Below the pieces are notes generated by a model. It had not been told where the DNA came from. It made no database searches and saw nothing but the letters and a program-made list of their open reading frames with translations. Positions 1 to 64,000 of a stretch of 64,000 nucleotides of DNA are shown piece after piece. How positions within the stretch are numbered: position 1 is the stretch's first letter; each line of letters opens with the position of its first letter. The translations under genes were made by a program, and so were the position numbers. The stretch covers positions 248,001-312,000 of the forward strand of contig NZ_CP133838.1 in the NCBI RefSeq assembly GCF_031432975.1. The letters run 5' to 3'. The stretch comes from Buttiauxella selenatireducens. Its GTDB lineage: Bacteria; Pseudomonadota; Gammaproteobacteria; Enterobacterales; Enterobacteriaceae.

Positions 1-2
1 AG

Positions 3-1445
3 GTTCTGGCGGCGGGCGTTAACTTCATGGTTGTCCATGACATGCTGCCGCTGGCGTCTATCTTCGTAGAACCGGCGAAAATCCTGTTCCTGAACAACGC
101 AATCAACCACGGTATCTTCTCACCGTTGGGTATTCAGCAATCTCACGAACTGGGCAAATCAATCTTCTTCCTGATTGAAGCAAACCCAGGCCCAGGTATG
201 GGCGTGCTGATGGCGTACATGTTCTTCGGTCGCGGTAATGCTAAGCAGTCTGCGGGCGGCGCGGCAATCATCCACTTCCTGGGTGGTATCCACGAAATTT
301 ACTTCCCGTATGTGCTGATGAACCCACGTCTGATCCTGGCCGTTATCCTCGGCGGTATGACTGGTGTGTTCACTCTGACTATCCTGAACGGCGGCTTGGT
401 TTCTCCGGCATCTCCGGGTTCCATCCTGGCGGTTCTGGCGATGACGCCAAAAGGTGCTTACTTCGCAAACATTGCAGCGATTGTGGCGGCAACGGCGGTT
501 TCCTTCGTGGTTTCAGCGATTCTGCTGAAAACCAGCAAAGTGAAAGAAGAAGACGATATCGAAGCAGCGGCTCGCCGTATGGCTGAGATGAAAGCGGAAT
601 CCAAAGGCGGCGCTGCGCCACTGGCGGTCGGTGCGGGTCTGTCTAACGACCTGAGCCACGTACGCAAAATCATCGTTGCGTGTGATGCGGGTATGGGTTC
701 AAGTGCCATGGGTGCTGGCGTGCTGCGTAAGAAAGTCAACGACGCAGGCCTGAAGAATATCTCCGTCACTAACTGTGCAATCAACAGCTTGCCGGATGAT
801 GTCGACCTGGTGATTACGCACCGTGACCTGACCGAGCGTGCGATGCGCCAGGTTCCACAGGCACAGCATATTTCCCTGACTAACTTCCTCGACAGCAGCC
901 TGTACGCCAACCTGACCGAGCGTCTGGTGGCTTCTCATAACCTGAGCGAGAAAGAAGTTAAGGTCATGACCAGCCTGGAAGACAGCTTTGTGCCAAGCGA
1001 AGAAGGGCTGTTCCGTCTGGGCGCAGGTAACATGTTCCTCGGCTTGACTGCTGCGACAAAAGAAGAAGCGATTCGCTTTGCCGGTGAGCAGTTGGTGAAC
1101 GGTGGTTACGTGCAGCCTGAGTATGTGGATGCGATGTTTGAACGCGAAAAACTGACCCCAACCTATCTGGGTGAAGGTATCGCCGTTCCACACGGTACGG
1201 TTGAAGCGAAAGACCGTGTACTGAAAACCGGCGTTGTATTCTGCCAGTATCCACACGGTGTTCACTTCGGTGAAGAGTCTGATGATATTGCCCGTCTGGT
1301 TATCGGTATTGCTGCTCGTAATAACGAACACATCCAGGTCATCACCAGCCTGACCAACGCGCTGGATGATGAGTCAGTGATTGAGCGTCTGGCGAATACC
1401 ACCAGTGTTCAGGAAGTGCTCGACCTGCTGGCAGGTAAGAAGTAA
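3..1445 (+). CDS. mtlA: PTS mannitol-specific EIICBA, MtlA (5' truncated by window edge)
   Basis: Imports D-mannitol across the inner membrane and phosphorylates it to mannitol-1-phosphate. The frame is open to the left edge and codons upstream of the first ATG (27) continue the family sequence, so roughly the first 155 residues lie outside the window. Present are the C-terminal half of the membrane EIIC domain, the EIIB domain with the phosphocysteine loop VACDAGMGSS, and the EIIA domain with the phosphohistidine motif AVPHGT. The fused C-B-A order is that of E. coli MtlA (637 aa). mtlD and mtlR follow on the same strand, as in the classical mtlADR operon. Confidence 0.97.
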   Translation, partial: VLAAGVNFMVVHDMLPLASIFVEPAKILFLNNAINHGIFSPLGIQQSHELGKSIFFLIEANPGPGMGVLMAYMFFGRGNAKQSAGGAAIIHFLGGIHEIYFPYVLMNPRLILAVILGGMTGVFTLTILNGGLVSPASPGSILAVLAMTPKGAYFANIAAIVAATAVSFVVSAILLKTSKVKEEDDIEAAARRMAEMKAESKGGAAPLAVGAGLSNDLSHVRKIIVACDAGMGSSAMGAGVLRKKVNDAGLKNISVTNCAINSLPDDVDLVITHRDLTERAMRQVPQAQHISLTNFLDSSLYANLTERLVASHNLSEKEVKVMTSLEDSFVPSEEGLFRLGAGNMFLGLTAATKEEAIRFAGEQLVNGGYVQPEYVDAMFEREKLTPTYLGEGIAVPHGTVEAKDRVLKTGVVFCQYPHGVHFGEESDDIARLVIGIAARNNEHIQVITSLTNALDDESVIERLANTTSVQEVLDLLAGKK

Positions 1446-1469
1446 GGAGTGGTGTGGGTGGCTTTGGTC

Positions 1470-1665
1470 GCCCTCACCCCGGCCCTCTCCCCCTGGAGAG
1501 GGAGTAAAGCAAGCCCCCTTTCGCAGGAGAGGGTGAAAACGAACAATCCCCTCTCTCGCAGGAGAGGGTGAAAACGAATAATCCCCTCTCCCTCAGGGAG
1601 AGGGTTAGGGTGAGGGTGGTCAGTACCACAAGCCTCCTCACCCGAACCCTCTCGGGTGATTCAAA
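1470..1665. repeat. REP-like GC-rich palindromic repeat cluster between mtlA and mtlD
   Basis: The left arm CCCTCACCCCGGCCCTCTCC and the right arm GGGAGAGGGTTAGGGTGAGG flank two copies of a unit beginning GCAGGAGAGGGTGAAAACGA, spaced 35 bp (about 1525 and 1560). A separate perfect 8-bp stem, TCACCCGA/TCGGGTGA, lies at 1638-1659 just before mtlD. The element is the same family as those at rhaA-rhaD and rhaD-fucO in this window. Inside an operon such hairpins could stabilise mtlA mRNA or lower downstream expression; that is inference. Confidence 0.8.
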
Positions 1666-1683
1666 TTTAAGAAGGTAAACGAC

Positions 1684-2829
1684 ATGAAAGCATTACATTT
1701 TGGCGCAGGTAATATCGGACGTGGCTTTATCGGCAAACTGTTGGCAGATGCCGGTATCCAACTGACCTTTGCGGACGTCAATCAAACCGTACTGGATGCG
1801 CTGAACGAGCGTCATAGCTACCAGGTTCATGTGGTAGGTGAGCAAAAGCAAATCGATACCGTTTCTAATGTGAATGCCGTCAGTAGCATCGGTGAAGATG
1901 TTGTCACGCTGATTGCCGACGTTGACCTGGTCACTACGGCCGTCGGGCCTGTCGTTCTGGAGCGTATTGCGCCAGCAGTGGCAAAAGGTCTGGTTTTGCG
2001 TCGTACCAATGGCAATGAAAAACCTCTGAATATTATCGCGTGCGAGAACATGGTGCGTGGCACCAGCCAGCTTAAAGCCCATGTCATGAAGGTGCTTTCT
2101 GAGGATGATCAGGCTTGGGTTGAGCAGCACGTTGGTTTCGTGGATTCCGCCGTTGACCGCATTGTCCCTCCTTCAGAATCTGCTACTAACGATCCGCTTG
2201 AAGTCACCGTTGAAACATTCAGCGAGTGGATTGTTGATAAAACTCAGTTCAAAGGTGACCTGCCGAACATTCCTGGCATGGAACTTACTGATAATCTGAT
2301 GGCGTTTGTTGAACGTAAGCTCTTCACGCTGAATACCGGTCATGCTATAACCGCGTACCTTGGTCAGCTTGCGGGCCATCAGACCATTCGCGATGCGATT
2401 CTGGATGAGAAAATCCGTGCTGTGGTGAAAGGGGCGATGGACGAAAGCGGCGCGGTGTTGATCAAACGCTATGGCTTTGACGCTGACAAACATGCGGCCT
2501 ATATCCAGAAAATCCTGGGTCGTTTCGAAAACCCATATCTGAAAGATGATGTGGAACGCGTGGGTCGCCAACCTTTGCGTAAATTAAGTGCGGGCGACCG
2601 TCTGATTAAACCGTTGTTGGGCACTATCGAATACGGTTTACCGCACCTGAACCTGGTCAAAGGGATTGCGGCGGCGATGCATTATCGCAGCGAGCAAGAT
2701 CCGCAAGCGCAGGAACTGGAGCAGTTGCTGGCTGAAAAAGGCCCACAGGCTACGCTTGCTGAAATATCTGGCCTTGATGCAAATAGCGATGTTGTCGCAC
2801 AAGCAGTGGATGCCTATAACGGCAAATAG
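1684..2829 (+). CDS. mtlD: Mannitol-1-phosphate 5-dehydrogenase
   Basis: Oxidises mannitol-1-phosphate to fructose-6-phosphate with NAD in the cytoplasm, the step after MtlA. The 381-aa product has an N-terminal Rossmann motif [13 protein letters not shown] and the polyol-dehydrogenase segment [16 protein letters not shown] near residue 215. Length is one residue short of the E. coli enzyme. The start has a good AAGAAGG ribosome site. It is separated from mtlA by the repeat cluster and followed 70 bp later by mtlR. Confidence 0.97.
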
Positions 2830-2899
2830 TGATGTAAAGCGGGTGCAGTAGCAGCAGTAGACGCTGCACCCAATAATACTTTTAGTGATGTAGGCAACG

Positions 2900-3436
2900 A
2901 TGGAAGAAACCCAGGCCTTTGAAAACCGTGTGCTTGAGCGTCTTAATGCTGGCAAAACCGTACGCAGCCTGCTCATTGCCGCTGTTGAGCTTCTCACCGA
3001 AGCGGTTAATATCCTGGTGCTTCAGGTATTCCGTAAAGACGACTATGCGGTGAAATATGCCGTTGAGCCGCTGCTGGATGGTGATGGCCCATTAGGTGAT
3101 CTTTCCGTCCGTCTCAAACTCATCTACGGTCTTGGCGTGCTCAATCGCACGGAATACGAAGATTGCGAGCTGTTGATGGCCCTGCGTGAAGAACTCAATC
3201 ACGACGGCAACGAATACACGTTTACCGACGATGAGATGCTTGGCCCATTTGGTGAATTGCATTGCGTTTCAGCGCTACCGCCGACGCCAAAGTTTGTTGA
3301 TGGCAGCGATCCTGAGTTGTTCATCATGCAAAAACAGCGTTATCAGCAAATCGTTCGTTCAACGATGGTGCTTTCCCTGACCGAGCTGATCTCACGGATC
3401 AGCTTAAAAAAAGCCTTCCAGAAGCCATCTCGATAG
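2900..3436 (+). CDS. mtlR: Mannitol operon repressor MtlR
   Basis: Represses the mtl operon. The 178-aa product is strongly similar to E. coli MtlR from its internal methionine onward (MEETQAFENRVLERLNAGKTV). The longer N-terminus annotated for E. coli cannot exist here because an in-frame TAG lies 9 bp upstream of this ATG. The protein is mostly helical and has no obvious helix-turn-helix; the known family works without a canonical DNA-binding domain. It is the last gene of mtlADR. Confidence 0.95.
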   Translation: MEETQAFENRVLERLNAGKTVRSLLIAAVELLTEAVNILVLQVFRKDDYAVKYAVEPLLDGDGPLGDLSVRLKLIYGLGVLNRTEYEDCELLMALREELNHDGNEYTFTDDEMLGPFGELHCVSALPPTPKFVDGSDPELFIMQKQRYQQIVRSTMVLSLTELISRISLKKAFQKPSR

Positions 3437-3510
3437 CAGTCCCTTTTCGCCCTCTTACGCCGAATGGTGTATCCTTGCCAGCAATAAAAGTTATTCACGG
3501 TTAATCAAAA

Positions 3511-3873
3511 ATGAAAGAAATCGAAAAAGCAGAAATCAAACGCCTGAGCGATCGTCTCGACGCTATCCGTCACGAGATGCCTGAATTGCATCTGATCAAT
3601 GACGCTGAGAAGTATGTTGAGCTGGAAAAAGAGAAAGCGAAGCTGGAAATCGAGATTGTTCGCCTGCAAGCGGTGCGCAACCAGAAGCTGAGCAAAGAAG
3701 CGCAAAAGCTGATGGCAATGCCGTACAAGCGTCCAATTACTAAGAAAGAACAAGCCGACATGGGCAAGCTGAAAAAAGCAGTGCGCGGCCTGGTTATCGT
3801 CCATCCGATGACGGCGTTAGGTCGTGAGATGGACCTCGAAGAAATGACCGGTTTCTCTAAGACCGATTTCTAA
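3511..3873 (+). CDS. yibL: YibL family ribosome-associated protein
   Basis: A 120-aa basic, helical protein identical in length to E. coli YibL (DUF2810), reported to associate with ribosomes; the precise role is unknown. Residues 1-60 are rich in Glu/Lys heptads, suggesting a coiled coil, and the C-terminal half is basic with [18 protein letters not shown]. It follows mtlR by 74 bp, the same neighbour order as in E. coli, but probably has its own promoter. A hairpin terminator follows the stop. Confidence 0.93.
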
Positions 3874-3892
3874 TCGTTCTGCGGTGTTATAG

Positions 3893-3930
3893 GGCGGAAA
3901 AGCGTAAGTGCTTTCCGCCTTTTAAGTTTT
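3893..3930 (+). terminator. Rho-independent terminator after yibL
   Basis: Inverted repeat GGCGGAAA (3893-3900) and TTTCCGCC (3912-3919), followed by a T-rich stretch. It closes the mtl-yibL direction and separates it from the toxin-antitoxin pair. Confidence 0.75.
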
Positions 3931-4022
3931 TTGCGAAGCCCCTCCAGACCTTTCTCTCCTAATTTTTTTATCCCATAGATCAGCGCTAGTCTTACTTGCC
4001 CATTCAGCATGCATGATTCAAA

Positions 4023-4052
4023 ATAGGTATGAATCGAACGATTTATACCTAT
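4023..4052. promoter_or_regulatory. Palindromic operator upstream of the toxin-antitoxin pair
   Basis: A 30-bp near-perfect palindrome: arms ATAGGTAT (4023-4030) and ATACCTAT (4045-4052), with inner arms GAATCG/CGATTT one mismatch from perfect. It lies 23 bp before the antitoxin ATG. The position and symmetry fit autorepression by the antitoxin or the complex, as known for Phd/YefM systems. Binding itself is inferred. Confidence 0.65.
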
Positions 4053-4075
4053 TCAGGCGATATGAGGGTAGCGTT

Positions 4076-4330
4076 ATGTTAAGTTTCACAGCCAATCAGG
4101 CTAAAACCCAGTTCGGGGAAATGATTGCCAAAGCCCAGCGCGAGCCAGTAAGTATCACCAAAAATGGCAAGCCGTCTGTCGTTGTGATGTCCATAGAGGA
4201 TTACAACGAACTCGAAGCCATCAAGTTGCAAAGCCTGCGCGATAAGCTTGCCCGGTCGATTGCCCAGGCCCAAAACGGCCAGGTACATGACGGTGATACT
4301 GTTTTTGACGAGCTAATGAAGGATCTTTAA
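4076..4330 (+). CDS. Type II antitoxin, Phd/YefM family
   Basis: An 84-aa antitoxin starting MLSFTANQAKTQFGEMI. The Phd/YefM DNA-binding fold is recognised by the opening SFTANQAKTQFG and the ISITKNGKPSVVVMS-like strand near residues 24-40; the C-terminus (HDGDTVFDELMKDL) would wrap and inhibit the toxin. The ATG at 4076 is preferred over the longer frame because the upstream part would run through the palindromic operator and this ATG has a GAGGGT ribosome site. The stop overlaps the toxin start (TAATG), implying translational coupling. Confidence 0.85.
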   Translation: MLSFTANQAKTQFGEMIAKAQREPVSITKNGKPSVVVMSIEDYNELEAIKLQSLRDKLARSIAQAQNGQVHDGDTVFDELMKDL

Positions 4331-4635
4331 TGGCTTGCTACAAACTGACGGAAGATGCGCGAGAGGATTTGCGCGAGATAAAGGGATTTTCGCTGAAACA
4401 GTTTGGCGGGCTGGTGGCTCGTGATTATCTGGCGGGGATGCGGGTCACGTTGCAACATTTGGCTGAAATGCCCCATATGGGAACCGACGAAGCGGAAGAT
4501 TTGCTTCCAGGCGTATGGAGTTTTCCCTATATGAGCCATGCAATCTATTACCGCGTTGTGACAGATGGCATTACGGTTATTGGCATTATTCACCAGAGCA
4601 GATTACCCAGACGATTACTGAATCGAGAGCGGTGA
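4330..4635 (+). CDS. Type II toxin, RelE/ParE superfamily
   Basis: A 101-aa basic protein starting MACYKLTEDAREDL. The N-terminal helix pattern (tEdAreDLreI), the central MPHMGTD segment, and the C-terminal HAIYYRV...VIGIIHQSR strand-turn are typical of ParE-type toxins, which act on DNA gyrase or the ribosome; the target cannot be told here. It overlaps the antitoxin by one base. Pairing of a Phd-type antitoxin with a ParE-like toxin is a known hybrid arrangement. Confidence 0.85.
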   Translation: MACYKLTEDAREDLREIKGFSLKQFGGLVARDYLAGMRVTLQHLAEMPHMGTDEAEDLLPGVWSFPYMSHAIYYRVVTDGITVIGIIHQSRLPRRLLNRER

Positions 4636-4639
4636 TTTA

Positions 4640-4664
4640 AAGCCCGCAGGTTTCCCCGCGGGCC
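4640..4664 (-). terminator. Hairpin terminator shared by the toxin gene and ghrB
   Basis: GCCCGC (4642-4647) pairs with GCGGGC (4658-4663) between two convergent genes. On the minus strand it is followed by CTTTAAA, giving a modest T run after ghrB. Confidence 0.55.
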
Positions 4665-4671
4665 CTAAGAT

Positions 4672-5646
4672 TTACTTCAACACCTGTGGATTCACGCAAT
4701 TTTCTTTCACTTTGCCACTCAGAGCAGCAATCAAATTATCTACCGCGCAGGCGGCCATGTTGTAGCGTGTTTCGTGTGTCGCAGAACCAATATGCGGCAG
4801 TGCCACGACATTCGGCAGACTGAGAAGCGGCGAGTCAACAGGCAGCGGTTCTTGCTCAAACACATCCAGACCTGCGGCGTGAATGGTGCCGTCTACCAGT
4901 GCCTGAATTAACGCTTTTTCGTCAACGACAGGGCCGCGTCCGGCATTAATTAAGATGGCAGACGACTTCATTTTTGCCAGTTGCTCTGCGCCAATCAGAT
5001 GATACGTTTCATCGGTCAACGGCAGAGAAATACAGACGAAATCAGATTCGGCCAGCAGGGTATCCAGGTTGCAATAGCGGGCGTTAAAGCGGTCTTCCGC
5101 TTCTTGATGATGGCGACGGGCGTTATACAAGATTGGCATGTTGAAGCCGAAGTGCGCGCGTTGTGCCAGCGCCAGACCAATGCGGCCCATACCCAGAATA
5201 CCTAACGTTTTATGGTGCACATCGATACCAAACCAATCCGCTCCGATGCTGCCTTTCCACTCGCCAATTTTCACACGTTCTGCCACTTCCAGCGCCCGGC
5301 GAGCTGTCGCCAGCACCAGCGTCATCATGGTATCTGCGACGGTTTCAGTCAGGACCGTTGGCGTATGCATCAGCACAATCTGGCGTTCAGTGAGCGCTTC
5401 AACATCAAAGTTGTCGTAACCCACGGAAACGGTAGAGGCGGCGCGCAGTTTGGGGGTGTGTTCCAGAAACGCTTTATCGACTTTCTCGCTGGAGCCCAGA
5501 ATTCCTTCCGCTTCGGCAAATGTCTGCGCATTTTGCTTGATGGTTTCCGGGCTTAAATCTTTCAACTGAGTGACGGTAAAGTGGCTTTCAAGACGGGTAA
5601 GCAGGTCGTCAGGTAGGGTTTTGTAGAGGATGACGGGCGGCTTCAT
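4672..5646 (-). CDS. ghrB: Glyoxylate/hydroxypyruvate/2-ketogluconate reductase GhrB
   Basis: NAD(P)H-dependent 2-hydroxyacid dehydrogenase of 324 aa, the E. coli GhrB (TkrA) length and sequence type. Visible features are the Rossmann motif [14 protein letters not shown] near residue 150, the [10 protein letters not shown] segment with the substrate-binding Arg near 237, and the catalytic His in [10 protein letters not shown] near 285. In Pseudomonas, kguEKT is followed by kguD, a reductase of the same superfamily. Here ghrB lies 66 bp downstream of kguT on the same strand, so it likely fills the kguD role or reduces 2-ketogluconate directly. Confidence 0.93.
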
Positions 5647-5712
5647 GGCGTTCTCCGATAAGCAGTTAAAAACAGTAACAGTCAGGCGGCATAACGGCCG
5701 CCTGACTCGAGA

Positions 5713-6996
5713 TTAGGCGTGGTGTGCTCCCACCGGAACGTGTTGGTTTATCGCCGGTTTTACGATCAGAGTTAGCCACACAGAGGCGAGCAATGCTACC
5801 CCCATAAAAACATAGGAAGCGGATGGGCTGCCCGTTGCACCGTTAAGGTAGCCAACAAACCAGGAGCCAACAAATGAGCCCAATGCACCCATGCTGTTAA
5901 TTAATGCCATTGCGCCACCGGCAACGTTGCGGGGCAGCATTTCGGGGATAATCGCAAAGAACGGGCCGTAGGGGGCGTACATTGCGGCACCGGCAATCAC
6001 GAGCAGGGTGTAGGAAACCCAGAAATGGTCAGCGCCTACCAGCCAGGAGCCGAGGAATGCCATGGCACCAATCAGCAGCAGAGGCCAGACGAACAGTTTA
6101 CGGTTCTGCATTTTGTCTGAGGCCCAGGAAACCACAATCATCGCGATAGTTGCCGCCAGATACGGAACCGATGACAGCCAGCCGACTTCCACCATTCCCA
6201 TGCCAGCCGCCCCAGCGCCACGGATGATCGAGGGCAGCCACAAAACGAAGCCATATACGCCGATGCTCCAGCAGAAATATTGCATACACAGCAGCACAAC
6301 ATTGCGCGAGCGGAATGCTTCGCTGTAGTTACGCACCGCTTTAATTCCTTGCTGCTCTTTTTCGAGCTGCGCCTGTAACGCGGCTTTTTCGTCTTCAGAC
6401 AACCAGCCCACCTGCGCAGGTTTATCTTTTACCAGCACCCACCAGGCAAAGGCCCAGATAACCGCTGGAATGCCTTCGAAGATAAACATTTCGCGCCAGC
6501 CGAAGGCCTGAATCAGGTAGCCTGAAACCACCGACATCCACAGTACCGTGACCGGATTACCGAGGATTAAGAAGGTGTTAGCTCTTGAACGCTCGGATTT
6601 AGTGAACCAGTTACTGATGTAAATCAGCATCGCTGGCATCACGGCGGCTTCCACCACGCCGAGGATAAAGCGAATGGCAGCCAGTGCCGGAATATTGCTG
6701 ACCATGCCAGTCAACGACGCGCAGCCGCCCCACAAAATCAGGCAAACGAAGATAAGTTTGCGCACGCTGCGACGTTCGGCATACATCGCACCGGGGATCT
6801 GGAAGAAGAAATACCCCAGGAAAAACAGCGCCCCCAGTAACGACGAGATCCCTTTGGTAATGCCCAGGTCGTCGTTAATGCCTGCGGCGGAAGCAAAACT
6901 AAAGTTGGCACGATCGAGGTACGCCAGGCTATACGTGATGAACACGATTGGCATGATGTACCACCAACGTTTTGGCGCAATAGTATGGGTTTTCAT
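5713..6996 (-). CDS. kguT: MFS 2-ketogluconate transporter
   Basis: A 427-aa major facilitator with about 12 hydrophobic segments and an anion:cation symporter (ACS) family pattern: an early transmembrane segment with AYLDRANFSFA, a first cytoplasmic loop MYAERRSVRKL, and a central loop DKPAQVGWLSEDEK. It resembles KguT, the 2-ketogluconate importer. It sits between kguK (82 bp upstream) and ghrB in a single-direction operon. Substrate is inferred from context: the ACS family also includes hexuronate and galactonate carriers. Confidence 0.82.
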   Translation of the reverse strand: MKTHTIAPKRWWYIMPIVFITYSLAYLDRANFSFASAAGINDDLGITKGISSLLGALFFLGYFFFQIPGAMYAERRSVRKLIFVCLILWGGCASLTGMVSNIPALAAIRFILGVVEAAVMPAMLIYISNWFTKSERSRANTFLILGNPVTVLWMSVVSGYLIQAFGWREMFIFEGIPAVIWAFAWWVLVKDKPAQVGWLSEDEKAALQAQLEKEQQGIKAVRNYSEAFRSRNVVLLCMQYFCWSIGVYGFVLWLPSIIRGAGAAGMGMVEVGWLSSVPYLAATIAMIVVSWASDKMQNRKLFVWPLLLIGAMAFLGSWLVGADHFWVSYTLLVIAGAAMYAPYGPFFAIIPEMLPRNVAGGAMALINSMGALGSFVGSWFVGYLNGATGSPSASYVFMGVALLASVWLTLIVKPAINQHVPVGAHHA

Positions 6997-7078
6997 AGGC
7001 TAGCCTCTATGTTGAGGAGAGTCGCATCATGCCGAGTGTAGGGCACAGCCGATGCAGTCTTTTAATTTTGGGTAGTGT

Positions 7079-8017
7079 TTATTCGCCAAGCGCCGCTCGG
7101 GTGGGTAACCCTTCGCTGTCGCCGATGACTTGTATCGCCAGTGAGCCGATTTTATTCCCGCGGCTAACGGCTTGTGGTAAAGATTTTCCTTCGAGCAGGG
7201 CACTTATCACGCCCACCGCAAAGCCGTCTCCGGCACCGACGGTGTCGATAACGTTTTCCACTCTCACTGCGCTCACCGCGCCTTTTTCACCGTCGGCAGT
7301 TTTGAACCAGGCACCGTCAGCGCCTGTTTTCAACACCACGGTTTTCACACCGTGATCCAGATAAAAATCAGCAATCGCTTCTGGGGTTTTTTGCCCAGTC
7401 AGCAATGCACCTTCGCTCAAACCGGGCAGAACCCAATCGGCCTGGAAAGCGAGTGTATTCAACTGCTTCACCATTTCTGCTTCGCTTTTCCACAACACCG
7501 GACGCAGATTTGGGTCGAAAGAAATCGTTTTGCCTTTCTGTTTCATTACCCGTGCGGCGTGATTGAGCAGTTCCAAAGAGCTGTCAGAAAGCGCTGCCGC
7601 CACACCGCTCAAATGCAAATGGCGTGCGGAACAGAAGTACTCTTCATTGAAATCGGCAATGGATAAATGGCTGGCAGCCGAGCCTTTACGGAAATACTCC
7701 ACAATGGGATCGGTTCCATTTTCGGCTTTAGATTTGAGCTGGAAGCCGGTTGCATAGCGCTCGTCAGTGGTGACGCCACGGTCGTCGATTTGCTCTTTCG
7801 CCAACTGCTGCTGCACATAGCGGCCAAATGAGTCGTTACCCACGCGGCTAACCCAACCCACTTTCAGCCCCAGGCGTGCAAGGCCGGTGGCGACGTTCAG
7901 TTCAGCGCCAGCCACGCGTTTGACAAACTGCTCTGCGGCGGCAAGGCTACCGGTTTGGCTGGCGACAAACATCGCCATCGCTTCACCAATGGTTATCACA
8001 TCAAGCTGTTTCGACAT
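7079..8017 (-). CDS. kguK: PfkB-family 2-ketogluconate kinase
   Basis: A 312-aa ribokinase/PfkB sugar kinase. It has the N-terminal sugar-binding strand DVITIGEAMAMF, the GAELNVATGLARLG segment, and the C-terminal ATP and catalytic motif DTVGAGDGFAVG near residue 255. Known KguK phosphorylates 2-ketogluconate to 2-keto-6-phosphogluconate. The gene starts only 3 bp after the kguE stop, so the two are translationally linked. 2-Keto-3-deoxygluconate kinases look similar; the operon context favours KguK. Confidence 0.82.
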   Translation of the reverse strand: MSKQLDVITIGEAMAMFVASQTGSLAAAEQFVKRVAGAELNVATGLARLGLKVGWVSRVGNDSFGRYVQQQLAKEQIDDRGVTTDERYATGFQLKSKAENGTDPIVEYFRKGSAASHLSIADFNEEYFCSARHLHLSGVAAALSDSSLELLNHAARVMKQKGKTISFDPNLRPVLWKSEAEMVKQLNTLAFQADWVLPGLSEGALLTGQKTPEAIADFYLDHGVKTVVLKTGADGAWFKTADGEKGAVSAVRVENVIDTVGAGDGFAVGVISALLEGKSLPQAVSRGNKIGSLAIQVIGDSEGLPTRAALGE

Positions 8018-8020
8018 CTC

Positions 8021-8770
8021 TTACTCCTCGCGTAATAAGTTGACGTAGTGGCGGGTGACCGCGGTCAGGTCACGGCCCTCAAGCGGAAATTCAATCCCGC
8101 GCGGCGCGTCGGCTGGCAGGTTTTTCAGTAATTCCAGCCAGCGTGGTTCAGCCTCATCCAGCGCGATGGCGCGGTAGTGATAATGGTGCGCAACGGCGGC
8201 TTTAACATGGATATAGCTGACAGACGGCGCAAGTACGCGAGCCGCGGCTTCTGGCGATTCATCGACCCACAGCCAGTTCGCCATATCAAAAGTGAGCGTT
8301 ACGGGAAGGTTCAGCACGTTGCAGGCGGCCTGGAAGCGCTGCATCGGGGCGAGTTTGCCGTAATTTGTCTGGTCGTTTTCCACCACCAGTGGCACATCGC
8401 TTTGAGCAAGCCACTGCTGCAAAAGAGGAAACTGCTGACTGCTACGGAAGTGGCCGAGAGAAAGTTTAAGCCAGCTGGCATTGAGCTGATGGGCTTCGAG
8501 CAGCAATGAAGGGATCAGGGGATTCAGTTTGCCGTTCTCAATGAACAGCGGCTCCGGTGCGGAATAGCAGGCCTGGAGATGGTGTTCAGCGATTTGCTGC
8601 GCCAGTTCTGGCAGGGCATCAAGCTGCACGGCGCTAAATAATTCGCGGCGGATTTCTACCCCGTCAGCACCGGCATTGGCGATGACAGGCAGCAATGCGT
8701 GTTGTCCACCCAGAGCGGCGATACGTTCGTGACCGTAAGCGGCGGTAACAATAATAATTTTTCTCGGCAT
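8021..8770 (-). CDS. kguE: Sugar phosphate isomerase/epimerase family protein, KguE-like
   Basis: A 249-aa TIM-barrel protein of the xylose-isomerase-like/AP-endonuclease 2 family: NAGADGVEIRRELF near residue 32, PLVVENDQTNYG near 127, DMANWLW near 160, and IHVKAAVAHH near 187 supply the expected metal-binding Glu, Asp and His residues. In Pseudomonas kguE is the first gene of the 2-ketogluconate operon; its reaction there is not well defined. It is first here too, downstream of a PtxS-type operator. Confidence 0.78.
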   Translation of the reverse strand: MPRKIIIVTAAYGHERIAALGGQHALLPVIANAGADGVEIRRELFSAVQLDALPELAQQIAEHHLQACYSAPEPLFIENGKLNPLIPSLLLEAHQLNASWLKLSLGHFRSSQQFPLLQQWLAQSDVPLVVENDQTNYGKLAPMQRFQAACNVLNLPVTLTFDMANWLWVDESPEAAARVLAPSVSYIHVKAAVAHHYHYRAIALDEAEPRWLELLKNLPADAPRGIEFPLEGRDLTAVTRHYVNLLREE

Positions 8771-8810
8771 TAACTTCTTCCGGCGTCGTAATGGTCTCTA
8801 TTACGCTAGA

Positions 8811-8824
8811 TGGAACCGGTTCCA
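8811..8824. promoter_or_regulatory. PtxS-type LacI-family operator before kguE
   Basis: Perfect 14-bp palindrome TGGAACCGGTTCCA, 41 bp upstream of the kguE start. It differs by one symmetric base pair from TGAAACCGGTTTCA, recalled as the operator of Pseudomonas PtxS. A LacI-family gene lies immediately upstream, so 2-ketogluconate-responsive repression of the operon is the likely role. Confidence 0.8.
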
Positions 8825-8874
8825 AAGAAAAGCCAGGGATAGCTAATTTATGATCGCTATCACGAACAAACTCC

Positions 8875-8993
8875 CTAAGTAATTCGGGCCGCATTGCGGC
8901 GGCAAAGGAACGAGTCCCAATGAGCTTACTAAAGTAAGTGATTTGGGCGAGTGAGTGCAGCCAACAAAGATGCGGCTTGAATTAGGACGGGAA
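8875..8993. repeat. ERIC (enterobacterial repetitive intergenic consensus) element
   Basis: About 119 bp with the ERIC central inverted repeat AGCTTACTAAAGTAAGTGA and outer arm GCGGCTTGAATTAGGACGGG, matching the remembered ERIC consensus. It fills the space between the ptxS stop and the kgu operator, so a read-through transcript from ptxS would carry a long stem-loop. Confidence 0.8.
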
Positions 8994-10013
8994 TTATCGG
9001 ACGGTAGAACCTCTCACGATTAACTCGCCTGAAAAAACCTGCTCATAGACACTGTCGCTGCCGCCTTCAATGCGCTTAACCACTCGCTCAAGAGCGGCGT
9101 AGCCAATCTGCCAGGTCGGCTGTTTGAGAGTGGTGATCCCCACACCGGCAAGCTCTGCCCATTCGAGTTCATCGAACCCTAACAGGCCAATATCGCTGCC
9201 CCAATTCAGACCAATGCGTCGCATTGAGCGGGCAACCTGGAGCGTGAGTGCACCGTTGGCGGAAATGACAGCCTTACGCATGCCACGGTGACCGGAATGG
9301 AACTGCCGCAGCGTGTTGTCCATCATGTCGGCTTCGTGCAAAGGCACTTCGGCGTTTTCGGCGACAATCCCTGGGTAGCGCTTGAGCGTGGCGTGGAATG
9401 CATTGAGACGTTCCCGGCGCGTGTTAACGGTGCCGAGAGGTTCGCTGAGAAACAGAATCGCTTCAAACCCTTGTTCGACAAGATGTTCGGTTGCGGTTGT
9501 TGCGGCTTGAGTGTTATCCAGACCCACCACATCGCAGGCAAAATCGGGGATTTTTCGGTCAATCAGCACCATGGGTAGCGCAGATTGTTGCAAGCGATTT
9601 AACCCTTCTTCGCGCATGCCCACCGCATTCACCACAATCCCTTCCACCTGATAACTGCGCAGCAAATCCAGGTAATGCAGCTCCTGATCCACTTCGTTGT
9701 TGGTGTTACAGACCAGCGGCGTAAAGCCTTTTTCCCGGCATGCCGCTTCGATGCCACTGAGTACATCGACAGAGTAGGGGTTGGTAATATCCGCAATAAT
9801 CAGGCCAATTAAACGCGTACGCCCACGTTTCAGGCCGCGTGCCATTTGGCTTGGGCGGTAGTCGAGTTCAGCAATTGCGGTTTCGATGCGTAAGCGCAGA
9901 TCGTCAGACAGCACACTTTGCTCGCCGTTAAGATAGCGGGAAACACTGGTTTTTCCGGTCTTTGCCGCTTTCGCGACGTCGCTTATCGTTGGGCGAGCTG
10001 CCTTGCTTGTCAT
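8994..10013 (-). CDS. ptxS: LacI-family transcriptional repressor, PtxS-like
   Basis: A 339-aa LacI/GalR regulator from MTSKAARPTISDVAKAAKTG. The helix-turn-helix (TISDVAKAAKTGKTSVSRYL) covers residues 8-28, followed by the hinge YRPSQMARGLKRGRT and a periplasmic-binding-protein-like effector domain. The ATG at 10013 is chosen because the HTH normally begins within ten residues of the start and the longer frame has no family similarity. It lies upstream of the kgu operon in the same orientation and likely controls it through the palindrome at 8811. Confidence 0.85.
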   Translation of the reverse strand: MTSKAARPTISDVAKAAKTGKTSVSRYLNGEQSVLSDDLRLRIETAIAELDYRPSQMARGLKRGRTRLIGLIIADITNPYSVDVLSGIEAACREKGFTPLVCNTNNEVDQELHYLDLLRSYQVEGIVVNAVGMREEGLNRLQQSALPMVLIDRKIPDFACDVVGLDNTQAATTATEHLVEQGFEAILFLSEPLGTVNTRRERLNAFHATLKRYPGIVAENAEVPLHEADMMDNTLRQFHSGHRGMRKAVISANGALTLQVARSMRRIGLNWGSDIGLLGFDELEWAELAGVGITTLKQPTWQIGYAALERVVKRIEGGSDSVYEQVFSGELIVRGSTVR

Positions 10014-10058
10014 GATTGTCTCCGAAGGGTAACTTTCTGGAGAGTAACATAAATTATG

Positions 10059-10101
10059 CCCGTCATACTTCGAGCTACATCTTTGTTGGCGGCGAGACTC
10101 A
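10059..10101. repeat. Partial ERIC element
   Basis: CCCGTCATACTTCGAGCTAC followed by a CTTTGTTGGC stretch resembles one terminal arm of the ERIC element at 8875-8993, without the central core. It lies in the divergent promoter region of ptxS and the isochorismatase-like gene. Confidence 0.5.
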
Positions 10102-10214
10102 CAATCTGAAAAATAACGCGTCCTCAATCACCCTGATCTTGTCCGTTTTTGGTATTAGCAGCACATCAAACTCTTGTCACAATGGAATCCTGTTCACTGA
10201 TGAGGAGTCCGAAA

Positions 10215-10757
10215 ATGTCACGTTCCGCATTGATTAATATCGACAGCCAGCAATCCTTTTTCCATCGCGATTACTGGCAGGAAGAGGATTTTCCTGCGTT
10301 CAGGCAGGCGATTTCAACGCTGATTTCTGGCTGTCAGGATTTGAAAGTCCCGGTGGTAGATATCTTCCATGTTGACGATCAAGGCCCGTTCTCCCTCGCT
10401 TCCGGCTACGTTAAAGCGATGCCTTTTTTGCAGCATCAGGCCGATGTCATATTCCAGAAACACGTCCACAACGCATTTACGGATACCGGCCTCGATCTTT
10501 GGCTGCGCAAACGTGACATTAACCATCTGATTATTTGTGGGATTCGTACTGAACAATGTTGCGAAACCACCGCGCGGGTGGCGTCCGATTTGGGTTATCG
10601 CGTTTCATTTGTCAGTGACGCGATGCTCACCTTCCCGATGAGCTGGAAAGGGGTTACGCTGGATACTGCAACTCTCCGCCATCGAACCGAAACGGTGCTG
10701 GCAGGGCGCTTTGCACAAATCCAAACCGTTGCCGAATGCCTGGAGTCATTATCGTGA
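10215..10757 (+). CDS. Isochorismatase-family cysteine hydrolase
   Basis: A 180-aa protein starting MSRSALINIDSQQSFFHRDYW. The catalytic triad of the family can be placed: Asp in NIDSQQSFF (residue 10), Lys in IFQKHVHNAF (near 80), and Cys in GIRTEQCCETTARVA (near 114). These enzymes hydrolyse small amides such as nicotinamide, N-carbamoyl compounds or isochorismate; the substrate is unknown here. The ATG at 10215 has a GAGGAG ribosome site. The stop overlaps the next gene's GTG start. Confidence 0.85.
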   Translation: MSRSALINIDSQQSFFHRDYWQEEDFPAFRQAISTLISGCQDLKVPVVDIFHVDDQGPFSLASGYVKAMPFLQHQADVIFQKHVHNAFTDTGLDLWLRKRDINHLIICGIRTEQCCETTARVASDLGYRVSFVSDAMLTFPMSWKGVTLDTATLRHRTETVLAGRFAQIQTVAECLESLS

Positions 10758-11671
10758 GTATTGGGGTCTGGTTCGTTGTTTTGCCTGGTGTATTGTCGCT
10801 CGATTTGACTGGCCCTGCGGAAACGCTGGCGCTGGCAGGCGATGCTTTTCATCTGCATTTCATCGGCCCGGACCCACAAGTGACGACGTCTATCGGGCTT
10901 AATTTTTCGGGTATCGAACCGCTACCCGAAAACTTCCCGTCCGGCAGCCTGCTGGTGTTGCCCGGCGTGTGCGATTCAAACCGCTACTTTGATACGCCGC
11001 AGGCTGAACAGGTGCGCCGTTGGCTGACGCGCCTGCAACCGCAAATTCACAGCCAACAACTCAATTTAATGTGCGTCTGTTCGGGGGCGCTGCTGGCGGC
11101 GAAAGCCGGGCTGATGAGTGGCGTGCAATGCACCACGCATCACGATGTGCTGCTCCGGTTGCGCGCAGCGGCCCCGACTGCGCAGGTGAAGGAAAACCGT
11201 ATTTTTGTTGAAGACCGTGGCATCTGGACCAGCGCGGGGATTACCTCTGGTATTGATTTATCACTGCATTTGATAAACCGCTATTGCGGGCCAAAAGCGG
11301 CGCTAGATGTGGCGCGTGAAATGGTCGTGTGGTTTCGCCGGTCTGGGGATGATCCGCAACTATCACCGTGGCTGCGCTATCGCAATCACATTCATCCGGC
11401 GGTGCATCGCGCCCAGGACTTGCTGTCGGCTGCGCCTGAATTCGCGTGGGGTGTCCAGGAAATTGCCGACAAAGTGCACGTCAGTTCACGCCATTTATCG
11501 CGCCTTTTTCAGCAGCATTTGGGGATTTCAGTGCGAGATTATCTGGAGCAACTGCGCCTGGCGGTTGCCGAACAGCGTTTGTTGCAGGGACAACGCATGG
11601 AGCAGGCGGCGATTGCGGCGGGGTTTTCGTCACCACGCCAGTTACACCGCGCCCGCGCCCGTAACGTTTAG
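10754..11671 (+). CDS. GlxA-type AraC family regulator (DJ-1/PfpI-like domain plus AraC HTH)
   Basis: A 305-aa protein in two parts. Residues 1-185 form a class I amidotransferase/DJ-1-like domain ([21 protein letters not shown] at the start and the nucleophile-elbow-like [15 protein letters not shown]). Residues 210-305 are an AraC DNA-binding domain ([21 protein letters not shown]). The GTG at 10754 is preferred: it overlaps the upstream TGA as GTGA and gives the usual short strand before PGVLSLDL. It probably responds to a metabolite of the hydrolase encoded upstream; this is inference. Confidence 0.85.
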
Positions 11672-12663
11672 CTCACCATCTTTCGGGTATCAATGCGCTG
11701 CAACGCCATGGAAAGCAGCAAACTACCCGCAAGTGTTGCGCCGAAAATCCACATAATATCGAGCACTGGAGAGCTTGTGATTTGATATCCATGGGTGCGC
11801 AAAAAGTGGATGATCAGCGCATGAAAGCCGTAAATCCCCAGTGAGTGCTGCGAGATTAACGTCAGTCCCGGTAACGGGCGACCATTCAGGCAATTTTTGA
11901 CGAGTACCAGCAAGCTAATGGCGGCGATAAACACCAGTGGCCCACAATAAACATAGAATGTGTCGGCAAAATTACCGTTTACTTCCAGTTGATGACGCGT
12001 CCCAGTCGAAATCGAAAAAATACATAACGCAAACAGGCCAGCCGCTAACCCGCTAATCCAGCGCTTATCCGTTTCTAACATGCCAATTGCGCGGCCTAAC
12101 AAACCGTAAAGCACGTAATAAAACGTGTCGCCACGAATGTATAAATTAATCGGTAGCCATTTCACGCCATCCAGCGTTTGCGGCACGGTATTAGGATTGG
12201 CGATCACGCCAAGTAATACCATCAGCCCCAGAATCACCGTCGCGTTAACCTTCTTCACCTGAATCAACGGTGAAAGCAGGTAAATCACTATGATCGCAAA
12301 GAAAAACCACAGGTGATAAAACACCGGTTTTTGCAGGATGTAGCGCAGCGAAAGCCCCGCGTTGATGGGGGTCAGTAACTTGATGTAGATGAGCGCGACC
12401 ACGCTATAAAAAAACAAGCATGCGGCGATACGTAAAAAATGACGTTGCTGCGCGCTGCGCTCACCGAAAAACAGATAACCTGAAATCATGAAAAACAGCG
12501 GAACGCTCACGCGAGAAGCTGAATTCAGCACGTTTGATAAATCCCAACTAAATGGCGTGACAATATTCGCGTTGGTGATGTACCAGGTTGTGGTATGAAT
12601 CATCACAACCATCAGGCACGCAATCCCGCGTAAATTATCAATCCAGTTAATTTTTTGCTCCAT
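11668..12663 (-). CDS. yiaH: Acyltransferase 3 family inner-membrane protein YiaH
   Basis: A 331-aa polytopic membrane protein of the same length as E. coli YiaH. It opens with [21 protein letters not shown], carrying the acyltransferase-3 catalytic-region His, and has about ten hydrophobic segments. The family O-acetylates cell-surface glycans; the substrate of YiaH is not defined (it resembles WecH). It converges on the GlxA-type gene with a 4-bp overlap and is divergent from ysaB, as in E. coli. Confidence 0.92.
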
Positions 12664-12799
12664 TCGTTCCTCTGAGGGCTAAATAGGTATTAATCTGAGT
12701 TTGCAGCGGCACTCTTGTCAGGCGCAGTGCGGGTTTGCAGAATGCGGAATACCTGTTACTTATTGAATAACAATAACGATTTTAACGTACAGTTAACGA

Positions 12800-13117
12800 A
12801 TGATGATGCCAAAAATAAAAAAATGCCGTGGGGCGCTAGCATTAGCTGCCCTGTTGTTGAGTGCTTGTAGTTCGCCCGAGCAGCAAACACAGTATGCGCA
12901 AGTCGCGCAACACCCCGCCATTCAGGGCGAAACGATGATCGAAACCTGCAAGCTGGAGGCGGCGCATCGTTACAACACGCAGTCCCGGCGCATCAGCGTG
13001 GTGGATTTTAAGCAGTATCAGGGAAGTTATGAAATCCTTGGCAGCACGACGCGCCGGGAAGCATTTACCTGCTCCTTCGATGAAAGCGGTCAATTTTTGC
13101 ACCTTTCGTCGACATAA
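12800..13117 (+). CDS. ysaB: YsaB-like lipoprotein
   Basis: A 105-aa protein with a lipoprotein signal: basic [11 protein letters not shown], a hydrophobic core, and the lipobox LLSAC with Cys near residue 23. The C-terminal half ([31 protein letters not shown]) matches E. coli YsaB. Three consecutive ATGs make the exact start uncertain; the E. coli protein also begins MMM. It lies between yiaH and glyQ as in E. coli. Function unknown. Confidence 0.88.
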
Positions 13118-13226
13118 AGCCGCAACACAGGGCAAACAGCACGTGGATTCGGGCTGTATATCTTCCCATCAAAAGGTATACTGGCCGCTTCTCTTTTCAA
13201 CCCTCTCGAACGCGTGCGAAATCAAC

Positions 13227-14138
13227 ATGCAAAAGTTTGATACCAAGACCTTTCAAGGCCTGATCCTGACTTTACAGGACTACTGGGCTCGCCAGGGCTG
13301 CACCATTGTTCAACCTTTGGACATGGAAGTCGGCGCCGGCACCTCTCACCCAATGACTTGCCTGCGGGCTTTAGGGCCAGAGCCGATGGCAACTGCGTAT
13401 GTGCAGCCATCTCGCCGTCCTACCGATGGCCGCTACGGTGAAAACCCGAACCGCTTACAGCACTACTATCAGTTCCAGGTGGTGATCAAGCCTTCTCCAG
13501 AGAACATTCAGGAGTTGTACCTTGGGTCGCTTAAAGAGCTGGGTATGGACCCCACTATTCATGATATTCGCTTCGTAGAAGACAACTGGGAAAACCCAAC
13601 GCTGGGTGCCTGGGGTCTGGGCTGGGAAGTGTGGCTCAACGGCATGGAAGTGACTCAGTTCACTTACTTCCAGCAAGTTGGTGGCCTGGAATGTAAGCCT
13701 GTTACCGGTGAAATCACTTACGGTTTAGAGCGCCTGGCGATGTACATCCAGGGCGTAGACAGCGTTTACGATCTGGTCTGGAGCGACGGCCCGCTGGGTA
13801 AAACCACTTATGGCGACGTCTTCCACCAGAACGAAGTTGAGCAATCGACTTACAACTTCGAACACGCTGATGTGGACTTCCTGTTCTCCTGCTTCGAGCA
13901 GTATGAGAAAGAAGCGCAGCATCTGCTGGCGCTGGAAAACCCACTGCCGCTGCCAGCTTACGAACGCATTCTGAAAGCCGCGCACAGCTTTAACCTGCTT
14001 GATGCCCGTAAGGCCATCTCGGTTACCGAACGTCAGCGCTACATTCTGCGTATTCGTACACTGACCAAAGCTGTGGCCGAAGCCTATTACGCTTCTCGTG
14101 AAGCGCTTGGCTTCCCGATGTGCAATAAGAACAAATAA
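13227..14138 (+). CDS. glyQ: Glycine--tRNA ligase alpha subunit
   Basis: The 303-aa alpha subunit of the tetrameric bacterial glycyl-tRNA synthetase (class IIc), identical in length to E. coli GlyQ. It starts [20 protein letters not shown] and contains the conserved [14 protein letters not shown] and YGLERLAMY motif 3 region. Longer upstream frames run through ysaB and are rejected. It forms an operon with glyS 9 bp downstream. Confidence 0.98.
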
Positions 14139-14147
14139 GAGGCTGCC

Positions 14148-16217
14148 ATGTCTGAAAAAACTTTTCTGGTGGAGATCGGCACTGAAGAGCTGCCACCAAA
14201 AGCCCTGCGCAGCCTGGCCGAATCCTTTGCTGCAAACGTAACAGCAGAACTGGATGCGGCAAACCTCGCTCATGGCGAAGTAAAATGGTTTGCAGCTCCA
14301 CGTCGTCTGGCACTGAAGATTTCTAATCTGGCGGAATCTCAGCCAGACCGCGAAGTTGAAAAACGTGGCCCGGCAATTTCTGCCGCTTTTGATGCAGAAG
14401 GCAATCCAAGCAAAGCCGCTGAAGGCTGGGCTCGCGGTTGTGGTATTACCGTTGCACAAGCTGAACGTCTGACGACCGACAAAGGCGAATGGCTGCTGTA
14501 TCGCGCGCACGTTAAAGGTGAAAACGCGCAAGCGCTGCTGCCTGCGATGGTTGCGACGGCTCTGACCAAACTGCCGATTCCAAAACTGATGCGCTGGGGT
14601 GCAAACGACACGCACTTTGTGCGTCCGGTTCATACCGTGACTCTGCTGCTGGGCGACGAAGTCATTCCAGCAACGATTCTGGGTATCGCGTCCGATCGCG
14701 TGATTCGTGGCCATCGCTTTATGGGCGAGCCGGAATTCACCATCGACAACGCCGATCAGTACCCTGAAATTCTGCTTGAGCGCGGCAAAGTTATTGCCGA
14801 CTACGAGCAGCGTAAAGCGGTTATCAAAGCAGGCGCTGAAGAAGCGGCACGCAAAATCGGCGGCAACGCTGACTTAAGCGAAAGCCTGCTGGAAGAAGTC
14901 ACTTCTCTGGTGGAATGGCCGGTTGTTCTGACGGCTAAATTCGAGGAGAAATTCCTTGCGGTACCTGCGGAAGCGCTGGTTCACACCATGAAAGGTGACC
15001 AGAAGTACTTCCCGGTTTACGCAAACGACGGCAAATTGATGCCAAACTTTATCTTCGTTGCCAACATTGAGTCGAAAGACCCGGTGCAAATCATCTCCGG
15101 TAACGAGAAAGTTGTGCGTCCACGTCTGGCGGATGCGGAGTTCTTCTTCAACTCTGACCGCAAAAAGCGTCTGGAAGATAATCTGCCACGTCTGGAAACC
15201 GTGCTGTTCCAACAACAGCTCGGTACGCTGCGCGACAAAACCAACCGTATCGAAGCGCTTTCTGGTTGGATTGCGGGGCAAATTGGTGCTGATGTTAATC
15301 ATGCAACGCGTGCGGGCTTGCTGTCCAAATGCGACCTGATGACTAACATGGTGTTCGAATTTACCGACACCCAGGGCGTGATGGGCATGCACTATGCGCG
15401 TCACGACGGCGAAGCTGAAGACGTTGCCGTTGCACTGAACGAGCAATATCAGCCACGTTTTGCGGGCGACGCGTTGCCTTCTAACCTGGTGGCTTGCGCG
15501 GTGGCGATTGCCGATAAGATGGATACCCTCGCGGGCATCTTCGGTATCTCTCAGCACCCGAAAGGCGACAAAGACCCGTTTGCTCTGCGTCGTGCAGCCC
15601 TTGGTGTGCTGCGTATCATCGTTGAGAAAAACCTGCCGCTGGATCTGCAAACGCTGACCGAAGAGGCCGTGCGCCTGTATGGCAGCAAGTTGACCAACGC
15701 GAAGGTTGTCGACGAAGTCATCGACTTTATGCTGGGTCGTTTCCGCGCCTGGTATCAGGAAGAAGGCCACAGCGTGGATACTATCCAGGCTGTCCTGGCA
15801 CGTCGTCCAACGAAACCAGCAGATTTCGATGCGCGCATGAAAGCGGTGTCTCACTTCCGTACCCTGGAAGCGTCAGCCGCACTGGCAGCAGCCAACAAGC
15901 GTGTTTCTAACATTCTGGCCAAGTCTGACGAGCAGCTGAACGACCACGTTCATGCTTCCGTTCTGAAAGAAGCAGAAGAAATCCGTCTGGCAACCAACCT
16001 GGTTGTGATGCGCGATAAACTCGAACCTTTCTTCGCAGAAGGCCGCTACCAGGAAGCCCTGGAAGTGCTGGCTAACCTGCGCGAGCCGGTAGATGAGTTC
16101 TTCGACAAAGTGATGGTAAACGCAGAAGATAAAGAGCTGCGTATTAACCGTCTGACGCTGCTTTCCAAGCTACGCGAACTGTTCTTGCAGGTTGCAGATA
16201 TTTCTCTGCTGCAATAA
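14148..16217 (+). CDS. glyS: Glycine--tRNA ligase beta subunit
   Basis: The 689-aa beta subunit, same length as E. coli GlyS. It begins [20 protein letters not shown] and carries the B-subunit core with the HD-like [11 protein letters not shown] region near residue 410 and a C-terminal anticodon-binding domain. It pairs with GlyQ to charge tRNA-Gly. A strong hairpin terminator follows the stop. Confidence 0.98.
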
Positions 16218-16233
16218 ACGTTCAGTCGTTCTT

Positions 16234-16260
16234 AAAAACCCGCTTCGGCGGGTTTTTTTA
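16234..16260 (+). terminator. Rho-independent terminator of glyQS
   Basis: AAAAA, CCCGC, TTCG loop, GCGGG, then T8: a textbook terminator 17 bp after glyS. The same stem sequence recurs after cspA. Confidence 0.95.
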
Positions 16261-16318
16261 TCGGTGAAAAACAACAAATTCTACGGCTTCAGCGGGTGGC
16301 TTGCGCTTATAGCTCAGC

Positions 16319-16753
16319 TCAGCGAACGACTAACACCGAGCATTTGGCATGACGCACCACGACCGCTGCGTTTGAACCAAGAAGATAGGTCGAGATGCTG
16401 GGGCGGTGAGAGGCCAGAATAATCACATCCGCATGAATATCGTCAGCCAACTGGAGGATATGATCTTTCGGTGGGCCGCACAGAACATACTTTTCAATTC
16501 TGTCCTCTGGCAGGCTGAACTTAGCGACAATTTCGCTCAGTGCTTCCATGGCAGCCACTTCCCTTTCTTTGGCGTCTGGCGGAACGGAAGCGTAACCCAG
16601 GCGGTAAGAGGCAAAATAGGTATAGTCGGGGATAACGGCCAGGAAGTGGATCGTGGCATCGTCTTGTCTGGCGTACGTTTCCACATGAGGAATGACTTGT
16701 TGCGTCAGCTCTATCTCAGAAATATCGATAGGCACGAGGATATTCTTAGACAT
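16319..16753 (-). CDS. Universal stress protein, UspF-like
   Basis: A 144-aa UspA-superfamily protein starting MSKNILVPIDISEIELTQQV. The ATP-binding signature ILASHRPSISTYLLGSNAAVV with G-x-x-G/A near residues 115-135 is intact, and length matches UspF and UspG. It has a strong AAAGGAGG ribosome site. Because E. coli uspF lies elsewhere, this may be a second copy. It is transcribed towards glyS and lies downstream of yiaG with a terminator between. Confidence 0.87.
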   Translation of the reverse strand: MSKNILVPIDISEIELTQQVIPHVETYARQDDATIHFLAVIPDYTYFASYRLGYASVPPDAKEREVAAMEALSEIVAKFSLPEDRIEKYVLCGPPKDHILQLADDIHADVIILASHRPSISTYLLGSNAAVVVRHAKCSVLVVR

Positions 16754-16889
16754 ACAACCTCCTTTTGTTTTCTCGAAAATAACCCTCCTTAAGTTATGGA
16801 TTAAATTTGTCATTTGGGGAGTGATACAGGTCTGGTTTCCGGATATTGCCGCTTCGTTTGATACTATTTTCGTCGCTTCCAGAAACAAC

Positions 16890-16911
16890 AAACCCCGCAT
16901 ACACGGGGTTT
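16890..16911 (-). terminator. Hairpin terminator of yiaG
   Basis: AAACCCCG (16890-16897) and CGGGGTTT (16904-16911), with the minus strand continuing as TTTGTTGTTT. It separates yiaG from the uspF-like gene. Confidence 0.7.
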
Positions 16912-16942
16912 AGACTAAGGCATCAGGGTACAAAGTACTCAA

Positions 16943-17233
16943 TCATTCCATCAATTGCTTACTGATCGTTGGATTTGCCTGCATTAAGCGCATCAACTTC
17001 AGCTCGGTATTGGAGGGTCTGAGTCGTTTTGATTCCCACTCCTGTACCATTGCAACACTTACGCCCATTGCGCGGGCAAAATCATCAATCTTTAACCCAG
17101 TGCTTTTTCTCAACTGTTCAAATTCAGAAAATGCATTGGGCTTATCATTAAGAGCCATCGTTTGTTGTTTATCTTTAAAAACAATCTGCTCAAGGTTACT
17201 TAGTAACTCATACATTGGATCTTTATATTCCAT
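16943..17233 (-). CDS. yiaG: HTH-type transcriptional regulator YiaG
   Basis: A 96-aa Cro/C1-type DNA-binding protein, start MEYKDPMYELLSNLEQIVF, the same start and length as E. coli YiaG. The helix-turn-helix is around residues 52-75 (GLKIDDFARAMGVSVAMVQE). The ATG at 17233 has a GAGGAG ribosome site; the longer frame is rejected. It resembles the antitoxin half of HigBA/NadS pairs, but no toxin gene is adjacent. E. coli has it beside yiaF and cspA. Confidence 0.93.
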   Translation of the reverse strand: MEYKDPMYELLSNLEQIVFKDKQQTMALNDKPNAFSEFEQLRKSTGLKIDDFARAMGVSVAMVQEWESKRLRPSNTELKLMRLMQANPTISKQLME

Positions 17234-17491
17234 CGAGTACTCCTCATAAATCACACAATGGACAGTGAACACGTAAGAAGCTCATTAAGAGTAGTTCGAA
17301 AAAAAGCGTGACGATGATTTTCAGACTAACTATTTTTAAGCAAAAAGCGGCTTATGCGTTTCAGCAAAAAACCTAAGCGGCATAAGGAATTGAAAATGCT
17401 ATGGAGTAGGGCGGGGAGTATAAATTTGTAAATGGTTAGACTATTTATGCAAAACGGCGGGACAAGCCCGCCGTAGTTGAAAAATTTTCCA

Positions 17492-18874
17492 TCATGCTTT
17501 TTGCGTAACTTTATCCAACTCATGACTTTCTGTGCGATTTTCACCTGGCGTGCGCTGGCTTGCCCAGGATTTCACCATCAGCGCGGTCGCTGAGAGTACC
17601 GCCGGAATGGCCAACAGCATGAAGATAGTTTTGAACGACAGTTCGGCCTGCATCAGGAATGCGCCACTAAACGCCCCGAGGATCCCGCCAAAGCGCCCCA
17701 GCCCAAGCATCCACGCGACACCCGTAGCACGTCCCTGGGTTGGATAGAAACCTGCCGCAAGTGCGGGCATTGAGGATTGCGCCCCGTTCATAATCGTCCC
17801 GGCGATAAACACCATCACGCCCATCAGCACCAGACTTGAAGTGGAGAAGCCCACCAGGCAAACGAACAACCCTGTCAGCAAATAACCGACCGCGACCACT
17901 TTGTTCGGGTTCAGCTTATCCATCAGCGCGCCAATAATCAGAACGCCAATTCCCCCACCCAATGGGAAGAGTGCCGTGATAATCGATGCCTGGCTGAGCG
18001 TTGCGCCCGTTTCGCGAATCAGCAGCGGCAGCCAGCTGGTCAGGAGATAGAAAATCAGCAGGCCCATGAAATAGGTCAGGCACAACATTAGCGTTCCTAC
18101 CAGATAACGCGGCGAGAAAATCACGCCAAGTGCGGTTTTATCTTTGAAGTGGCCGCCGACTTCGTTAAGCACGAAGCGCAGGTTTTCACCTGAAGGCAGC
18201 GGCGCGATGCGACGCAAAATCGTGGCGATATCTTTCTGCGGTTTGTTTTTTACCACCAGATAACGTGCAGATTCAGGCAGCCAAATCATCAGCACCACCG
18301 AAAGTATCAATGGCATCACACCGCCTAATACCAGAACGCTTTGCCAGCCGTAATGCGGGATCATCCACGCGGAGACAAAGCCGCCCATTGACGAGCCAAT
18401 TGGGAAGCCGACAAACATCAGGTTTACCAGCAGAGCGCGTTTACGTTCCGGTGCGTATTCGGACATCAGCGTTGCCGCGTTTGGCATTGCTGCACCCAGG
18501 CCCAGGCCAGTCAGGAAGCGCAGTATGGCGAGGGATGTCAGGCTGGTGGCAAAGGCCGTCAGCAGACTAAAACCGCCGAATACCAGAATAGAAAGTACCA
18601 GCACTTTTTTACGCCCAATGCGGTCAGCCATCGGCCCAGCCGTTAACGCACCCACCGCCAGACCAACCAACGCGGCGCTCATTACCGGGCCAAGGTCAGA
18701 TTTCTGCACGCCCCATTCCTGCACCAGGTCGGAGGCGATAAATCCAATAATCGCGGTATCAAATCCGTCCAACGCCACCGTGATAAAACACAGCACGAGG
18801 ATCATCCACTGGTATCTGGAAAACCGATTATTGTTAATAAATGCCTGAATATCAGTTGTTGTTGTCTTTGTCAT
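17492..18874 (-). CDS. MFS transporter, aromatic acid:H+ symporter (AAHS) family
   Basis: A 460-aa 12-TM major facilitator. The first segment LDGFDTAIIGFIASDL carries the DGfD signature of AAHS transporters (PcaK, BenK, MhpT type), followed by MADRIGRKKVL in the 2-3 loop and LPESARYL between the halves. Known substrates are 4-hydroxybenzoate, protocatechuate and similar acids. No aromatic catabolic gene is adjacent. It interrupts the yiaG-yiaF neighbourhood known from E. coli, so it is an accessory insertion. A symmetric operator lies 76 bp upstream. Confidence 0.82.
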   Translation of the reverse strand: MTKTTTTDIQAFINNNRFSRYQWMILVLCFITVALDGFDTAIIGFIASDLVQEWGVQKSDLGPVMSAALVGLAVGALTAGPMADRIGRKKVLVLSILVFGGFSLLTAFATSLTSLAILRFLTGLGLGAAMPNAATLMSEYAPERKRALLVNLMFVGFPIGSSMGGFVSAWMIPHYGWQSVLVLGGVMPLILSVVLMIWLPESARYLVVKNKPQKDIATILRRIAPLPSGENLRFVLNEVGGHFKDKTALGVIFSPRYLVGTLMLCLTYFMGLLIFYLLTSWLPLLIRETGATLSQASIITALFPLGGGIGVLIIGALMDKLNPNKVVAVGYLLTGLFVCLVGFSTSSLVLMGVMVFIAGTIMNGAQSSMPALAAGFYPTQGRATGVAWMLGLGRFGGILGAFSGAFLMQAELSFKTIFMLLAIPAVLSATALMVKSWASQRTPGENRTESHELDKVTQKA

Positions 18875-19391
18875 AAGGCAAGTCCTGCGAATGGATCAAA
18901 CCATGGCCAGAGTGTAGGGTCGGGCGTAGTTTGTCGGAGTGATTCTGGATTGTTCGATTATCGAACAAAAATTCGTTAATCGTTCGTTAAATCAAACCAC
19001 TGGGCAGGCTTCAGGGCAATCATCTGACAGGTGTTTGTGTGCGATTATCGTACTGATTCAGCAAGCGCCTACCCACTCGCAAAAATAAATTGTTTATTAT
19101 TAATGGCTTAATATTTATTCAACGTAGAGAAGGCGTGGCCGGATTTGTGATGAGTTTAACAATTAAGCAACATTGGCTTGCGACGGATGTGGAATAACTG
19201 CCGATGACCGCATGCTCGATCCTTGTCGCTATGCCAGCAATATCGCGTCAAAACCGACGATGAATCGTATAAATTTGCCTTAAGAGATTAGAAGCAAAGG
19301 GTATCTTGCGAAGTCAGGTTGGACTATCCTTAGCAGCATTATTGGGTACGCATTTTCGCTTTGGCACTGAATGATGAAAGGAGTAGAAAAG
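18875..19391. other. 517-bp intergenic region between the AAHS transporter and yiaF
   Basis: No convincing coding frame is seen. It holds the 19-bp palindrome described separately, a nearby related half-site stretch (ATTCGTTAATCGTTCGTTAA, 18970-18989), an AT-rich middle and the presumed divergent promoters of the transporter and yiaF. A good ribosome site (AAAGGAGTAGAAAAG) precedes yiaF. Confidence 0.6.
18950..18968. promoter_or_regulatory. 19-bp perfect palindrome, candidate IclR-type (PcaR/PcaU-like) operator
   Basis: TTGTTCGATTATCGAACAA is a perfect inverted repeat about one base, 76 bp upstream of the AAHS transporter start. It closely resembles GTTCGATAATCGCAC, recalled as the Pseudomonas PcaR target that controls protocatechuate genes. 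This suggests an IclR-family regulator encoded elsewhere and supports an aromatic substrate. The match is from memory and binding is untested. Confidence 0.6.
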
Positions 19392-20102
19392 ATGGCGACA
19401 GGTAAGTCCTGGTCACGCTGGTTTGCGCCGCTTGCGGCAATTTTAATGGTGGTGAGCTTGAGTGGTTGCTTTGATAAAGAAGGCGATCAACGTAAGGCAT
19501 TTATCGATTTCTTGCAAAATACGGTGATGCGCAGCGGTGAACGTTTACCGACGCTGACGACCGATCAGAAGAAGCAATTTGGCCCGCTCGTTTCTGATTA
19601 CGCAATTCTGTATGGTTTCTCCCAACAGATGAATCAGGTCATGGACGATGGCATGAAGCCCGTCGCTGATAGCGTGAACAGCATTCGTGTGCCGCAAGAT
19701 TATATGACCCAGAGCGGGCCACTGCGCCAGGCGAACGGTTCACTTAACGTATTAGGTCAGCAAGTGCAGAATGCCAAAATGCAGGCAGACAGCGCTCGCT
19801 CTACCTTGAAGCAAGCTGACGAGCTGAAAACCGTTTACGATAAGGTTTATCAAAAAGTGGTTACTGCTCCAGCAGACGCTATGGCTCCGCTGATCCCAGC
19901 CGCACAAACTTTCACGGCTCAACTGGTGCAAGTGGGTGATTTCATCCAGCAGCAGGGGACTCAGGTTGGATTTACCGCGGGGGGGATTCAGTTCCCAACG
20001 TCACAGCAGGCAAGTCAGTATAACTCATTGATTGCACCGCTGGCTTCACAGCACCAGGCGTTTATGCAGGCCTATTCAACTGCACAAAGCGCTATGCAGT
20101 AA
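19392..20102 (+). CDS. yiaF: YiaF, DUF3053 lipoprotein
   Basis: A 236-aa protein of the same length as E. coli YiaF. It starts MATGKSWSRWFAPLAAILMV with a lipobox LSLSGC and then DKEGDQRKAFIDFLQ. The remainder is helical and Gln/Ala-rich with no catalytic motif. The ATG at 19392 is chosen over the one seven codons earlier because it matches the E. coli start and has AAAGGAG at good distance. Function unknown; a periplasm-facing envelope lipoprotein. Confidence 0.93.
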   Translation: MATGKSWSRWFAPLAAILMVVSLSGCFDKEGDQRKAFIDFLQNTVMRSGERLPTLTTDQKKQFGPLVSDYAILYGFSQQMNQVMDDGMKPVADSVNSIRVPQDYMTQSGPLRQANGSLNVLGQQVQNAKMQADSARSTLKQADELKTVYDKVYQKVVTAPADAMAPLIPAAQTFTAQLVQVGDFIQQQGTQVGFTAGGIQFPTSQQASQYNSLIAPLASQHQAFMQAYSTAQSAMQ

Positions 20103-20217
20103 TGGTGATTTTCCCCGTCGCAAGGCGGGGAATCCCAGAGGTGGCCTGAGCTCCAGCCCTGTGGATGGCTAAAATAAACCTTGTCATTCATACCGGAAAT
20201 ATGAGTTAATGCACTCA

Positions 20218-20375
20218 TCGGTTTGAAGCACAGACCTAAGCAGTTTAGTAACGCAGTCCTCAAAGAGTTATCATAGATACCCTTCGACGTGATCTACCTT
20301 CCTTTATCGCTTTAAAAAATCTGTAAAACATTCCAATTGCGCCGGAAGGCAAACTTAATCTAAAAGGTAATATCT
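20218..20375 (+). promoter_or_regulatory. cspA 5' untranslated region with cold box
   Basis: About 158 nt before cspA aligns with the E. coli cspA leader: a cold-box-like CGGTTTGAAGCACAGAC at 20219-20235, AGAGTTATCATAGATACCC in the middle, AAATCTGTAAA, and GCCGGAAGGCA just before the ribosome site. In E. coli this leader acts as an RNA thermosensor that refolds in the cold to allow translation. Confidence 0.85.
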
Positions 20376-20588
20376 ATGTCTAACAAAATGACTGGTCTCG
20401 TAAAATGGTTCAACTCTGACAAAGGCTTCGGCTTCATCACTCCTGACGATGGCTCAAAAGACGTGTTCGTACACTTCTCTGCTATCCAGAACGATGGCTA
20501 CAAGTCTCTGGACGAAGGCCAGAAAGTGTCTTTCACCATCGAAAGTGGTGCTAAAGGCCCAGCTGCTGGTAACGTAACTAGCCTGTAA
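20376..20588 (+). CDS. cspA: Major cold shock protein CspA
   Basis: A 70-aa cold-shock domain protein almost identical to E. coli CspA, with RNP1 KGFGFI and RNP2 VFVHF. It is an RNA chaperone that melts secondary structure at low temperature. Regulation is through the long conserved leader upstream. It is followed by a strong terminator, so it is monocistronic. Confidence 0.98.
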
Positions 20589-20615
20589 GGTTAGCGTTAA
20601 CAAAGCTAAAAATTT

Positions 20616-20642
20616 AAAAACCCGCTTCGGCGGGTTTTTTCG
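20616..20642 (+). terminator. Rho-independent terminator of cspA
   Basis: AAAAA, CCCGC, TTCG, GCGGG, T6, 28 bp after the cspA stop. Confidence 0.93.
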
Positions 20643-20800
20643 TTTCTGGCACCCGCACGAAACAGGTATGCATTTTGTGGCTATCTGTACCTATTTCTCG
20701 CAACAGGTTTCTTTTAAAAAGTAGAGTTGTTATAACGAAGGTACTGGAAGTACGTTCATATAATTACAAAATAACCCTACATATAAATAAAGGAACAGCT

Positions 20801-22372
20801 ATGTCTGGAATACGGCAACGTACTCTGGAGAGTATGCAAAAATTCTCCAGAGCCATGATCGGAGCAGTATTGTTCTTGCCAGTAATAGGTTTAATTCTGG
20901 CGCTCAGTTCAGTGTTAACAAATCCTAATATTATTCCTGAAGCTAGTTTCGTACATAATCTCGGGCAGCTATTAGGTGATACCTTCTGGCCATTATTCGG
21001 AAATCTCGGTTTACTTTTTTGTGTCGGGATTAGTTATGGTTTAGCGAAAGATAAAAAAACGGAAGTCGCCCTGGTTTCTGTTATGTGTTTTATTATGTTT
21101 CTTGGCGCCAATCACTCCTGGCTGGAATACACTCATGGCCTCGCTGAGAAAATAAATGGAGAATATTACGGTACCGGCCAAACGCAACTATTAGGTTTTG
21201 TGGTCGTGGATATGGGCGTTTTTCTCGGTATTATTCTCGGTTGCACCATTGCGTGGGTGCACAATAAAGTTTCGCAGATTGATTTACCCGGTGCCTTATC
21301 GATGTATGGCGGTGCTAAATTAACACTCATCGCTATGACTCCGGTTGTTATTCTTTATGCAATGGCGTTCACGTGGATATGGCCGTTTATGACGCACGGC
21401 ATCACTGGGCTAACCGGTTTTATGAAAAATGCAGGCGTCGCTGGTGTCTTTGTTTACGGTTTCTTCGAGAAATTTTTGATTCCCACAGGTCTGCACCACT
21501 TCGTCTGGTCGCCATTCCAGTTAACTCAAATCGGCGGCACGTTAACTGTGGACGGGCAAACTGTTTCGGGTACCCAGGCGATTTTCCTGGCATACATGCG
21601 CCACCCTGATTTAACACCGGTGATGAACGATGCGTTGCGCTTTTCACAGCAGGGAATGACGACCATATTCGGCTTGTCTGGTGCGGCACTCGCGTTTTAC
21701 CACACCGCTAAGCCAGAAAAGAAAATGATGGCCAAAGCGATTCTGCTGCCTGCGATTATCACATCGATTTTGACCGGCATCACCGAACCGATTGAATTTA
21801 CCTTTTTGTTTATCTCGCCGTTGCTGTGGGTGATCCACGCAACGCTGACAGCTGCTTCACAGGCACTGTGTGATGTTTTCACCGTCCGTCCGTGGGGTGC
21901 ATCAGGGCTGATTGAGTTTCTGATCTATAACCTGCCGCTTCCCGTTTCGTTAACGCGTTGGCCAGCATATATCCTCATCGGTCTGGGGCAATTTGCTGCT
22001 TACTATGTCATTTTCCGTACGCTGGTGGTGAAATTAAAACTTAAAACCCCAGGGCGCGAGGATGATGATGAAGTCAGGTTATATAACAAGAAAGATTATC
22101 AGGAAAAAAGCCAACAACGTGCTGGCACCCTTAATTCTGGAATAGATGAAATTATTAACGGATTGGGTGGGAAAGATAACATCATCTCGGTAGATAATTG
22201 TTTTACTCGCCTACGCGTTGAAATTCGTAATATAGATATTGTTGACGATGCCATTCTTAAATCGACCGGAGCGAATGGCGTGGTAAAAAATAGAAATGAA
22301 GTACAAGTTATTTATGGCGTAAAAGTAGGGCAGATACGTTCTAAAGTAGATATCTGGCTGACAGACAATTAA
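20801..22372 (+). CDS. PTS alpha-glucoside-type EIICB transporter
   Basis: A 523-aa glucose-superfamily PTS permease related to GlvC/AglA/MalB. Residues 1-430 form EIIC, with the conserved FLIPTGLHHFVWSPFQ and the GITEPIEFTFLFISPLL loop; residues 450-523 form EIIB with the phosphocysteine in VDNCFTRLRVEI. There is no EIIA domain, so it would borrow Crr. The ATG at 20801 has AAAGGAACA before it; longer frames run into the cspA terminator region. It is co-transcribed with a GH4 hydrolase 13 bp downstream. Confidence 0.87.
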   Translation: MSGIRQRTLESMQKFSRAMIGAVLFLPVIGLILALSSVLTNPNIIPEASFVHNLGQLLGDTFWPLFGNLGLLFCVGISYGLAKDKKTEVALVSVMCFIMFLGANHSWLEYTHGLAEKINGEYYGTGQTQLLGFVVVDMGVFLGIILGCTIAWVHNKVSQIDLPGALSMYGGAKLTLIAMTPVVILYAMAFTWIWPFMTHGITGLTGFMKNAGVAGVFVYGFFEKFLIPTGLHHFVWSPFQLTQIGGTLTVDGQTVSGTQAIFLAYMRHPDLTPVMNDALRFSQQGMTTIFGLSGAALAFYHTAKPEKKMMAKAILLPAIITSILTGITEPIEFTFLFISPLLWVIHATLTAASQALCDVFTVRPWGASGLIEFLIYNLPLPVSLTRWPAYILIGLGQFAAYYVIFRTLVVKLKLKTPGREDDDEVRLYNKKDYQEKSQQRAGTLNSGIDEIINGLGGKDNIISVDNCFTRLRVEIRNIDIVDDAILKSTGANGVVKNRNEVQVIYGVKVGQIRSKVDIWLTDN

Positions 22373-22385
22373 TTCTGGAGTTGTT

Positions 22386-23741
22386 ATGAAATTAACCGTA
22401 TTAGGCGGGGGCGGCGTTCGCTCTGCATTCCTGGCAAAATCTCTGGCGTATAACGCACACCGTATTGGATTAAAAGAAGTTGTTTTTCTGGATAACTCAG
22501 AAGAAAACCTAAAAACATTCGGCGAGATTGCCAGCTATATCTTTAATACTATTCGTCCGGACATTACTTTTTCATTAAGTACCGATCCCGTTACGGCGTT
22601 GAAAAATGCAAATTATGTTATCACTACGCTGCGTGTTGGCGGTGATGAAAGCCGGATTGGGGATGAACGTATCGCGTTGGATCACAATACGTTGGGCCAG
22701 GAAACCACCGGAGCGGGCGGCTTTGCCATGGCGATGCGCTCGATTCCTGCCATTCTGGACTACTGCCGTTTAATTGAAGAACACGCAGCTGACGATGCTA
22801 TTTTGTTTAACTTCACTAACCCATCCGGGCTTGTGACGGAAGCCATCATCAAATCAGGTTTCAAGCGCCGCGTGTACGGGATTTGCGATGCACCATCCGA
22901 ATTAATTCGCGAGCTGCCGGCTATTTTGGGATGCCATGAGCAGGATCTAAAAGTCGAATGTTACGGTTTAAACCACTTTTCATGGTTCACCCACTTCACC
23001 GTGCGTGGAGAAGATGTCACCGACCGCTTGATCAACAGCCCGGATTTGTACCGCAAAACGGCCATGCAATATTTCTCACCGGAGCTGGTGCAGTCGTGCG
23101 ACAAACAGTTACTGAATGAATATCTTTATTATTACTACTACAAAGAAGAAGCATTAAAGGCGATTCAGGATTCAGGTGAAACACGTGGGGAGCAAATTGC
23201 TCGCATCAACCATGACATGCGCGAAGAATTGAAAACGATTGATGTCAAAGCCAACCCTGGAAAAGCGTTTGATATCTGGATGAAGCACTATCTACGCCGT
23301 GAAAACAGCTATATGCAAAACGAGTCGCAACAGGAGAAATTCCACACGCGTGCTCCGCTGACATTACAGCAGTTTATCGAGGAGCCAGATACCGGCGGTT
23401 ATGCAGGCGTTGCGCTTGATATTCTTGAAGCGGTAAACAGTACCACCACCAAGCGCATTGTGGTTTCGATTTCCAATAACGGCACCCTGGATTTCCTGCG
23501 CCCGGACGATGTTATCGAAATTAGCTGCGACCTGAGTAAAGAAGGTCTGAAACCGGTAACGCCAGTGCACGTACCAACGGCACAGAAAAATATGATTTCT
23601 TGTGTGAAAGAGTATGAAAGACTGGCGGTGGAAGCCATTCTCAAGCAGGACAAAACGCTGGCCGTGCGCGCGCTTATGGCGCACCCGCTGATCGGGTCCT
23701 GGTCTCTGGCGAATAAGTTGATTGAGGCTTACTGGAAGTAG
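22386..23741 (+). CDS. GH4 family 6-phospho-glucosidase (probably 6-phospho-alpha-glucosidase)
   Basis: A 451-aa NAD+/Mn2+-dependent glycoside hydrolase family 4 enzyme. It has the N-terminal nucleotide motif LGGGGVRSAFLA, LGQETTGAGGFAMA, NFTNPSGLVTEA and the metal-binding Cys in GICDAPSEL. The CD-x-P form resembles the CDMP signature of 6-phospho-alpha-glucosidases (GlvA, AglB) more than the CN-x-P of beta enzymes, but NFTNPSG is beta-like, so the anomer is not certain. It hydrolyses the phosphoglucoside delivered by the EIICB encoded 13 bp upstream. Confidence 0.85.
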   Translation: MKLTVLGGGGVRSAFLAKSLAYNAHRIGLKEVVFLDNSEENLKTFGEIASYIFNTIRPDITFSLSTDPVTALKNANYVITTLRVGGDESRIGDERIALDHNTLGQETTGAGGFAMAMRSIPAILDYCRLIEEHAADDAILFNFTNPSGLVTEAIIKSGFKRRVYGICDAPSELIRELPAILGCHEQDLKVECYGLNHFSWFTHFTVRGEDVTDRLINSPDLYRKTAMQYFSPELVQSCDKQLLNEYLYYYYYKEEALKAIQDSGETRGEQIARINHDMREELKTIDVKANPGKAFDIWMKHYLRRENSYMQNESQQEKFHTRAPLTLQQFIEEPDTGGYAGVALDILEAVNSTTTKRIVVSISNNGTLDFLRPDDVIEISCDLSKEGLKPVTPVHVPTAQKNMISCVKEYERLAVEAILKQDKTLAVRALMAHPLIGSWSLANKLIEAYWK

Positions 23742-23748
23742 CCTGAAT

Positions 23749-23779
23749 TGGGCGGAAGATCCCTTATCCGCCCAGTTTT
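23749..23779. terminator. Bidirectional terminator between the GH4 gene and the RpiR gene
   Basis: TGGGCGGA (23749-23756) and TCCGCCCA (23767-23774) followed by TTTTA, at the junction of two convergent genes. Confidence 0.8.
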
Positions 23780-24488
23780 ACTTCTGCATAAACCACTGCT
23801 TAAGAAGATGCTCAAAACCTAAAATGCAGTAGCCAAAAAATGGATTAGACCAGTAGATATCATCATCAAACTTTTGTGGGTCGTGAATGATAAACGAGGT
23901 ATCTGCGGCCTGAGCCAACGGGCTTTGGTAATCACCGGTAAAACAAATAAGGTCAATATCTTTGTTTTCCAATGCCTTAACCCAGCTCAATGCAGAGCTG
24001 CTGCGTCCGGACTTAGACACAATCCAAATAGAATCAAATTTTGCGGCTGTCTTCTGTTCAAGAATTTCATAATCAGGCCATAAAGCCAGACTGGCATTAA
24101 CGCCAATCACCAGGAATTTATTATAAATATATTGCGCGATGAGTTGGGAAAAACCGCTGCCATGAATAAGAATACGATCGTGCTGCAAGCGTTGTAATAG
24201 CGGATTAAGCTGTTCTACAGGCTGGATTTTCATAAAATCAACGTCATTGGTGACATCGAGCTTTGGCATCGTGATATTGAATTTAATGAAATAGACCATT
24301 TCAAGCCAACCACTGAATTTCAATTTTTTAGCTAACCGCACCAACGATGATGGATTGCTATAACAGTGTGCCGCTGCGGTACGGATTCCTTCACGAATAC
24401 ATTTTTCTGGATCGTTCTGAATATATTGAAGTACTGCTATTTCTGTTTTGGTCAATTTTATATCACGGAAAATATTTTTTAAGTCCAT
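23778..24488 (-). CDS. RpiR family transcriptional regulator (HTH plus SIS domain)
   Basis: A 236-aa regulator starting MDLKNIFRDIKLTKTEIAV. Residues 1-75 hold the RpiR-type HTH (EGIRTAAAHCYSNPSSLVRLAKKL); residues 105-215 hold a SIS sugar-phosphate-binding domain (ILIHGSGFSQLIAQ, WIVSKSGRSSSAL). The ATG at 24488 has GAGGAG upstream. It converges on the PTS/GH4 pair and diverges from an FHS transporter, so it may sense a phosphorylated glucoside and control both. Regulation is inferred from position. Confidence 0.87.
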   Translation of the reverse strand: MDLKNIFRDIKLTKTEIAVLQYIQNDPEKCIREGIRTAAAHCYSNPSSLVRLAKKLKFSGWLEMVYFIKFNITMPKLDVTNDVDFMKIQPVEQLNPLLQRLQHDRILIHGSGFSQLIAQYIYNKFLVIGVNASLALWPDYEILEQKTAAKFDSIWIVSKSGRSSSALSWVKALENKDIDLICFTGDYQSPLAQAADTSFIIHDPQKFDDDIYWSNPFFGYCILGFEHLLKQWFMQK

Positions 24489-24589
24489 TATTCGCTCCTC
24501 ACACGATGGTAATGATTTTATCATCCGTTCAGTTTTGTGTCTGAGCGTCAGATCACTATAAATAAACAATAGGTCGAAAGGGCAAGGGA

Positions 24590-25753
24590 ATGAACAAAAA
24601 ATTAGTTGTGCCAGGCATGGTTTTCTTTTTGTGGGGGAGTGTTACAGCGATAAACAGCACGCTGGTTTTATTCTTTCATCAGTATTTTAAGATATCCTGG
24701 CAAGAGGCTATACTCATTAATGTTTTATTTTATCTTGCGCCTTTTATTGCTTGTTTGCCATGCTCAGCGCTCATTTCTCGTTGGGGTTATCGCACTGTAT
24801 TACGCATTTCACTGGCAGTCACTGCGCTGGGCTGCCTGGCGTTAGCCCTGGCACTGCAGGGTTACTCATTCTCATGTTCTTTGTTGGCTGTTTTCGTGGT
24901 GGCTATCGGCGTATCCGCAATGCAGGTAGTCGCCAACCCTTATCTGGCATTGCTTAGCGCTCCGCATAAACGATCTGGTAACCTGAGCCTGGCTTCTGCT
25001 ATGAACTCAGTGGGCACGACGCTGGGCCCTCTTTTTGTCGCTTTTTTACTGCAACGTAACCCAGTAAATCTTGCAGCCCATCAGGAACCCATTAGTCAAT
25101 TATGGTTGGCGCTGGCTTTATTTTCTGGCCTGCTGATATTGATTAGCTTTGCGGTAAAATTACCTGATGTCGAGCGCCCGTTACGCTTAAATCAGAGAGT
25201 TTTGGAACTGTGGAAGTATAAATGTTTTGTATTTAGTGTAATTGCTATTTTTTGTTATGTTGGTGTTGAAGTATCTTTGGCAACCAGTGTCGTAAACTAT
25301 CTGTCTACCATTGGATTGTGGGAAATGGATCAGGCAATGTCTTTAGTCGCAATTTATTGGGGTGGAGCGTTAGCCGGACGCTTACTGTTTGGATTCTTTG
25401 CTCACAAACTCAATATCTACCATTCATTTCTCTTTGCAACCTTATTCTGCTCACTTTGTGTCATGCTGGCGATATTTTTCAATAATGGCATAGGGGGCGT
25501 GTTGTTATTACTGACGGGGCTGGGAAACGCTATCATGTACCCTGTTATTTTCAGTCGTAGTATAAAGGAAATATCTCATCTGGCAAATATTGCCGCCGCG
25601 GTTTTGGTCATGGCTGGAATTGGTGGTGCGATCATACCTTATTTACAGGCTGTTATTATTGACGAAATAGGGTTGCGGATTAGTTTTATACTACCGATGG
25701 TTTTGTATTTCATCCTCGTGATGTGGGGATATTTCCAACTGCGAGATGATTAA
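24590..25753 (+). CDS. FHS-like (FucP-type) MFS sugar transporter
   Basis: A 387-aa hydrophobic protein with about 12 TM segments. The segment MQVVANPYLALLSAPHKRSGNLSLA-type run near residue 110 carries the NPYL and A-x-x-NS-x-G signature of the fucose/galactose/glucose:H+ symporter family. Substrate unknown. It diverges from the RpiR gene with 101 bp between. It has a lower GC content than its neighbours, suggesting acquisition. Confidence 0.78.
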   Translation: MNKKLVVPGMVFFLWGSVTAINSTLVLFFHQYFKISWQEAILINVLFYLAPFIACLPCSALISRWGYRTVLRISLAVTALGCLALALALQGYSFSCSLLAVFVVAIGVSAMQVVANPYLALLSAPHKRSGNLSLASAMNSVGTTLGPLFVAFLLQRNPVNLAAHQEPISQLWLALALFSGLLILISFAVKLPDVERPLRLNQRVLELWKYKCFVFSVIAIFCYVGVEVSLATSVVNYLSTIGLWEMDQAMSLVAIYWGGALAGRLLFGFFAHKLNIYHSFLFATLFCSLCVMLAIFFNNGIGGVLLLLTGLGNAIMYPVIFSRSIKEISHLANIAAAVLVMAGIGGAIIPYLQAVIIDEIGLRISFILPMVLYFILVMWGYFQLRDD

Positions 25754-25797
25754 GGACTCCCGGAAACTGGAGAGGGAGCTCCTCCCCAGCCTGAATA

Positions 25798-26472
25798 TTA
25801 CTTACCAAGCAAGCGTCGTGAATTATCTTCAACCTTCCCAGAAATCCGGCGCTTCTGCATGGTGCGTGTCCAGCTCACCGACAGCCCTGCCGCGCTAAGC
25901 AAGCGATGATACTGCTCGTCGTCAAATGGCATATGCCAGGCTATGGCAATCGCTTCTGCCACCGAAACATCGCTCACGCGAGAAACCAGCTCCAGCGGTA
26001 AATCCGTCGAAACATTTCCTGCCAGCACCACCCGATAAAGCCAGCCGATACGCCCGGACTTCTGCATCAGGGAGGCCATATCACTGATACCAAAATGGAA
26101 GTTCAGCTTGAAACAGGGTGAGCGCGGTTGCGTGACCTGAATCAGCGCGTCGCCCCAGCGAAAAATATCACCAATGTAGACATCGTGTTCAGTCAGCCCC
26201 TGCGTTGAGAGATTTTCGCCAAAAGCTGGGGCGGTAAACTGCTCGGCCTGTTCAGGGAATTCGCGTGCCCAGTGGAGGTAGTGCTCACGAGGATAGTGGC
26301 ACAACGCACGATCCGGCCCGCCGTGAATGATTTTTTCGGCTTGCTGATCGCCTTCCAGGCCCCGCTCAGTGAGTTTGAGCTCACCGTCGACCTGGTATTT
26401 GGCGATAGCGCTCGGCCTGCTGCCTGCATATTCACGAATTTTGCCAATATAAACGTTGAGTGGATAGTGCAT
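25798..26472 (-). CDS. yiiM: MOSC domain protein YiiM (6-hydroxylaminopurine resistance)
   Basis: A 224-aa protein, same length as E. coli YiiM, starting MHYPLNVYIGKIREYAGSRP. The MOSC molybdenum-cofactor-binding domain spans residues 30-165, with the conserved Cys in TQPRSPCFKLNFHFG. Known role: molybdoenzyme that reduces N-hydroxylated bases. The ATG at 26472 has GGAGGAG before it. It neighbours sodA, as in E. coli where only kdgT intervenes. Confidence 0.93.
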   Translation of the reverse strand: MHYPLNVYIGKIREYAGSRPSAIAKYQVDGELKLTERGLEGDQQAEKIIHGGPDRALCHYPREHYLHWAREFPEQAEQFTAPAFGENLSTQGLTEHDVYIGDIFRWGDALIQVTQPRSPCFKLNFHFGISDMASLMQKSGRIGWLYRVVLAGNVSTDLPLELVSRVSDVSVAEAIAIAWHMPFDDEQYHRLLSAAGLSVSWTRTMQKRRISGKVEDNSRRLLGK

Positions 26473-26502
26473 CTGCTCCTCCCTGTGGCCTGAATACAGA
26501 TA

Positions 26503-26529
26503 TAAAAAAAGCGAGCCATCAGGCTCGCC
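26503..26529 (-). terminator. Rho-independent terminator of sodA
   Basis: GCGAGCC/GGCTCGC stem with a run of seven A on the plus strand (T on the minus strand), 22 bp after the sodA stop. Confidence 0.9.
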
Positions 26530-26550
26530 TCTCAGCAGTTGCAATGCAAC

Positions 26551-27171
26551 TTATTTTTTAGCGGCAAAACGAGCTGCTGCTTCGTCCCAGTTCACCACAT
26601 CCCAGAATGCTTTGATGTAGTCAGGGCGACGGTTTTGGAATTTCAGGTAGTAAGCGTGTTCCCACACATCCAGACCCACGATTGGGAAACCGGATACGCC
26701 AGAAACGGCTTCACCCATCAGCGGGCTATCCTGGTTTGCGGTAGAAACCACAGCCAGTTTGTCGCCTTTCAGAACCAGCCACGCCCAGCCAGAGCCGAAA
26801 CGTGTTGCTGCTGCTTTCTCAAATTCTGCTTTGAAATTATCAACGCTACCGAAGTCACGTTCGATGGCTGCTTTCAGGTCACCTTGCAGAGTGGTGCCGG
26901 TTTTCAGGCCTTTCCAGAAGAAGCTGTGGTTAGCGTGGCCGCCCGCGTTGTTACGCAGAACGGTTTTCTTGTCAGCTGGCAGTTGATCAAGTTTAGCGAT
27001 CAGCTCTTCAACTGGCAGGCTTGCGAATTCTGGCAGGGATTCCAGCGCTGCATTCGCGTTATTCACGTACGCCTGATGGTGTTTGCTGTGATGGATTTCC
27101 ATCGTTTGCTTGTCGAAGTGTGGTTCCAGGGCGTCGTAAGCGTAAGGCAGGGATGGCAGTGTATAACTCAT
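26551..27171 (-). CDS. sodA: Superoxide dismutase [Mn]
   Basis: A 206-aa Mn-superoxide dismutase, same length as E. coli Sod[21 protein letters not shown] at the N-terminus and the Mn/Fe-SOD signature DVWEHAYY near residue 168, with metal ligands His27, His82, Asp168 and His172 by family numbering. It converts superoxide to peroxide and oxygen in the cytoplasm. A near-perfect Fur box lies about 100 bp upstream, in keeping with iron control in E. coli. Confidence 0.98.
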
Positions 27172-27270
27172 GTTCATCTCCATTTAGAAGGTTGGGTTAT
27201 ATTATCGGACGGCGCATAACCTGTTAACGCCGCGTAATCAGTTGGTTCATTATAGTTAATTAAATGATAT

Positions 27271-27285
27271 TGAAAATGATTATCA
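27271..27285. promoter_or_regulatory. Fur box upstream of sodA
   Basis: TGAAAATGATTATCA matches the 7-1-7 Fur consensus TGATAATNATTATCA at 13 of the 14 specified positions. It lies 100 bp upstream of the sodA start, where E. coli sodA is also repressed by Fur. Confidence 0.82.
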
Positions 27286-27457
27286 ATGCCGTAGTTTTTA
27301 TAAGGTTATAACTTATTGTGATGATGGCGAAAATGTGAGCACTGTCAGGTGGATAAATCGTTTTTTGCCACCCTCCACAGGATTTGGCATTACCACAAAG
27401 GTCGTCTGATGCCATTCAGGCGATAGTCGATGCTTCTATTTTGCCTGGAGCATCATC

Positions 27458-28879
27458 ATGTCGCTTAATGTCGCCCTTTTCGGTATTGGACTCGATACCT
27501 ACTGGCCGCAATTTTCAGGTCTTGAACAGCGCCTCACCGGTTATCTACAACACATCGATCAACGCCTCGCACAACTGAATGTTTCGGTGATGAATGGCGG
27601 ACTTATTGATAGCGTCGCCAAAGCCGATACCTTCGCCACACACCTCCAGCAGCAACCTGTTGATGCCATTGTGCTTTACATAAGCACTTATGCCCTGAGT
27701 TCTACCGTTTTGCCGCTGGTGCAGAAGATTAACAAGCCGGTGATTATTTTGGCGCTCCAGCCAGAATTGGGCCTGCCGTATGCAAAAATCCGCGATATGA
27801 CTGACCGTGGTGAACGCACCGGCGAGTGGTTGGCACATTGCCAGGCGTGCAGCGCCCCGGAACTGGCAAACGTATTCAATCGCGCGGGTATTCGCTACCA
27901 ACTTATCGTCGGTGCACTAGAGGGTGACGAGCACGTCTGGCAGCAAACCGCGCAATGGTTACAAGCACTTGAGGTGCAACAAGGGCTGGCTGCGTGTCAG
28001 GTCGGCGTGCTGGGCCACTATTACGACGGGATGGTCGACGTTTACAGCAACATGACCAACCTGAGTGCAAAACTCGGCGTGCGGTTTAAGCCGCTGGAAA
28101 TGTGCGAACTGGCGGAATACCGCGAGCAGGTCACGGCTGATGCTTGTGCCCAAAAATGGCAAGAAGTGGAAGCGTCGCTGCAAATTGACGCGGCGTGTGA
28201 AAAAGTCGAACTGCAACGTGCCGTGCAAACCGCCTGCGCCATGGACCAACTGATTGAAAACAACCATCTCGGTGCGCTGGCTTATTACTATGAAGGGCGC
28301 AACGGCAACGCCTACGAAAACATCATTACCTCGATTATTCTCGGCAACACGCTGCTCACCCAGCGTGGAATTCCGGTCGCCGGGGAGTATGAAATCAAAA
28401 ACGTGCTGGCAATGAAAATCCAGCAGTTGCTTGGCGCGGGTGGTTCGTTCTCTGAGCCATATGGCATTGAATTTGCCGATGACGTGGTGCTCTGGGGGCA
28501 CGATGGTCCAGCGCATCCGCTGATGGCGCAAGGCAATGTGCGCCTTGTGCCGCTGCCGGTTTATCACGGCAAACCGGGCAAAGGCGTGTCAATTCAGATG
28601 ACGGTCAAACCCGGCCCGGTGACATTCCTTTCCATCGTTGAAGATGCGCAAAACGGCGTGTGTTTGCAGTATGCCCACGGCGAAGCCGTTCCTGGCGACG
28701 TTCTGGATATCGGCAACACCAACAGCCGCTACCGCTTCCCGTTATCTGCCCGCGAGTTCACCACGCTCTGGAGCCTTGGTGGGCCTGCACACCATTGTGC
28801 AATTGGCCTCGGGCATCAGGGGGATATTCTGGAAAAACTGGCCTGGTTGCTGGGCGTGAAAACAGCAAAAATCTGTTAA
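27458..28879 (+). CDS. L-arabinose isomerase-like protein (orphan sugar isomerase)
   Basis: A 473-aa protein with the AraA/FucI fold order: an N-terminal domain with [20 protein letters not shown], the [16 protein letters not shown] segment, [20 protein letters not shown] in the middle, and a C-terminal [13 protein letters not shown] with adjacent His residues, resembling the AraA metal site. It is shorter than AraA (about 500 aa) and too divergent to name the sugar. No kinase or transporter is in the same operon: sodA is divergent and rhaT starts 209 bp downstream. It may use a sugar imported by RhaT or another system. Confidence 0.75.
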
Positions 28880-29088
28880 TTCTTTTAGCGTTACCTCCAC
28901 TCGACTATCGGGTGGAGGGGAAATTAAGAACTGTGACTCTCGTCAATCGCACCCCCTGAATTTTGCCAGTTTTACCCCTGCTGCGGCAGCACATAGAAGG
29001 TTCACTCGTTGCTCACTCTTTAGACTCGATGATTCGGGGTAGTGAGCTGTCGCCCCTACGTTTTTTAGTTAAAACAGAGGGATAAATA

Positions 29089-30123
29089 ATGGATAACGCT
29101 ATAACGATGGGGATAGTTTGGCATCTGGTGGGGGCTGCCAGCGCCGCCTGCTTTTACGCCCCTTTTAAGAAAGCACAGCGCTGGTCATGGGAAACGATGT
29201 GGGCGGTTGGCGGTTTTGTCTCCTGGATAATATTGCCCTGGCTGGTCAGTTACCTTCTTTTACCTGATTTTTGGGCTTACTACGGTTCGTTTAATATATC
29301 TACCTTGCTGCCGGTGTTCCTGTTCGGCGCGATGTGGGGGATCGGCAATATCAACTATGGCCTGACGATGCGTTACCTGGGCATGTCGATGGGCATTGGT
29401 ATCGCGATTGGCATTACGCTTATCGTCGGCACCTTAATGACGCCAATTATTGCCGGAAAATTTGATGTACTGATTGGCACGCCTGGTGGGCGAATGACGC
29501 TGCTGGGTGTACTGGTTGCGCTGGTCGGCGTGGCGATTGTCACCCGTGCGGGGCAACTTAAAGAGCGCCAAATGGGCATTAAAGCCGAAGAATTTAACCT
29601 GAAAAAAGGGCTGATTCTGGCAGTAATGTGCGGCATCTTCTCGGCGGGTATGTCTTTTGCGATGGACGCCGCAAAACCAATGCATGAAGCCGCTGCCGCG
29701 CTGGGCGTTGATCCGCTCTACGTGGCACTGCCAAGTTACGTCATCATCATGGGCGGTGGCGCGGTGATAAACTTGGGTTATTGCTTCATTCGTCTGGCAA
29801 AAATGCAAAACCTGTCGATAAAAGCCGACTTCTCACTGGCAAGACCGCTGATCATCAGCAACGTGCTGTTTGCAGCACTAGCCGGTTTGATGTGGTATCT
29901 GCAATTCTTCTTCTACGCCTGGGGCCACGCCAGAATTCCGGCACAGTACGACTACATGAGCTGGATGTTGCACATGAGTTTCTACGTGCTGTGCGGCGGG
30001 TTGGTTGGCTTGATTATGAAAGAGTGGAAATCAGCAGGGACGCGCCCGGTTGGCGTGTTGAGCGTGGGATGTGTGGTAATAATTATTGCCGCGAATATCG
30101 TCGGATTAGGTATGGCGAATTAA
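29089..30123 (+). CDS. rhaT: L-rhamnose-proton symporter RhaT
   Basis: A 344-aa inner-membrane protein with ten TM segments, same length as E. coli RhaT, starting [20 protein letters not shown]. It imports L-rhamnose with protons. It converges on rhaR with a 7-bp gap, the same gene order as in E. coli (rhaT, rhaR, rhaS, rhaBAD). In E. coli its expression needs RhaS and CRP. Confidence 0.97.
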
Positions 30124-30130
30124 ATACCCG

Positions 30131-30979
30131 TCATACTTCAACCGCATACCTCTGACGCCACATTCGTGGCGTCATTCCTGTTTCTTTAGTAAACACCACC
30201 GAAAAGTAATTACTGTCCTCAAACCCGCAGCGGGTGGCGATATTCCCAACCAAGAGCTCGCTATTGCGCAGTAAATCCTGTGCCTGGCAAATCCTTAGCT
30301 GGCGCAAATACTGGCTGATGCTCATGCCGGTCTGCTGGCGGAAAAATTGGCGTAAATGGCGTTCTGCCACTTGGTGCTGGTGGCAAAACTGCGTCAGCTC
30401 AAAAGGGGTGTCGAGACTTTGTCCCAATGCCGCCATTAGCAGATCCAATATTTCACTGCTGTCCGGCCCGGCGGCGTCCTGGGTTTGATAACGGTGGCGG
30501 CGCAACGTAATGCAAAGTTGTAGAAACAGGCTTTCGGTCAAACACAACGAGAGCGCATCGGGTTTCACGCTTTCGTGCTCCAGTTGCACGATTAACTGAC
30601 GTGCTTGCGCCATGCCCTGGCTGGAAAGCCGCCAGCGCGGATCTTTTCCCGCATCCCTCGCGCTATGCAGTAAATCATCCCAGTCGACATTGATTTTTAG
30701 CCGCTCGGGGCAATAGATGATGTTGTGCAAGACTAAACCGTTCACCGACTCGTAGCTGTGGCGGTCTTCAGCGCGAATATAAAACAGATCGCCGCAGGTA
30801 ATGCGATAAGGGCGGTCGTTCAGCACATGCAGCCCATTGCCGCGCCACACCAAAACCAGCTCGCAGAAATCGTGGGTATGTTCGGCAAAAACATTTTGCG
30901 GATAGCGGTCTGCCACCGCCACGGGTTGCGCGGCAGAGACAAAGAAGTCTGCTTTTTTGAGGACTAAATGATTCGTCAC
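30131..30979 (-). CDS. rhaR: AraC-family activator RhaR
   Basis: A 282-aa regulator: an N-terminal cupin-like rhamnose-sensing domain ([17 protein letters not shown] near residue 32) and a C-terminal AraC double HTH ([20 protein letters not shown] and [20 protein letters not shown]). It activates rhaSR in response to L-rhamnose. The stop codon lies in an ERIC-like arm (CCCGTCATACTTCAA), so the C-terminus may have been trimmed by that repeat. It follows rhaS after 77 bp. Confidence 0.95.
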
Positions 30980-31056
30980 CGCTTATCCATCCTAAAATTT
31001 AGCCAACTGAAGATTATCGGCTTATTGGGTAAATAAAACGGTGATTGTGTTCGCGA

Positions 31057-31896
31057 TTACTGAAGTTCCGTATCCCGTCCCTGACGAATCTCACGCGGGG
31101 ACCAGGAAAACTCGCGTTTAAAAAGCGTCGAAAAATGGTTGCTGTCGCCAAAGCCGCATTGAAACGCGATATTTGTGACGCTTTCCTCGCCGTGACGTAA
31201 TAAATAGCGGGCCTTCATCAAACGTAAACGATTGAGATAACGCTGCGGCGTCATACCCGTTTGTTGTTTTAGCTGGCGATGCAGGGTGCGCAGGGAAAGT
31301 GTGAATTGCGATGCCAGTTGCTCCCAACAAATCTCTTCGGCGAAATGCTCTTCCAGCCAGGCCATCAACTGGTTTAATCGGCCTTCCGCGTTGGTCGCGC
31401 CTTCCATCATGCTGCCTTTGCGCAGCAAAACCAGCAACTGCATAAACAGAATTTCACGGTTAGCCACGGCGTGGGTATCCGCTGCTTCGCCAACCTGTTC
31501 AAACTGCTCGATCAATCCACGCACCTGTTGTAGCACCGGCTGGTTCACGCGCCAGTGCGACGGGTAATTGCCGTCTTGTTCTTGCGGCAGCAACTTATCC
31601 AGCCCGGACAAAAAGCAGAAGGCATCAGGTGCGCGATACAGAATATTGGTCAGACAGAGGTTTTCGGTGTGTTCGTATAGATGACGGTCGTGGTCACGCA
31701 CAAAACAGACCGAGCCGCCGCTTAGCGTGTAGGGCTGGCCGTTAAAAACGTGCGTTCCGGTGCCGTGTTCAACAATAACGATTTCATAAAAATCGTGGTG
31801 GTGTTCCGGGAATGCCCCCTGGGGTAAACGTGGCTCGATCGCCACGGATGAATGACCTGATGGGAAAAAATCAAAACCGTGCAATACCGCCATCAT
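31057..31896 (-). CDS. rhaS: AraC-family activator RhaS
   Basis: A 279-aa regulator similar to E. coli RhaS (278 aa), with [19 protein letters not shown] in the sensing domain and [20 protein letters not shown] and [19 protein letters not shown] in the DNA-binding domain. It activates rhaBAD and rhaT on rhamnose. Two adjacent ATGs (31896 and 31893) leave one residue of doubt. It is divergent from rhaB with about 298 bp between them. Confidence 0.95.
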
Positions 31897-32068
31897 TACC
31901 CCCGGAACATTTTAATTGTCGATTGATAGTAAGTAACGAAGCTCCCCGGCACCTTAAAATTTCGACACGAAATCAGTTAAAAATTGCACGTTTTTTAAGA
32001 AAGGGTGGGAATTATCAGGAAATGCGGCAAGCGTCACAGGCCGGTTTTTGGGGGTGTAAGTATCAATC

Positions 32069-32084
32069 TGTGACATAACTCACG
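32069..32084. promoter_or_regulatory. CRP-binding site in the rhaS-rhaB intergenic region
   Basis: TGTGACATAACTCACG matches TGTGA-N6-TCACA with one mismatch. It lies between the divergent rhaSR and rhaBAD promoters, 111 bp before the rhaB ATG; E. coli has CRP sites in the same region. The downstream stretch TTTGCCATTTTGCCAGCGGC is where RhaS half-sites would be expected, but I cannot delimit them. Confidence 0.75.
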
Positions 32085-32194
32085 TTCATCTTTGCCATTT
32101 TGCCAGCGGCTGATGGGGGCTGTCAGTGTCAAGAAGGTGGGCGAGGGCGTTAGTTTTTAGAGTGGAGCCAATTAATTTAGCAAGGACCCCAAAA

Positions 32195-33667
32195 ATGACT
32201 CTACGCCACAGTGTTGCGGTAGACCTCGGTGCATCAAGTGGCCGTGTCATGCTGGCGCGCTTTGAACGTGACTCCCGCAGCATCTGCCTGCGTGAGATTC
32301 ATCGTTTCACCAACGACTTAAAACAGGCTGAGGGTTTCACCGTCTGGGACGTTGATGCGCTGGAGCATGAAATCCGCACTGGCCTGCAAAAAGCCTGCGA
32401 CGAAGGCATCAAAATCGACAGCATCGGTATCGATACCTGGGGTGTGGATTATGTGCTGATTGACCGTGAAGGTAACCGCGTTGGGCTGCCTGTGGCTTAT
32501 CGTGATAGCCGCACCGATGGCGTGATGGATCTCGCTTTCAATCAGCTTGGCCGTGAAGATATTTACCGCCGCACCGGCATTCAGTTTCTGCCGTTCAATA
32601 CGCTTTACCAGCTCCGTGCGCTGGTCGAACAGCAGCCAGAGTTGCTTGATAACGCCGAACACGCGCTGTTGATTCCCGACTATTTTTGCTACCGCCTGAC
32701 GGGCGTGATGAACTGGGAATACACCAACGCCACCACTACGCAACTGGTCAATATCAACAGCGATAGCTGGGATGAAACGCTGCTCGACTGGGCAGGTGTT
32801 CCGCATAAATGGTTTGGTAAACCGACACACCCAGGCCGCGTTATCGGCCAGTGGATTTGCCGCGAAGGCAACAAAATCCCGGTGGTGAGCGTTGCCACTC
32901 ACGACACGGCCAGCGCAGTCATCGGTGCACCGCTCAAAGACAAAGATGCCGCGTATCTCTCTTCCGGCACCTGGTCGCTGATGGGCTTTGAGAGCAAAAC
33001 GCCTTACGCCAACAGCACGGCATTAGCCGCCAACATCACCAACGAAGGGGGTGCGGAAGGGCGCTACCGTGTCCTGAAAAATATTATGGGACTGTGGTTG
33101 TTGCAGCGTGTCATCAAAGAGCTGGGCATTACCGATCTTGCGGATCTTATCGATCGCACTAAACAGACGGCAGCTTGCAAGTTTGTCATCAATCCAAATG
33201 ACGATCGTTTTATTAATCCTGAAAGCATGAGCCGTGAAATTCAGGCGGCATGCCGTGAAAGCAACCAGCCGGTTCCGTTCACTGACAACGAACTCGCACG
33301 CTGTATTTTCGACAGCCTGGCACTGCTGTATGCCAAAACGCTGGAAGAACTGGCCGCCGTTCGTGGCCGCCCGTTTAGCTGCCTGCACATTGTAGGTGGC
33401 GGCAGCCAGAACGAATTACTCAACCAACTTTGCGCCGATGCCTGCGGTATTCCAGTACTCGCCGGGCCGATTGAAGCCTCAACGCTTGGCAATATCGGCT
33501 GCCAGCTAATGGCGCTGGACGAAATTACTGATGTCGACGACTTCCGAAAAATTGTCGCCACCAGCTATCAACTGAAATCTTTTAACCCCGAAACCGACAG
33601 CGAAATTGCCCGTTATATCGCGCAGTTGCCGCTGAATATTCAAACACGAAAGGAGTTTTGCGCATGA
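32195..33667 (+). CDS. rhaB: Rhamnulokinase
   Basis: A 490-aa FGGY carbohydrate kinase phosphorylating L-rhamnulose. It has an N-terminal phosphate loop [14 protein letters not shown], the catalytic region [15 protein letters not shown] with Asp near residue 75-80, [11 protein letters not shown] near 240, and the adenosine loop [15 protein letters not shown] near 402. The ATG at 32195 matches the E. coli start; the longer frame is rejected. The stop overlaps the rhaA ATG (ATGA). Confidence 0.97.
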
Positions 33668-34923
33668 CCACATCTCTTGAAACAGCCTGGGAACTGGCAA
33701 AACAGCGCTTTGCTGCTGTCGGTGTTGACGTTGAAGCCGCACTTCTTCAGCTCGACCGCCTGCCGGTTTCGATGCACTGCTGGCAGGGCGATGACGTCGC
33801 GGGCTTTGAAAACCCAGAAGGCGCGCTGAGCGGTGGGATTCAGGCTACGGGGAATTACCCGGGCAAAGCGCGTAATGCCGATGAGCTACGCTCTGACCTG
33901 GAACGCGCATTAAGCCTGATCCCTGGCCCAAAACGCCTGAATCTGCACGCCATTTATCTGGAATCTGAGCAGCCGGTTTCGCGCGACAAGATCGAACCTA
34001 AGCATTTTAAAAACTGGGTGGAGTGGGCGAAAGCGAACAAATTAGGACTGGATTTCAACCCATCCTGCTTCTCGCACCCGTTAAGCGCCGACGGCTTTAC
34101 GCTGTCCCACGCTAACGATGAAATTCGCCAGTTCTGGATTGACCACGTTAAAGCGAGCCGCAAAATTTCTGCGTACTTTGGCGAGCAGCTGGGCACGCCG
34201 TCAGTGATGAACATCTGGGTCCCGGATGGCATGAAAGACATCACCATTGACCGCCTGGCACCACGTCAACGCCTGGTGGCCGCGCTGGATGAAGCGATGA
34301 GCGAAAAACTCAATCCGGCACACCATATCGACGCAGTAGAAAGCAAACTGTTCGGCATTGGTGCGGAAAGCTACACCGTCGGCTCCAACGAATTCTATTT
34401 CGGTTACGCGACCAGCCGCCAGACAGCGCTGTGTCTGGATGCCGGGCACTTCCACCCGACCGAAGTTATCTCCGACAAAATTTCCAGCGCCATGCTGTAT
34501 GTGCCGCGCCTGCTGCTGCACGTGAGCCGTCCGGTGCGTTGGGATAGCGACCACGTCGTGCTGCTGGATGACGAAACACAAGCGATCGCCAGCGAAATTA
34601 TCCGCCACGACCTGTTCGACCGCGTTCATATCGGTCTGGATTTCTTCGATGCTTCGATCAACCGCATCGCGGCGTGGGTTATCGGCACTCGCAACATGAA
34701 GAAAGCATTGCTGCGTGCGTTGCTGGAACCGACCGAAGCCCTGCGCCAACTGGAACTTGAAGGCGATTACACCGCTCGTCTGGCCCTGCTGGAAGAACAA
34801 AAATCACTGCCATGGGCGGCGGTCTGGGAAATGTATTGCCAGCGCAACGACACGCCGGTTGATGCCCAGTGGCTGAAGACCGTGCGCGGTTACGAGAAAG
34901 AGGTGTTGAGCCAGCGCGGTTAA
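33664..34923 (+). CDS. rhaA: L-rhamnose isomerase
   Basis: A 419-aa enzyme, the E. coli length, converting L-rhamnose to L-rhamnulose. It starts [20 protein letters not shown], and contains [17 protein letters not shown] and the metal-site segment [24 protein letters not shown] two codons earlier is not needed because the ATG overlaps the rhaB stop. In the mRNA it is separated from rhaD by a 36-bp tandem repeat array. Confidence 0.97.
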
Positions 34924-34934
34924 GTTCGCTCTCG

Positions 34935-35298
34935 CCCTCACCCCGGCCCTCTCCCACAGGAGAGGGGGAAAACCGAACCATTCCCTCTCCCGCAGGAGAG
35001 GGGGAAAACCGAACCATTCCCTCACCCACAGGAGAGGGGGAAAACCGAACTATTCCCTCACCCACAGGAGAGGGGGAAAACCGAACCATTCCCTCTCCCG
35101 CAGGAGAGGGGGAAAACCGAACCATTCCCTCACCCGCAGGAGAGGGGGAAAACCGAACCATTCCCTCACCCGCAGGAGAGGGGGAAAACCGAACCATTCC
35201 CTCTCTCGCAGGAGAGGGGGAAAACCAAACAGTCACCTCACCCACCTGCGGAACTCGATCAGTCCCCTCTCCCTCTGGGAGAGGGCCAGGGTGAGGGG
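34935..35298. repeat. Eight-copy 36-bp tandem repeat nested in a REP-like palindrome, rhaA-rhaD gap
   Basis: The unit begins AGGAGAGGGGGAAAACCGAA and continues CCATTCCCTCTCCCGC. Starts are at 34958, 34994, 35030, 35066, 35102, 35138, 35174 and 35210, an exact 36-bp period with few substitutions (CTCT/CTCA, GC/AC before AGG). The array is bracketed by CCCTCACCCCGGCCCTCTCC (34935) and a final hairpin GGGAGAGGGCCAGGGTGAGG (35277-35296). It fills almost all of the 404 bp between rhaA and rhaD. Because 36 is a multiple of three it creates open frames on both strands that are not genes. Confidence 0.92.
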
Positions 35299-35327
35299 AA
35301 GAAAAAACACTAAAGGAACATAAGACT

Positions 35328-36152
35328 ATGCAGAACATCCTTAACGCCTGGTTTGTAGAAGGCATGATCAAAGCAACTAGCGATGCCTGGCTGAAAGGTT
35401 GGGACGAGCGCAACGGCGGCAACATCACGATGCGCCTGGATGAATCAGACATCGCCCCTTTCCAGGCTGACTTCCACGCCGTACCGCGCTACATCGCTCT
35501 GAGCCAGCCAATGCCTGAGCTGGCGAATACGCCGTTTATCGTGACCGGCTCCGGTAAATTCTTCCGCAACGTGCAACTTGCTCCGGCGGAAAATATTGGC
35601 GTGGTCAAAGTGGACAACCACGGTACGGGCTATCACATTTTGTGGGGACTGGAGAACGAAGCGGTGCCAACGTCTGAACTGGCAGCACACTTCCAGTCGC
35701 ACAGCGTGCGCATCAAAACCACTGGCGGTAAAGACCGTGTGATTATGCACTGCCACGCCACCAACCTGATTGCCCTGACTTACGTGCTGGAAAACCGCAC
35801 CGACGTCATCACCCGCAAACTGTGGGAAGGCAGCACCGAATGTCTGGTGGTGTTCCCGGATGGTGTCGGCATTCTGCCGTGGATGGTTCCAGGGACTGAT
35901 GAAATTGGTAACGCGACCGCTGACGAAATGGCAAAACATTCGCTGGTGTTGTGGCCTTTCCATGGCGTGTTTGGTAGCGGCCCAACGCTTGATGAAGCGT
36001 TTGGTCTTATCGACACCGCTGAAAAATCAGCGGAAGTACTGGTCAAAGTCATCTCTATGGGCGGCATGAAACAAACCATCAGCCGTGACGAGCTAATCGC
36101 GCTCGGCAAACGCTTTGGCGTCAATCCATTAGCCAGTGCTTTAGAACTTTAA
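35328..36152 (+). CDS. rhaD: Rhamnulose-1-phosphate aldolase
   Basis: A 274-aa class II (zinc) aldolase, the E. coli length, cleaving L-rhamnulose-1-phosphate to DHAP and L-lactaldehyde. It has [14 protein letters not shown], the [12 protein letters not shown] loop and the zinc-ligand motif [16 protein letters not shown] near residue 140. The lactaldehyde product is handled by the fucO-like gene next in the operon. Confidence 0.97.
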
Positions 36153-36159
36153 CTCTTTT

Positions 36160-36263
36160 CCCCCTCTCCCTCTGGGAGAGGGCTGGGGTGAGAGCAATTT
36201 GATTTCAGCCATTCTTTCTTTACCTTTTCCCCCTCTCCCCTCGGGAGAGGGCCGGGGTGAGGG
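36160..36263. repeat. Two REP-like hairpins between rhaD and fucO
   Basis: CCCCTCTCCCTCTGGGAGAG (36160) with GGCTGGGGTGAG, and a second copy CCCTCTCCCCTCGGGAGAGG (36231-36250) with GCCGGGGTGAGGG, about 70 bp apart. They are the same palindrome family as the rhaA-rhaD array and the mtlA-mtlD cluster. Confidence 0.8.
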
Positions 36264-36288
36264 AAAACGATCATTATGGAGAATAGCT

Positions 36289-37437
36289 ATGAGCTTTATG
36301 TTGGCGTTACCCAAAATCAGTCTGCACGGCGCGGGCGCAATCGGCGATATGGTGAAATTGATTGCCACAAAACCCTGGGGCAAAGCGTTAATTATTACCG
36401 ACGGGCAGCTCGTGAAAATGGGTCTGCTCGACAGCCTGTTTAGCGCGCTCGACGCGCATCAGCTTTCTTACGAACTGTTCGATGAAGTGTTCCCGAACCC
36501 GACTGAAGAACTGGTGCAAAAAGGATTTGCCGCGTATCAGGCCGCAAAATGCGATTACCTGATTGCCTTTGGCGGCGGCAGCCCGATTGATACCGCTAAA
36601 GCCGTGAAAATCCTGACCGCTAACCCAGGGCCATCAACGGCTTATTCGGGCGTGGGTAAAGTCACCCATCCCGGCGTTCCGCTGGTGGCGATTAACACCA
36701 CTGCCGGTACCGCAGCGGAGATGACCAGTAACGCGGTGATCATCGATTCTGTGCGCCATGTGAAAGAAGTGATTATCGATACAAACCTGATTCCTGATAT
36801 CGCCGTAGATGACGCCAGCGTCATGCTGGATATCCCGGCAAGCGTCACCGCCGCAACGGGTATGGACGCGCTGACTCACGCCATCGAAGCTTACGTTTCT
36901 GTCGCGGCGCACCCGCTGACCGATGCCAATGCGCTCGAGTCTATCCGTCTGATTAGCCAGTGGTTGCCGAAAGCGGTCGACGATGGGCATAACCTCGAAG
37001 CGCGTGAAATGATGGCTTACGGGCAATATCTGGCGGGCATGGCGTTTAACAGTGCCGGGCTTGGCCTGGTTCATGCGCTGGCGCACCAACCGGGCGCGAC
37101 ACACAATCTTCCGCACGGTGTGTGTAACGCGATTTTGCTGCCGGTGATTGAAGCGTTTAACCGTCCAAAAGCCGTTTCGCGTTTTGCGAAAGTCGCCGCA
37201 GCGATGGGTGTGGATACGTTGTCGATGAGCGAAGAAGAAGCCAGTTTCGAGGCAATTCTCGCTATTCGCGCGCTTTCCGCTCGCGTAGGTATTCCATCCG
37301 GTTTCAGCCAGCTTGGGATTAAAACGGCTGATATCGAAGGTTGGTTGGACAACGCGCTTGCAGACCCCTGCGCGCCATGTAACCCACGCGAGGCTACCCG
37401 CGATGAAGTTCGCGAGCTGTACCTGGAGGCGCTATGA
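36289..37437 (+). CDS. fucO: Lactaldehyde reductase (iron-containing alcohol dehydrogenase), FucO-like
   Basis: A 382-aa group III alcohol dehydrogenase. Seen are the NAD-site [12 protein letters not shown] near residue 96, [13 protein letters not shown] near 137, [18 protein letters not shown], and the metal-ligand histidines in [20 protein letters not shown]. It likely reduces L-lactaldehyde from rhamnose to 1,2-propanediol. E. coli keeps fucO in the fucose operon; here it is within the rha operon. YiaY is a close alternative by sequence. The ATG at 36289 is preceded by TATGGAGAAT. Confidence 0.88.
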
Positions 37438-37748
37438 TCCGCAAAGCGTTTGTGATGCAGGTAAATCCTGATGCGCATGAAGAGTACCAACGTCGGCACA
37501 CGCCAATTTGGCCTGAGCTGGAAGCGGTGTTGAAACAGCATGGTGCGCATCATTACGTCATTTATCTTGATGCGCCGCGCAACCTGCTTTTTGCCTCGGT
37601 AGAGATTGAGTCCGAAGCCCGCTGGAACGCCGTTGCCCAAACGGAAGTTTGCCAGCGCTGGTGGAAGCATATGAGCGAGATCATGCCAGGCAACCCGGAT
37701 AACAGCCCGGTGAGCGCCGAGTTGAAAGAAGTGTTTTACCTGGAATAA
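37434..37748 (+). CDS. rhaM: L-rhamnose mutarotase
   Basis: A 104-aa dimeric alpha/beta-barrel protein, same length as E. coli RhaM, starting [20 protein letters not shown] and containing [20 protein letters not shown] (catalytic His) and the closing [12 protein letters not shown]. It interconverts rhamnose anomers for RhaA. Its ATG overlaps the fucO TGA (ATGA). It is the last gene of the rha operon, followed by a terminator. Confidence 0.96.
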
Positions 37749-37776
37749 TGCTCGCAGAAACCCCTCGCAAACAGAA

Positions 37777-37805
37777 TCCCTGACCCCAGGTCGGGGATTT
37801 TTTTA
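37777..37805 (+). terminator. Rho-independent terminator of the rha operon
   Basis: ATCCCTGACC / GGTCGGGGAT stem followed by T7, 28 bp after rhaM. Confidence 0.9.
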
Positions 37806-37880
37806 TTTCTTATTCCCCTGTTATTTATGTGACTAACCTCCCTTGTTGCCCAAATCGGTTGTGATACTTTCCTTTTCACA

Positions 37881-37898
37881 AACTGGCATACGCCAGTT
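37881..37898. promoter_or_regulatory. Perfect palindrome before the GH4/EIIC/GntR operon
   Basis: AACTGGC-ATAC-GCCAGTT, a perfect 7-bp inverted repeat 18 bp upstream of the GH4 start, next to its ribosome site. It is a candidate operator for the GntR/UTRA regulator encoded at the end of the same cluster; the role is inferred. Confidence 0.5.
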
Positions 37899-37915
37899 AA
37901 AAGAAAGGAACGATC

Positions 37916-39238
37916 ATGAAACCATTAAAAGTTGTCACGCTCGGCGGGGGTTCCGGCTACACGCCAGAACTAATTGATGGATTTATCAGAAGGCATGCAG
38001 AACTCCCGGTCAGTGAATTCTGGTTGGTGGATATCGAATCAGGTCGTGAAAAGCTGGAAATTGTCGGGAAACTCGCCCAACGCATGGTGAAAAAGTCGGG
38101 CATCCCGATGACGGTTCATCTCACAACGGACCGCAAGCAGGCGCTGAAAGATGCCGATTTTGTCACCACGCAAATTCGCGTCGGGCAACTGGCAGCACGC
38201 ATTCAGGATGAAAAAATCCCGCTGCATTATGGCGTGCTGGGCCAGGAAACTACCGGCCCCGGCGGGTTTATGAAGGCGCAACGCACCATTCCGGTTCTGC
38301 TGGATGTGTGTAAAGAGATGGAAACCCTGTGCCCGGATGCGTGGCTGATCAACTTTACCAATCCGGCGGGCATCGTCACCGAAGCGATTGCAAAACACAG
38401 CACCATTAAATCGCTGGGGATTTGCAGCGGTGCTAACAGCATGATGATGGATGTAGCCAAAGCTTACGGCGTGGGCCGCGAAGCCATTGATGCGCGAGTC
38501 ATGGGGCTAAATCATCTGATTTTTGCCGACCGGATTACGTTGTATGGCGAAGATGTCACCGCTGATTTTATTGAAAAACTAGCCCAGGGCGTGAGCGACA
38601 ACAAGCTCAAAAACATCCCCGATATTGGGCTGCCCGCCGAGTTTATCCGCGCACTAAATTTTTACCCGCTCTCCTATTTAAAATATTTCTGGTTAAACCA
38701 GGAAATGGTGCAGCACGAACTCGAAGAATTACGCAACGGCGGCACGCGCGGCGAACGTTCGCTGCAAATTGAAAAGAGCCTGTTTGATATTTATCGCAAC
38801 CCAGAACTTTGCGAAAAACCACCAGAATTATCCAGCCGTGGCGGCGCATATTATTCCGACACTGCCTGCTCGATTATTAGCTCGATTTATAACAACAAAA
38901 AAGAAGTGCACGTGGTCAACACCACGAATCGCGGAACCACGCCTGATTTACCCGATGACGCGGTGATTGAAACCAATGCGGTGATCGATAAGCAAGGCGC
39001 ACGCCCGCTGGCTTACGGGCGCTTACCGGCGCGTATCCGCGGGCTAATTCAGAGCGTAAAAGCTTTCGAAGAGTTAACGGTTGAAGCGGCAATTACTGGC
39101 AATAAACACACCGCGTTGCTGGCGCTGGCGGCACACCCGCTGGTGCCATCGGTGGCGGTCGCGGAAAATATTCTCAAAGATTATTTAGCCGCTAACCGGG
39201 ATTTCTTACCGCAATATTCACTTTCCACGGATGAATAA
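37916..39238 (+). CDS. GH4 6-phospho-beta-glucosidase (LicH/ChbF-like)
   Basis: A 440-aa NAD+-dependent family 4 glycosidase: LGGGSGYTPELIDGF at the N-terminus, LGQETTGPGGFMKA, INFTNPAGIVTEA, and the metal-binding region GICSGANSMMM and MGLNHLIFADR. The NFTNPAGIVTEA form is that of 6-phospho-beta-glucosidases such as LicH and ChbF. It cleaves a phosphorylated beta-glucoside, presumably delivered by the EIIC encoded 24 bp downstream. It differs clearly from the other GH4 gene at 22386. Confidence 0.88.
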   Translation: MKPLKVVTLGGGSGYTPELIDGFIRRHAELPVSEFWLVDIESGREKLEIVGKLAQRMVKKSGIPMTVHLTTDRKQALKDADFVTTQIRVGQLAARIQDEKIPLHYGVLGQETTGPGGFMKAQRTIPVLLDVCKEMETLCPDAWLINFTNPAGIVTEAIAKHSTIKSLGICSGANSMMMDVAKAYGVGREAIDARVMGLNHLIFADRITLYGEDVTADFIEKLAQGVSDNKLKNIPDIGLPAEFIRALNFYPLSYLKYFWLNQEMVQHELEELRNGGTRGERSLQIEKSLFDIYRNPELCEKPPELSSRGGAYYSDTACSIISSIYNNKKEVHVVNTTNRGTTPDLPDDAVIETNAVIDKQGARPLAYGRLPARIRGLIQSVKAFEELTVEAAITGNKHTALLALAAHPLVPSVAVAENILKDYLAANRDFLPQYSLSTDE

Positions 39239-39261
39239 TTTTCTTTTAAAAGGGATATTTC

Positions 39262-40512
39262 ATGCAACATTTTCTGGAAAACAAAGTCATTCCCGTCTTA
39301 ATGAAGATAGGCAATAACGTTATTCTGGTGGCGATACGTAACGGTATCGCCTTTACGTTGCCGTTTATTATTGCCGGAAGCCTGTTCCTGATTGTGGCGA
39401 ATTTACCCATCCCCGGCTGGCATGAGTTTTTAGGCAGTTATGCGAATAAACTCAGCGTTCCGGTGCAGGCGACATTTGGCGCAATCGGGTTAATTGCCGC
39501 CATCGGCATTAGCTATAATCTGGCGAAACAATACAACCTCGATGGGCTAAGCTGTTGCTGTATTACCGTGTCGGTCTTTATTCTCGCCCAGCTGGATAGC
39601 CAGTATAAAATCAACGTCGATAATTTTGGGGCCGCGGGATTATTCTCAGCCATCATATTGTCGATATTCACGGTTTATACCGTGCGGTTTTTTATCACTC
39701 ACAAAATCTATATTCGTATGCCGGAAGGCGTTCCTCCCGCCGTGCTGCAATCGTTTATCAGCCTGGTGCCTGCGGTGGTTTGCCTGGCGCTGGTGTGGTT
39801 TGTGCGCGTGATTCTGGATTTTGATATCAACGGCTTCTTTACCCTTATCCTCAGCCCGCTGGTGCACGGTTTAGATACGCTGCCAGGAATGCTCATTCTG
39901 GTGGCACTGATTTCGCTGCTGTGGAGCTGCGGGATCCATGGAACCAACGTGCTTTCCGGGATTACCAGCCCGATATTCCTGAAGTTTATTGCCGAAAATA
40001 CCCAGGCTTATCTCAGCGGCCAACCCGTTCCCCATATTACCGCTGAAGGGTTTTATAACTTCTTTATCTGCGCGGGCGGTTCGGGCGCCACAATGGGGTT
40101 AGTGCTGGCAATGCTGTTATCGAAAAGCCGTTACTACAAATCCATTGGCCGCGTCTCGTTTGGCCCGTCGATTTTCTGTATTAACGAGCCTGTTATTTTT
40201 GGCGTGCCGATGGTGCTCAACCCGATAATGATGTTCCCGCTCATTGTGGCGCCACTGGTAATTTGTACCTGTTCTTATTTGCTGATGGATTTCGGCATTA
40301 TTGGCAGGCCAGTATTCCAGATCCCCTGGACGATGCCGCCGATTCTTAACGCCTATTTCGCCACAGGCGGGAACATTCCTGCGGCAATTTGGTCAGGCTG
40401 CATGATTGTTATTTCTACAATAATCTATTATCCGTTCTTCAGAATAATGGAAGTGAAACAGTTGGCTATCGAAGCACAGGAAGCAGAATTGACGGCTGAA
40501 GTGGTACACTAA
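39262..40512 (+). CDS. PTS lactose/cellobiose-family EIIC permease
   Basis: A 416-aa membrane component with about ten TM segments, of the Lac/Chb family (CelB/ChbC type). Visible are VAIRNGIAFTLPFIIAGSLF, LLWSCGIHGTNVLSGI and the family-typical FGPSIFCINEPVIFGVPMVLNP, with the INEPV-x-FG substrate loop. No EIIA or EIIB gene is adjacent, so it must recruit those from elsewhere (for example a chb locus). Likely imports a beta-glucoside for the upstream GH4 enzyme. Confidence 0.87.
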   Translation: MQHFLENKVIPVLMKIGNNVILVAIRNGIAFTLPFIIAGSLFLIVANLPIPGWHEFLGSYANKLSVPVQATFGAIGLIAAIGISYNLAKQYNLDGLSCCCITVSVFILAQLDSQYKINVDNFGAAGLFSAIILSIFTVYTVRFFITHKIYIRMPEGVPPAVLQSFISLVPAVVCLALVWFVRVILDFDINGFFTLILSPLVHGLDTLPGMLILVALISLLWSCGIHGTNVLSGITSPIFLKFIAENTQAYLSGQPVPHITAEGFYNFFICAGGSGATMGLVLAMLLSKSRYYKSIGRVSFGPSIFCINEPVIFGVPMVLNPIMMFPLIVAPLVICTCSYLLMDFGIIGRPVFQIPWTMPPILNAYFATGGNIPAAIWSGCMIVISTIIYYPFFRIMEVKQLAIEAQEAELTAEVVH

Positions 40513-40544
40513 CGGCCCGATAACAACGCTGGAAATGAATCCCG

Positions 40545-41273
40545 ATGGTTGCGCGATACAGAGAAATTAAACACAGTATTCAGGAAGATATCCTCAGCCA
40601 GCGTTACCGGGTCGGTGAGAAAATCCCTTCCGAAAGAGAACTCGCGGTGCAATATGGCGTGACGCGAGTGACGTTGCAAAAGGCGATGAATCTTCTTGAA
40701 CAGGAAGGGTTTATCGAGCGTATTCATGGCAAAGGGATGTTTGTCACAAAAGTGATTGAAGACAATGTCTACATGCTCAATAGCGGCACCGGAGATTCAA
40801 TTTTAGGCTTTTCCCGCGAGTTTGGTCAGCAGGCGAAAATCACCAGCCAGCTTATTTCCCATCAGCTCATTCTCGCCCCGCAGCCCATCGCGGGGCAGTT
40901 GGAAATGCAGGCCAATCAGCAGGTTCATTTTATTCGCCGGGTGCGTTTAATCGACGATGTTCCGGTGCTAATTGAAGACTCGTGGATTAATAGCGAGGTT
41001 ATTGCCGCCATCCCCGAAACTGTGCTTGAACACGGTTCGTTGTATCAATACATCGAAGAGCTGACCGGCAAAAAAATTAAGTTTTACAACTCGGTTATTG
41101 AAGGCGATTTATTCAGCAAAGACCTTGCCGATTTGCTGTCAATAGCCGCTGGTTTGCCGATGCTGAAAGTCTCTGGCGTGACTAAATTAGAAGACGGCAC
41201 GGCATTTAACTATTCCGTCAGTTATAACCGCGCGGATATGTTTAAGATTAAAAATAGCTGGGTGGGGAAATAG
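40545..41273 (+). CDS. GntR/UTRA family transcriptional regulator
   Basis: A 242-aa HutC-subfamily regulator. The winged HTH spans residues 5-70 (GEKIPSERELAVQYGVTRVT and QEGFIERIHGKGMFVT) and a UTRA ligand-binding domain residues 90-235 (PVLIEDSWINSEVI, FNYSVSYNRADMFKI). It follows the EIIC gene by 32 bp and probably represses the GH4-EIIC-regulator operon in the absence of a phosphoglucoside. Confidence 0.88.
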   Translation: MVARYREIKHSIQEDILSQRYRVGEKIPSERELAVQYGVTRVTLQKAMNLLEQEGFIERIHGKGMFVTKVIEDNVYMLNSGTGDSILGFSREFGQQAKITSQLISHQLILAPQPIAGQLEMQANQQVHFIRRVRLIDDVPVLIEDSWINSEVIAAIPETVLEHGSLYQYIEELTGKKIKFYNSVIEGDLFSKDLADLLSIAAGLPMLKVSGVTKLEDGTAFNYSVSYNRADMFKIKNSWVGK

Positions 41274-41294
41274 ACAACTCCAAACGGTTTTGTA

Positions 41295-41328
41295 GGATGG
41301 ATGAACGTCAGCGTCATCCATCCTTTTT
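41295..41328. terminator. Hairpin terminator between the GntR gene and cheV
   Basis: GGATGGATGA (41295-41304) and TCATCCATCC (41314-41323) followed by TTTTT, between convergent genes. The stem resembles the REP-like hairpin at 55338. Confidence 0.8.
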
Positions 41329-41334
41329 GCCGGT

Positions 41335-42300
41335 CTAAAGCTCCGCACCTTCCAGCGCCTTATTAATCACCTGAGAAAGCTCCTTCACATCGAACTTCGC
41401 GACATAGCCATTCGCGCCCACTTTGCGCACGTGGTCTTCGTTGGCGCTACCTGAAAGCGACGAGTGGATCACCACCGGGATCTGTTTGAGCGTGATATCC
41501 GTTTTGATGTTTCGCGTCAGGGTAAAACCGTCCATTTCCGGCATTTCGATGTCGGTTAACACCATGCCAATGCGGTCGGTGATGGGCTGTCCAGCGGCTT
41601 TGGCCTCTGCGGCGATAACCTTGATTTTCTCCCAGGCTTCAAGGCCCGTGGAATGCATCATCGTCGGAATGCCCATCCCTTTCAGGCCCTGTTCGAGCAT
41701 CATGCGGGCGACTTTCGAATCCTCGGCAACAATGGCAACAGCGCCCGGTTTCAGCGGGTTTGTGCTCCCTTCAATGGCCGCGACATCAACGTTGCGCCCG
41801 GAGGGAATAATGTCATAAAGAATTTGTTCAACATCGAGTACCAGCGCCAGTTCACCTTTGTATTCGTCACTATCGAGCGAAGCAATACTGGTGATATTAC
41901 GGCTGCTTACACCTGACTCGGCGGCGTGAACCTGGCTCCAGTCCAGACGGATAATATTTTCCACCGACTCTACCGCAAATGCCTGCGTGCTACGGGCGTA
42001 TTCGGTTATCAGTAACAGGTTTAGCCCCGTTTCTGGCGTGCAACCGGTGACGGCGGGCAAGTCGATTACCGGGATAATCTGATCACGAATATTGGCCATG
42101 CCTAACAGCGGTGACATCATTCCGGCCGCACGATTGATTTTCTGCATCGGCACAATTTCACGTAGCTTAAAGACGTTGATGCCATACAGCTCTGATTTAT
42201 CAGAGTGCTGACCTTTCCCTAAGCGGAATAACAACAACTCAAATTTGTTGGATAACGCCAGGTTAGCCCTTTCATCAATATCTTTTTGAAAACTATCCAT
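41335..42300 (-). CDS. cheV: Chemotaxis coupling protein CheV
   Basis: A 321-aa fusion of a CheW domain (residues 15-165, with IRDQIIPVIDLP) and a CheY-like receiver (residues 185-315, with acidic pocket AEDSKVARMM, phosphoacceptor Asp in LTDIEMPEMDGF and Lys in VAKFDVKELSQVI). It couples chemoreceptors to CheA and buffers phosphorylation. Salmonella has cheV; E. coli K-12 does not. No other chemotaxis gene is nearby, so it is a solitary gene among sugar loci. Confidence 0.93.
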   Translation of the reverse strand: MDSFQKDIDERANLALSNKFELLLFRLGKGQHSDKSELYGINVFKLREIVPMQKINRAAGMMSPLLGMANIRDQIIPVIDLPAVTGCTPETGLNLLLITEYARSTQAFAVESVENIIRLDWSQVHAAESGVSSRNITSIASLDSDEYKGELALVLDVEQILYDIIPSGRNVDVAAIEGSTNPLKPGAVAIVAEDSKVARMMLEQGLKGMGIPTMMHSTGLEAWEKIKVIAAEAKAAGQPITDRIGMVLTDIEMPEMDGFTLTRNIKTDITLKQIPVVIHSSLSGSANEDHVRKVGANGYVAKFDVKELSQVINKALEGAEL

Positions 42301-42402
42301 TTTAACCTCGAATGATTACTCGCCGTTGCGTCGCCCTGGCGTCTGGTTAAGTTATCGGCAGATTGGGGGAAAAGTGGAGTGACTTTGGAATAGGGATACC
42401 GG

Positions 42403-42960
42403 TTATTCCCCAAGTTCTTTGCCCAACCATGCCACCAGTGCGATGCTATCCACCGGTTTGCCCTGCTCCACGGTATAAACCGATCCCAGTGACATAGGCT
42501 GTGCGTTATTTGCCAGAGCCAATAATTCCGGCAGGTATTCTTCACCGGGATGGCCTTCGCGGCGTTCATCGAGTCTTTGCGCGTAACGCTGTACGGCGAG
42601 ATGCCCTGGGATGTGGTTCCAGATTTCCACCACCCGCGTGATCCCTGCCTGTTCAAGATAGCGTTCCAGCGCTTCTTTGGGCTGGAAACCAAACCAGGCG
42701 TCGATAATAAATACGCATTGTTGCGGGCTGTCGGCGACAATCGACCAAATCACCTCATAGGCGGCGCACCCGAGACGCCGATTAAACGGCCTGTCAATGT
42801 TATCGAACTGCGCCATAAAAGGCTCTTTGATACCGTCGATGGTCAGTACGGGGAGCGCAAAATGCTCGGACAATAAGCGTGCGACGGTGCTTTTACCCGA
42901 GGCCGGAACACCGTTCACAAGTACCACCGTTTTGCCCTGTGTTCGTGAAGTCTGGCTCAT
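42403..42960 (-). CDS. P-loop ATPase/kinase of unknown substrate
   Basis: A 185-aa nucleotide kinase-like protein with the Walker A motif LVNGVPASGKSTVARLL near residue 14, a Walker-B-like FIIDAWFG near 98, and the lid-like RYAQRLDERREGHPG near 132. It is the last gene of the phosphofructokinase/PTS operon; its ATG overlaps the EIIA stop (ATGA). It could phosphorylate a sugar or pathway intermediate; nothing in the sequence fixes the substrate. Confidence 0.75.
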   Translation of the reverse strand: MSQTSRTQGKTVVLVNGVPASGKSTVARLLSEHFALPVLTIDGIKEPFMAQFDNIDRPFNRRLGCAAYEVIWSIVADSPQQCVFIIDAWFGFQPKEALERYLEQAGITRVVEIWNHIPGHLAVQRYAQRLDERREGHPGEEYLPELLALANNAQPMSLGSVYTVEQGKPVDSIALVAWLGKELGE

Positions 42961-43394
42961 AATATTGCGATCACCTCTTCCTTAGCTTTTGCCCGGCGGA
43001 GTCTTGCCATCACATCGTCATCACCCAATAAATTCACTATCGCGCGGATGCCTTCTTCAATGTGTTGGTTGCTGTCTTTGGCTGCAAACATAATGACGAT
43101 GTCGGCTTTGTCGCTATTGGCAAAAGCAATCGGTTCTTCGAGCAACACCATGCTGAAGCAATTTTTCATTACGCCGCATTCCGGGCGAGCATGGGGCATA
43201 GCAACGCCTTCTTCAAAAACGTAATACGCGCCATGCTCCAGAGTGTTATTAATCACTGCCTGGTAATAGGAAGGCAGGATATAACCGTTATCAACTAGCG
43301 GCTGCGCCGCAAGTTTAATCACCTTTTGCCAGTCCGTTTCACGCACGCCAACTTGAATTGCCTGCGCTTCAATTAATAATTCTTTAATAGCCAT
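42957..43394 (-). CDS. PTS EIIA component (mannitol/fructose fold, ascorbate-type)
   Basis: A 145-aa EIIA protein starting MAIKELLIEAQAIQVGV. The phosphohistidine lies in VFEEGVAMPHARPECG near residue 66, and the C-terminal LLGDDDVMARLRRAKAKEEV helix is typical of SgaA/UlaC-like EIIA. A GTG one codon earlier is possible. It would pass phosphate to the EIIB encoded upstream in the same operon. It is 9 bp downstream of a small hypothetical gene. Confidence 0.88.
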   Translation of the reverse strand: MAIKELLIEAQAIQVGVRETDWQKVIKLAAQPLVDNGYILPSYYQAVINNTLEHGAYYVFEEGVAMPHARPECGVMKNCFSMVLLEEPIAFANSDKADIVIMFAAKDSNQHIEEGIRAIVNLLGDDDVMARLRRAKAKEEVIAIL

Positions 43395-43403
43395 CACCAG
43401 TCC

Positions 43404-43673
43404 TTAGATGTTTTTACGAATATGATTTCGCAGCTCATCAATTTTAATAAATAACGCATCAATATGCTGACGGTGCGTTTTACTCTTCGCGTAAACTTGT
43501 AACGCCTGGTTATAGCGCAACATAAGTGATTTCTGAGTTTCGCCGTTATTGGGGTTTTCCGTTAGTCTATTTTCCAGTGCTGTTAATTCAGTTTCAATTT
43601 GAATAGCCTGAATATCATATTGCGCCGATTCTGAATTATCTTTATGGAAAAGTTTTTTTAAAGATCCAAACAT
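43404..43673 (-). CDS. Small hypothetical protein in the PTS operon
   Basis: An 89-aa charged helical protein starting MFGSLKKLFHKDNSESAQYD, followed by a helical region with heptad-like spacing (IQAIQIETELTALENRL) and a C-terminal helix ending LRNHIRKNI. There are no Cys or catalytic signatures. I do not recognise the family. Its position between aldolase (68 bp upstream) and EIIA (9 bp downstream) suggests co-translation with the operon, possibly as a scaffold or regulator. Confidence 0.65.
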   Translation of the reverse strand: MFGSLKKLFHKDNSESAQYDIQAIQIETELTALENRLTENPNNGETQKSLMLRYNQALQVYAKSKTHRQHIDALFIKIDELRNHIRKNI

Positions 43674-43741
43674 AGCTCGCTCCCGCCCGACGATTGCCGT
43701 GCAACCAGGGTTACAATAAAGAGTAGAGGATAACGCTTAGC

Positions 43742-44584
43742 TTATTTAAATAATGCGATCTTTTCGATTAATACCGCAGCTACCGCATCATTTGCCGGAA
43801 TTAAAAATTTACGCACGCTGTCGTTCACTTTGCCCTTCTCGAAGGTTTCTTTGCAGTGCCCAACCCACTGCACGTTCATTTCAGTGCCGACGTTCACTTT
43901 GTCGATGCCACCCGCGACCGCGCGACGCATATCTTCATCACTGACGCCTGTTCCACCGTGGAGCACCAGCGGGGTTTTGGTCACTTCGCTGATATCCGCA
44001 AGACGTTGGTGTTGAATTTGCGCTTTACCGGTATACAGGCCGTGCACCGTGCCAACGGAAACAGCCAACATATCGACACCCGTTTCATCCACAAAACGTT
44101 TGGCATCTTCGGTGGTGGTGAAGGCAATATCTTCCATGGCCACGGATTTACCATCTTCTGAGCCGCCAATGGCACCGAGTTCTGCTTCTACAGAAATATT
44201 ACGTGGCCGGGCGATATCAATAACTTTGCGGGTGTTGGCAATATTGTCGGCCATATCCAGATGTGAGCCGTCATACATCACTGAGCTAAAGCCCGCGTCT
44301 ATAGCCGTTTTAATGGATTCAATATCTGAACAGTGATCCAAATGCAAACAGGTCGGTATTTGTTGGCTTTCTGATAAAGAACGAATCGAATCGACTAATA
44401 AACGATAACCTAAATACTCAGCGGTCCCCGTCGAGATTTGAATCATTAACGGGCTGTTGGTCGCTTTGGCGGCTTTGAAATAAGCGGGTAACATTTCCAG
44501 GCAATGTAAATTAAAGGAACCTACTGCTTTGAAATTACGTTGCTTCGCCACCTGCAATAAATCAGGGAAGTTATAGAGACTCAT
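43742..44584 (-). CDS. Class II fructose/tagatose-bisphosphate aldolase family protein
   Basis: A 280-aa TIM-barrel aldolase, start MSLYNFPDLLQVAKQRNFKA. Zinc-site residues appear in CLHLDHCSDIESIKTAIDAG (Asp and His near 82), SVEAELGAIGG, VGTVHGLYTG and VLHGGTGVSDED; NVGTEMN binds the substrate phosphate. Size and motifs fit the KbaY/GatY/AgaY group. Substrate would be a ketose-1,6-bisphosphate made by the phosphofructokinase-like protein of the same operon. The start overlaps the EIIC gene by 14 bp. Confidence 0.87.
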   Translation of the reverse strand: MSLYNFPDLLQVAKQRNFKAVGSFNLHCLEMLPAYFKAAKATNSPLMIQISTGTAEYLGYRLLVDSIRSLSESQQIPTCLHLDHCSDIESIKTAIDAGFSSVMYDGSHLDMADNIANTRKVIDIARPRNISVEAELGAIGGSEDGKSVAMEDIAFTTTEDAKRFVDETGVDMLAVSVGTVHGLYTGKAQIQHQRLADISEVTKTPLVLHGGTGVSDEDMRRAVAGGIDKVNVGTEMNVQWVGHCKETFEKGKVNDSVRKFLIPANDAVAAVLIEKIALFK

Positions 44585-45938
44585 GTGCTTTTTCCTCTTG
44601 AGGTTTGGTTGATTTGCCATTCACGAACCAGGCGATAAGCGCCACGAACAGGATAAATACGCCGACAAACGTCCAGTTGTTCTGGAAGACGTGCCCCAAA
44701 ATCAGGCCGCTACTAATGACATCGGAATCGCTGAAGGTCACGCCGGTGAAACCATAGCTTTCCAGCATTGGAACCAGTATTGCGGGCAGGAAGGTAATGA
44801 ACAGGCCATGAACGACGCCCCCGATAATTGCCCCGCGTCTACCGCCCATTGCGTTACCGAAAATCCCTGCAGTACCACCGGCAAAGAAGTTGGTTAACAG
44901 TCCTGGCAGGATCATCGCCAGTCCAAACATTGGGAAGACAATCATGCCGATGATGGAACCTGCGGTGGTGGCGAGGAAGCCGACAATCACGGCATTTGGG
45001 GCGTAGGGGAACAGCACCGGGCAGTCCAGAGCGGGTTTGGCGTCTGGCACGATGCGCATAGCGATACCACGGAATGCTGGCACCAGTTCGTTTAACAGCA
45101 GGCGCACACCGCTATAAAGCACGAATACCCCGGCAACAAACTGTATCGCCTGCATAAAGGCAAACATCAGGTAATTCACACCGTTGGAATACTGGCTGAT
45201 ATATTCCGGGCCTGCTGCCAGTGCCGGGATGAGGTACATCGGGATCATCACCACAGCCATCGACAAGTAGGTGTCTTGCAGGAATTTAAAGTTATCCGGT
45301 AACACTAAATCTTCGGTCGACTTAGAGCCTTTACCCACCACTTTTGCGACCGCCGCCTGAACCAGGTAGCCAATAGTGCAAAAGTGCCCAAGCGCAACGT
45401 CGTCAGAACCGGTAATACGGCGCACCACGGGTTGAGCGAGTGCGGGCATAAGCACCGCCATAATCCCACCGAAAATTCCGCCGGTCAGAATCAATGGCAG
45501 TCCGGTCAGCCCGGCTTTGTAGCCGATAACTGCCCCAATGGTGGCCATCCACAGCAAAGCCTGGCCGGTAAGAAAGATATATTTAAATGGTGTGATACGG
45601 GCAATGATGATGTTGACGATAAAGATCACCATCAGCGTGAGCGCCACTTCAGAGCCCAACTCGCGGTTTGCCAGGCCTGCAATCGCTGCGACATCGGTGA
45701 TGTAGCCTTTCATGCCGAAGCCGTGGGTGAAGATATCGTTCAGGAAAGTCAGGGTATCAACAATAATGTTGATACCTGCCATCATGATTAAAAAGCCAAG
45801 CAGCGTTTTAAATGTGCCTTCCGCGACTTTCCCTTTCGATTTTTTCTGCAATAAAAGACCGAGCATAGCGATAAAGGCAATCAGTATTGATGCCTGTCCT
45901 AGCAGGTCTTTAACAATAAAGTTAATGATGCTATTCAT
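44571..45938 (-). CDS. PTS EIIC component, UlaA/SgaT (ascorbate) family
   Basis: A 455-aa permease starting MNSIINFIVKDLLGQASILI, with about eleven TM segments and the UlaA-family features GIFGNAMGGRRGAIIGGVVHG and the LFPYAPNAVIVGFL segment. The family transports L-ascorbate or related ligands; no UlaG lactonase or UlaD-F gene is present, so the ligand is likely different. The ATG at 45938 overlaps the EIIB gene by 8 bp; a TTG two codons earlier is less likely. Confidence 0.88.
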   Translation of the reverse strand: MNSIINFIVKDLLGQASILIAFIAMLGLLLQKKSKGKVAEGTFKTLLGFLIMMAGINIIVDTLTFLNDIFTHGFGMKGYITDVAAIAGLANRELGSEVALTLMVIFIVNIIIARITPFKYIFLTGQALLWMATIGAVIGYKAGLTGLPLILTGGIFGGIMAVLMPALAQPVVRRITGSDDVALGHFCTIGYLVQAAVAKVVGKGSKSTEDLVLPDNFKFLQDTYLSMAVVMIPMYLIPALAAGPEYISQYSNGVNYLMFAFMQAIQFVAGVFVLYSGVRLLLNELVPAFRGIAMRIVPDAKPALDCPVLFPYAPNAVIVGFLATTAGSIIGMIVFPMFGLAMILPGLLTNFFAGGTAGIFGNAMGGRRGAIIGGVVHGLFITFLPAILVPMLESYGFTGVTFSDSDVISSGLILGHVFQNNWTFVGVFILFVALIAWFVNGKSTKPQEEKAHESL

Positions 45939-46245
45939 GGTCAAATACCTTCACATTGCGGTCTTTTAAAAAGGCGACAATCTTTTGTTCGATCTCATCT
46001 TTATCGGTGAGTCGGTGCAAGACAATGACGCGTTTTATTTCTTCCTCGCTGGCGTCAGCCGTTAAAATATCAGCAAAGGTTTTTTGCGTTAAAATAATGT
46101 CAGATTTAAACGCACCCGCTTCTGAAACTGTGGTGTGATCAATTTCTGCAGGAATTTGAAGTTTTTTAAGTACCGCCGTTGCTGCCATTTCAATGGCAAA
46201 ACTGGAACCTAAACCGCAGCCACATACACAAAGAATTTTAAGCAT
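45931..46245 (-). CDS. PTS EIIB component, SgaB/UlaB-like
   Basis: A 104-aa EIIB protein, start MLKILCVCGCGLGSSFAIEM. The phosphocysteine is the second or third Cys of the CVCGCGLGSS loop; the UlaB form is C-x-x-G-x-G-S-S. The ATG at 46245 has GAGGAG upstream. It is 11 bp after the phosphofructokinase-like gene and overlaps the EIIC gene. Confidence 0.88.
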   Translation of the reverse strand: MLKILCVCGCGLGSSFAIEMAATAVLKKLQIPAEIDHTTVSEAGAFKSDIILTQKTFADILTADASEEEIKRVIVLHRLTDKDEIEQKIVAFLKDRNVKVFDHE

Positions 46246-46256
46246 TGAAAGTCTCC

Positions 46257-47237
46257 TCAAATAATATTGAGCTGCTTCGCTAATTTATAATGATGCCCTT
46301 CGGTGTCGACGAGGCGTTTTTGCATACTGATTAAATCTATAGGGATCGGTTTGTTACTTGAATTAATAATAATGGCTTTATTTCTCATGCCGGACTGAAT
46401 ACAACGGACGACTTCACCCGCCATAATGGTGCCCTGATAGATTTCCTCGCAGGTTGGGTCACCGTTACGCAGGCTATAGCCAATAATTGATTTACGAATA
46501 CGCACGCCAATTTTTGGTTCGAGCTGTTTAATCATGGTATCAATCGCCCCCTGAAAGCCGGGGGAATACTCTTTGGTGTAACCTTCTGAACAAAGAATCA
46601 CGACGCTATTTTGTGATTCAAGCCGTGAAGTAATTTTCCCTGCGAGATCGCTAAGCGAATGTTGGCTCTCGGGTATTAACGCAAAATCTGCGTTACTTTT
46701 AATTGCCGATTGTAACGTCAGTTCGCCGCAGTAGCCTCCCAGCAATTCGATCATAAAAACACGCCCAGGTAATGCTCGTCCCGTATTGCGCAACTTGGTC
46801 ACTTCTTTTATGACCTGTTCGCAGGCAGTGGAAAAACCGATGGTGTAATCGCTGCCGTAAACGTCATTGTCGATGGTCATGCCGACGCCAAAACAATTAA
46901 CGCCATACTCACTCAGGTTATTCAGAAACTGTAATGAACCATCGCCACCCGCCATGATAAGCACATCGATATGCAGGGTTTTTAATTGTTTGGCAAGGGT
47001 TTCATATTCACAGTCCATTAATTTACGGTTGGTTCGACCTGAAGACATAATCGGAATAGAAGCGACTGAAAAATCCACCAGATCCCGTACGGAGATCGCC
47101 TGGTGATTGTTCTGTAATAAACCAGGAATACCCCCGTTAAATAAAATGATTTCTGCCTGAGCAAGTCGGGAAACCTGGAAAACGAAGTTATTAATCCCTG
47201 TGACATCACCGCCGCTAATTACCATGCCGATTCTCAT
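46257..47237 (-). CDS. ATP-type 6-phosphofructokinase-like sugar-phosphate kinase
   Basis: A 326-aa PfkA-superfamily kinase, first gene of its operon. Seen are the N-terminal loop MVISGGDVTGINNFV, MAGGDGSLQFL, catalytic MTIDNDVYGSDYTIGF (Asp of TIDND) and FMIELLGGYCGELTLQ. Two normally strict positions differ: the residue before TIDND is Met (Gly in ATP enzymes, Lys in PPi enzymes), and the MGR motif is LGG. This suggests a ketohexose-phosphate other than fructose-6-phosphate. The start MRIGMVISGGD at 47237 follows the family; longer frames are rejected. Confidence 0.82.
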   Translation of the reverse strand: MRIGMVISGGDVTGINNFVFQVSRLAQAEIILFNGGIPGLLQNNHQAISVRDLVDFSVASIPIMSSGRTNRKLMDCEYETLAKQLKTLHIDVLIMAGGDGSLQFLNNLSEYGVNCFGVGMTIDNDVYGSDYTIGFSTACEQVIKEVTKLRNTGRALPGRVFMIELLGGYCGELTLQSAIKSNADFALIPESQHSLSDLAGKITSRLESQNSVVILCSEGYTKEYSPGFQGAIDTMIKQLEPKIGVRIRKSIIGYSLRNGDPTCEEIYQGTIMAGEVVRCIQSGMRNKAIIINSSNKPIPIDLISMQKRLVDTEGHHYKLAKQLNII

Positions 47238-47657
47238 GACGCTTGCCTCGTTTATTTTTCTTGCAGCTATTTTTCTCTTTAAACAAGACCTCGATTTGCA
47301 ATGAATGTCACAAAATTGGGATTCATTAGTCGAGGCAGAGGATTGACAGGTGGTTTTTATAAGCAAAATTTGCGAGTTGAATCACAAATAAAGATTGGTG
47401 AACTATCGAATGGTAGGAGGAAAAATTTCCTATATTTCAAAGGATTAATCTAAGTGGCTAAAAAATAAAAAACTCCAGCGATATTTCGACTGAGAACAGA
47501 GTTTATCAGCTTTCAAAAATGTGACTACTCACGCATTTTTCTGCGGAATAAAGGGAAAGAAACTTATTAAGTAGCGTAAAAGAAATTGGGGGAAATCGAA
47601 GGGAGGCGGAAAAGCATGAAACGCTTGTCCGCCATTTCATTCAGGCCAGATAGGATA
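47238..47657. other. 420-bp intergenic region upstream of the phosphofructokinase operon
   Basis: No coding frame of note. It is AT-rich and holds the CRP-like site at 47371, a second imperfect TGTGA/TCACG pair with short spacing at about 47520-47533, and the presumed promoter of the minus-strand operon. The right end is the 3' flank of the acetyltransferase gene. Confidence 0.55.
47371..47386. promoter_or_regulatory. CRP-like site upstream of the phosphofructokinase/PTS operon
   Basis: TGCGAGTTGAATCACA matches TGTGA-N6-TCACA with one mismatch and lies 134 bp before the first gene of the minus-strand operon. It suggests catabolite control. No specific regulator gene is adjacent. Confidence 0.6.
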
Positions 47658-48239
47658 TCAACGAGAAAAAGCCAACTTGTCCTCTTCATTAATTTCACGC
47701 AGCACTCGGCATGGCACCCCCGCGGCAACCACGTTTGCGGGAATAGATTTCGTCACCACACTGCCCGCGCCAATCACGCTATTACGGCCAATCGTCACGC
47801 CAGGGTTGATAATAACGCCTGTTCCCAACCAGACGTTGTCTTCAATTGTCACCGGTAAAGAAAACTGCTGTCCGGTGATTCGGATTTCTGGGGCGATCGG
47901 GTGTCCGGCGGTAGAGATTGTCACGTTTGGCGCAACCATCACGTTATCGCCAATTGTTACTGTGGCATCGTCCACCACCACGAAATTAAAGTTGCCGTAA
48001 AAGTTATTGCCGATATGAGTGTGGCTGCCGTAAGCCACGCGAATAGGGGGTTCAATCCAGCAATTTTCGCCCACGCTGCCGAATAATTGCTTGAGCAATT
48101 CTGCGCGGCGAGTTTCTTGCGCTGGGCGCGTCAGGTTGTAGTCGTAGACCAACTCTTTTCCAGCACGGCGTTCTTCTGGTAATCCTTCGCAGTGGTCTGT
48201 GTACAATTCACCGACTTCCATTCTTCTTCTTACTGACAT
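47658..48239 (-). CDS. Sugar O-acetyltransferase (LacA/Maa family)
   Basis: A 193-aa left-handed beta-helix acetyltransferase. It has an N-terminal maltose-acetyltransferase segment (GELYTDHCEGLPEERRAGKE) followed by hexapeptide repeats (VTIGDNVMVAPNVTIS), the catalytic His in STAGHPIAPE, and NVVAAGVPCRVLREI at the end. It acetylates a sugar or thiogalactoside using acetyl-CoA. The ATG at 48239 has AAGGAAC upstream; an ATG six codons later is a weaker alternative. It is probably a single-gene unit. Confidence 0.88.
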   Translation of the reverse strand: MSVRRRMEVGELYTDHCEGLPEERRAGKELVYDYNLTRPAQETRRAELLKQLFGSVGENCWIEPPIRVAYGSHTHIGNNFYGNFNFVVVDDATVTIGDNVMVAPNVTISTAGHPIAPEIRITGQQFSLPVTIEDNVWLGTGVIINPGVTIGRNSVIGAGSVVTKSIPANVVAAGVPCRVLREINEEDKLAFSR

Positions 48240-48388
48240 CTTTCTGTTCCTTAATTTGCCTGATCTGCCGCTGTTTGTGACAACTGTAAGCGCAAGGCTA
48301 TCCAACATCAGATGAGTCAAAGAATCAAAAAAATTATGGGGTCTGGAAGATGGGCTTAGTGCGGTGATGAGCAGGATTAGCAATAAGA

Positions 48389-48415
48389 AAACACCCGGCT
48401 TGCCGGGTGTTTTTA
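48389..48415 (-). terminator. Terminator of asr
   Basis: AAACACCCGGC/GCCGGGTGTTT stem with a T run on either strand, 25 bp after the asr stop. Confidence 0.9.
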
Positions 48416-48439
48416 GAAGAGAAGGATTTCATTGCCAAC

Positions 48440-48676
48440 TTATGCAGCGGGTTTAACCGCTGGTTTGGCTGCAGGCGCTGCAGTGGTTGTCGCTTTTTTG
48501 TGATGTTTTTTAGCAGCCTGCGCTTTTTGCGCTACTGGAGCCGCTTTGTGGTGTTTTTTGTGATGCACGGTGGTGCTGTGTTTTGCCGGAGCCGGTGCTG
48601 CGGTGGTTTCAGCAGCGAAAGCAGCAGAAGACAGACCCATTACAGCAACAGCAATCAGAGTTAATACTTTTTTCAT
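48440..48676 (-). CDS. asr: Acid shock protein Asr
   Basis: A 78-aa periplasmic protein with a Sec signal peptide ([20 protein letters not shown], cleavage after AFA) and an extremely basic His/Lys/Ala-rich mature part containing [10 protein letters not shown] and [10 protein letters not shown] repeats. It matches enterobacterial Asr, induced at low pH by PhoBR/RstBA. It is shorter than the 102-aa E. coli protein, as repeat number varies. The ATG at 48676 starts a typical signal peptide; the upstream extension is rejected. Confidence 0.93.
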
Positions 48677-48795
48677 TTTGATAGTCTCGTATTTGTTTAT
48701 GTATGGGTTGTTGGCCCGTTGAAATAACTTTATTCCAACAAACAAATACGTTCAGTGAGTGATTGGTGTCGGTAAGTAACGGAATGTACAACTCG

Positions 48796-49620
48796 TTAAC
48801 ACAGCCGCTGCGGATGGGTATAAACCGTCGCACGACCGGGTTTGCTAAAGCCAATTAACGTCAGATTGCAGCGCTGCGCAACTTCCACGGCCAGCGTGGT
48901 TGCGGCAGACACGGCAAACAAAATTTCGACGCCGCACTGGGCCGATTTTTGCACCATTTCATAGCTGGCGCGGCTGGAGACTAACACCGCACCATTATTC
49001 CAACCTTCACGGCAACGTACGCCGAGCAGTTTATCCAGCGCCACATGGCGGCCAATATCTTCTTTGCCATCCAGAATCGTGCCGTTTTCATTAAGCCAAA
49101 GTGCGGCGTGCGTACAACCGGTGAGTTGTCCGACGGGCTGGTATTCACGCATCTGGGTTAGGGCTGCATCAAGCTTGTTCAAATCGAAGGTTTGGGTGAA
49201 CGGAAGGGGGGTTATCGGACGGCCAATATCATTGAGTTGCTCAACGCCACAGACGCCGCAACCGGTACGCCCTGCAAGAGAGCGGCGGCGTTCTTTCAGC
49301 CCCATAAAGCGGCGGCTGGAAAGCTCAATTTGCACTTCCAGTCCATTGCAGACCGAAATGACATCCATGCCGTAAATATCAGCAGGAGAATCTATAATTC
49401 CTTCTGATAAGGAAAAACCCAATGCAAATGACTCCAGATCTTTGGGCGAAGCCATCATAACGACATGCGAAATACCATTGTAAACCAGAGCCACTGGGAC
49501 TTCTTCAGCCAGCCAATCGCCTTTTGGCTGGTGTAAATCGTGGCGCTGCCACAGATCTATCGTCCGCGCGCCAGTGATGGCGTTCACAATTTTGTCCTGA
49601 TTTGGGTTGGATTTGTTCAC
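48796..49620 (-). CDS. fdhD: Formate dehydrogenase accessory sulfurtransferase FdhD
   Basis: A 274-aa protein transferring sulfur from IscS to the molybdenum cofactor of formate dehydrogenases. The essential CGVCG motif lies near residue 120 ([12 protein letters not shown]), followed by the bis-MGD-binding domain with [16 protein letters not shown] and [13 protein letters not shown]. It is divergent from fdoG, the same arrangement as in E. coli, with 172 bp of shared promoter region. Confidence 0.96.
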
Positions 49621-49792
49621 TTTGTCTTAACCTGATTGGAACAGCCTTAATCCTAATGTGGTATTCTTGCAACACTAACTCTTTAGGATTAAGGGTTATT
49701 GCCAGTTTGGGTTTGATTGTGAACCTTTGCGGCTTAGACCGCAAAAAAATACACCTATAAGTCATGTGAAAATGTCGAAAAAAGGAGCATCC

Positions 49793-52700
49793 ATGCAGGT
49801 CAGCAGAAGACAGTTCTTTAAGATCTGTGCTGGCGGTATGGCAGGGACTACAGCTGCGGCACTGGGTTTTGCCCCGGGCGTTGCGCTTGCGGAAACACGG
49901 CAATATAAATTACTGCGTACTCGTGAAACCCGTAATACCTGCACATACTGTTCTGTCGGTTGTGGGCTGTTGATGTACAGTCTCGGTGACGGAGCGAAAA
50001 ATGCCAAAGCATCTATCTTCCATATTGAAGGCGATCCGGACCATCCGGTAAACCGCGGTGCGCTTTGCCCGAAAGGCGCAGGCCTGGTGGATTTCATCCA
50101 CAGCGAAAGCCGTCTTAAATTCCCGTCTTACCGCGCGCCAGGCTCGGATAAGTGGGAACAAATCAGTTGGGAAACGGCATTTGACCGTATCGCTAAACTG
50201 ATGAAAGAAGACCGCGATGCCAACTTTATTGCGCACAACGATCAGGGAACCACGGTCAACCGCTGGCTTTCCACCGGTATGTTGTGTGCATCAGCCTCCA
50301 GTAACGAAACCGGTTATTTAACCCAGAAATTTTCCCGCGCCCTCGGCATGTTAGCCGTGGATAACCAGGCGCGTGTCTGACACGGACCAACGGTAGCAAG
50401 TCTTGCTCCAACATTTGGTCGCGGTGCGATGACCAACCACTGGGTTGATATCAAGAACGCCGATCTCGTGATTGTGATGGGTGGCAACGCCGCAGAAGCG
50501 CATCCGGTCGGATTCCGCTGGGCGATGGAAGCCAAAATTCACAATGGCGCGAAGCTCATCGTTATCGATCCGCGTTTTACGCGTACCGCTTCGGTGGCGG
50601 ATTTCTACACCCCGATTCGCTCAGGCTCTGACATTGCTTTCTTGTCAGGTGTACTGCTGTACCTGATCAACAACAATAAATTCAACCGCGAATACGTTGA
50701 GGCCTACACTAACGCCAATTTAATTGTGCGTGAGGATTACAGCTTCGACGACGGCCTGTTCTCCGGCTACGACGCGGCAAACCGTAAATACGACAAAACG
50801 AGCTGGAACTATGAGCTGGATGAGAAAGGTTTCGCGAAACGCGACCTGACGCTCAGCCATCCGCGTTGCGTGTGGAATCTGCTTAAAGAGCACGTTTCCC
50901 GCTACACGCCAGACGTGGTGTCCAATATTTGCGGCACGCCTAAAGATGACTTCATCAAGGTGTGTGAATACATCGCAGAAACCAGCGTCAAAAACAAAAC
51001 TGCATCGTTCTTGTATGCGCTGGGCTGGACGCAACACTCCGTGGGCGCGCAAAACATTCGCACCATGGCGATGATTCAGTTGCTACTCGGCAATATGGGT
51101 ATGGCTGGCGGCGGCGTCAACGCCCTGCGTGGTCACTCCAATATTCAGGGCCTGACCGACCTTGGCCTGCTGTCACAAAGCCTGCCTGGCTACATGACGC
51201 TGCCGAATGAAAAACAGCCCGACCTCCAGACCTATCTTGCCGCCAACACGCCAAAACCGTTGCTGGAAGGCCAGGTAAACTACTGGGGTAACTACCCGAA
51301 ATTCTTCGTTTCGATGATGAAAGCTTTCTTTGGCGACAAAGCCACAGCGGAAAATAGCTGGGGTTATGACTGGTTGCCGAAGTGGGACAAAGGCTACGAT
51401 GTCCTGCAATATTTCGAGATGATGAACCAGGGCAAGGTGAACGGTTATCTCTGCCAGGGCTTCAACCCTGTCGCCTCGTTCCCTAACAAAAACAAAGTCA
51501 TTGCGTCACTGTCGAAGCTGAAATTCCTCGTGACCATCGACCCGCTGAACACGGAAACCTCGAACTTCTGGCAAAACCACGGCGAGATGAACGATGTTGA
51601 TCCGTCGAAAATCCAGACCGAAGTGTTCCGCTTACCATCAACCTGCTTTGCGGAAGAAAACGGCTCTATCGTTAACTCCGGTCGCTGGTTGCAGTGGCAC
51701 TGGAAAGGTGCGGACGCCCCAGGAGAAGCGCTGAACGACGGCGAAATTCTCGCGGGTATCTTTAGCCGCTTGCGTCATATGTACCAGACCGAGGGCGGTG
51801 CGCTGCCTGAGCAAGTACTGAACATGAGCTGGAATTACCTGACGCCAGATAACCCAGCGCCAGAAGAAGTGGCGATGGAAAGCAACGGTAAAGCGCTGGC
51901 GGATGTGACTGACCCGGCAACCGGCGCGGTGCTGGTGAAAAAAGGTCAGCAGCTTAGCTCGTTTGCCCAACTGCGCGATGACGGCACCACCTCGAGTGGC
52001 TGCTGGATTTTCGCCGGTAGCTGGACGCCAGACGGCAACCAGATGGCGCGACGTGATAACGCCGACCCGTCAGGTTTAGGCAACACACTAGGCTGGGCCT
52101 GGGCGTGGCCGCTCAACCGTCGCATTCTGTATAACCGCGCTTCCGCTGACCCGCAGGGTAAACCGTGGGACGAAAAACGCCGCCTGATTTCCTGGGATGG
52201 CGCGAAGTGGAGCGGTGCGGATATTGCCGACTACAGCGCTGCCGCACCGGGTACTGACGTTGGGCCGTTCATCATGCAGCCGGAAGGTTTAGGGCGTCTG
52301 TTCGCTATCGACAAGATGGCAGAAGGGCCGTTCCCGGAACATTACGAGCCGTTTGAAACGCCACTCGGTACTAACCCACTGCACCCGAACGTGGTTTCTA
52401 ACCCAGCCGCGCGCGTGTTCAAAGGTGACCTGGAAGCGATGGGTAAACACGACAAGTTCCCGTATGTCGGCACCACTTATCGTCTGACCGAGCACTTCCA
52501 CTACTGGACCAAACACGCGGTATTGAATGCCATCGCGCAGCCAGAGCAGTTTATCGAGATTGGCGAGAAGCTCGCGAATTCACTCGGTATTGCACACGGT
52601 GACACGGTGAAAGTTTCGTCTAACCGTGGCTTTATCAAGGCCAAAGCGGTGGTGACCAAACGTATTCGCCAGCTGGATGTTAACGGCCAGAAAGTGGACA

Positions 52701-52843
52701 CCATCGGTATTCCGATTCACTGGGGTTACGAAGGCGTGGCGAAGAAAGGCTTTATCGCCAACACCCTGACGCCATATGTCGGTGATGCCAACACGCAAAC
52801 GCCTGAATTTAAGGCGTTCCTGGTCAATGTGGAAAAGGTGTAA
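49793..52843 (+). CDS. fdoG: Formate dehydrogenase-O major subunit, selenocysteine-containing
   Basis: A 1016-residue subunit read through an in-frame TGA at 50378-50380 (residue 196, selenocysteine, the same position as in E. coli FdoG). It carries a Tat signal (SRRQFFK with downstream ALGFAPGVALAE), a [4Fe-4S] motif CTYCSVGCGLLMY, and the molybdopterin domains. The reading frame resumes as HGPTVASLAPTFGRG exactly as in E. coli. It oxidises formate at the periplasmic face. It heads the operon fdoGHI-fdhE. Automatic gene calling would split it into two pieces. Confidence 0.98.
50378..50420 (+). promoter_or_regulatory. Bacterial SECIS element in fdoG
   Basis: Immediately after the TGA, GACCAA (50385-50390) pairs with TTGGTC (50415-50420) and AGCAAG (50395-50400) with CTTGCT (50402-50407), leaving the small AGTCT apical loop known from E. 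coli SECIS hairpins. SelB binds it to deliver Sec-tRNA. The tRNA gene selC is at 62180 in this window. Confidence 0.9.
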
Positions 52844-52855
52844 CGGAGACGAATT

Positions 52856-53761
52856 ATGGCTTATCAATCTCAGGACATCATCCGTCGTTCCGCTACTAAC
52901 GGCATTACACCCGCGCCACAGGCGCGGGATCATCAGCAAGAGGTCGCAAAACTTATCGACGTGACCACCTGTATCGGCTGTAAAGCCTGTCAGGTGGCGT
53001 GTTCGGAGTGGAACGATCTGCGTGATGAAATCGGCAGTAACGTTGGGGTTTACGATAATCCGGCGGATTTAACCGCCAAATCGTGGACGGTGATGCGCTT
53101 CTCGGAAGTCGAGCAAAACGACAAGCTGGAATGGCTTATCCGCAAAGATGGCTGTATGCACTGTGCGGATCCAGGCTGCCTGAAGGCGTGTCCGGCTGAA
53201 GGCGCAATCATTCAGTACGCTAACGGCATCGTCGATTTTCAGTCTGAACAGTGCATCGGCTGTGGTTACTGCATCGCGGGTTGCCCATTCGATGTGCCGC
53301 GCCTGAACCCGGAGGACAACCGCGTCTACAAATGCACTTTGTGTGTAGACCGTGTGACCGTCGGCCAGGAGCCTGCTTGCGTGAAAACATGCCCAACCGG
53401 CGCGATTCATTTCGGTTCGAAAGAGGATATGAAAACGTTGGCGGGCGAGCGTGTGAGCGAGCTGAAAACGCGCGGTTACGACAACGCCGGTCTGTACGAT
53501 CCTGAAGGCGTTGGTGGCACACACGTTATGTATGTGCTGCATCATGCGGACAAGCCGACGTTGTACCACGGCCTGCCGGAGAATCCGTCCATCAGCCCAA
53601 CGGTGAAATTCTGGAAAGGCGTCTGGAAGCCGCTGGCCGCTATCGGTTTTGCTGCGACCTTTGCTGCCAGTGTATTCCACTATGTCGGGGTCGGCCCGAA
53701 CCGTGCCGAAGAAGAGGACGATAACCTGCACCATGACGATGACGAGGTGCGCAAGCCATGA
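52856..53761 (+). CDS. fdoH: Formate dehydrogenase-O iron-sulfur subunit
   Basis: A 301-aa beta subunit with four [4Fe-4S] clusters: [14 protein letters not shown] near residue 40, [14 protein letters not shown] near 100, [12 protein letters not shown] near 133, and CTLCVDR...CVKTCP near 160-180. A single C-terminal TM helix ([18 protein letters not shown]) anchors it and a His-rich acidic tail follows. It passes electrons from FdoG to FdoI. It starts 12 bp after fdoG and overlaps fdoI by 4 bp. Confidence 0.97.
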
Positions 53762-54393
53762 AAAAACAAGTGACTATTCAGCGTTATAGCGCGCCTGAGC
53801 GTATCAACCACTGGATCACCGCCTTCTGCTTTATGCTGGCGGCAATCAGCGGGCTGGGCTTTTTCTTCCCATCCTTCAACTGGTTGATGAACATTCTTGG
53901 CACGCCACAGCTGGCTCGTATCCTCCACCCGTTCGTCGGTGTGGTGATGTTTGCCTCGTTTATCATCATGTTTTTCCGTTACTGGCACCACAATCTAATC
54001 AATCGGGATGATATCTTTTGGGCGAAGAATATTCGTAAGATCGTCGTCAACGAGGAAGTAGGTGATACCGGGCGGTATAACTTCGGCCAGAAGTGCGTGT
54101 TCTGGGCGGCGATTATCTTCCTGGTGCTGTTGCTGGTGAGTGGCGTGATTATCTGGCGTCCTTACTTTGCGCCTGCATTCTCAATCCCGGTGATCCGCGT
54201 AGCCCTGATGGTGCATTCATTTGCCGCAGTGGCACTGATTGTGGTTATTATGGTCCACATCTACGCCGCCCTTTGGGTGAAAGGCACGATTACTGCGATG
54301 GTGGAAGGCTGGGTTACCACGACCTGGGCGAAGAAACACCATCCTAAATGGTATCGTGAAGTTCGCCAGAAACAGGAAAAACGACAGGAATGA
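53758..54393 (+). CDS. fdoI: Formate dehydrogenase-O cytochrome b556 subunit
   Basis: A 211-aa integral membrane gamma subunit with four TM helices and heme-ligand histidines ([46 protein letters not shown]). It reduces quinone with electrons from FdoH. ATG overlaps the fdoH stop, and its stop overlaps fdhE (ATGA). Confidence 0.97.
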
Positions 54394-55319
54394 GTATTCG
54401 CATAATCCCGCAAGATCAGCTGGGTTCGAGCGAGAAACGTACGGCGGAGATGATTCCGCCGTTGTTGTTCCCCCGGCTGAAAAATCTCTATAACCGCCGA
54501 GCAGAACGACTGCGCGAACTGGCAACCGATAATCCGTTGGGCGACTACCTGCGCTTTGCCGCACTGATCGCCCATGCGCAGGAGGTGGTGCTGTATGACC
54601 ACCCACTGGAAATGGATTTAACGGCGCTGATTCAGAAATCATCTGAAACGGGCAAGCCGCCGCTGGATATCCACGTTCTGCCACGCGACCCGCACTGGCA
54701 GCGTTTGCTTAATTCGCTGATTGCCGAGCTGAAACCAGAAATGAGCGGCCAGGCACTGGCGGTTATCGAAAATCTGGAAAAAGCATCGACGCAAGAACTC
54801 GAAGAGATGGCCACAGCGCTGTTTAACACTGATTTTGCGCTAGTGAGTAGCGACAAAGCCCCGTTCATCTGGGCGGCGTTATCACTTTATTGGGCGCAAA
54901 TGGCGAGTCTGATTCCTGGACGCGCTAAAGCAGAATACGGCGAACAACGCCAGTTCTGCCCGGTGTGCGGTTCGATGCCGGTTTCCAGCGTCGTGCAGAT
55001 TGGTGGCACCAGTGGCCTGCGTTATTTGCACTGCAACCTGTGCGAAACCGAATGGCACGTGGTGCGAATCAAATGCAGCAACTGCGAGCAAACCCGCGAT
55101 TTGAACTACTGGTCGCTCGACAGCGAACAGTCAGCGATTAAAGCGGAAAGCTGCGGCGACTGCGGCACTTACCTGAAGATTCTGTATCAGGAAAAAGATG
55201 CCAAAGTGGAAGCCGTGGCCGACGATTTAGCCTCGCTGGTGCTGGATGCACGCATGGAGCAAGAAGGTTTTGCCCGCAGCAGCATCAACCCGTTCCTGTT
55301 CCCAGGGGAAGGGGAGTAA
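54390..55319 (+). CDS. fdhE: Formate dehydrogenase accessory protein FdhE
   Basis: A 309-aa cytosolic protein needed for formate dehydrogenase assembly. The zinc/iron-binding C-terminal part has four CxxC pairs: [27 protein letters not shown] and SCGDCGTYL. It is the fourth gene of the operon, overlapping fdoI by 4 bp. Confidence 0.97.
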
Positions 55320-55337
55320 ATTGTAGTGCCTGTTAGT

Positions 55338-55366
55338 GGTGGATGATGCGCTTGCGCTCATCCACC
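55338..55366. repeat. REP-like hairpin after fdhE
   Basis: GGTGGATGA and TCATCCACC, with GCG/CGC inner pairs, form an almost complete hairpin 19 bp after fdhE. It resembles common enterobacterial extragenic palindromes and the stem at 41295. An apparent ATG for the next gene falls inside it, which argues against that start. Confidence 0.7.
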
Positions 55367-55423
55367 CTAATCGATCCCTTCGCAGACTCGCTTCGTATTC
55401 ATACAGTAAAAAGGATTGTTGCT

Positions 55424-56332
55424 GTGGCTCTTGAACCTAAAATCGCAGAACTGGTCGATGAATTTATCGCCGCCGGAAGACCTTCTTCACGCGTACAAAC
55501 TTTTGCACAGCGCCGCGCAGGGTATATCGCCAGCACGGTTCTTGCTGGGGAAATTGAGCAACGAGTTTTAGTGGACGATATCGTGCTGGACGGCGTCACA
55601 CTGCGCCAGGTATCGCCGCTTAATGCTGAGGGCGTTCTGCCTACGGTCATCTATTACCACGGCGGTTGTTTTGTGAGTGGTGGGTTTGCAACGCATGATA
55701 ACCAGTTACGGCAATTGGCATTTTTCAGTGGCTGTCGAGTTATTGCCGTGCAATATCGCCTTGCGCCAGAACATATCTATCCCGCAGCACATGATGATGC
55801 AGAAAGCGCAGCCAATCTGATTTTTCAACATGCAGAAAAACTGGGTGTAGATACCAGCCGTATCATCCTGGCTGGGGATAGTGCGGGTGGTCATGTGGCT
55901 TTTGTCACTGCACTCAGATTAAAACAGGCAGGTGAATGGCTGCCGAAATCATTACTTCTGATCTATCCGATGCTTGATGCTACCGCGCAGATGCCCAGCT
56001 ATTCGCAAAACGGGGCAGATTACGTCATTACGCGCGATACGCTTCTTTCTGGTTTTGAGGCTTATTTCCCGAACACACCTAAAGAGCACATTGAAGCCAG
56101 CCCGCTATGGCGTGATGATTTTGCTGGGTTACCTCATGTTCATATCATTACAGCTGAATATGATCCGCTGCGAGATGAAGGTGAATTATTGTTTTCTCGT
56201 TTAACAGATCAAAGCGTGGACTGCACATGCCAGCGCTATTCTGGCGTGATACATGGCTTCTTTCAGTTGGGAGGAATCAGCCAGGCTGCGCGTTCAGCAA
56301 TGCGGGATATTGCGTGGCGTGTAAACCAATAG
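55424..56332 (+). CDS. Alpha/beta hydrolase, hormone-sensitive-lipase (GDXG) family esterase
   Basis: A 302-aa esterase. The oxyanion motif YYHGGCFVSGG lies near residue 72, the nucleophile in LAGDSAGGHVAF (Ser near 145), the acid in ITAEYDPLRDEGE and the catalytic His in GVIHGFFQLGG. The GTG at 55424 (VALEPKIAEL) with AAAGGATT upstream is chosen because the longer ATG frame starts inside a REP-like hairpin. It acts on short-chain acyl esters; the substrate is unknown. No signal peptide is seen, so it is cytoplasmic. Confidence 0.83.
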   Translation: MALEPKIAELVDEFIAAGRPSSRVQTFAQRRAGYIASTVLAGEIEQRVLVDDIVLDGVTLRQVSPLNAEGVLPTVIYYHGGCFVSGGFATHDNQLRQLAFFSGCRVIAVQYRLAPEHIYPAAHDDAESAANLIFQHAEKLGVDTSRIILAGDSAGGHVAFVTALRLKQAGEWLPKSLLLIYPMLDATAQMPSYSQNGADYVITRDTLLSGFEAYFPNTPKEHIEASPLWRDDFAGLPHVHIITAEYDPLRDEGELLFSRLTDQSVDCTCQRYSGVIHGFFQLGGISQAARSAMRDIAWRVNQ

Positions 56333-56348
56333 AGCCTTAACAAGCCAG

Positions 56349-56717
56349 TTAATAAGGCATCACTACGCCAGGAATGTTTTTGAAGTCTTTACTATTGCGG
56401 CTGATTAGGCGTTTCAGATTCACTGTTGCCGTCGCAAGAATGATGGCATCTGGCAACTTCATGCCGTATTCCTGACGAGTTTCTACGGCCTGTTCTGAAA
56501 CTGCCTGATTTACGGGTAATACATCAAACCCGCTCAGAAACTGTTTTGTCTGTTGTTCATGACCGAATCGTTTAGCTCCCACCATGACCTCTATCCATGT
56601 GATCACACTTATCGCAGGTTTAAAACCGTAAGCGGTTAGGGCCACCTTTGCTTCTGGAACGCCATTTAAGTAATCAATCAGGATGTTGGTATCAAAAATA
56701 GCCGATGATTCCACCAT
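56349..56717 (-). CDS. PIN-domain toxin, VapC-like
   Basis: A 122-aa PIN nuclease: Asp in IFDTNILIDYL, Glu in SVITWIEVMVG, Asp in GMKLPDAIILATA, and Asp in SRNSKDFKNIPG supply the acidic metal site of VapC ribonucleases. The ATG at 56717 overlaps the antitoxin stop (TAATG) and has better ribosome-site spacing than the ATG two codons before. It would cleave RNA when released by the antitoxin. It sits beyond fdhE, on the opposite strand. Confidence 0.87.
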   Translation of the reverse strand: MVESSAIFDTNILIDYLNGVPEAKVALTAYGFKPAISVITWIEVMVGAKRFGHEQQTKQFLSGFDVLPVNQAVSEQAVETRQEYGMKLPDAIILATATVNLKRLISRNSKDFKNIPGVVMPY

Positions 56718-56935
56718 TACCATTCCTCGCGAAGGGTGCGTTCATATTCCACACCGTCGACGTCATGCTCACTCCAAAGGCCAAAAGCCTCTATTACGGC
56801 AACCTGCGTATGTCTTTCGAGATACTCATCAACGGCTTCCCGAAGTAATTCTGCACGAGGAAGATTACGGCTTTGCTTTAAATCGTCCAGACGGCGCACT
56901 ACTTCGTCTGACAGATCCAGAAGAATTCGTCCCAT
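56717..56935 (-). CDS. yiiF: Ribbon-helix-helix antitoxin, YiiF-like
   Basis: A 72-aa protein starting [20 protein letters not shown]. The strand-helix-helix ([36 protein letters not shown]) is a CopG/Arc-type DNA-binding fold, and the tail ending [11 protein letters not shown] would bind the toxin. It strongly resembles E. coli YiiF, also located beside fdhE. An upstream ATG (56959) with GAGGTG is an alternative start adding eight residues. It is coupled to the PIN toxin by a one-base overlap. Confidence 0.82.
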
Positions 56936-57160
56936 CATTTCTCCAAACAACGTTGCCATATATCACCTCAGTATATCATTTTTGTGCAGATTTACATCTT
57001 CCTTGTACGCAAAGCATACACAAGTTATTGAGGGATATTAACGCGTTGTTTTGGTGGGTTTTTGGTTTTACGAGATACCTTCCAGATTGGGTATTTTCGG
57101 AAGGCTGTTGCTGCGTATGAAATGGCAGCCAGTCGCGCTGGCTGGTTGCTTATCCGTAAA

Positions 57161-57382
57161 TCAATCTTTCTTAATCATCTGCACAACTTGATCGTCATTA
57201 ATCTGGCGCTCGTTGCCTTGCTGGTCGGTATAGCTGATAAGGCCAGTGTCTTTATCTACCTGCGGTTTCCCTTGCGTGACAATCATGTCGCCAGTCTTGG
57301 TCGACATCACATAGTCACTTGAGCAAGCGGTAGCAGATAGCGCAACGCCACTTAACAGCAAAATTTTCATCAACTTATTCAT
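57161..57382 (-). CDS. YgdI/YgdR family small lipoprotein (DUF903)
   Basis: A 73-aa lipoprotein: MNKLMKILLLSGVALSATAC signal with the lipobox SATAC and Cys at residue 20, then the family core YVMSTKTGDMIVTQGKPQVD and GLISYTDQQGNERQINDDQV forming a small SH3-like beta barrel. Function unknown; such proteins are common in enterobacterial envelopes. It appears monocistronic. Confidence 0.88.
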   Translation of the reverse strand: MNKLMKILLLSGVALSATACSSDYVMSTKTGDMIVTQGKPQVDKDTGLISYTDQQGNERQINDDQVVQMIKKD

Positions 57383-57488
57383 ACAGAAGCATCCCTTTCA
57401 AAGTGAGCAGGAATATTACCCGTTGAAAGTAAGACAGATTGTTAAGGTGTATTACGAAGGGTTTTTGGGGAGCGACGGCAAGATACAA

Positions 57489-57519
57489 AAAGCCCGCATG
57501 GATTAACCATACGGGCTTT
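57489..57519 (-). terminator. Terminator downstream of the small membrane protein gene
   Basis: AAAGCCCGCATGG / CCATACGGGCTTT stem with one mismatch; on the minus strand it is followed by TTTTTG, after the gene ending at 57556. Confidence 0.82.
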
Positions 57520-57555
57520 CAATTTATTCAGGATTTCTCGGCGACTTAGCGAGGT

Positions 57556-57915
57556 TCAGGAGCTCAAATGAGCTTGTTTCCTGCGCGCGATATCAATAAA
57601 CAAAATGCTGGCAGCGAAGGATAAACAGGACGCAATAATCAAGACCAAAAGATAAGAAGTGACGTAGCTGTATTCTTTGTCCAGATGGGAAAGCTGTTCT
57701 GATATCAGATCAATGTTATCTACGGTGTAGCTTCTGCACGCATAAAGTCCGTACCAGAAGGCGCTGAACGCTATCATGCAGGTGTAACAGAACCAGGTGA
57801 GTTTTTTATCTATGTATTCCAGATAAAATTTTGGGTCTGAGTAGGCGACTTTGAGAAGTCCAAAAAAACAGCCAAAGTAGATGCCAATCAACCACTTCAA
57901 CACATCCCAATTCAT
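57556..57915 (-). CDS. Hypothetical three-TM membrane protein
   Basis: A 119-aa protein starting MNWDVLKWLIGIYFGCFFGL. Three hydrophobic segments are seen: residues 7-27, 46-67 (WFCYTCMIAFSAFWYGLY) and 88-112 (SYLLVLIIASCLSFAASILF), with a basic C-terminus RRKQAHLSS. The ATG at 57915 has AGAGG at 5 nt; earlier starts are possible. I do not recognise the family. It is followed by its own terminator and lies at the left border of the T6SS cassette. Confidence 0.6.
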   Translation of the reverse strand: MNWDVLKWLIGIYFGCFFGLLKVAYSDPKFYLEYIDKKLTWFCYTCMIAFSAFWYGLYACRSYTVDNIDLISEQLSHLDKEYSYVTSYLLVLIIASCLSFAASILFIDIARRKQAHLSS

Positions 57916-57956
57916 AAAAACCTCTTCCATTGCTGTTGCCTGCATCTTCAGGCATT

Positions 57957-58053
57957 AAAAAAGGGCTACGTCATCACGCAACCCTTTGTTTCTTTTCATT
58001 TACGCCAGGTAATTCTAACTGACTGATTCTTTTGCTTATACGGCGCAAACTTT
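57957..58053 (-). ncRNA. Candidate small RNA
   Basis: A minus-strand hairpin (AAGGG...CCCTT, 57961-57986, two mismatches) followed by TTTTTTA on that strand has no gene reading into it. About 75 bp upstream on the same strand is a -10-like TACTAT (plus-strand 58060-58065). Together they would define a transcript of about 97 nt. I do not recognise it as a known sRNA and the -35 is weak. Confidence 0.25.
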
Positions 58054-58478
58054 AGCGGCATAGTATGTCACATGCTGTGCACACAAAAAAGGCTGAAAAA
58101 TTGGGCGCGGGGGCTTTTACTGACGGGTCGTGTGCGCTTAGGGTTGCTTAATGCACACATGATAAATTTGAAATGATGGAGTCTGCCGCACGTGGAACAA
58201 CGAAGTCAAAAGTAAGAACATTTTATTGATGGTGCTGACCTTGTCAGGCTTGCTCCTCTCTTAATAAGTTCACCTTGTATCTCGGTTACACTAATCCATT
58301 TCATACTGTGAAAATATTCATTGTAATTATAATGTCTCTAATTTTTATTATTAATTCTTAATACTTCCAGTTATTAGAGGTTTAACTTCACACTTAAAAG
58401 CAATTTAGATATATAGCCTTAAAAAATTAAAGTATATAAAGGGTCTGGAATATTTAGAACAATAAATGGAGTTTAACC
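58054..58478. other. Noncoding region upstream of hcp
   Basis: No supported coding frame. The right half (58260-58470) is strongly AT-rich and presumably carries the hcp promoter; AATGGAG precedes the hcp ATG. Nothing else specific is recognised. Confidence 0.5.
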
Positions 58479-58967
58479 ATGGCTGTACCTGCATATTTAT
58501 GGCTGTATGATGCAACCGGAGCATTAATTGTTGGCGGTTGCAATGTGTTGGATAGAGTCGGTGCAATTGAGCTACAAAGTTTCAACCACGGTGTACACGT
58601 TCCATTTGATGGGAACAGCGGGAACCTTTCAGGGACACGAGTCCATGATTTGTTGAGCTTTACTAAAGAGTTTGATAAGTCTACCCCTTACCTGTATCGC
58701 ACGACGGCTCAGTGTGAAAAACTCCAGAAAGCGATCATTAAATGGTATCGGATTAACGATGCTGGATTCGAAGAAGAATTTATGCACATGATTATGGAGA
58801 GCGTTCGTGTAATAGGCGTAACGCCGGTAATGCACAATTTTAAAAGCGCTAACCAACCTTCTAATCCGACTGAATCTATATCACTCGGCTATCAACGTAT
58901 TACCTGGAAATACCTGGACGGGAATATTCAATATTCCGACCAATGGAATAACCGGGTGACCTACTGA
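58479..58967 (+). CDS. hcp: Type VI secretion system tube protein Hcp
   Basis: A 162-aa Hcp1-family protein. It opens MAVPAYLWLYDATGALIVGG and contains VGAIELQSFNHGVHVPFDGN and HDLLSFTKEFDKSTPYLYR, all typical of Hcp, and ends in ITWKYLDGNIQYSDQW. It forms hexameric rings of the T6SS tube and often carries effectors in the lumen. No other T6SS structural gene is in the window, so this is an orphan (auxiliary) hcp module. Its stop overlaps the next start. Confidence 0.93.
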   Translation: MAVPAYLWLYDATGALIVGGCNVLDRVGAIELQSFNHGVHVPFDGNSGNLSGTRVHDLLSFTKEFDKSTPYLYRTTAQCEKLQKAIIKWYRINDAGFEEEFMHMIMESVRVIGVTPVMHNFKSANQPSNPTESISLGYQRITWKYLDGNIQYSDQWNNRVTY

Positions 58968-59512
58968 TGATATATTGCAGGCTTAATTTTAATCACTTGC
59001 TTGATCATGGCAGGATTGCGGACTTCCAGGTATCAGGCGTCGGGCGTTTTCCGGTATTCAGTGGCATGGGTAATTACGTCAACCGTCCTGAATGTTCAAT
59101 GTTGAGTAATGCCGCGATCCCTGCTGGAAGCTATTGGATCGTTGATCGCCCCAGTGGCGGGCGGCTCGGCACGTTTTATCAGTGGGGGAAGGAAACGTGG
59201 ACAGGTAACTCTTATGATGATTGGTTTGGCCTATTTCGAAAAGATGGCGTTATTGATGACCATATGGCCTTTAAGGTCAGTGTCGCGCAATATTTCCGCT
59301 CCAGCTTTCGCATCCACCCGCTCAGGCCGGACGGCACAGGACTAAGTGAAGGTTGTATTACTTTCTACCGGCGCGAAGACTTCTACACGCTACGTCGGGC
59401 ATTACTTGCCACGCGGAAACAGCAGGTATTAGGCGGTGGCGATTTATTTGCCTATGGTGAAGTTGTTGTTATCGGCAGGAATAGCGGGGCGTGTGATATT
59501 GATGAACCTTAA
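58967..59512 (+). CDS. T6SS effector with DUF2778/L,D-transpeptidase-like fold (Tlde1-like)
   Basis: A 181-aa protein starting MIYCRLNFNHLLDHGRIADF. The region AAIPAGSYWIVDRPSGGRLG and the motif SFRIHPLRPDGTGLSEGCIT (His near residue 117 and Cys near 128) match the H...S-x-G-C of L,D-transpeptidase-like DUF2778 proteins such as Salmonella Tlde1, which damages peptidoglycan after T6SS delivery. It has no signal peptide, as expected for a T6SS cargo. It overlaps hcp by one base and the membrane protein gene by 11 bp. Confidence 0.85.
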   Translation: MIYCRLNFNHLLDHGRIADFQVSGVGRFPVFSGMGNYVNRPECSMLSNAAIPAGSYWIVDRPSGGRLGTFYQWGKETWTGNSYDDWFGLFRKDGVIDDHMAFKVSVAQYFRSSFRIHPLRPDGTGLSEGCITFYRREDFYTLRRALLATRKQQVLGGGDLFAYGEVVVIGRNSGACDIDEP

Positions 59513-59780
59513 ATGGATATTAAGAGCTGGCCTGTTTTTGTTTTTTGGCTGGCTGCTGGTGATTGGTGGCGTGTTTCGCTCACTCTCCTATACGCTGGCT
59601 GGACCATATACCGATCTGCTCACGTCGTTGGGATTGGGTAGTTTGCCTGACTATAGCCAACGGCTAGAAATGAACGGGATAGCTATATACTTCACTCTTT
59701 CCGCATTGCTCGCAGTTTTATTGGTAGCGCTATTCGAATGGGTGGTTTTATACGTGATTAAGGACATGCGGTCGAGCTAA
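59502..59780 (+). CDS. Putative immunity protein, two-TM inner-membrane
   Basis: A 92-aa protein starting MNLKWILRAGLFLFFGWLLV. Two TM helices (residues 8-28 and 62-85) flank a periplasmic loop (SYTLAGPYTDLLTSLGLGSL). Its ATG lies inside the effector gene, before the effector's TAA, so the two are co-translated. Position and periplasmic loop fit an immunity protein protecting against the peptidoglycan-directed effector; this is inference. Salmonella tldi1 follows tlde1 in the same way. Confidence 0.68.
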   Translation: MNLKWILRAGLFLFFGWLLVIGGVFRSLSYTLAGPYTDLLTSLGLGSLPDYSQRLEMNGIAIYFTLSALLAVLLVALFEWVVLYVIKDMRSS

Positions 59781-59844
59781 CGTATGACAACGTTAACCAG
59801 AGTTTTTGGCTCTCAAAGAAAATCAGAGTGATTCTTTGGCAAGG

Positions 59845-59881
59845 TTAAGAGCGGTTTTTATGGAGAATTAACCGCTCTTAA
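59845..59881. terminator. Perfect inverted repeat between the immunity gene and the next gene
   Basis: TTAAGAGCGGTT (59845-59856) and AACCGCTCTTAA (59870-59881) form a perfect 12-bp stem between convergent genes. T runs are short, so terminator function is likely but not certain. Confidence 0.6.
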
Positions 59882-59886
59882 ATAAA

Positions 59887-60417
59887 TCAGTGAATTCCTG
59901 GCACTGCTTCACCGCTAATCATCGTCAGCCCGCCTTCTGTGCGAACAAAACGCGGCGTTTTCAGATCCTCGACCAGAACGTTAACCAACTCGAATAACAA
60001 CCCGGTGATATGTTCTTCCTGCTCCGCCGACTGCTGGCGTTGAAGCAACAATAGGGTTAGCGCTACACAGTATTCACGCAGGGTTTCCGAATCGGTAGAA
60101 AGCGCGCCGCGATAATTATCGGGTTCTGCCACATCCACCGTCAGGCGTTCAATTAAATGCGTTGGCAACGGTGCTTTTAGTGCGACTTTCAACACTTCGA
60201 ATGCTGCGAGCAAGCGTCCACAGAGCGCCATGCATTCGGTGCTGTCGTCGTTTTCAATAAGCGCATCAACATAGTGCTGGCAAGCGTCGAGCACCTGGAA
60301 GAGATCGTGCGTGGCACCGAGCGGGGTTTTTATTAATGTTGTGATTGCCGATTCAATAACTGACTGTGGGCATGCGGTTTCAGAGGGATGGGTTGTGATA
60401 GTATTCGTGTTAGCCAT
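59887..60417 (-). CDS. Hypothetical protein
   Basis: A 176-aa acidic helical protein starting MANTNTITTHPSETACPQSV. It contains HDLFQVLDACQHYVDALIEN and CGRLLAAFEVLKVALKAPLP and a Gln/Glu-rich RQQSAEQEEHITGLLFELVN helix. No catalytic motif, signal peptide or TM segment. The ATG at 60417 has GGAG upstream. I do not recognise the family; the location between the T6SS cassette and the AT-rich island suggests an accessory gene. Confidence 0.6.
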   Translation of the reverse strand: MANTNTITTHPSETACPQSVIESAITTLIKTPLGATHDLFQVLDACQHYVDALIENDDSTECMALCGRLLAAFEVLKVALKAPLPTHLIERLTVDVAEPDNYRGALSTDSETLREYCVALTLLLLQRQQSAEQEEHITGLLFELVNVLVEDLKTPRFVRTEGGLTMISGEAVPGIH

Positions 60418-60548
60418 GTCGTTAACTCCATTAACGTTTGTGGTTAAACGCCTCGGTAGTGTTCCAAGCACTCCGGGGCGTTGCTCAAATTAAATATCGC
60501 CAAAGTGTACGTACGATACGGATATCATACTGAGGAGTACTCAACTAC

Positions 60549-60743
60549 ATGTCAACAATCAAACATGACAAAAGCCCTAAGGGAAACGGACTATCTCCGA
60601 CATTTCAGATCCGCATCACACCTGAACTGAAAGCTCAATTTGAAGTTGCAGCGAAGGATGCTGGTATGAGTTTGGGGAATTGGTTGAAAGAGCTTGGACG
60701 GAAGGAGTTGGAAAGGCTGAGTTCAAAGATAATGAATAAATGA
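60549..60743 (+). CDS. Ribbon-helix-helix / HicB-C-terminal-like protein
   Basis: A 64-aa protein, MSTIKHDKSPKGNGLSPTFQ then IRITPELKAQFEVAAKDAGM and SLGNWLKELGRKELERL: a strand-helix-helix fold as in Arc/MetJ or the HicB C-terminus. It probably binds DNA as a dimer. No HicA partner is adjacent. The next gene begins 20 bp downstream on the same strand, so it may regulate or form a pair with the membrane protein. Confidence 0.72.
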   Translation: MSTIKHDKSPKGNGLSPTFQIRITPELKAQFEVAAKDAGMSLGNWLKELGRKELERLSSKIMNK

Positions 60744-60763
60744 GTTCTCAAAAGGATTAGGCA

Positions 60764-62047
60764 ATGCAGTTCATAAAAGATTTATTCACTGGAATTCTTA
60801 AACATATTGATACAAGAATTAGTAGCCCTGTTATTGGCGCTTTTAGCTTTAGTTTTATCTTTATAAATTGGGATCACTTTGTTTTATTAATATTTGGCTC
60901 ATCTTCGATTGAAAAGAGAGTAGAGGATTTTAAAGCATTCTTTAATGCAATAGATACAAAAAGTATTCTTCTACCTATTATTATAACAGTGTTGTATTTG
61001 TTTTTGCTTCCGGTGATTAATTATGTAGTGTCTTTAATTCAAGGATCGATCGAGCACTTTAGATATGCTTCCGCTATTAACCAAAAGATTAGAAAAGAAA
61101 AAGAGCGTGGGAAGTTAATTAACTCTACTTATAAGGCGGAAAATCAAAATAAAATTGCTGAGCAGGAGATAGAAGAGGAAGTAGCTTTAAGTAAAGAAAA
61201 AATTGAGCAAGAAAAAGCTATCTCTGAAAAAGTACGTGTTAGTTCAAAATATGCTATTGAAATAATTCAACATTTATATGATAAATCAAAGGATGTGAAA
61301 ATAGAGCTTGATACAAAAATTAAAAATAATGAAGCGCAAGGAATTAAATTACAAAAAGAGAGACTTGCGTATGAACGGGAAAAGTTACAACAAGAGAAAA
61401 TAAAGCTAGATGTAGAGGAGAAACGGAAATTATCCCAACTTCCCTCTGCATTTATGATTCTGGATATAGTGAATCATTCTATGATAAATGATGGTGTAAA
61501 ATTATCACTTACAGGTCTTTATAGAATCATCTCAAGTGTTTTTGGATATTCCTCATTCTCAAAGTTGTTAGAAGACAATGATTTTAATATGAATACTCTA
61601 GAGAAAGTTGATTACATCATATACTCTGATGGTTTAGTTAATGAAATAATTTCCGTTCTGGAGGATGAAAATATCAATGATTTTGAACAAGAGTATATTT
61701 TTGAACATATTCAATCGGTTTTTGAAGAGAATCTAAGTATTAAAATATTTACACAAGAACGTATAGGCGAGGACATTCGTGATAAATTAGAAATGGATGG
61801 TTTATATGATCTTATTAGTTCAGAAGAGATTAGTGGTAGTATTGCAGAGACAAATGCTTATTTTGATTCTGTTGATGATTTGCAAATTAAAGATTATAGA
61901 TTAGAAAAAACTGTATACGAGGTTGATTTTCAATGTGTTATTTCTGGAACAACACATGAAGATAAACCATTTAGTGGTGATGAGATCGATGTGACATTTG
62001 TTAATCGCAGTGATGTATTACTTGGATGTTACAGCTATAGGCTGTAG
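60764..62047 (+). CDS. Two-TM coiled-coil membrane protein of unknown function
   Basis: A 427-aa, very AT-rich gene. Residues 19-45 (ISSPVIGAFSFSFIFINWDH and following) and 68-93 (SILLPIIITVLYLFLLPVIN) are TM helices. Residues about 105-230 form a long charged coiled coil (EEEVALSKEKIEQEKAISEK). Residues 230-427 form a globular acidic domain ending [20 protein letters not shown]. It has AAAGGATT at good distance. I do not recognise the family. Composition differs strongly from the backbone and it lies next to selC, indicating horizontal acquisition. Confidence 0.72.
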   Translation: MQFIKDLFTGILKHIDTRISSPVIGAFSFSFIFINWDHFVLLIFGSSSIEKRVEDFKAFFNAIDTKSILLPIIITVLYLFLLPVINYVVSLIQGSIEHFRYASAINQKIRKEKERGKLINSTYKAENQNKIAEQEIEEEVALSKEKIEQEKAISEKVRVSSKYAIEIIQHLYDKSKDVKIELDTKIKNNEAQGIKLQKERLAYEREKLQQEKIKLDVEEKRKLSQLPSAFMILDIVNHSMINDGVKLSLTGLYRIISSVFGYSSFSKLLEDNDFNMNTLEKVDYIIYSDGLVNEIISVLEDENINDFEQEYIFEHIQSVFEENLSIKIFTQERIGEDIRDKLEMDGLYDLISSEEISGSIAETNAYFDSVDDLQIKDYRLEKTVYEVDFQCVISGTTHEDKPFSGDEIDVTFVNRSDVLLGCYSYRL

Positions 62048-62165
62048 TGAAAATGAAAGTATCGTAGGTTCGGTCAAAGATTATTATGAACAAAGCGAAG
62101 AAGATGAATATAAAAATATTCAGAAAAGGTTGTCTTTAGATAAAGATCTTGTAGAAGAACTTTAA
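62013..62165 (+). CDS. Possible small ORF overlapping the end of the coiled-coil gene
   Basis: A 50-aa frame, [20 protein letters not shown] then [20 protein letters not shown] and [10 protein letters not shown]. It is shifted +1 relative to the upstream gene and overlaps its last 35 bp. The composition is protein-like (acidic, helical) and the AT bias continues. It may be the remnant of a larger gene cut off near selC or a true small gene. No clear ribosome site. Confidence 0.3.
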
Positions 62166-62179
62166 CTTTTCATAAAAAA

Positions 62180-62274
62180 TGGCGGAAGATCACAGGAGTC
62201 GAACCTGCCCGGCACCGCTGGCGGCACCAACTGGAGTTGAAGTCCAGCCGCCTCACCGGAGACGACGATCTTCC
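62180..62274 (-). tRNA. selC: tRNA-Sec (UCA anticodon)
   Basis: A 95-nt sequence on the minus strand matching E. coli tRNA-Sec: 5' GGAAGATCGTCGTCTCCGGT, the long variable arm, the T-arm GGTTCGACTCC, the acceptor 3' strand GATCTTCC and encoded GCCA. The anticodon TCA is at 62238-62240. It decodes the UGA in fdoG. The 3' end faces the AT-rich island, as at other selC insertion hotspots. Confidence 0.98.
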
Positions 62275-62628
62275 TAGCCTCGATTGCTACATGGAGGCGG
62301 TGCGCAGTATACCGAGTTTTTCCCCCTTACCAAACAATGCTTTCCTCTTTCCCCTATGATTTCTCTGAAACTATTAGCCAGATCAATCAAACCGCACGAA
62401 AAACAGACTCTCCTTGACTCTTAGCCTGCGAAGAGAGCGACTCCGCTCACACTTATCAAGAAACGTAATCTGATAACCAGAAATTAGAATTCCGACCCTC
62501 TGCCAGATGCTTTACAACCGTTGATATTGAATTTCACGCTCATTTTTGCCTGGCGTACCGCTCTGGTGGGTTATCAACACTGCGTCCACGCCGTTTCCAA
62601 AAAATTCCAGCATTGTAAGGACTGCATA
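62275..62628. other. 354-bp noncoding region between selC and yicI
   Basis: Contains the selC promoter (minus strand) and the yicI promoter and leader. No yicJ-like transporter frame or remnant could be read, although E. coli has yicJ between selC and yicI. A ribosome site GTAAGGACT precedes yicI. Confidence 0.55.
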
Positions 62629-64000
62629 ATGAAAATTAGTGACGGTAACTGGCTGATCCAGCCTGGACTTACGTTGATTCACCCGATTCAGGTGTTTGAC
62701 GTGGAGCAGAACGGCAACGAAATGGTGGTGTATGCGGGGACGAAAGATGTCAGCGAACGTGGCAATCAGCTCGATACGCCTCTGTTTACGCTGCGTTTCT
62801 TCTCGCCGCAGGAAGGTATTGTCGGGGTGCGGATTGAGCACTTCCAGGGCGCGGTGAATAACGGCCCGCATTATCCGCTGAATGTGCTTAATGACGTGAA
62901 CGTGACGATGCAAAACACCGCTGAGTTCGCTGAGTTAAAAAGCGGCAATCTGAGTGCGCGAGTTACAAAAGGCAACGACTGGGCGCTGGATTTCCTGCGC
63001 GACGGCGTCCGTATCACCGGTAGCGCGTTCAAAAATAACGGCTACGTGCAGGACGCAAACCACGGCAATACGCACATGTTTGAACGTCTGGATTTAGGCG
63101 TGGGCGAAACGGTGTATGGCCTCGGCGAACGTTTCACCGCGCTGGTGAAAAACGGCCAGACGGTGGAAACCTGGAACCGCGATGGCGGCACCAGTACCGA
63201 GCAATCCTACAAAAACATCCCGTTCTATCTCACTAACCGCGGCTACGGCGTGTTGGTGAATCATCCGGAATGTGTCTCCTTTGAAGTCGGTTCCGAAAAA
63301 GTCTCCGAAGTGCAGTTCAGCGTAGAAGGCGAATACCTCGAATACTTCGTGATTGACGGCCCAACGCCAAAAGCGGTGCTCGACCGTTATACCCGCTTCA
63401 CAGGCCGCCCAGCGTTGCCGCCAGCGTGGTCGTTTGGTTTGTGGCTCACCACGTCATTTACGACTAATTACGATGAAGCGACGGTTAACAGCTTTATCGA
63501 CGGTATGGCCGAGCGCAATCTGCCGCTGCACGTTTTCCACTTCGACTGCTTCTGGATGAAGGCCTTCCAGTGGTGCGACTTTGAGTGGGACCCGGTGACT
63601 TTCCCCGACCCGGAAGGGATGTTGAAGCGCCTGAAAGCGCGTGGCCTGAAAATCTGTGTGTGGATTAACCCGTATATCGGCCAGAAATCCCCGCTGTTCC
63701 GTGAGGGAATGGAAAAAGGCTATCTGCTCAAACGCCCGAATGGCGCGGTGTGGCAGTGGGATAAATGGCAGCCTGGCCAGGGGATTGTTGATTTCACCAA
63801 TCCGGCGGCCTGCGAATGGTATGCAGGGCATCTGAAACGCCTGGTGCGCATGGGCGTGGATTGTTTCAAAACCGATTTCGGTGAGCGCATCCCAACGGAT
63901 GTGGTGTGGCATGACGGCTCTGACCCGCAGAAAATGCACAACCATTATGCGTTCATCTATAACGAGCTGGTGTGGAATGTGCTGAAGCAGGAACTCGGCG
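62629..64000 (+). CDS. yicI: Alpha-xylosidase YicI (3' truncated by window edge)
   Basis: The first 457 residues of a GH31 alpha-xylosidase, compared with 772 in E. coli YicI. It starts [20 protein letters not shown]. The N-terminal beta-sandwich is followed by the TIM barrel ([20 protein letters not shown]) and the catalytic nucleophile Asp416 in [11 protein letters not shown]. It releases xylose from alpha-xylosides. The C-terminal 315 residues are beyond the right edge. Confidence 0.96.

Follow-up and report, generated by a model that had tools for sequence, protein, structure and literature searches.

A putative ketose-catabolic operon of Buttiauxella selenatireducens and its relatives, with a small P-loop protein as a possible second kinase

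Introduction

An operon that places a phosphofructokinase (PFK)-like kinase beside a phosphotransferase system (PTS), an aldolase and a small P-loop kinase raises the question of which sugar it serves, and which of its two kinases would supply the aldolase. Such an operon occupies positions 42403-47237 of the 64-kb stretch of Buttiauxella selenatireducens DNA analyzed here (the window), where an earlier note had listed seven open reading frames, all on the minus strand, in an order and at coordinates that our analysis reproduces. Comparison with related loci makes it probable, in our view, that this is a catabolic operon through which a ketose, for which we name candidates below, is imported, twice phosphorylated and split to triose phosphates. 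The relatives also move attention from the PFK-like enzyme to the small P-loop kinase, KIN, as the second kinase. If true, this would provide a function for a kinase family and describe a pathway whose chemistry stays the same although unrelated enzymes come to carry out its steps.

Results

Pfam and NCBIfam searches agree with the family calls made previously (PFK, PTS IIB, EIIC-GAT, class II aldolase and PTS EIIA), and the 89-aa protein and KIN, the product of the last gene, gave sub-threshold matches only. The PFK and IIB genes are 11 bp apart, IIB and IIC overlap by 8 bp, IIC and the aldolase gene by 14 bp, the small gene and IIA are 9 bp apart, and IIA and KIN overlap by 4 bp; the description of these genes as overlapping or nearly so throughout thus holds at every junction except the 68-bp gap between the aldolase gene and the small gene. 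As also recognized earlier, the operon lies between rha and fdh genes, with homology to rhaT, sodA and rhaR at ~26.5-30.3 kb and to fdhD, fdoGHI and fdhE at ~48.8-55.3 kb. The related statement that it replaces frv, which we take to be the E. coli occupant of this interval, is right as to placement but loose as to replacement, since a cellobiose-type PTS EIIC, a GntR regulator and, as judged by eye, a CheV-like gene are encoded there as well. Across 5426 E. coli genomes, megablast returned no match of the operon; blastn with the IIC-IIB-PFK stretch matched 936 of them, the best rows having 11% query coverage in a gene annotated as an ascorbate EIIC, and no match reached 80% coverage of the query.

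The earlier note had proposed looking for the same gene set in other genomes, and the gene order recurs in 17 other family loci, which is beyond chance. The 29 family loci, collected via PFK homology, comprise 17 with a class II aldolase (type A), 10 with a class I aldolase (type B), one of type C and one remnant, L038; KIN is present in 28 of them (17 type A, 10 type B and one type C), the remnant being the exception. A second set of 80 named loci was collected with KIN as bait and represents the best 80 of 322, so that other contexts may exist. The same genes as in the window's operon recur in 54 of these best 80 of 322, and carriers among the KIN loci include Klebsiella, Serratia, Pantoea, Erwinia, Lonsdalea, Vibrio and Rhizobium. 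Among the literature matches listed, from coverage lying mostly outside subscription journals, no title or abstract opening described this operon, and no substrate assignment for it was found in that same literature.

The importer is encoded as three separate proteins. The EIIB (45931..46245, minus strand, 104 aa, PF02302) carries the motif CGCGLGSS, and CG(C/A)GLGSS is found in 65/65 clustered IIBs. The EIIC (44571..45938, minus strand, 455 aa) belongs to the GAT/UlaA family (PF03611, E 1.9e-121, 406 bits) and passes NF009551 with 822 bits against a cut-off of 657; of the ascorbate IIC models, it scores 479 against a cut-off of 380 for NF006919 and 406 against 890 for NF009549. The EIIA (42957..43394, minus strand, 145 aa, PF00359, E 2.6e-31) carries MPHARPE, a motif present in 56/57 sequences. 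None of the seven genes is a dehydrogenase, isomerase or Ula catabolic gene, just as had been noted. Use of ascorbate or galactitol was rejected because no catabolic gene of the Ula or Gat kind is part of it, though the EIIC passes one ascorbate-named model.

The class II ketose-bisphosphate aldolase (43742..44584, minus strand, 280 aa, PF01116, E 1.2e-88) passes TIGR00167 (261 bits, cut-off 215.6) and misses the tagatose aldolase model TIGR01858 (235.6 against 443.55) and, likewise, the cut-off of the fructose aldolase equivalog. HLDH and LHGG(T/S)G occur in 56/56 class II sequences; other class II motifs are not letter-for-letter universal (EAELG 38/56, VGTVHG 36/56, SV(R/K)KF 40/56). Each KIN locus has one aldolase class (80/80 in the best 80 of 322: class II in 55, class I in 25, both in 0, neither in 0). 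In the family set, type A is exclusively class II (17/17) and type B has a class I gene directly after KIN (10/10). An aldolase-free variant, suggested by the lack of class II in 10/29 family loci, was discarded because all 10 have this class I gene. The class I enzymes (PF01791) are of the LacD/YihT type, unrelated to class II, with GAKVLK in 16/21; the best of their solved relatives is a DUF2090 protein, followed by YihT/sulfofructose-phosphate and tagatose-diphosphate aldolases. Upstream of EIIA lies the gene for the small conserved protein SML (43404..43673, minus strand, 89 aa), found in 27/29 family loci. In other operon types a TPR-like protein replaces it, the profile match between SML and this counterpart having an E of 1.3e-4 and a probability of 54.

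The PFK-like kinase (46257..47237, minus strand, 326 aa, PF00365, E 1.2e-58) is a class A phosphofructokinase with an altered sugar site that falls below the PFKA cut-offs (157 against 371 bits for TIGR02482; 201 against 253 for NF002872). It shares the PF00365 family and the catalytic Asp127 with PfkA of the same genome, at 27% identity, but carries Met for Gly at 124, Leu for Met at 169, Gly in place of Arg171 and Tyr in place of His249; Arg171 and His249 are presumably F6P-site residues of PfkA. All four positions are altered in 88/88 PFK-like rows (75 distinct), with Gly/Ala at 171 and Tyr/Phe at 249 throughout, where PfkA of the Buttiauxella genome has Arg and His. Arg72, Asp127, Asp129, Arg162, Glu222, Arg243 and Arg252 are conserved in the same 88/88 rows. 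Rows of types A and B keep Arg72, Asp103, Asp127 and Asp129, including the GGDGS Asp, in 83/83 cases, and in type C Asp127 is kept in 5/5 and the GGDGS Asp in 0/5, Asp103 being gone from all five. PPi-dependent activity was considered and is unsupported: of the two positions that bear on it, 124 carries Met in place of Lys, and 104 carries Gly. The effector-site stretch also appears, by eye, diverged from that of PfkA.

The PFK-like kinase is dispensable to the operon. Within the best 80 of 322 KIN loci, five PTS operons lack it and are otherwise complete, and PFK-bearing and PFK-less types are intermixed within one KIN clade; the gene is absent from type D operons. The PFK-less Enterobacterales genomes each have one PFK, with a housekeeping score. 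KIN (42403..42960, minus strand, 185 aa), delineated from alignments and a predicted structure, is present in every operon type seen, and its Walker A motif, PASGK, is invariant in 28/28 rows. The structure model (pLDDT 91.8) has 2rhm as its best PDB match (TM 0.78, Foldseek) and resembles adenylate kinase, gluconokinase and APS kinase.

A different arrangement is found in Rhizobium/Agrobacterium, where an ROK kinase and KIN are encoded in one open frame with an aldolase and an ABC sugar importer nearby (12/12 loci examined). Here the ABC importer and ROK kinase stand in for the PTS and the operon PFK is absent; ten Rhizobium genomes have one PFK homologue each (open frames of 412-458 aa). The fusion of ROK to KIN beside an ABC importer indicates that ROK can replace PTS phosphorylation. 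The binding protein of this version is 77% identical to 5dkv, a match also returned by phmmer; its structure model was poor (pLDDT 44.5), and only the sequence-driven top match was used.

Upstream of the PFK gene are three CRP-like sites on the minus strand: TGTGACATTCATTGCA (47297..47312), TGTGATTCAACTCGCA (47371..47386), with one mismatch to TGTGAN6TCACA, and TGCGTGAGTAGTCACA (47520..47535), with two. In a 25-row upstream alignment, the left half of the first is conserved, the type B and Vibrio rows diverge in its right half, and upstream CRP-like sites are common to Enterobacterales through Vibrio. Because CRP-like matches across the window are at chance level (28 against 25.9 expected), only this cross-genus conservation carries weight; from these putative sites the operon is probably under cAMP-CRP control. 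Promoter and terminator scans gave results at chance level, no Rfam model reached its gathering score within the operon or close to it, leaving a regulatory RNA unsupported, and no dedicated regulator gene adjoins the operon in the window. Operons of types C-E do have a neighboring SorC-type regulator.

Discussion

In the proposed pathway, EIIA, EIIB and EIIC would import a ketose and leave one phosphate on it, KIN would add a second, with the PFK-like enzyme acting also or alternatively, and the resulting ketose 1,6-bisphosphate, or a homologous bisphosphate, would be cleaved by the class II aldolase to dihydroxyacetone phosphate (DHAP) and an aldehyde phosphate, in the simplest case glyceraldehyde 3-phosphate. 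Import, second phosphorylation and cleavage had all been put forward in the earlier note, and two exchanges of parts, independent of each other, support this logic: class II for class I aldolase, and the PTS for an ABC importer plus ROK kinase. The assignment of bisphosphate synthesis to the PFK-like enzyme fares less well, since five otherwise complete PTS operons and the Rhizobium version lack it. That KIN is a sugar-phosphate kinase we judge an even proposition. The fuller idea, to which we give slightly less credence, is that KIN represents a new sugar-phosphate kinase family unrelated to PfkA/PfkB and the constant second kinase of a modular ketose pathway extending from Enterobacterales and Vibrio to Rhizobium, with an exchangeable importer and aldolase and an optional PFK-A paralogue that has a remade sugar site and was lost or gained more than once.

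The division of labor between the two kinases could be otherwise. It is conceivable, though rather unlikely, that bisphosphate synthesis falls to the PFK-like enzyme alone, that KIN does something else, such as phosphorylating an aldehyde product that bears no phosphate, and that PfkA covers the PFK-less types. Retention of Arg72, Asp103, Asp127 and Asp129 across types A and B speaks for this reading, E. coli PfkA accepts tagatose 6-phosphate, and the single housekeeping PFK of PFK-less Enterobacterales and the single homologue in each of ten Rhizobium genomes mean that housekeeping PfkA may substitute, in which case KIN need not be the second kinase. However, KIN is retained in all family loci but the remnant while PFK is lost elsewhere, the Rhizobium KIN forms one fusion protein with the first sugar kinase, which suggests consecutive steps, and the type C PFKs are without Asp103. 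We hold it more doubtful still that the PFK-like protein has become a regulator or scaffold, no longer a sugar kinase, with KIN as sole second kinase: the four uniformly altered sugar-site residues, the loss of Asp103 in type C, the lack of the gene in type D and the effector-site divergence seen by eye would be in keeping with this, but the seven residues conserved in 88/88 rows argue against it. Should the PFK-A paralogue indeed have changed specificity, it would offer a model for remaking the sugar site of a glycolytic gatekeeper.

As to the substrate, our first candidate, a weak one that we advance with reserve, is D-tagatose or a ketohexose close to it. This guess draws on the similarity of the Rhizobium binding protein to 5dkv, whose ligand we take to be D-tagatose, and on the class I aldolases being annotated, by annotation only, as tagatose-bisphosphate aldolases. 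The chances are evenly balanced that the substrate is instead another sugar accepted by both aldolase classes, such as D-psicose, one of the sorboses, an L-ketohexose or a heptulose of plants (the last of these would yield DHAP and erythrose 4-phosphate), against which the same two observations stand. Class I aldolases of the LacD type accept a broad range of stereochemistries, and the carriers Pantoea, Erwinia, Lonsdalea and Rhizobium are plant-associated, both of which favor this alternative. So does the operon carrier Cedecea sulfonylureivorans (L061), tabulated as D-tagatose negative in PMC12671600; for a second carrier, Dryocola boscaweniae (L058), the table there has "na" and the text states that the D-tagatose trait is absent. 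Klebsiella, moreover, has the unrelated tagKTH tagatose system, described in PMC10101011, so that a tagatose operon there would be redundant.

Among known systems, the L-ascorbate PTS (ula) has an EIIC of the same GAT/UlaA family and separate IIA, IIB and IIC proteins, but differs in that our operon has an aldolase and kinases and no ula catabolic gene. The gat and aga systems for galactitol and N-acetylgalactosamine share a class II aldolase of the KbaY/GatY/Fba group, and unlike them the operon is without a dehydrogenase, an isomerase and a GatZ/KbaZ partner. The tagatose 6-phosphate branch of the lac pathway (LacC/LacD) has the LacD/YihT-type class I aldolase also seen in types B-E; it differs in that the operon types use KIN and/or a PFK-A-like enzyme, and their class I aldolases fall below the lacD cut-off. 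LacC and the tagKTH kinase are PfkB-family enzymes, and to our knowledge neither KIN nor the small protein is part of the tagKTH system. The tagKTH-gatY D-tagatose pathway of Klebsiella and Bacillus licheniformis resembles the operon in PTS import, one kinase leading to a 1,6-bisphosphate and a class II aldolase, whereas its EII resembles fructose EII (PMC10101011). The product of the B. licheniformis tagatose EII is tagatose 1-phosphate, according to the title of a reference cited in PMC10101011.

The wider superfamily of KIN has other roles, as indicated by a KIN-like gene of Cryobacterium (30%) that adjoins an aminoglycoside adenylyltransferase, outside any sugar operon.

Operon layout and its variants

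Seven open reading frames on the minus strand, running from 47237 down to 42403, encode in order a phosphofructokinase (PFK)-like kinase, EIIB, EIIC, a class II aldolase, an 89-aa protein, EIIA and a 185-aa P-loop protein, here called KIN. Three adjacent gene pairs overlap by 4-14 bp, two lie 9-11 bp apart and one gap measures 68 bp; the earlier note was right to describe a seven-gene operon. Pfam and NCBIfam place five of the products in families, and the matches of the 89-aa protein and KIN are sub-threshold. Beyond the operon, the 5.22-Mb genome (a single contig) encodes a housekeeping-type PfkA, three more class II aldolases and three more GAT-family EIICs. Elsewhere in the window, beyond a CheV-like gene, the stretch 37916-41273 holds three genes, for a cellobiose-type EIIC, a GntR/UTRA regulator and a 440-aa product, all of which are matched at 82-95% in another fetched locus, L012.

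A PFK-based search gave matches in 118 of 198 family genomes, most of them to housekeeping PfkA alone at ~27-33% identity, while close homologues (62-100% identity) were found in 28 of the 198, the window's own genome counted, together with one remnant (genome G104) and one divergent copy (G141). Buttiauxella noackiae (ATCC 51607) and Buttiauxella agrestis (ATCC 33320) each have a contig with the same operon. Among 29 family regions fetched besides the window's own, 17 keep the window's gene order (type A) and 10 are without the class II aldolase (type B); in all 10 of the latter a class I aldolase lies immediately 3' of KIN, L030 being the first found. L039 is a type C locus, and L038 is a remnant with a class I aldolase fragment and no KIN match. 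Other copies are odd or decayed: the PFK of L036 has an in-frame stop, and the PFK match of L056 is in two pieces.

Searches with KIN found it in 10 of 247 genomes at the level of the order and in 2 of 369 at that of the class, the own genome included in each. A profile of KIN run against contigs of named genomes returned 322 relatives. The best 80 of these were retained, and genes lying no more than 6 kb from KIN were scored as present by tblastn at fixed bit-score limits. Type A (PFK-IIB-IIC-class II aldolase-small protein-IIA-KIN) accounts for 54 of these 80 loci, plus L114 from Pantoea stewartii, where the operon is otherwise complete and no adjacent PFK match is seen. Type B, with its class I aldolase after KIN, is represented by three loci plus L122, which stops at a contig end. 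Type C (four loci) has a divergent SorC regulator and the order class I aldolase-KIN-IIA-PFK-IIB-IIC-small protein, type D (five) is this layout minus PFK, and type E (10) comprises Rhizobium and other Rhizobiales without a PTS; two Rouxiella loci are each truncated just after KIN. A single aldolase class occurs in every one of the best 80 loci, class II in 55 and class I in 25. Part-for-part replacement in related loci supports well the outline proposed earlier, in which a PTS delivers a ketose-phosphate, a kinase makes the bisphosphate and the aldolase yields triose phosphates. One plasmid-collection record, CP125156.1 (Klebsiella pneumoniae, 5.37 Mb), carries fdnG and rhaM and is therefore probably a chromosome mislabelled as a plasmid.

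Candidates for the second kinase

The Rhizobium form was examined in 12 loci, namely the 10 among the best 80 plus those of Agrobacterium salinitolerans and Rhizobium sp. SL42, the last two annotated 'tagatose-bisphosphate aldolase' and 'ROK family protein'. Here the class I aldolase is followed by a single open frame that joins a ROK sugar kinase domain (residues 6-280) to a KIN domain (AAA_33, 301-421), unbroken in all 12 (e.g., L098:8131-9558). An RbsB-type binding protein, permease and ATPase accompany it in every case, and a HAD-type phosphatase gene lies near the SorC regulator in 11 (e.g., L098:5388-6056 and L132:4535-5206). A ROK kinase that takes over the function of the PTS, in the same polypeptide as KIN, gives the strongest indication that the phosphorylation that follows is carried out by KIN. 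In the plasmid collection, 27 records also match KIN; 21 are from Rhizobium, including R. tropici CIAT 899.

The genomic complement of PFK bears on the same question. Each of the five type D genomes encodes a single PFK with a housekeeping-like score (E about 1e-110), four type C genomes that were searched encode two apiece, and the ten Rhizobium genomes each encode one distant homologue, the open frames being 412-458 aa long. Types C and D are intermixed in the KIN tree, within a 22-row clade that also contains Rhizobium (support 100/100, with several inner forks weak), which points to repeated loss or gain of PFK. Housekeeping PfkA might substitute where the operon PFK is missing, and dispensability by itself is thus no proof that the second phosphate is added by KIN.

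KIN probably represents a new kinase family. Its PASGK and DAW-GF stretches and several arginines are invariant in the alignments, and its predicted structure (pLDDT 91.8) is nearest to the putative kinase 2rhm, followed by adenylate kinase, APS kinase and gluconokinase. On a plasmid of Cryobacterium, a KIN-like gene with 30% identity (L134:6998-7552) adjoins an annotated aminoglycoside 6-adenylyltransferase, with no sugar operon around it. The small protein or a counterpart is present in all 68 PTS-bearing loci among the best 80 of 322, and our guess is that its role is linked to the PTS; the type C/D counterpart modestly resembles the window's protein in a profile comparison (E 1.3e-4, probability 54), and of two such counterparts tested one matched TPR below the threshold.

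The operon PFK was compared with Bacillus PFK and with PfkA of the same genome, to which it is 27% identical, using residue numbers and roles that we assume from the E. coli and Bacillus enzymes. It retains GGDGS, TIDND, Arg162, Glu222, Arg243 and Arg252, and carries Met 124, Leu 169, Gly 171 and Tyr 249 as substitutions relative to both. Across 88 rows (83 type A/B and five type C; 75 distinct, some genomes appearing under two locus ids), position 124 is Met in all, 169 is Leu in 83 and Phe in five, 171 is Gly in 81 and Ala in seven, and 249 is Tyr in 74 and Phe in 14. From these residues we read the type A and B enzymes as having a remade sugar site, with kinase chemistry apparently not lost. 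In the five type C rows (L039, L085, L096, L104 and L116) Asp103 is lost, GGDGS reading GGGGS, and Asp127 is kept. Type A and type C PFKs are just 29% identical, so the sugar-site change is either old and shared or convergent.

Substrate

Two observations hint at tagatose. The binding protein of the Rhizobium form shares 77% identity with the Agrobacterium vitis protein 5dkv, whose ligand we take to be D-tagatose (a literature search on 5dkv did not have the code among the matches listed), and the top models for the class I aldolases are tagatose 1,6-diphosphate aldolase, with scores under the cut-offs. Against these stand the records of two species that carry the operon: in PMC12671600, Cedecea sulfonylureivorans (L061) is tabulated as tagatose-negative, and for Dryocola boscaweniae (L058) the trait is 'absent' in the text and 'na' in the table. 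The known Klebsiella tagatose transporter, as described in PMC10101011, resembles the fructose EII. We therefore regard tagatose as a tentative candidate, less likely than not.

Upstream region

Three predicted CRP-like sites lie upstream of the operon, within 47238-47660. Their half-sites are conspicuously conserved when 25 of 58 upstream regions, drawn from Enterobacterales and Vibrio, are aligned (row L056 is shifted), and the right half of the gene-proximal site is divergent in the rows from type B loci and from Vibrio.
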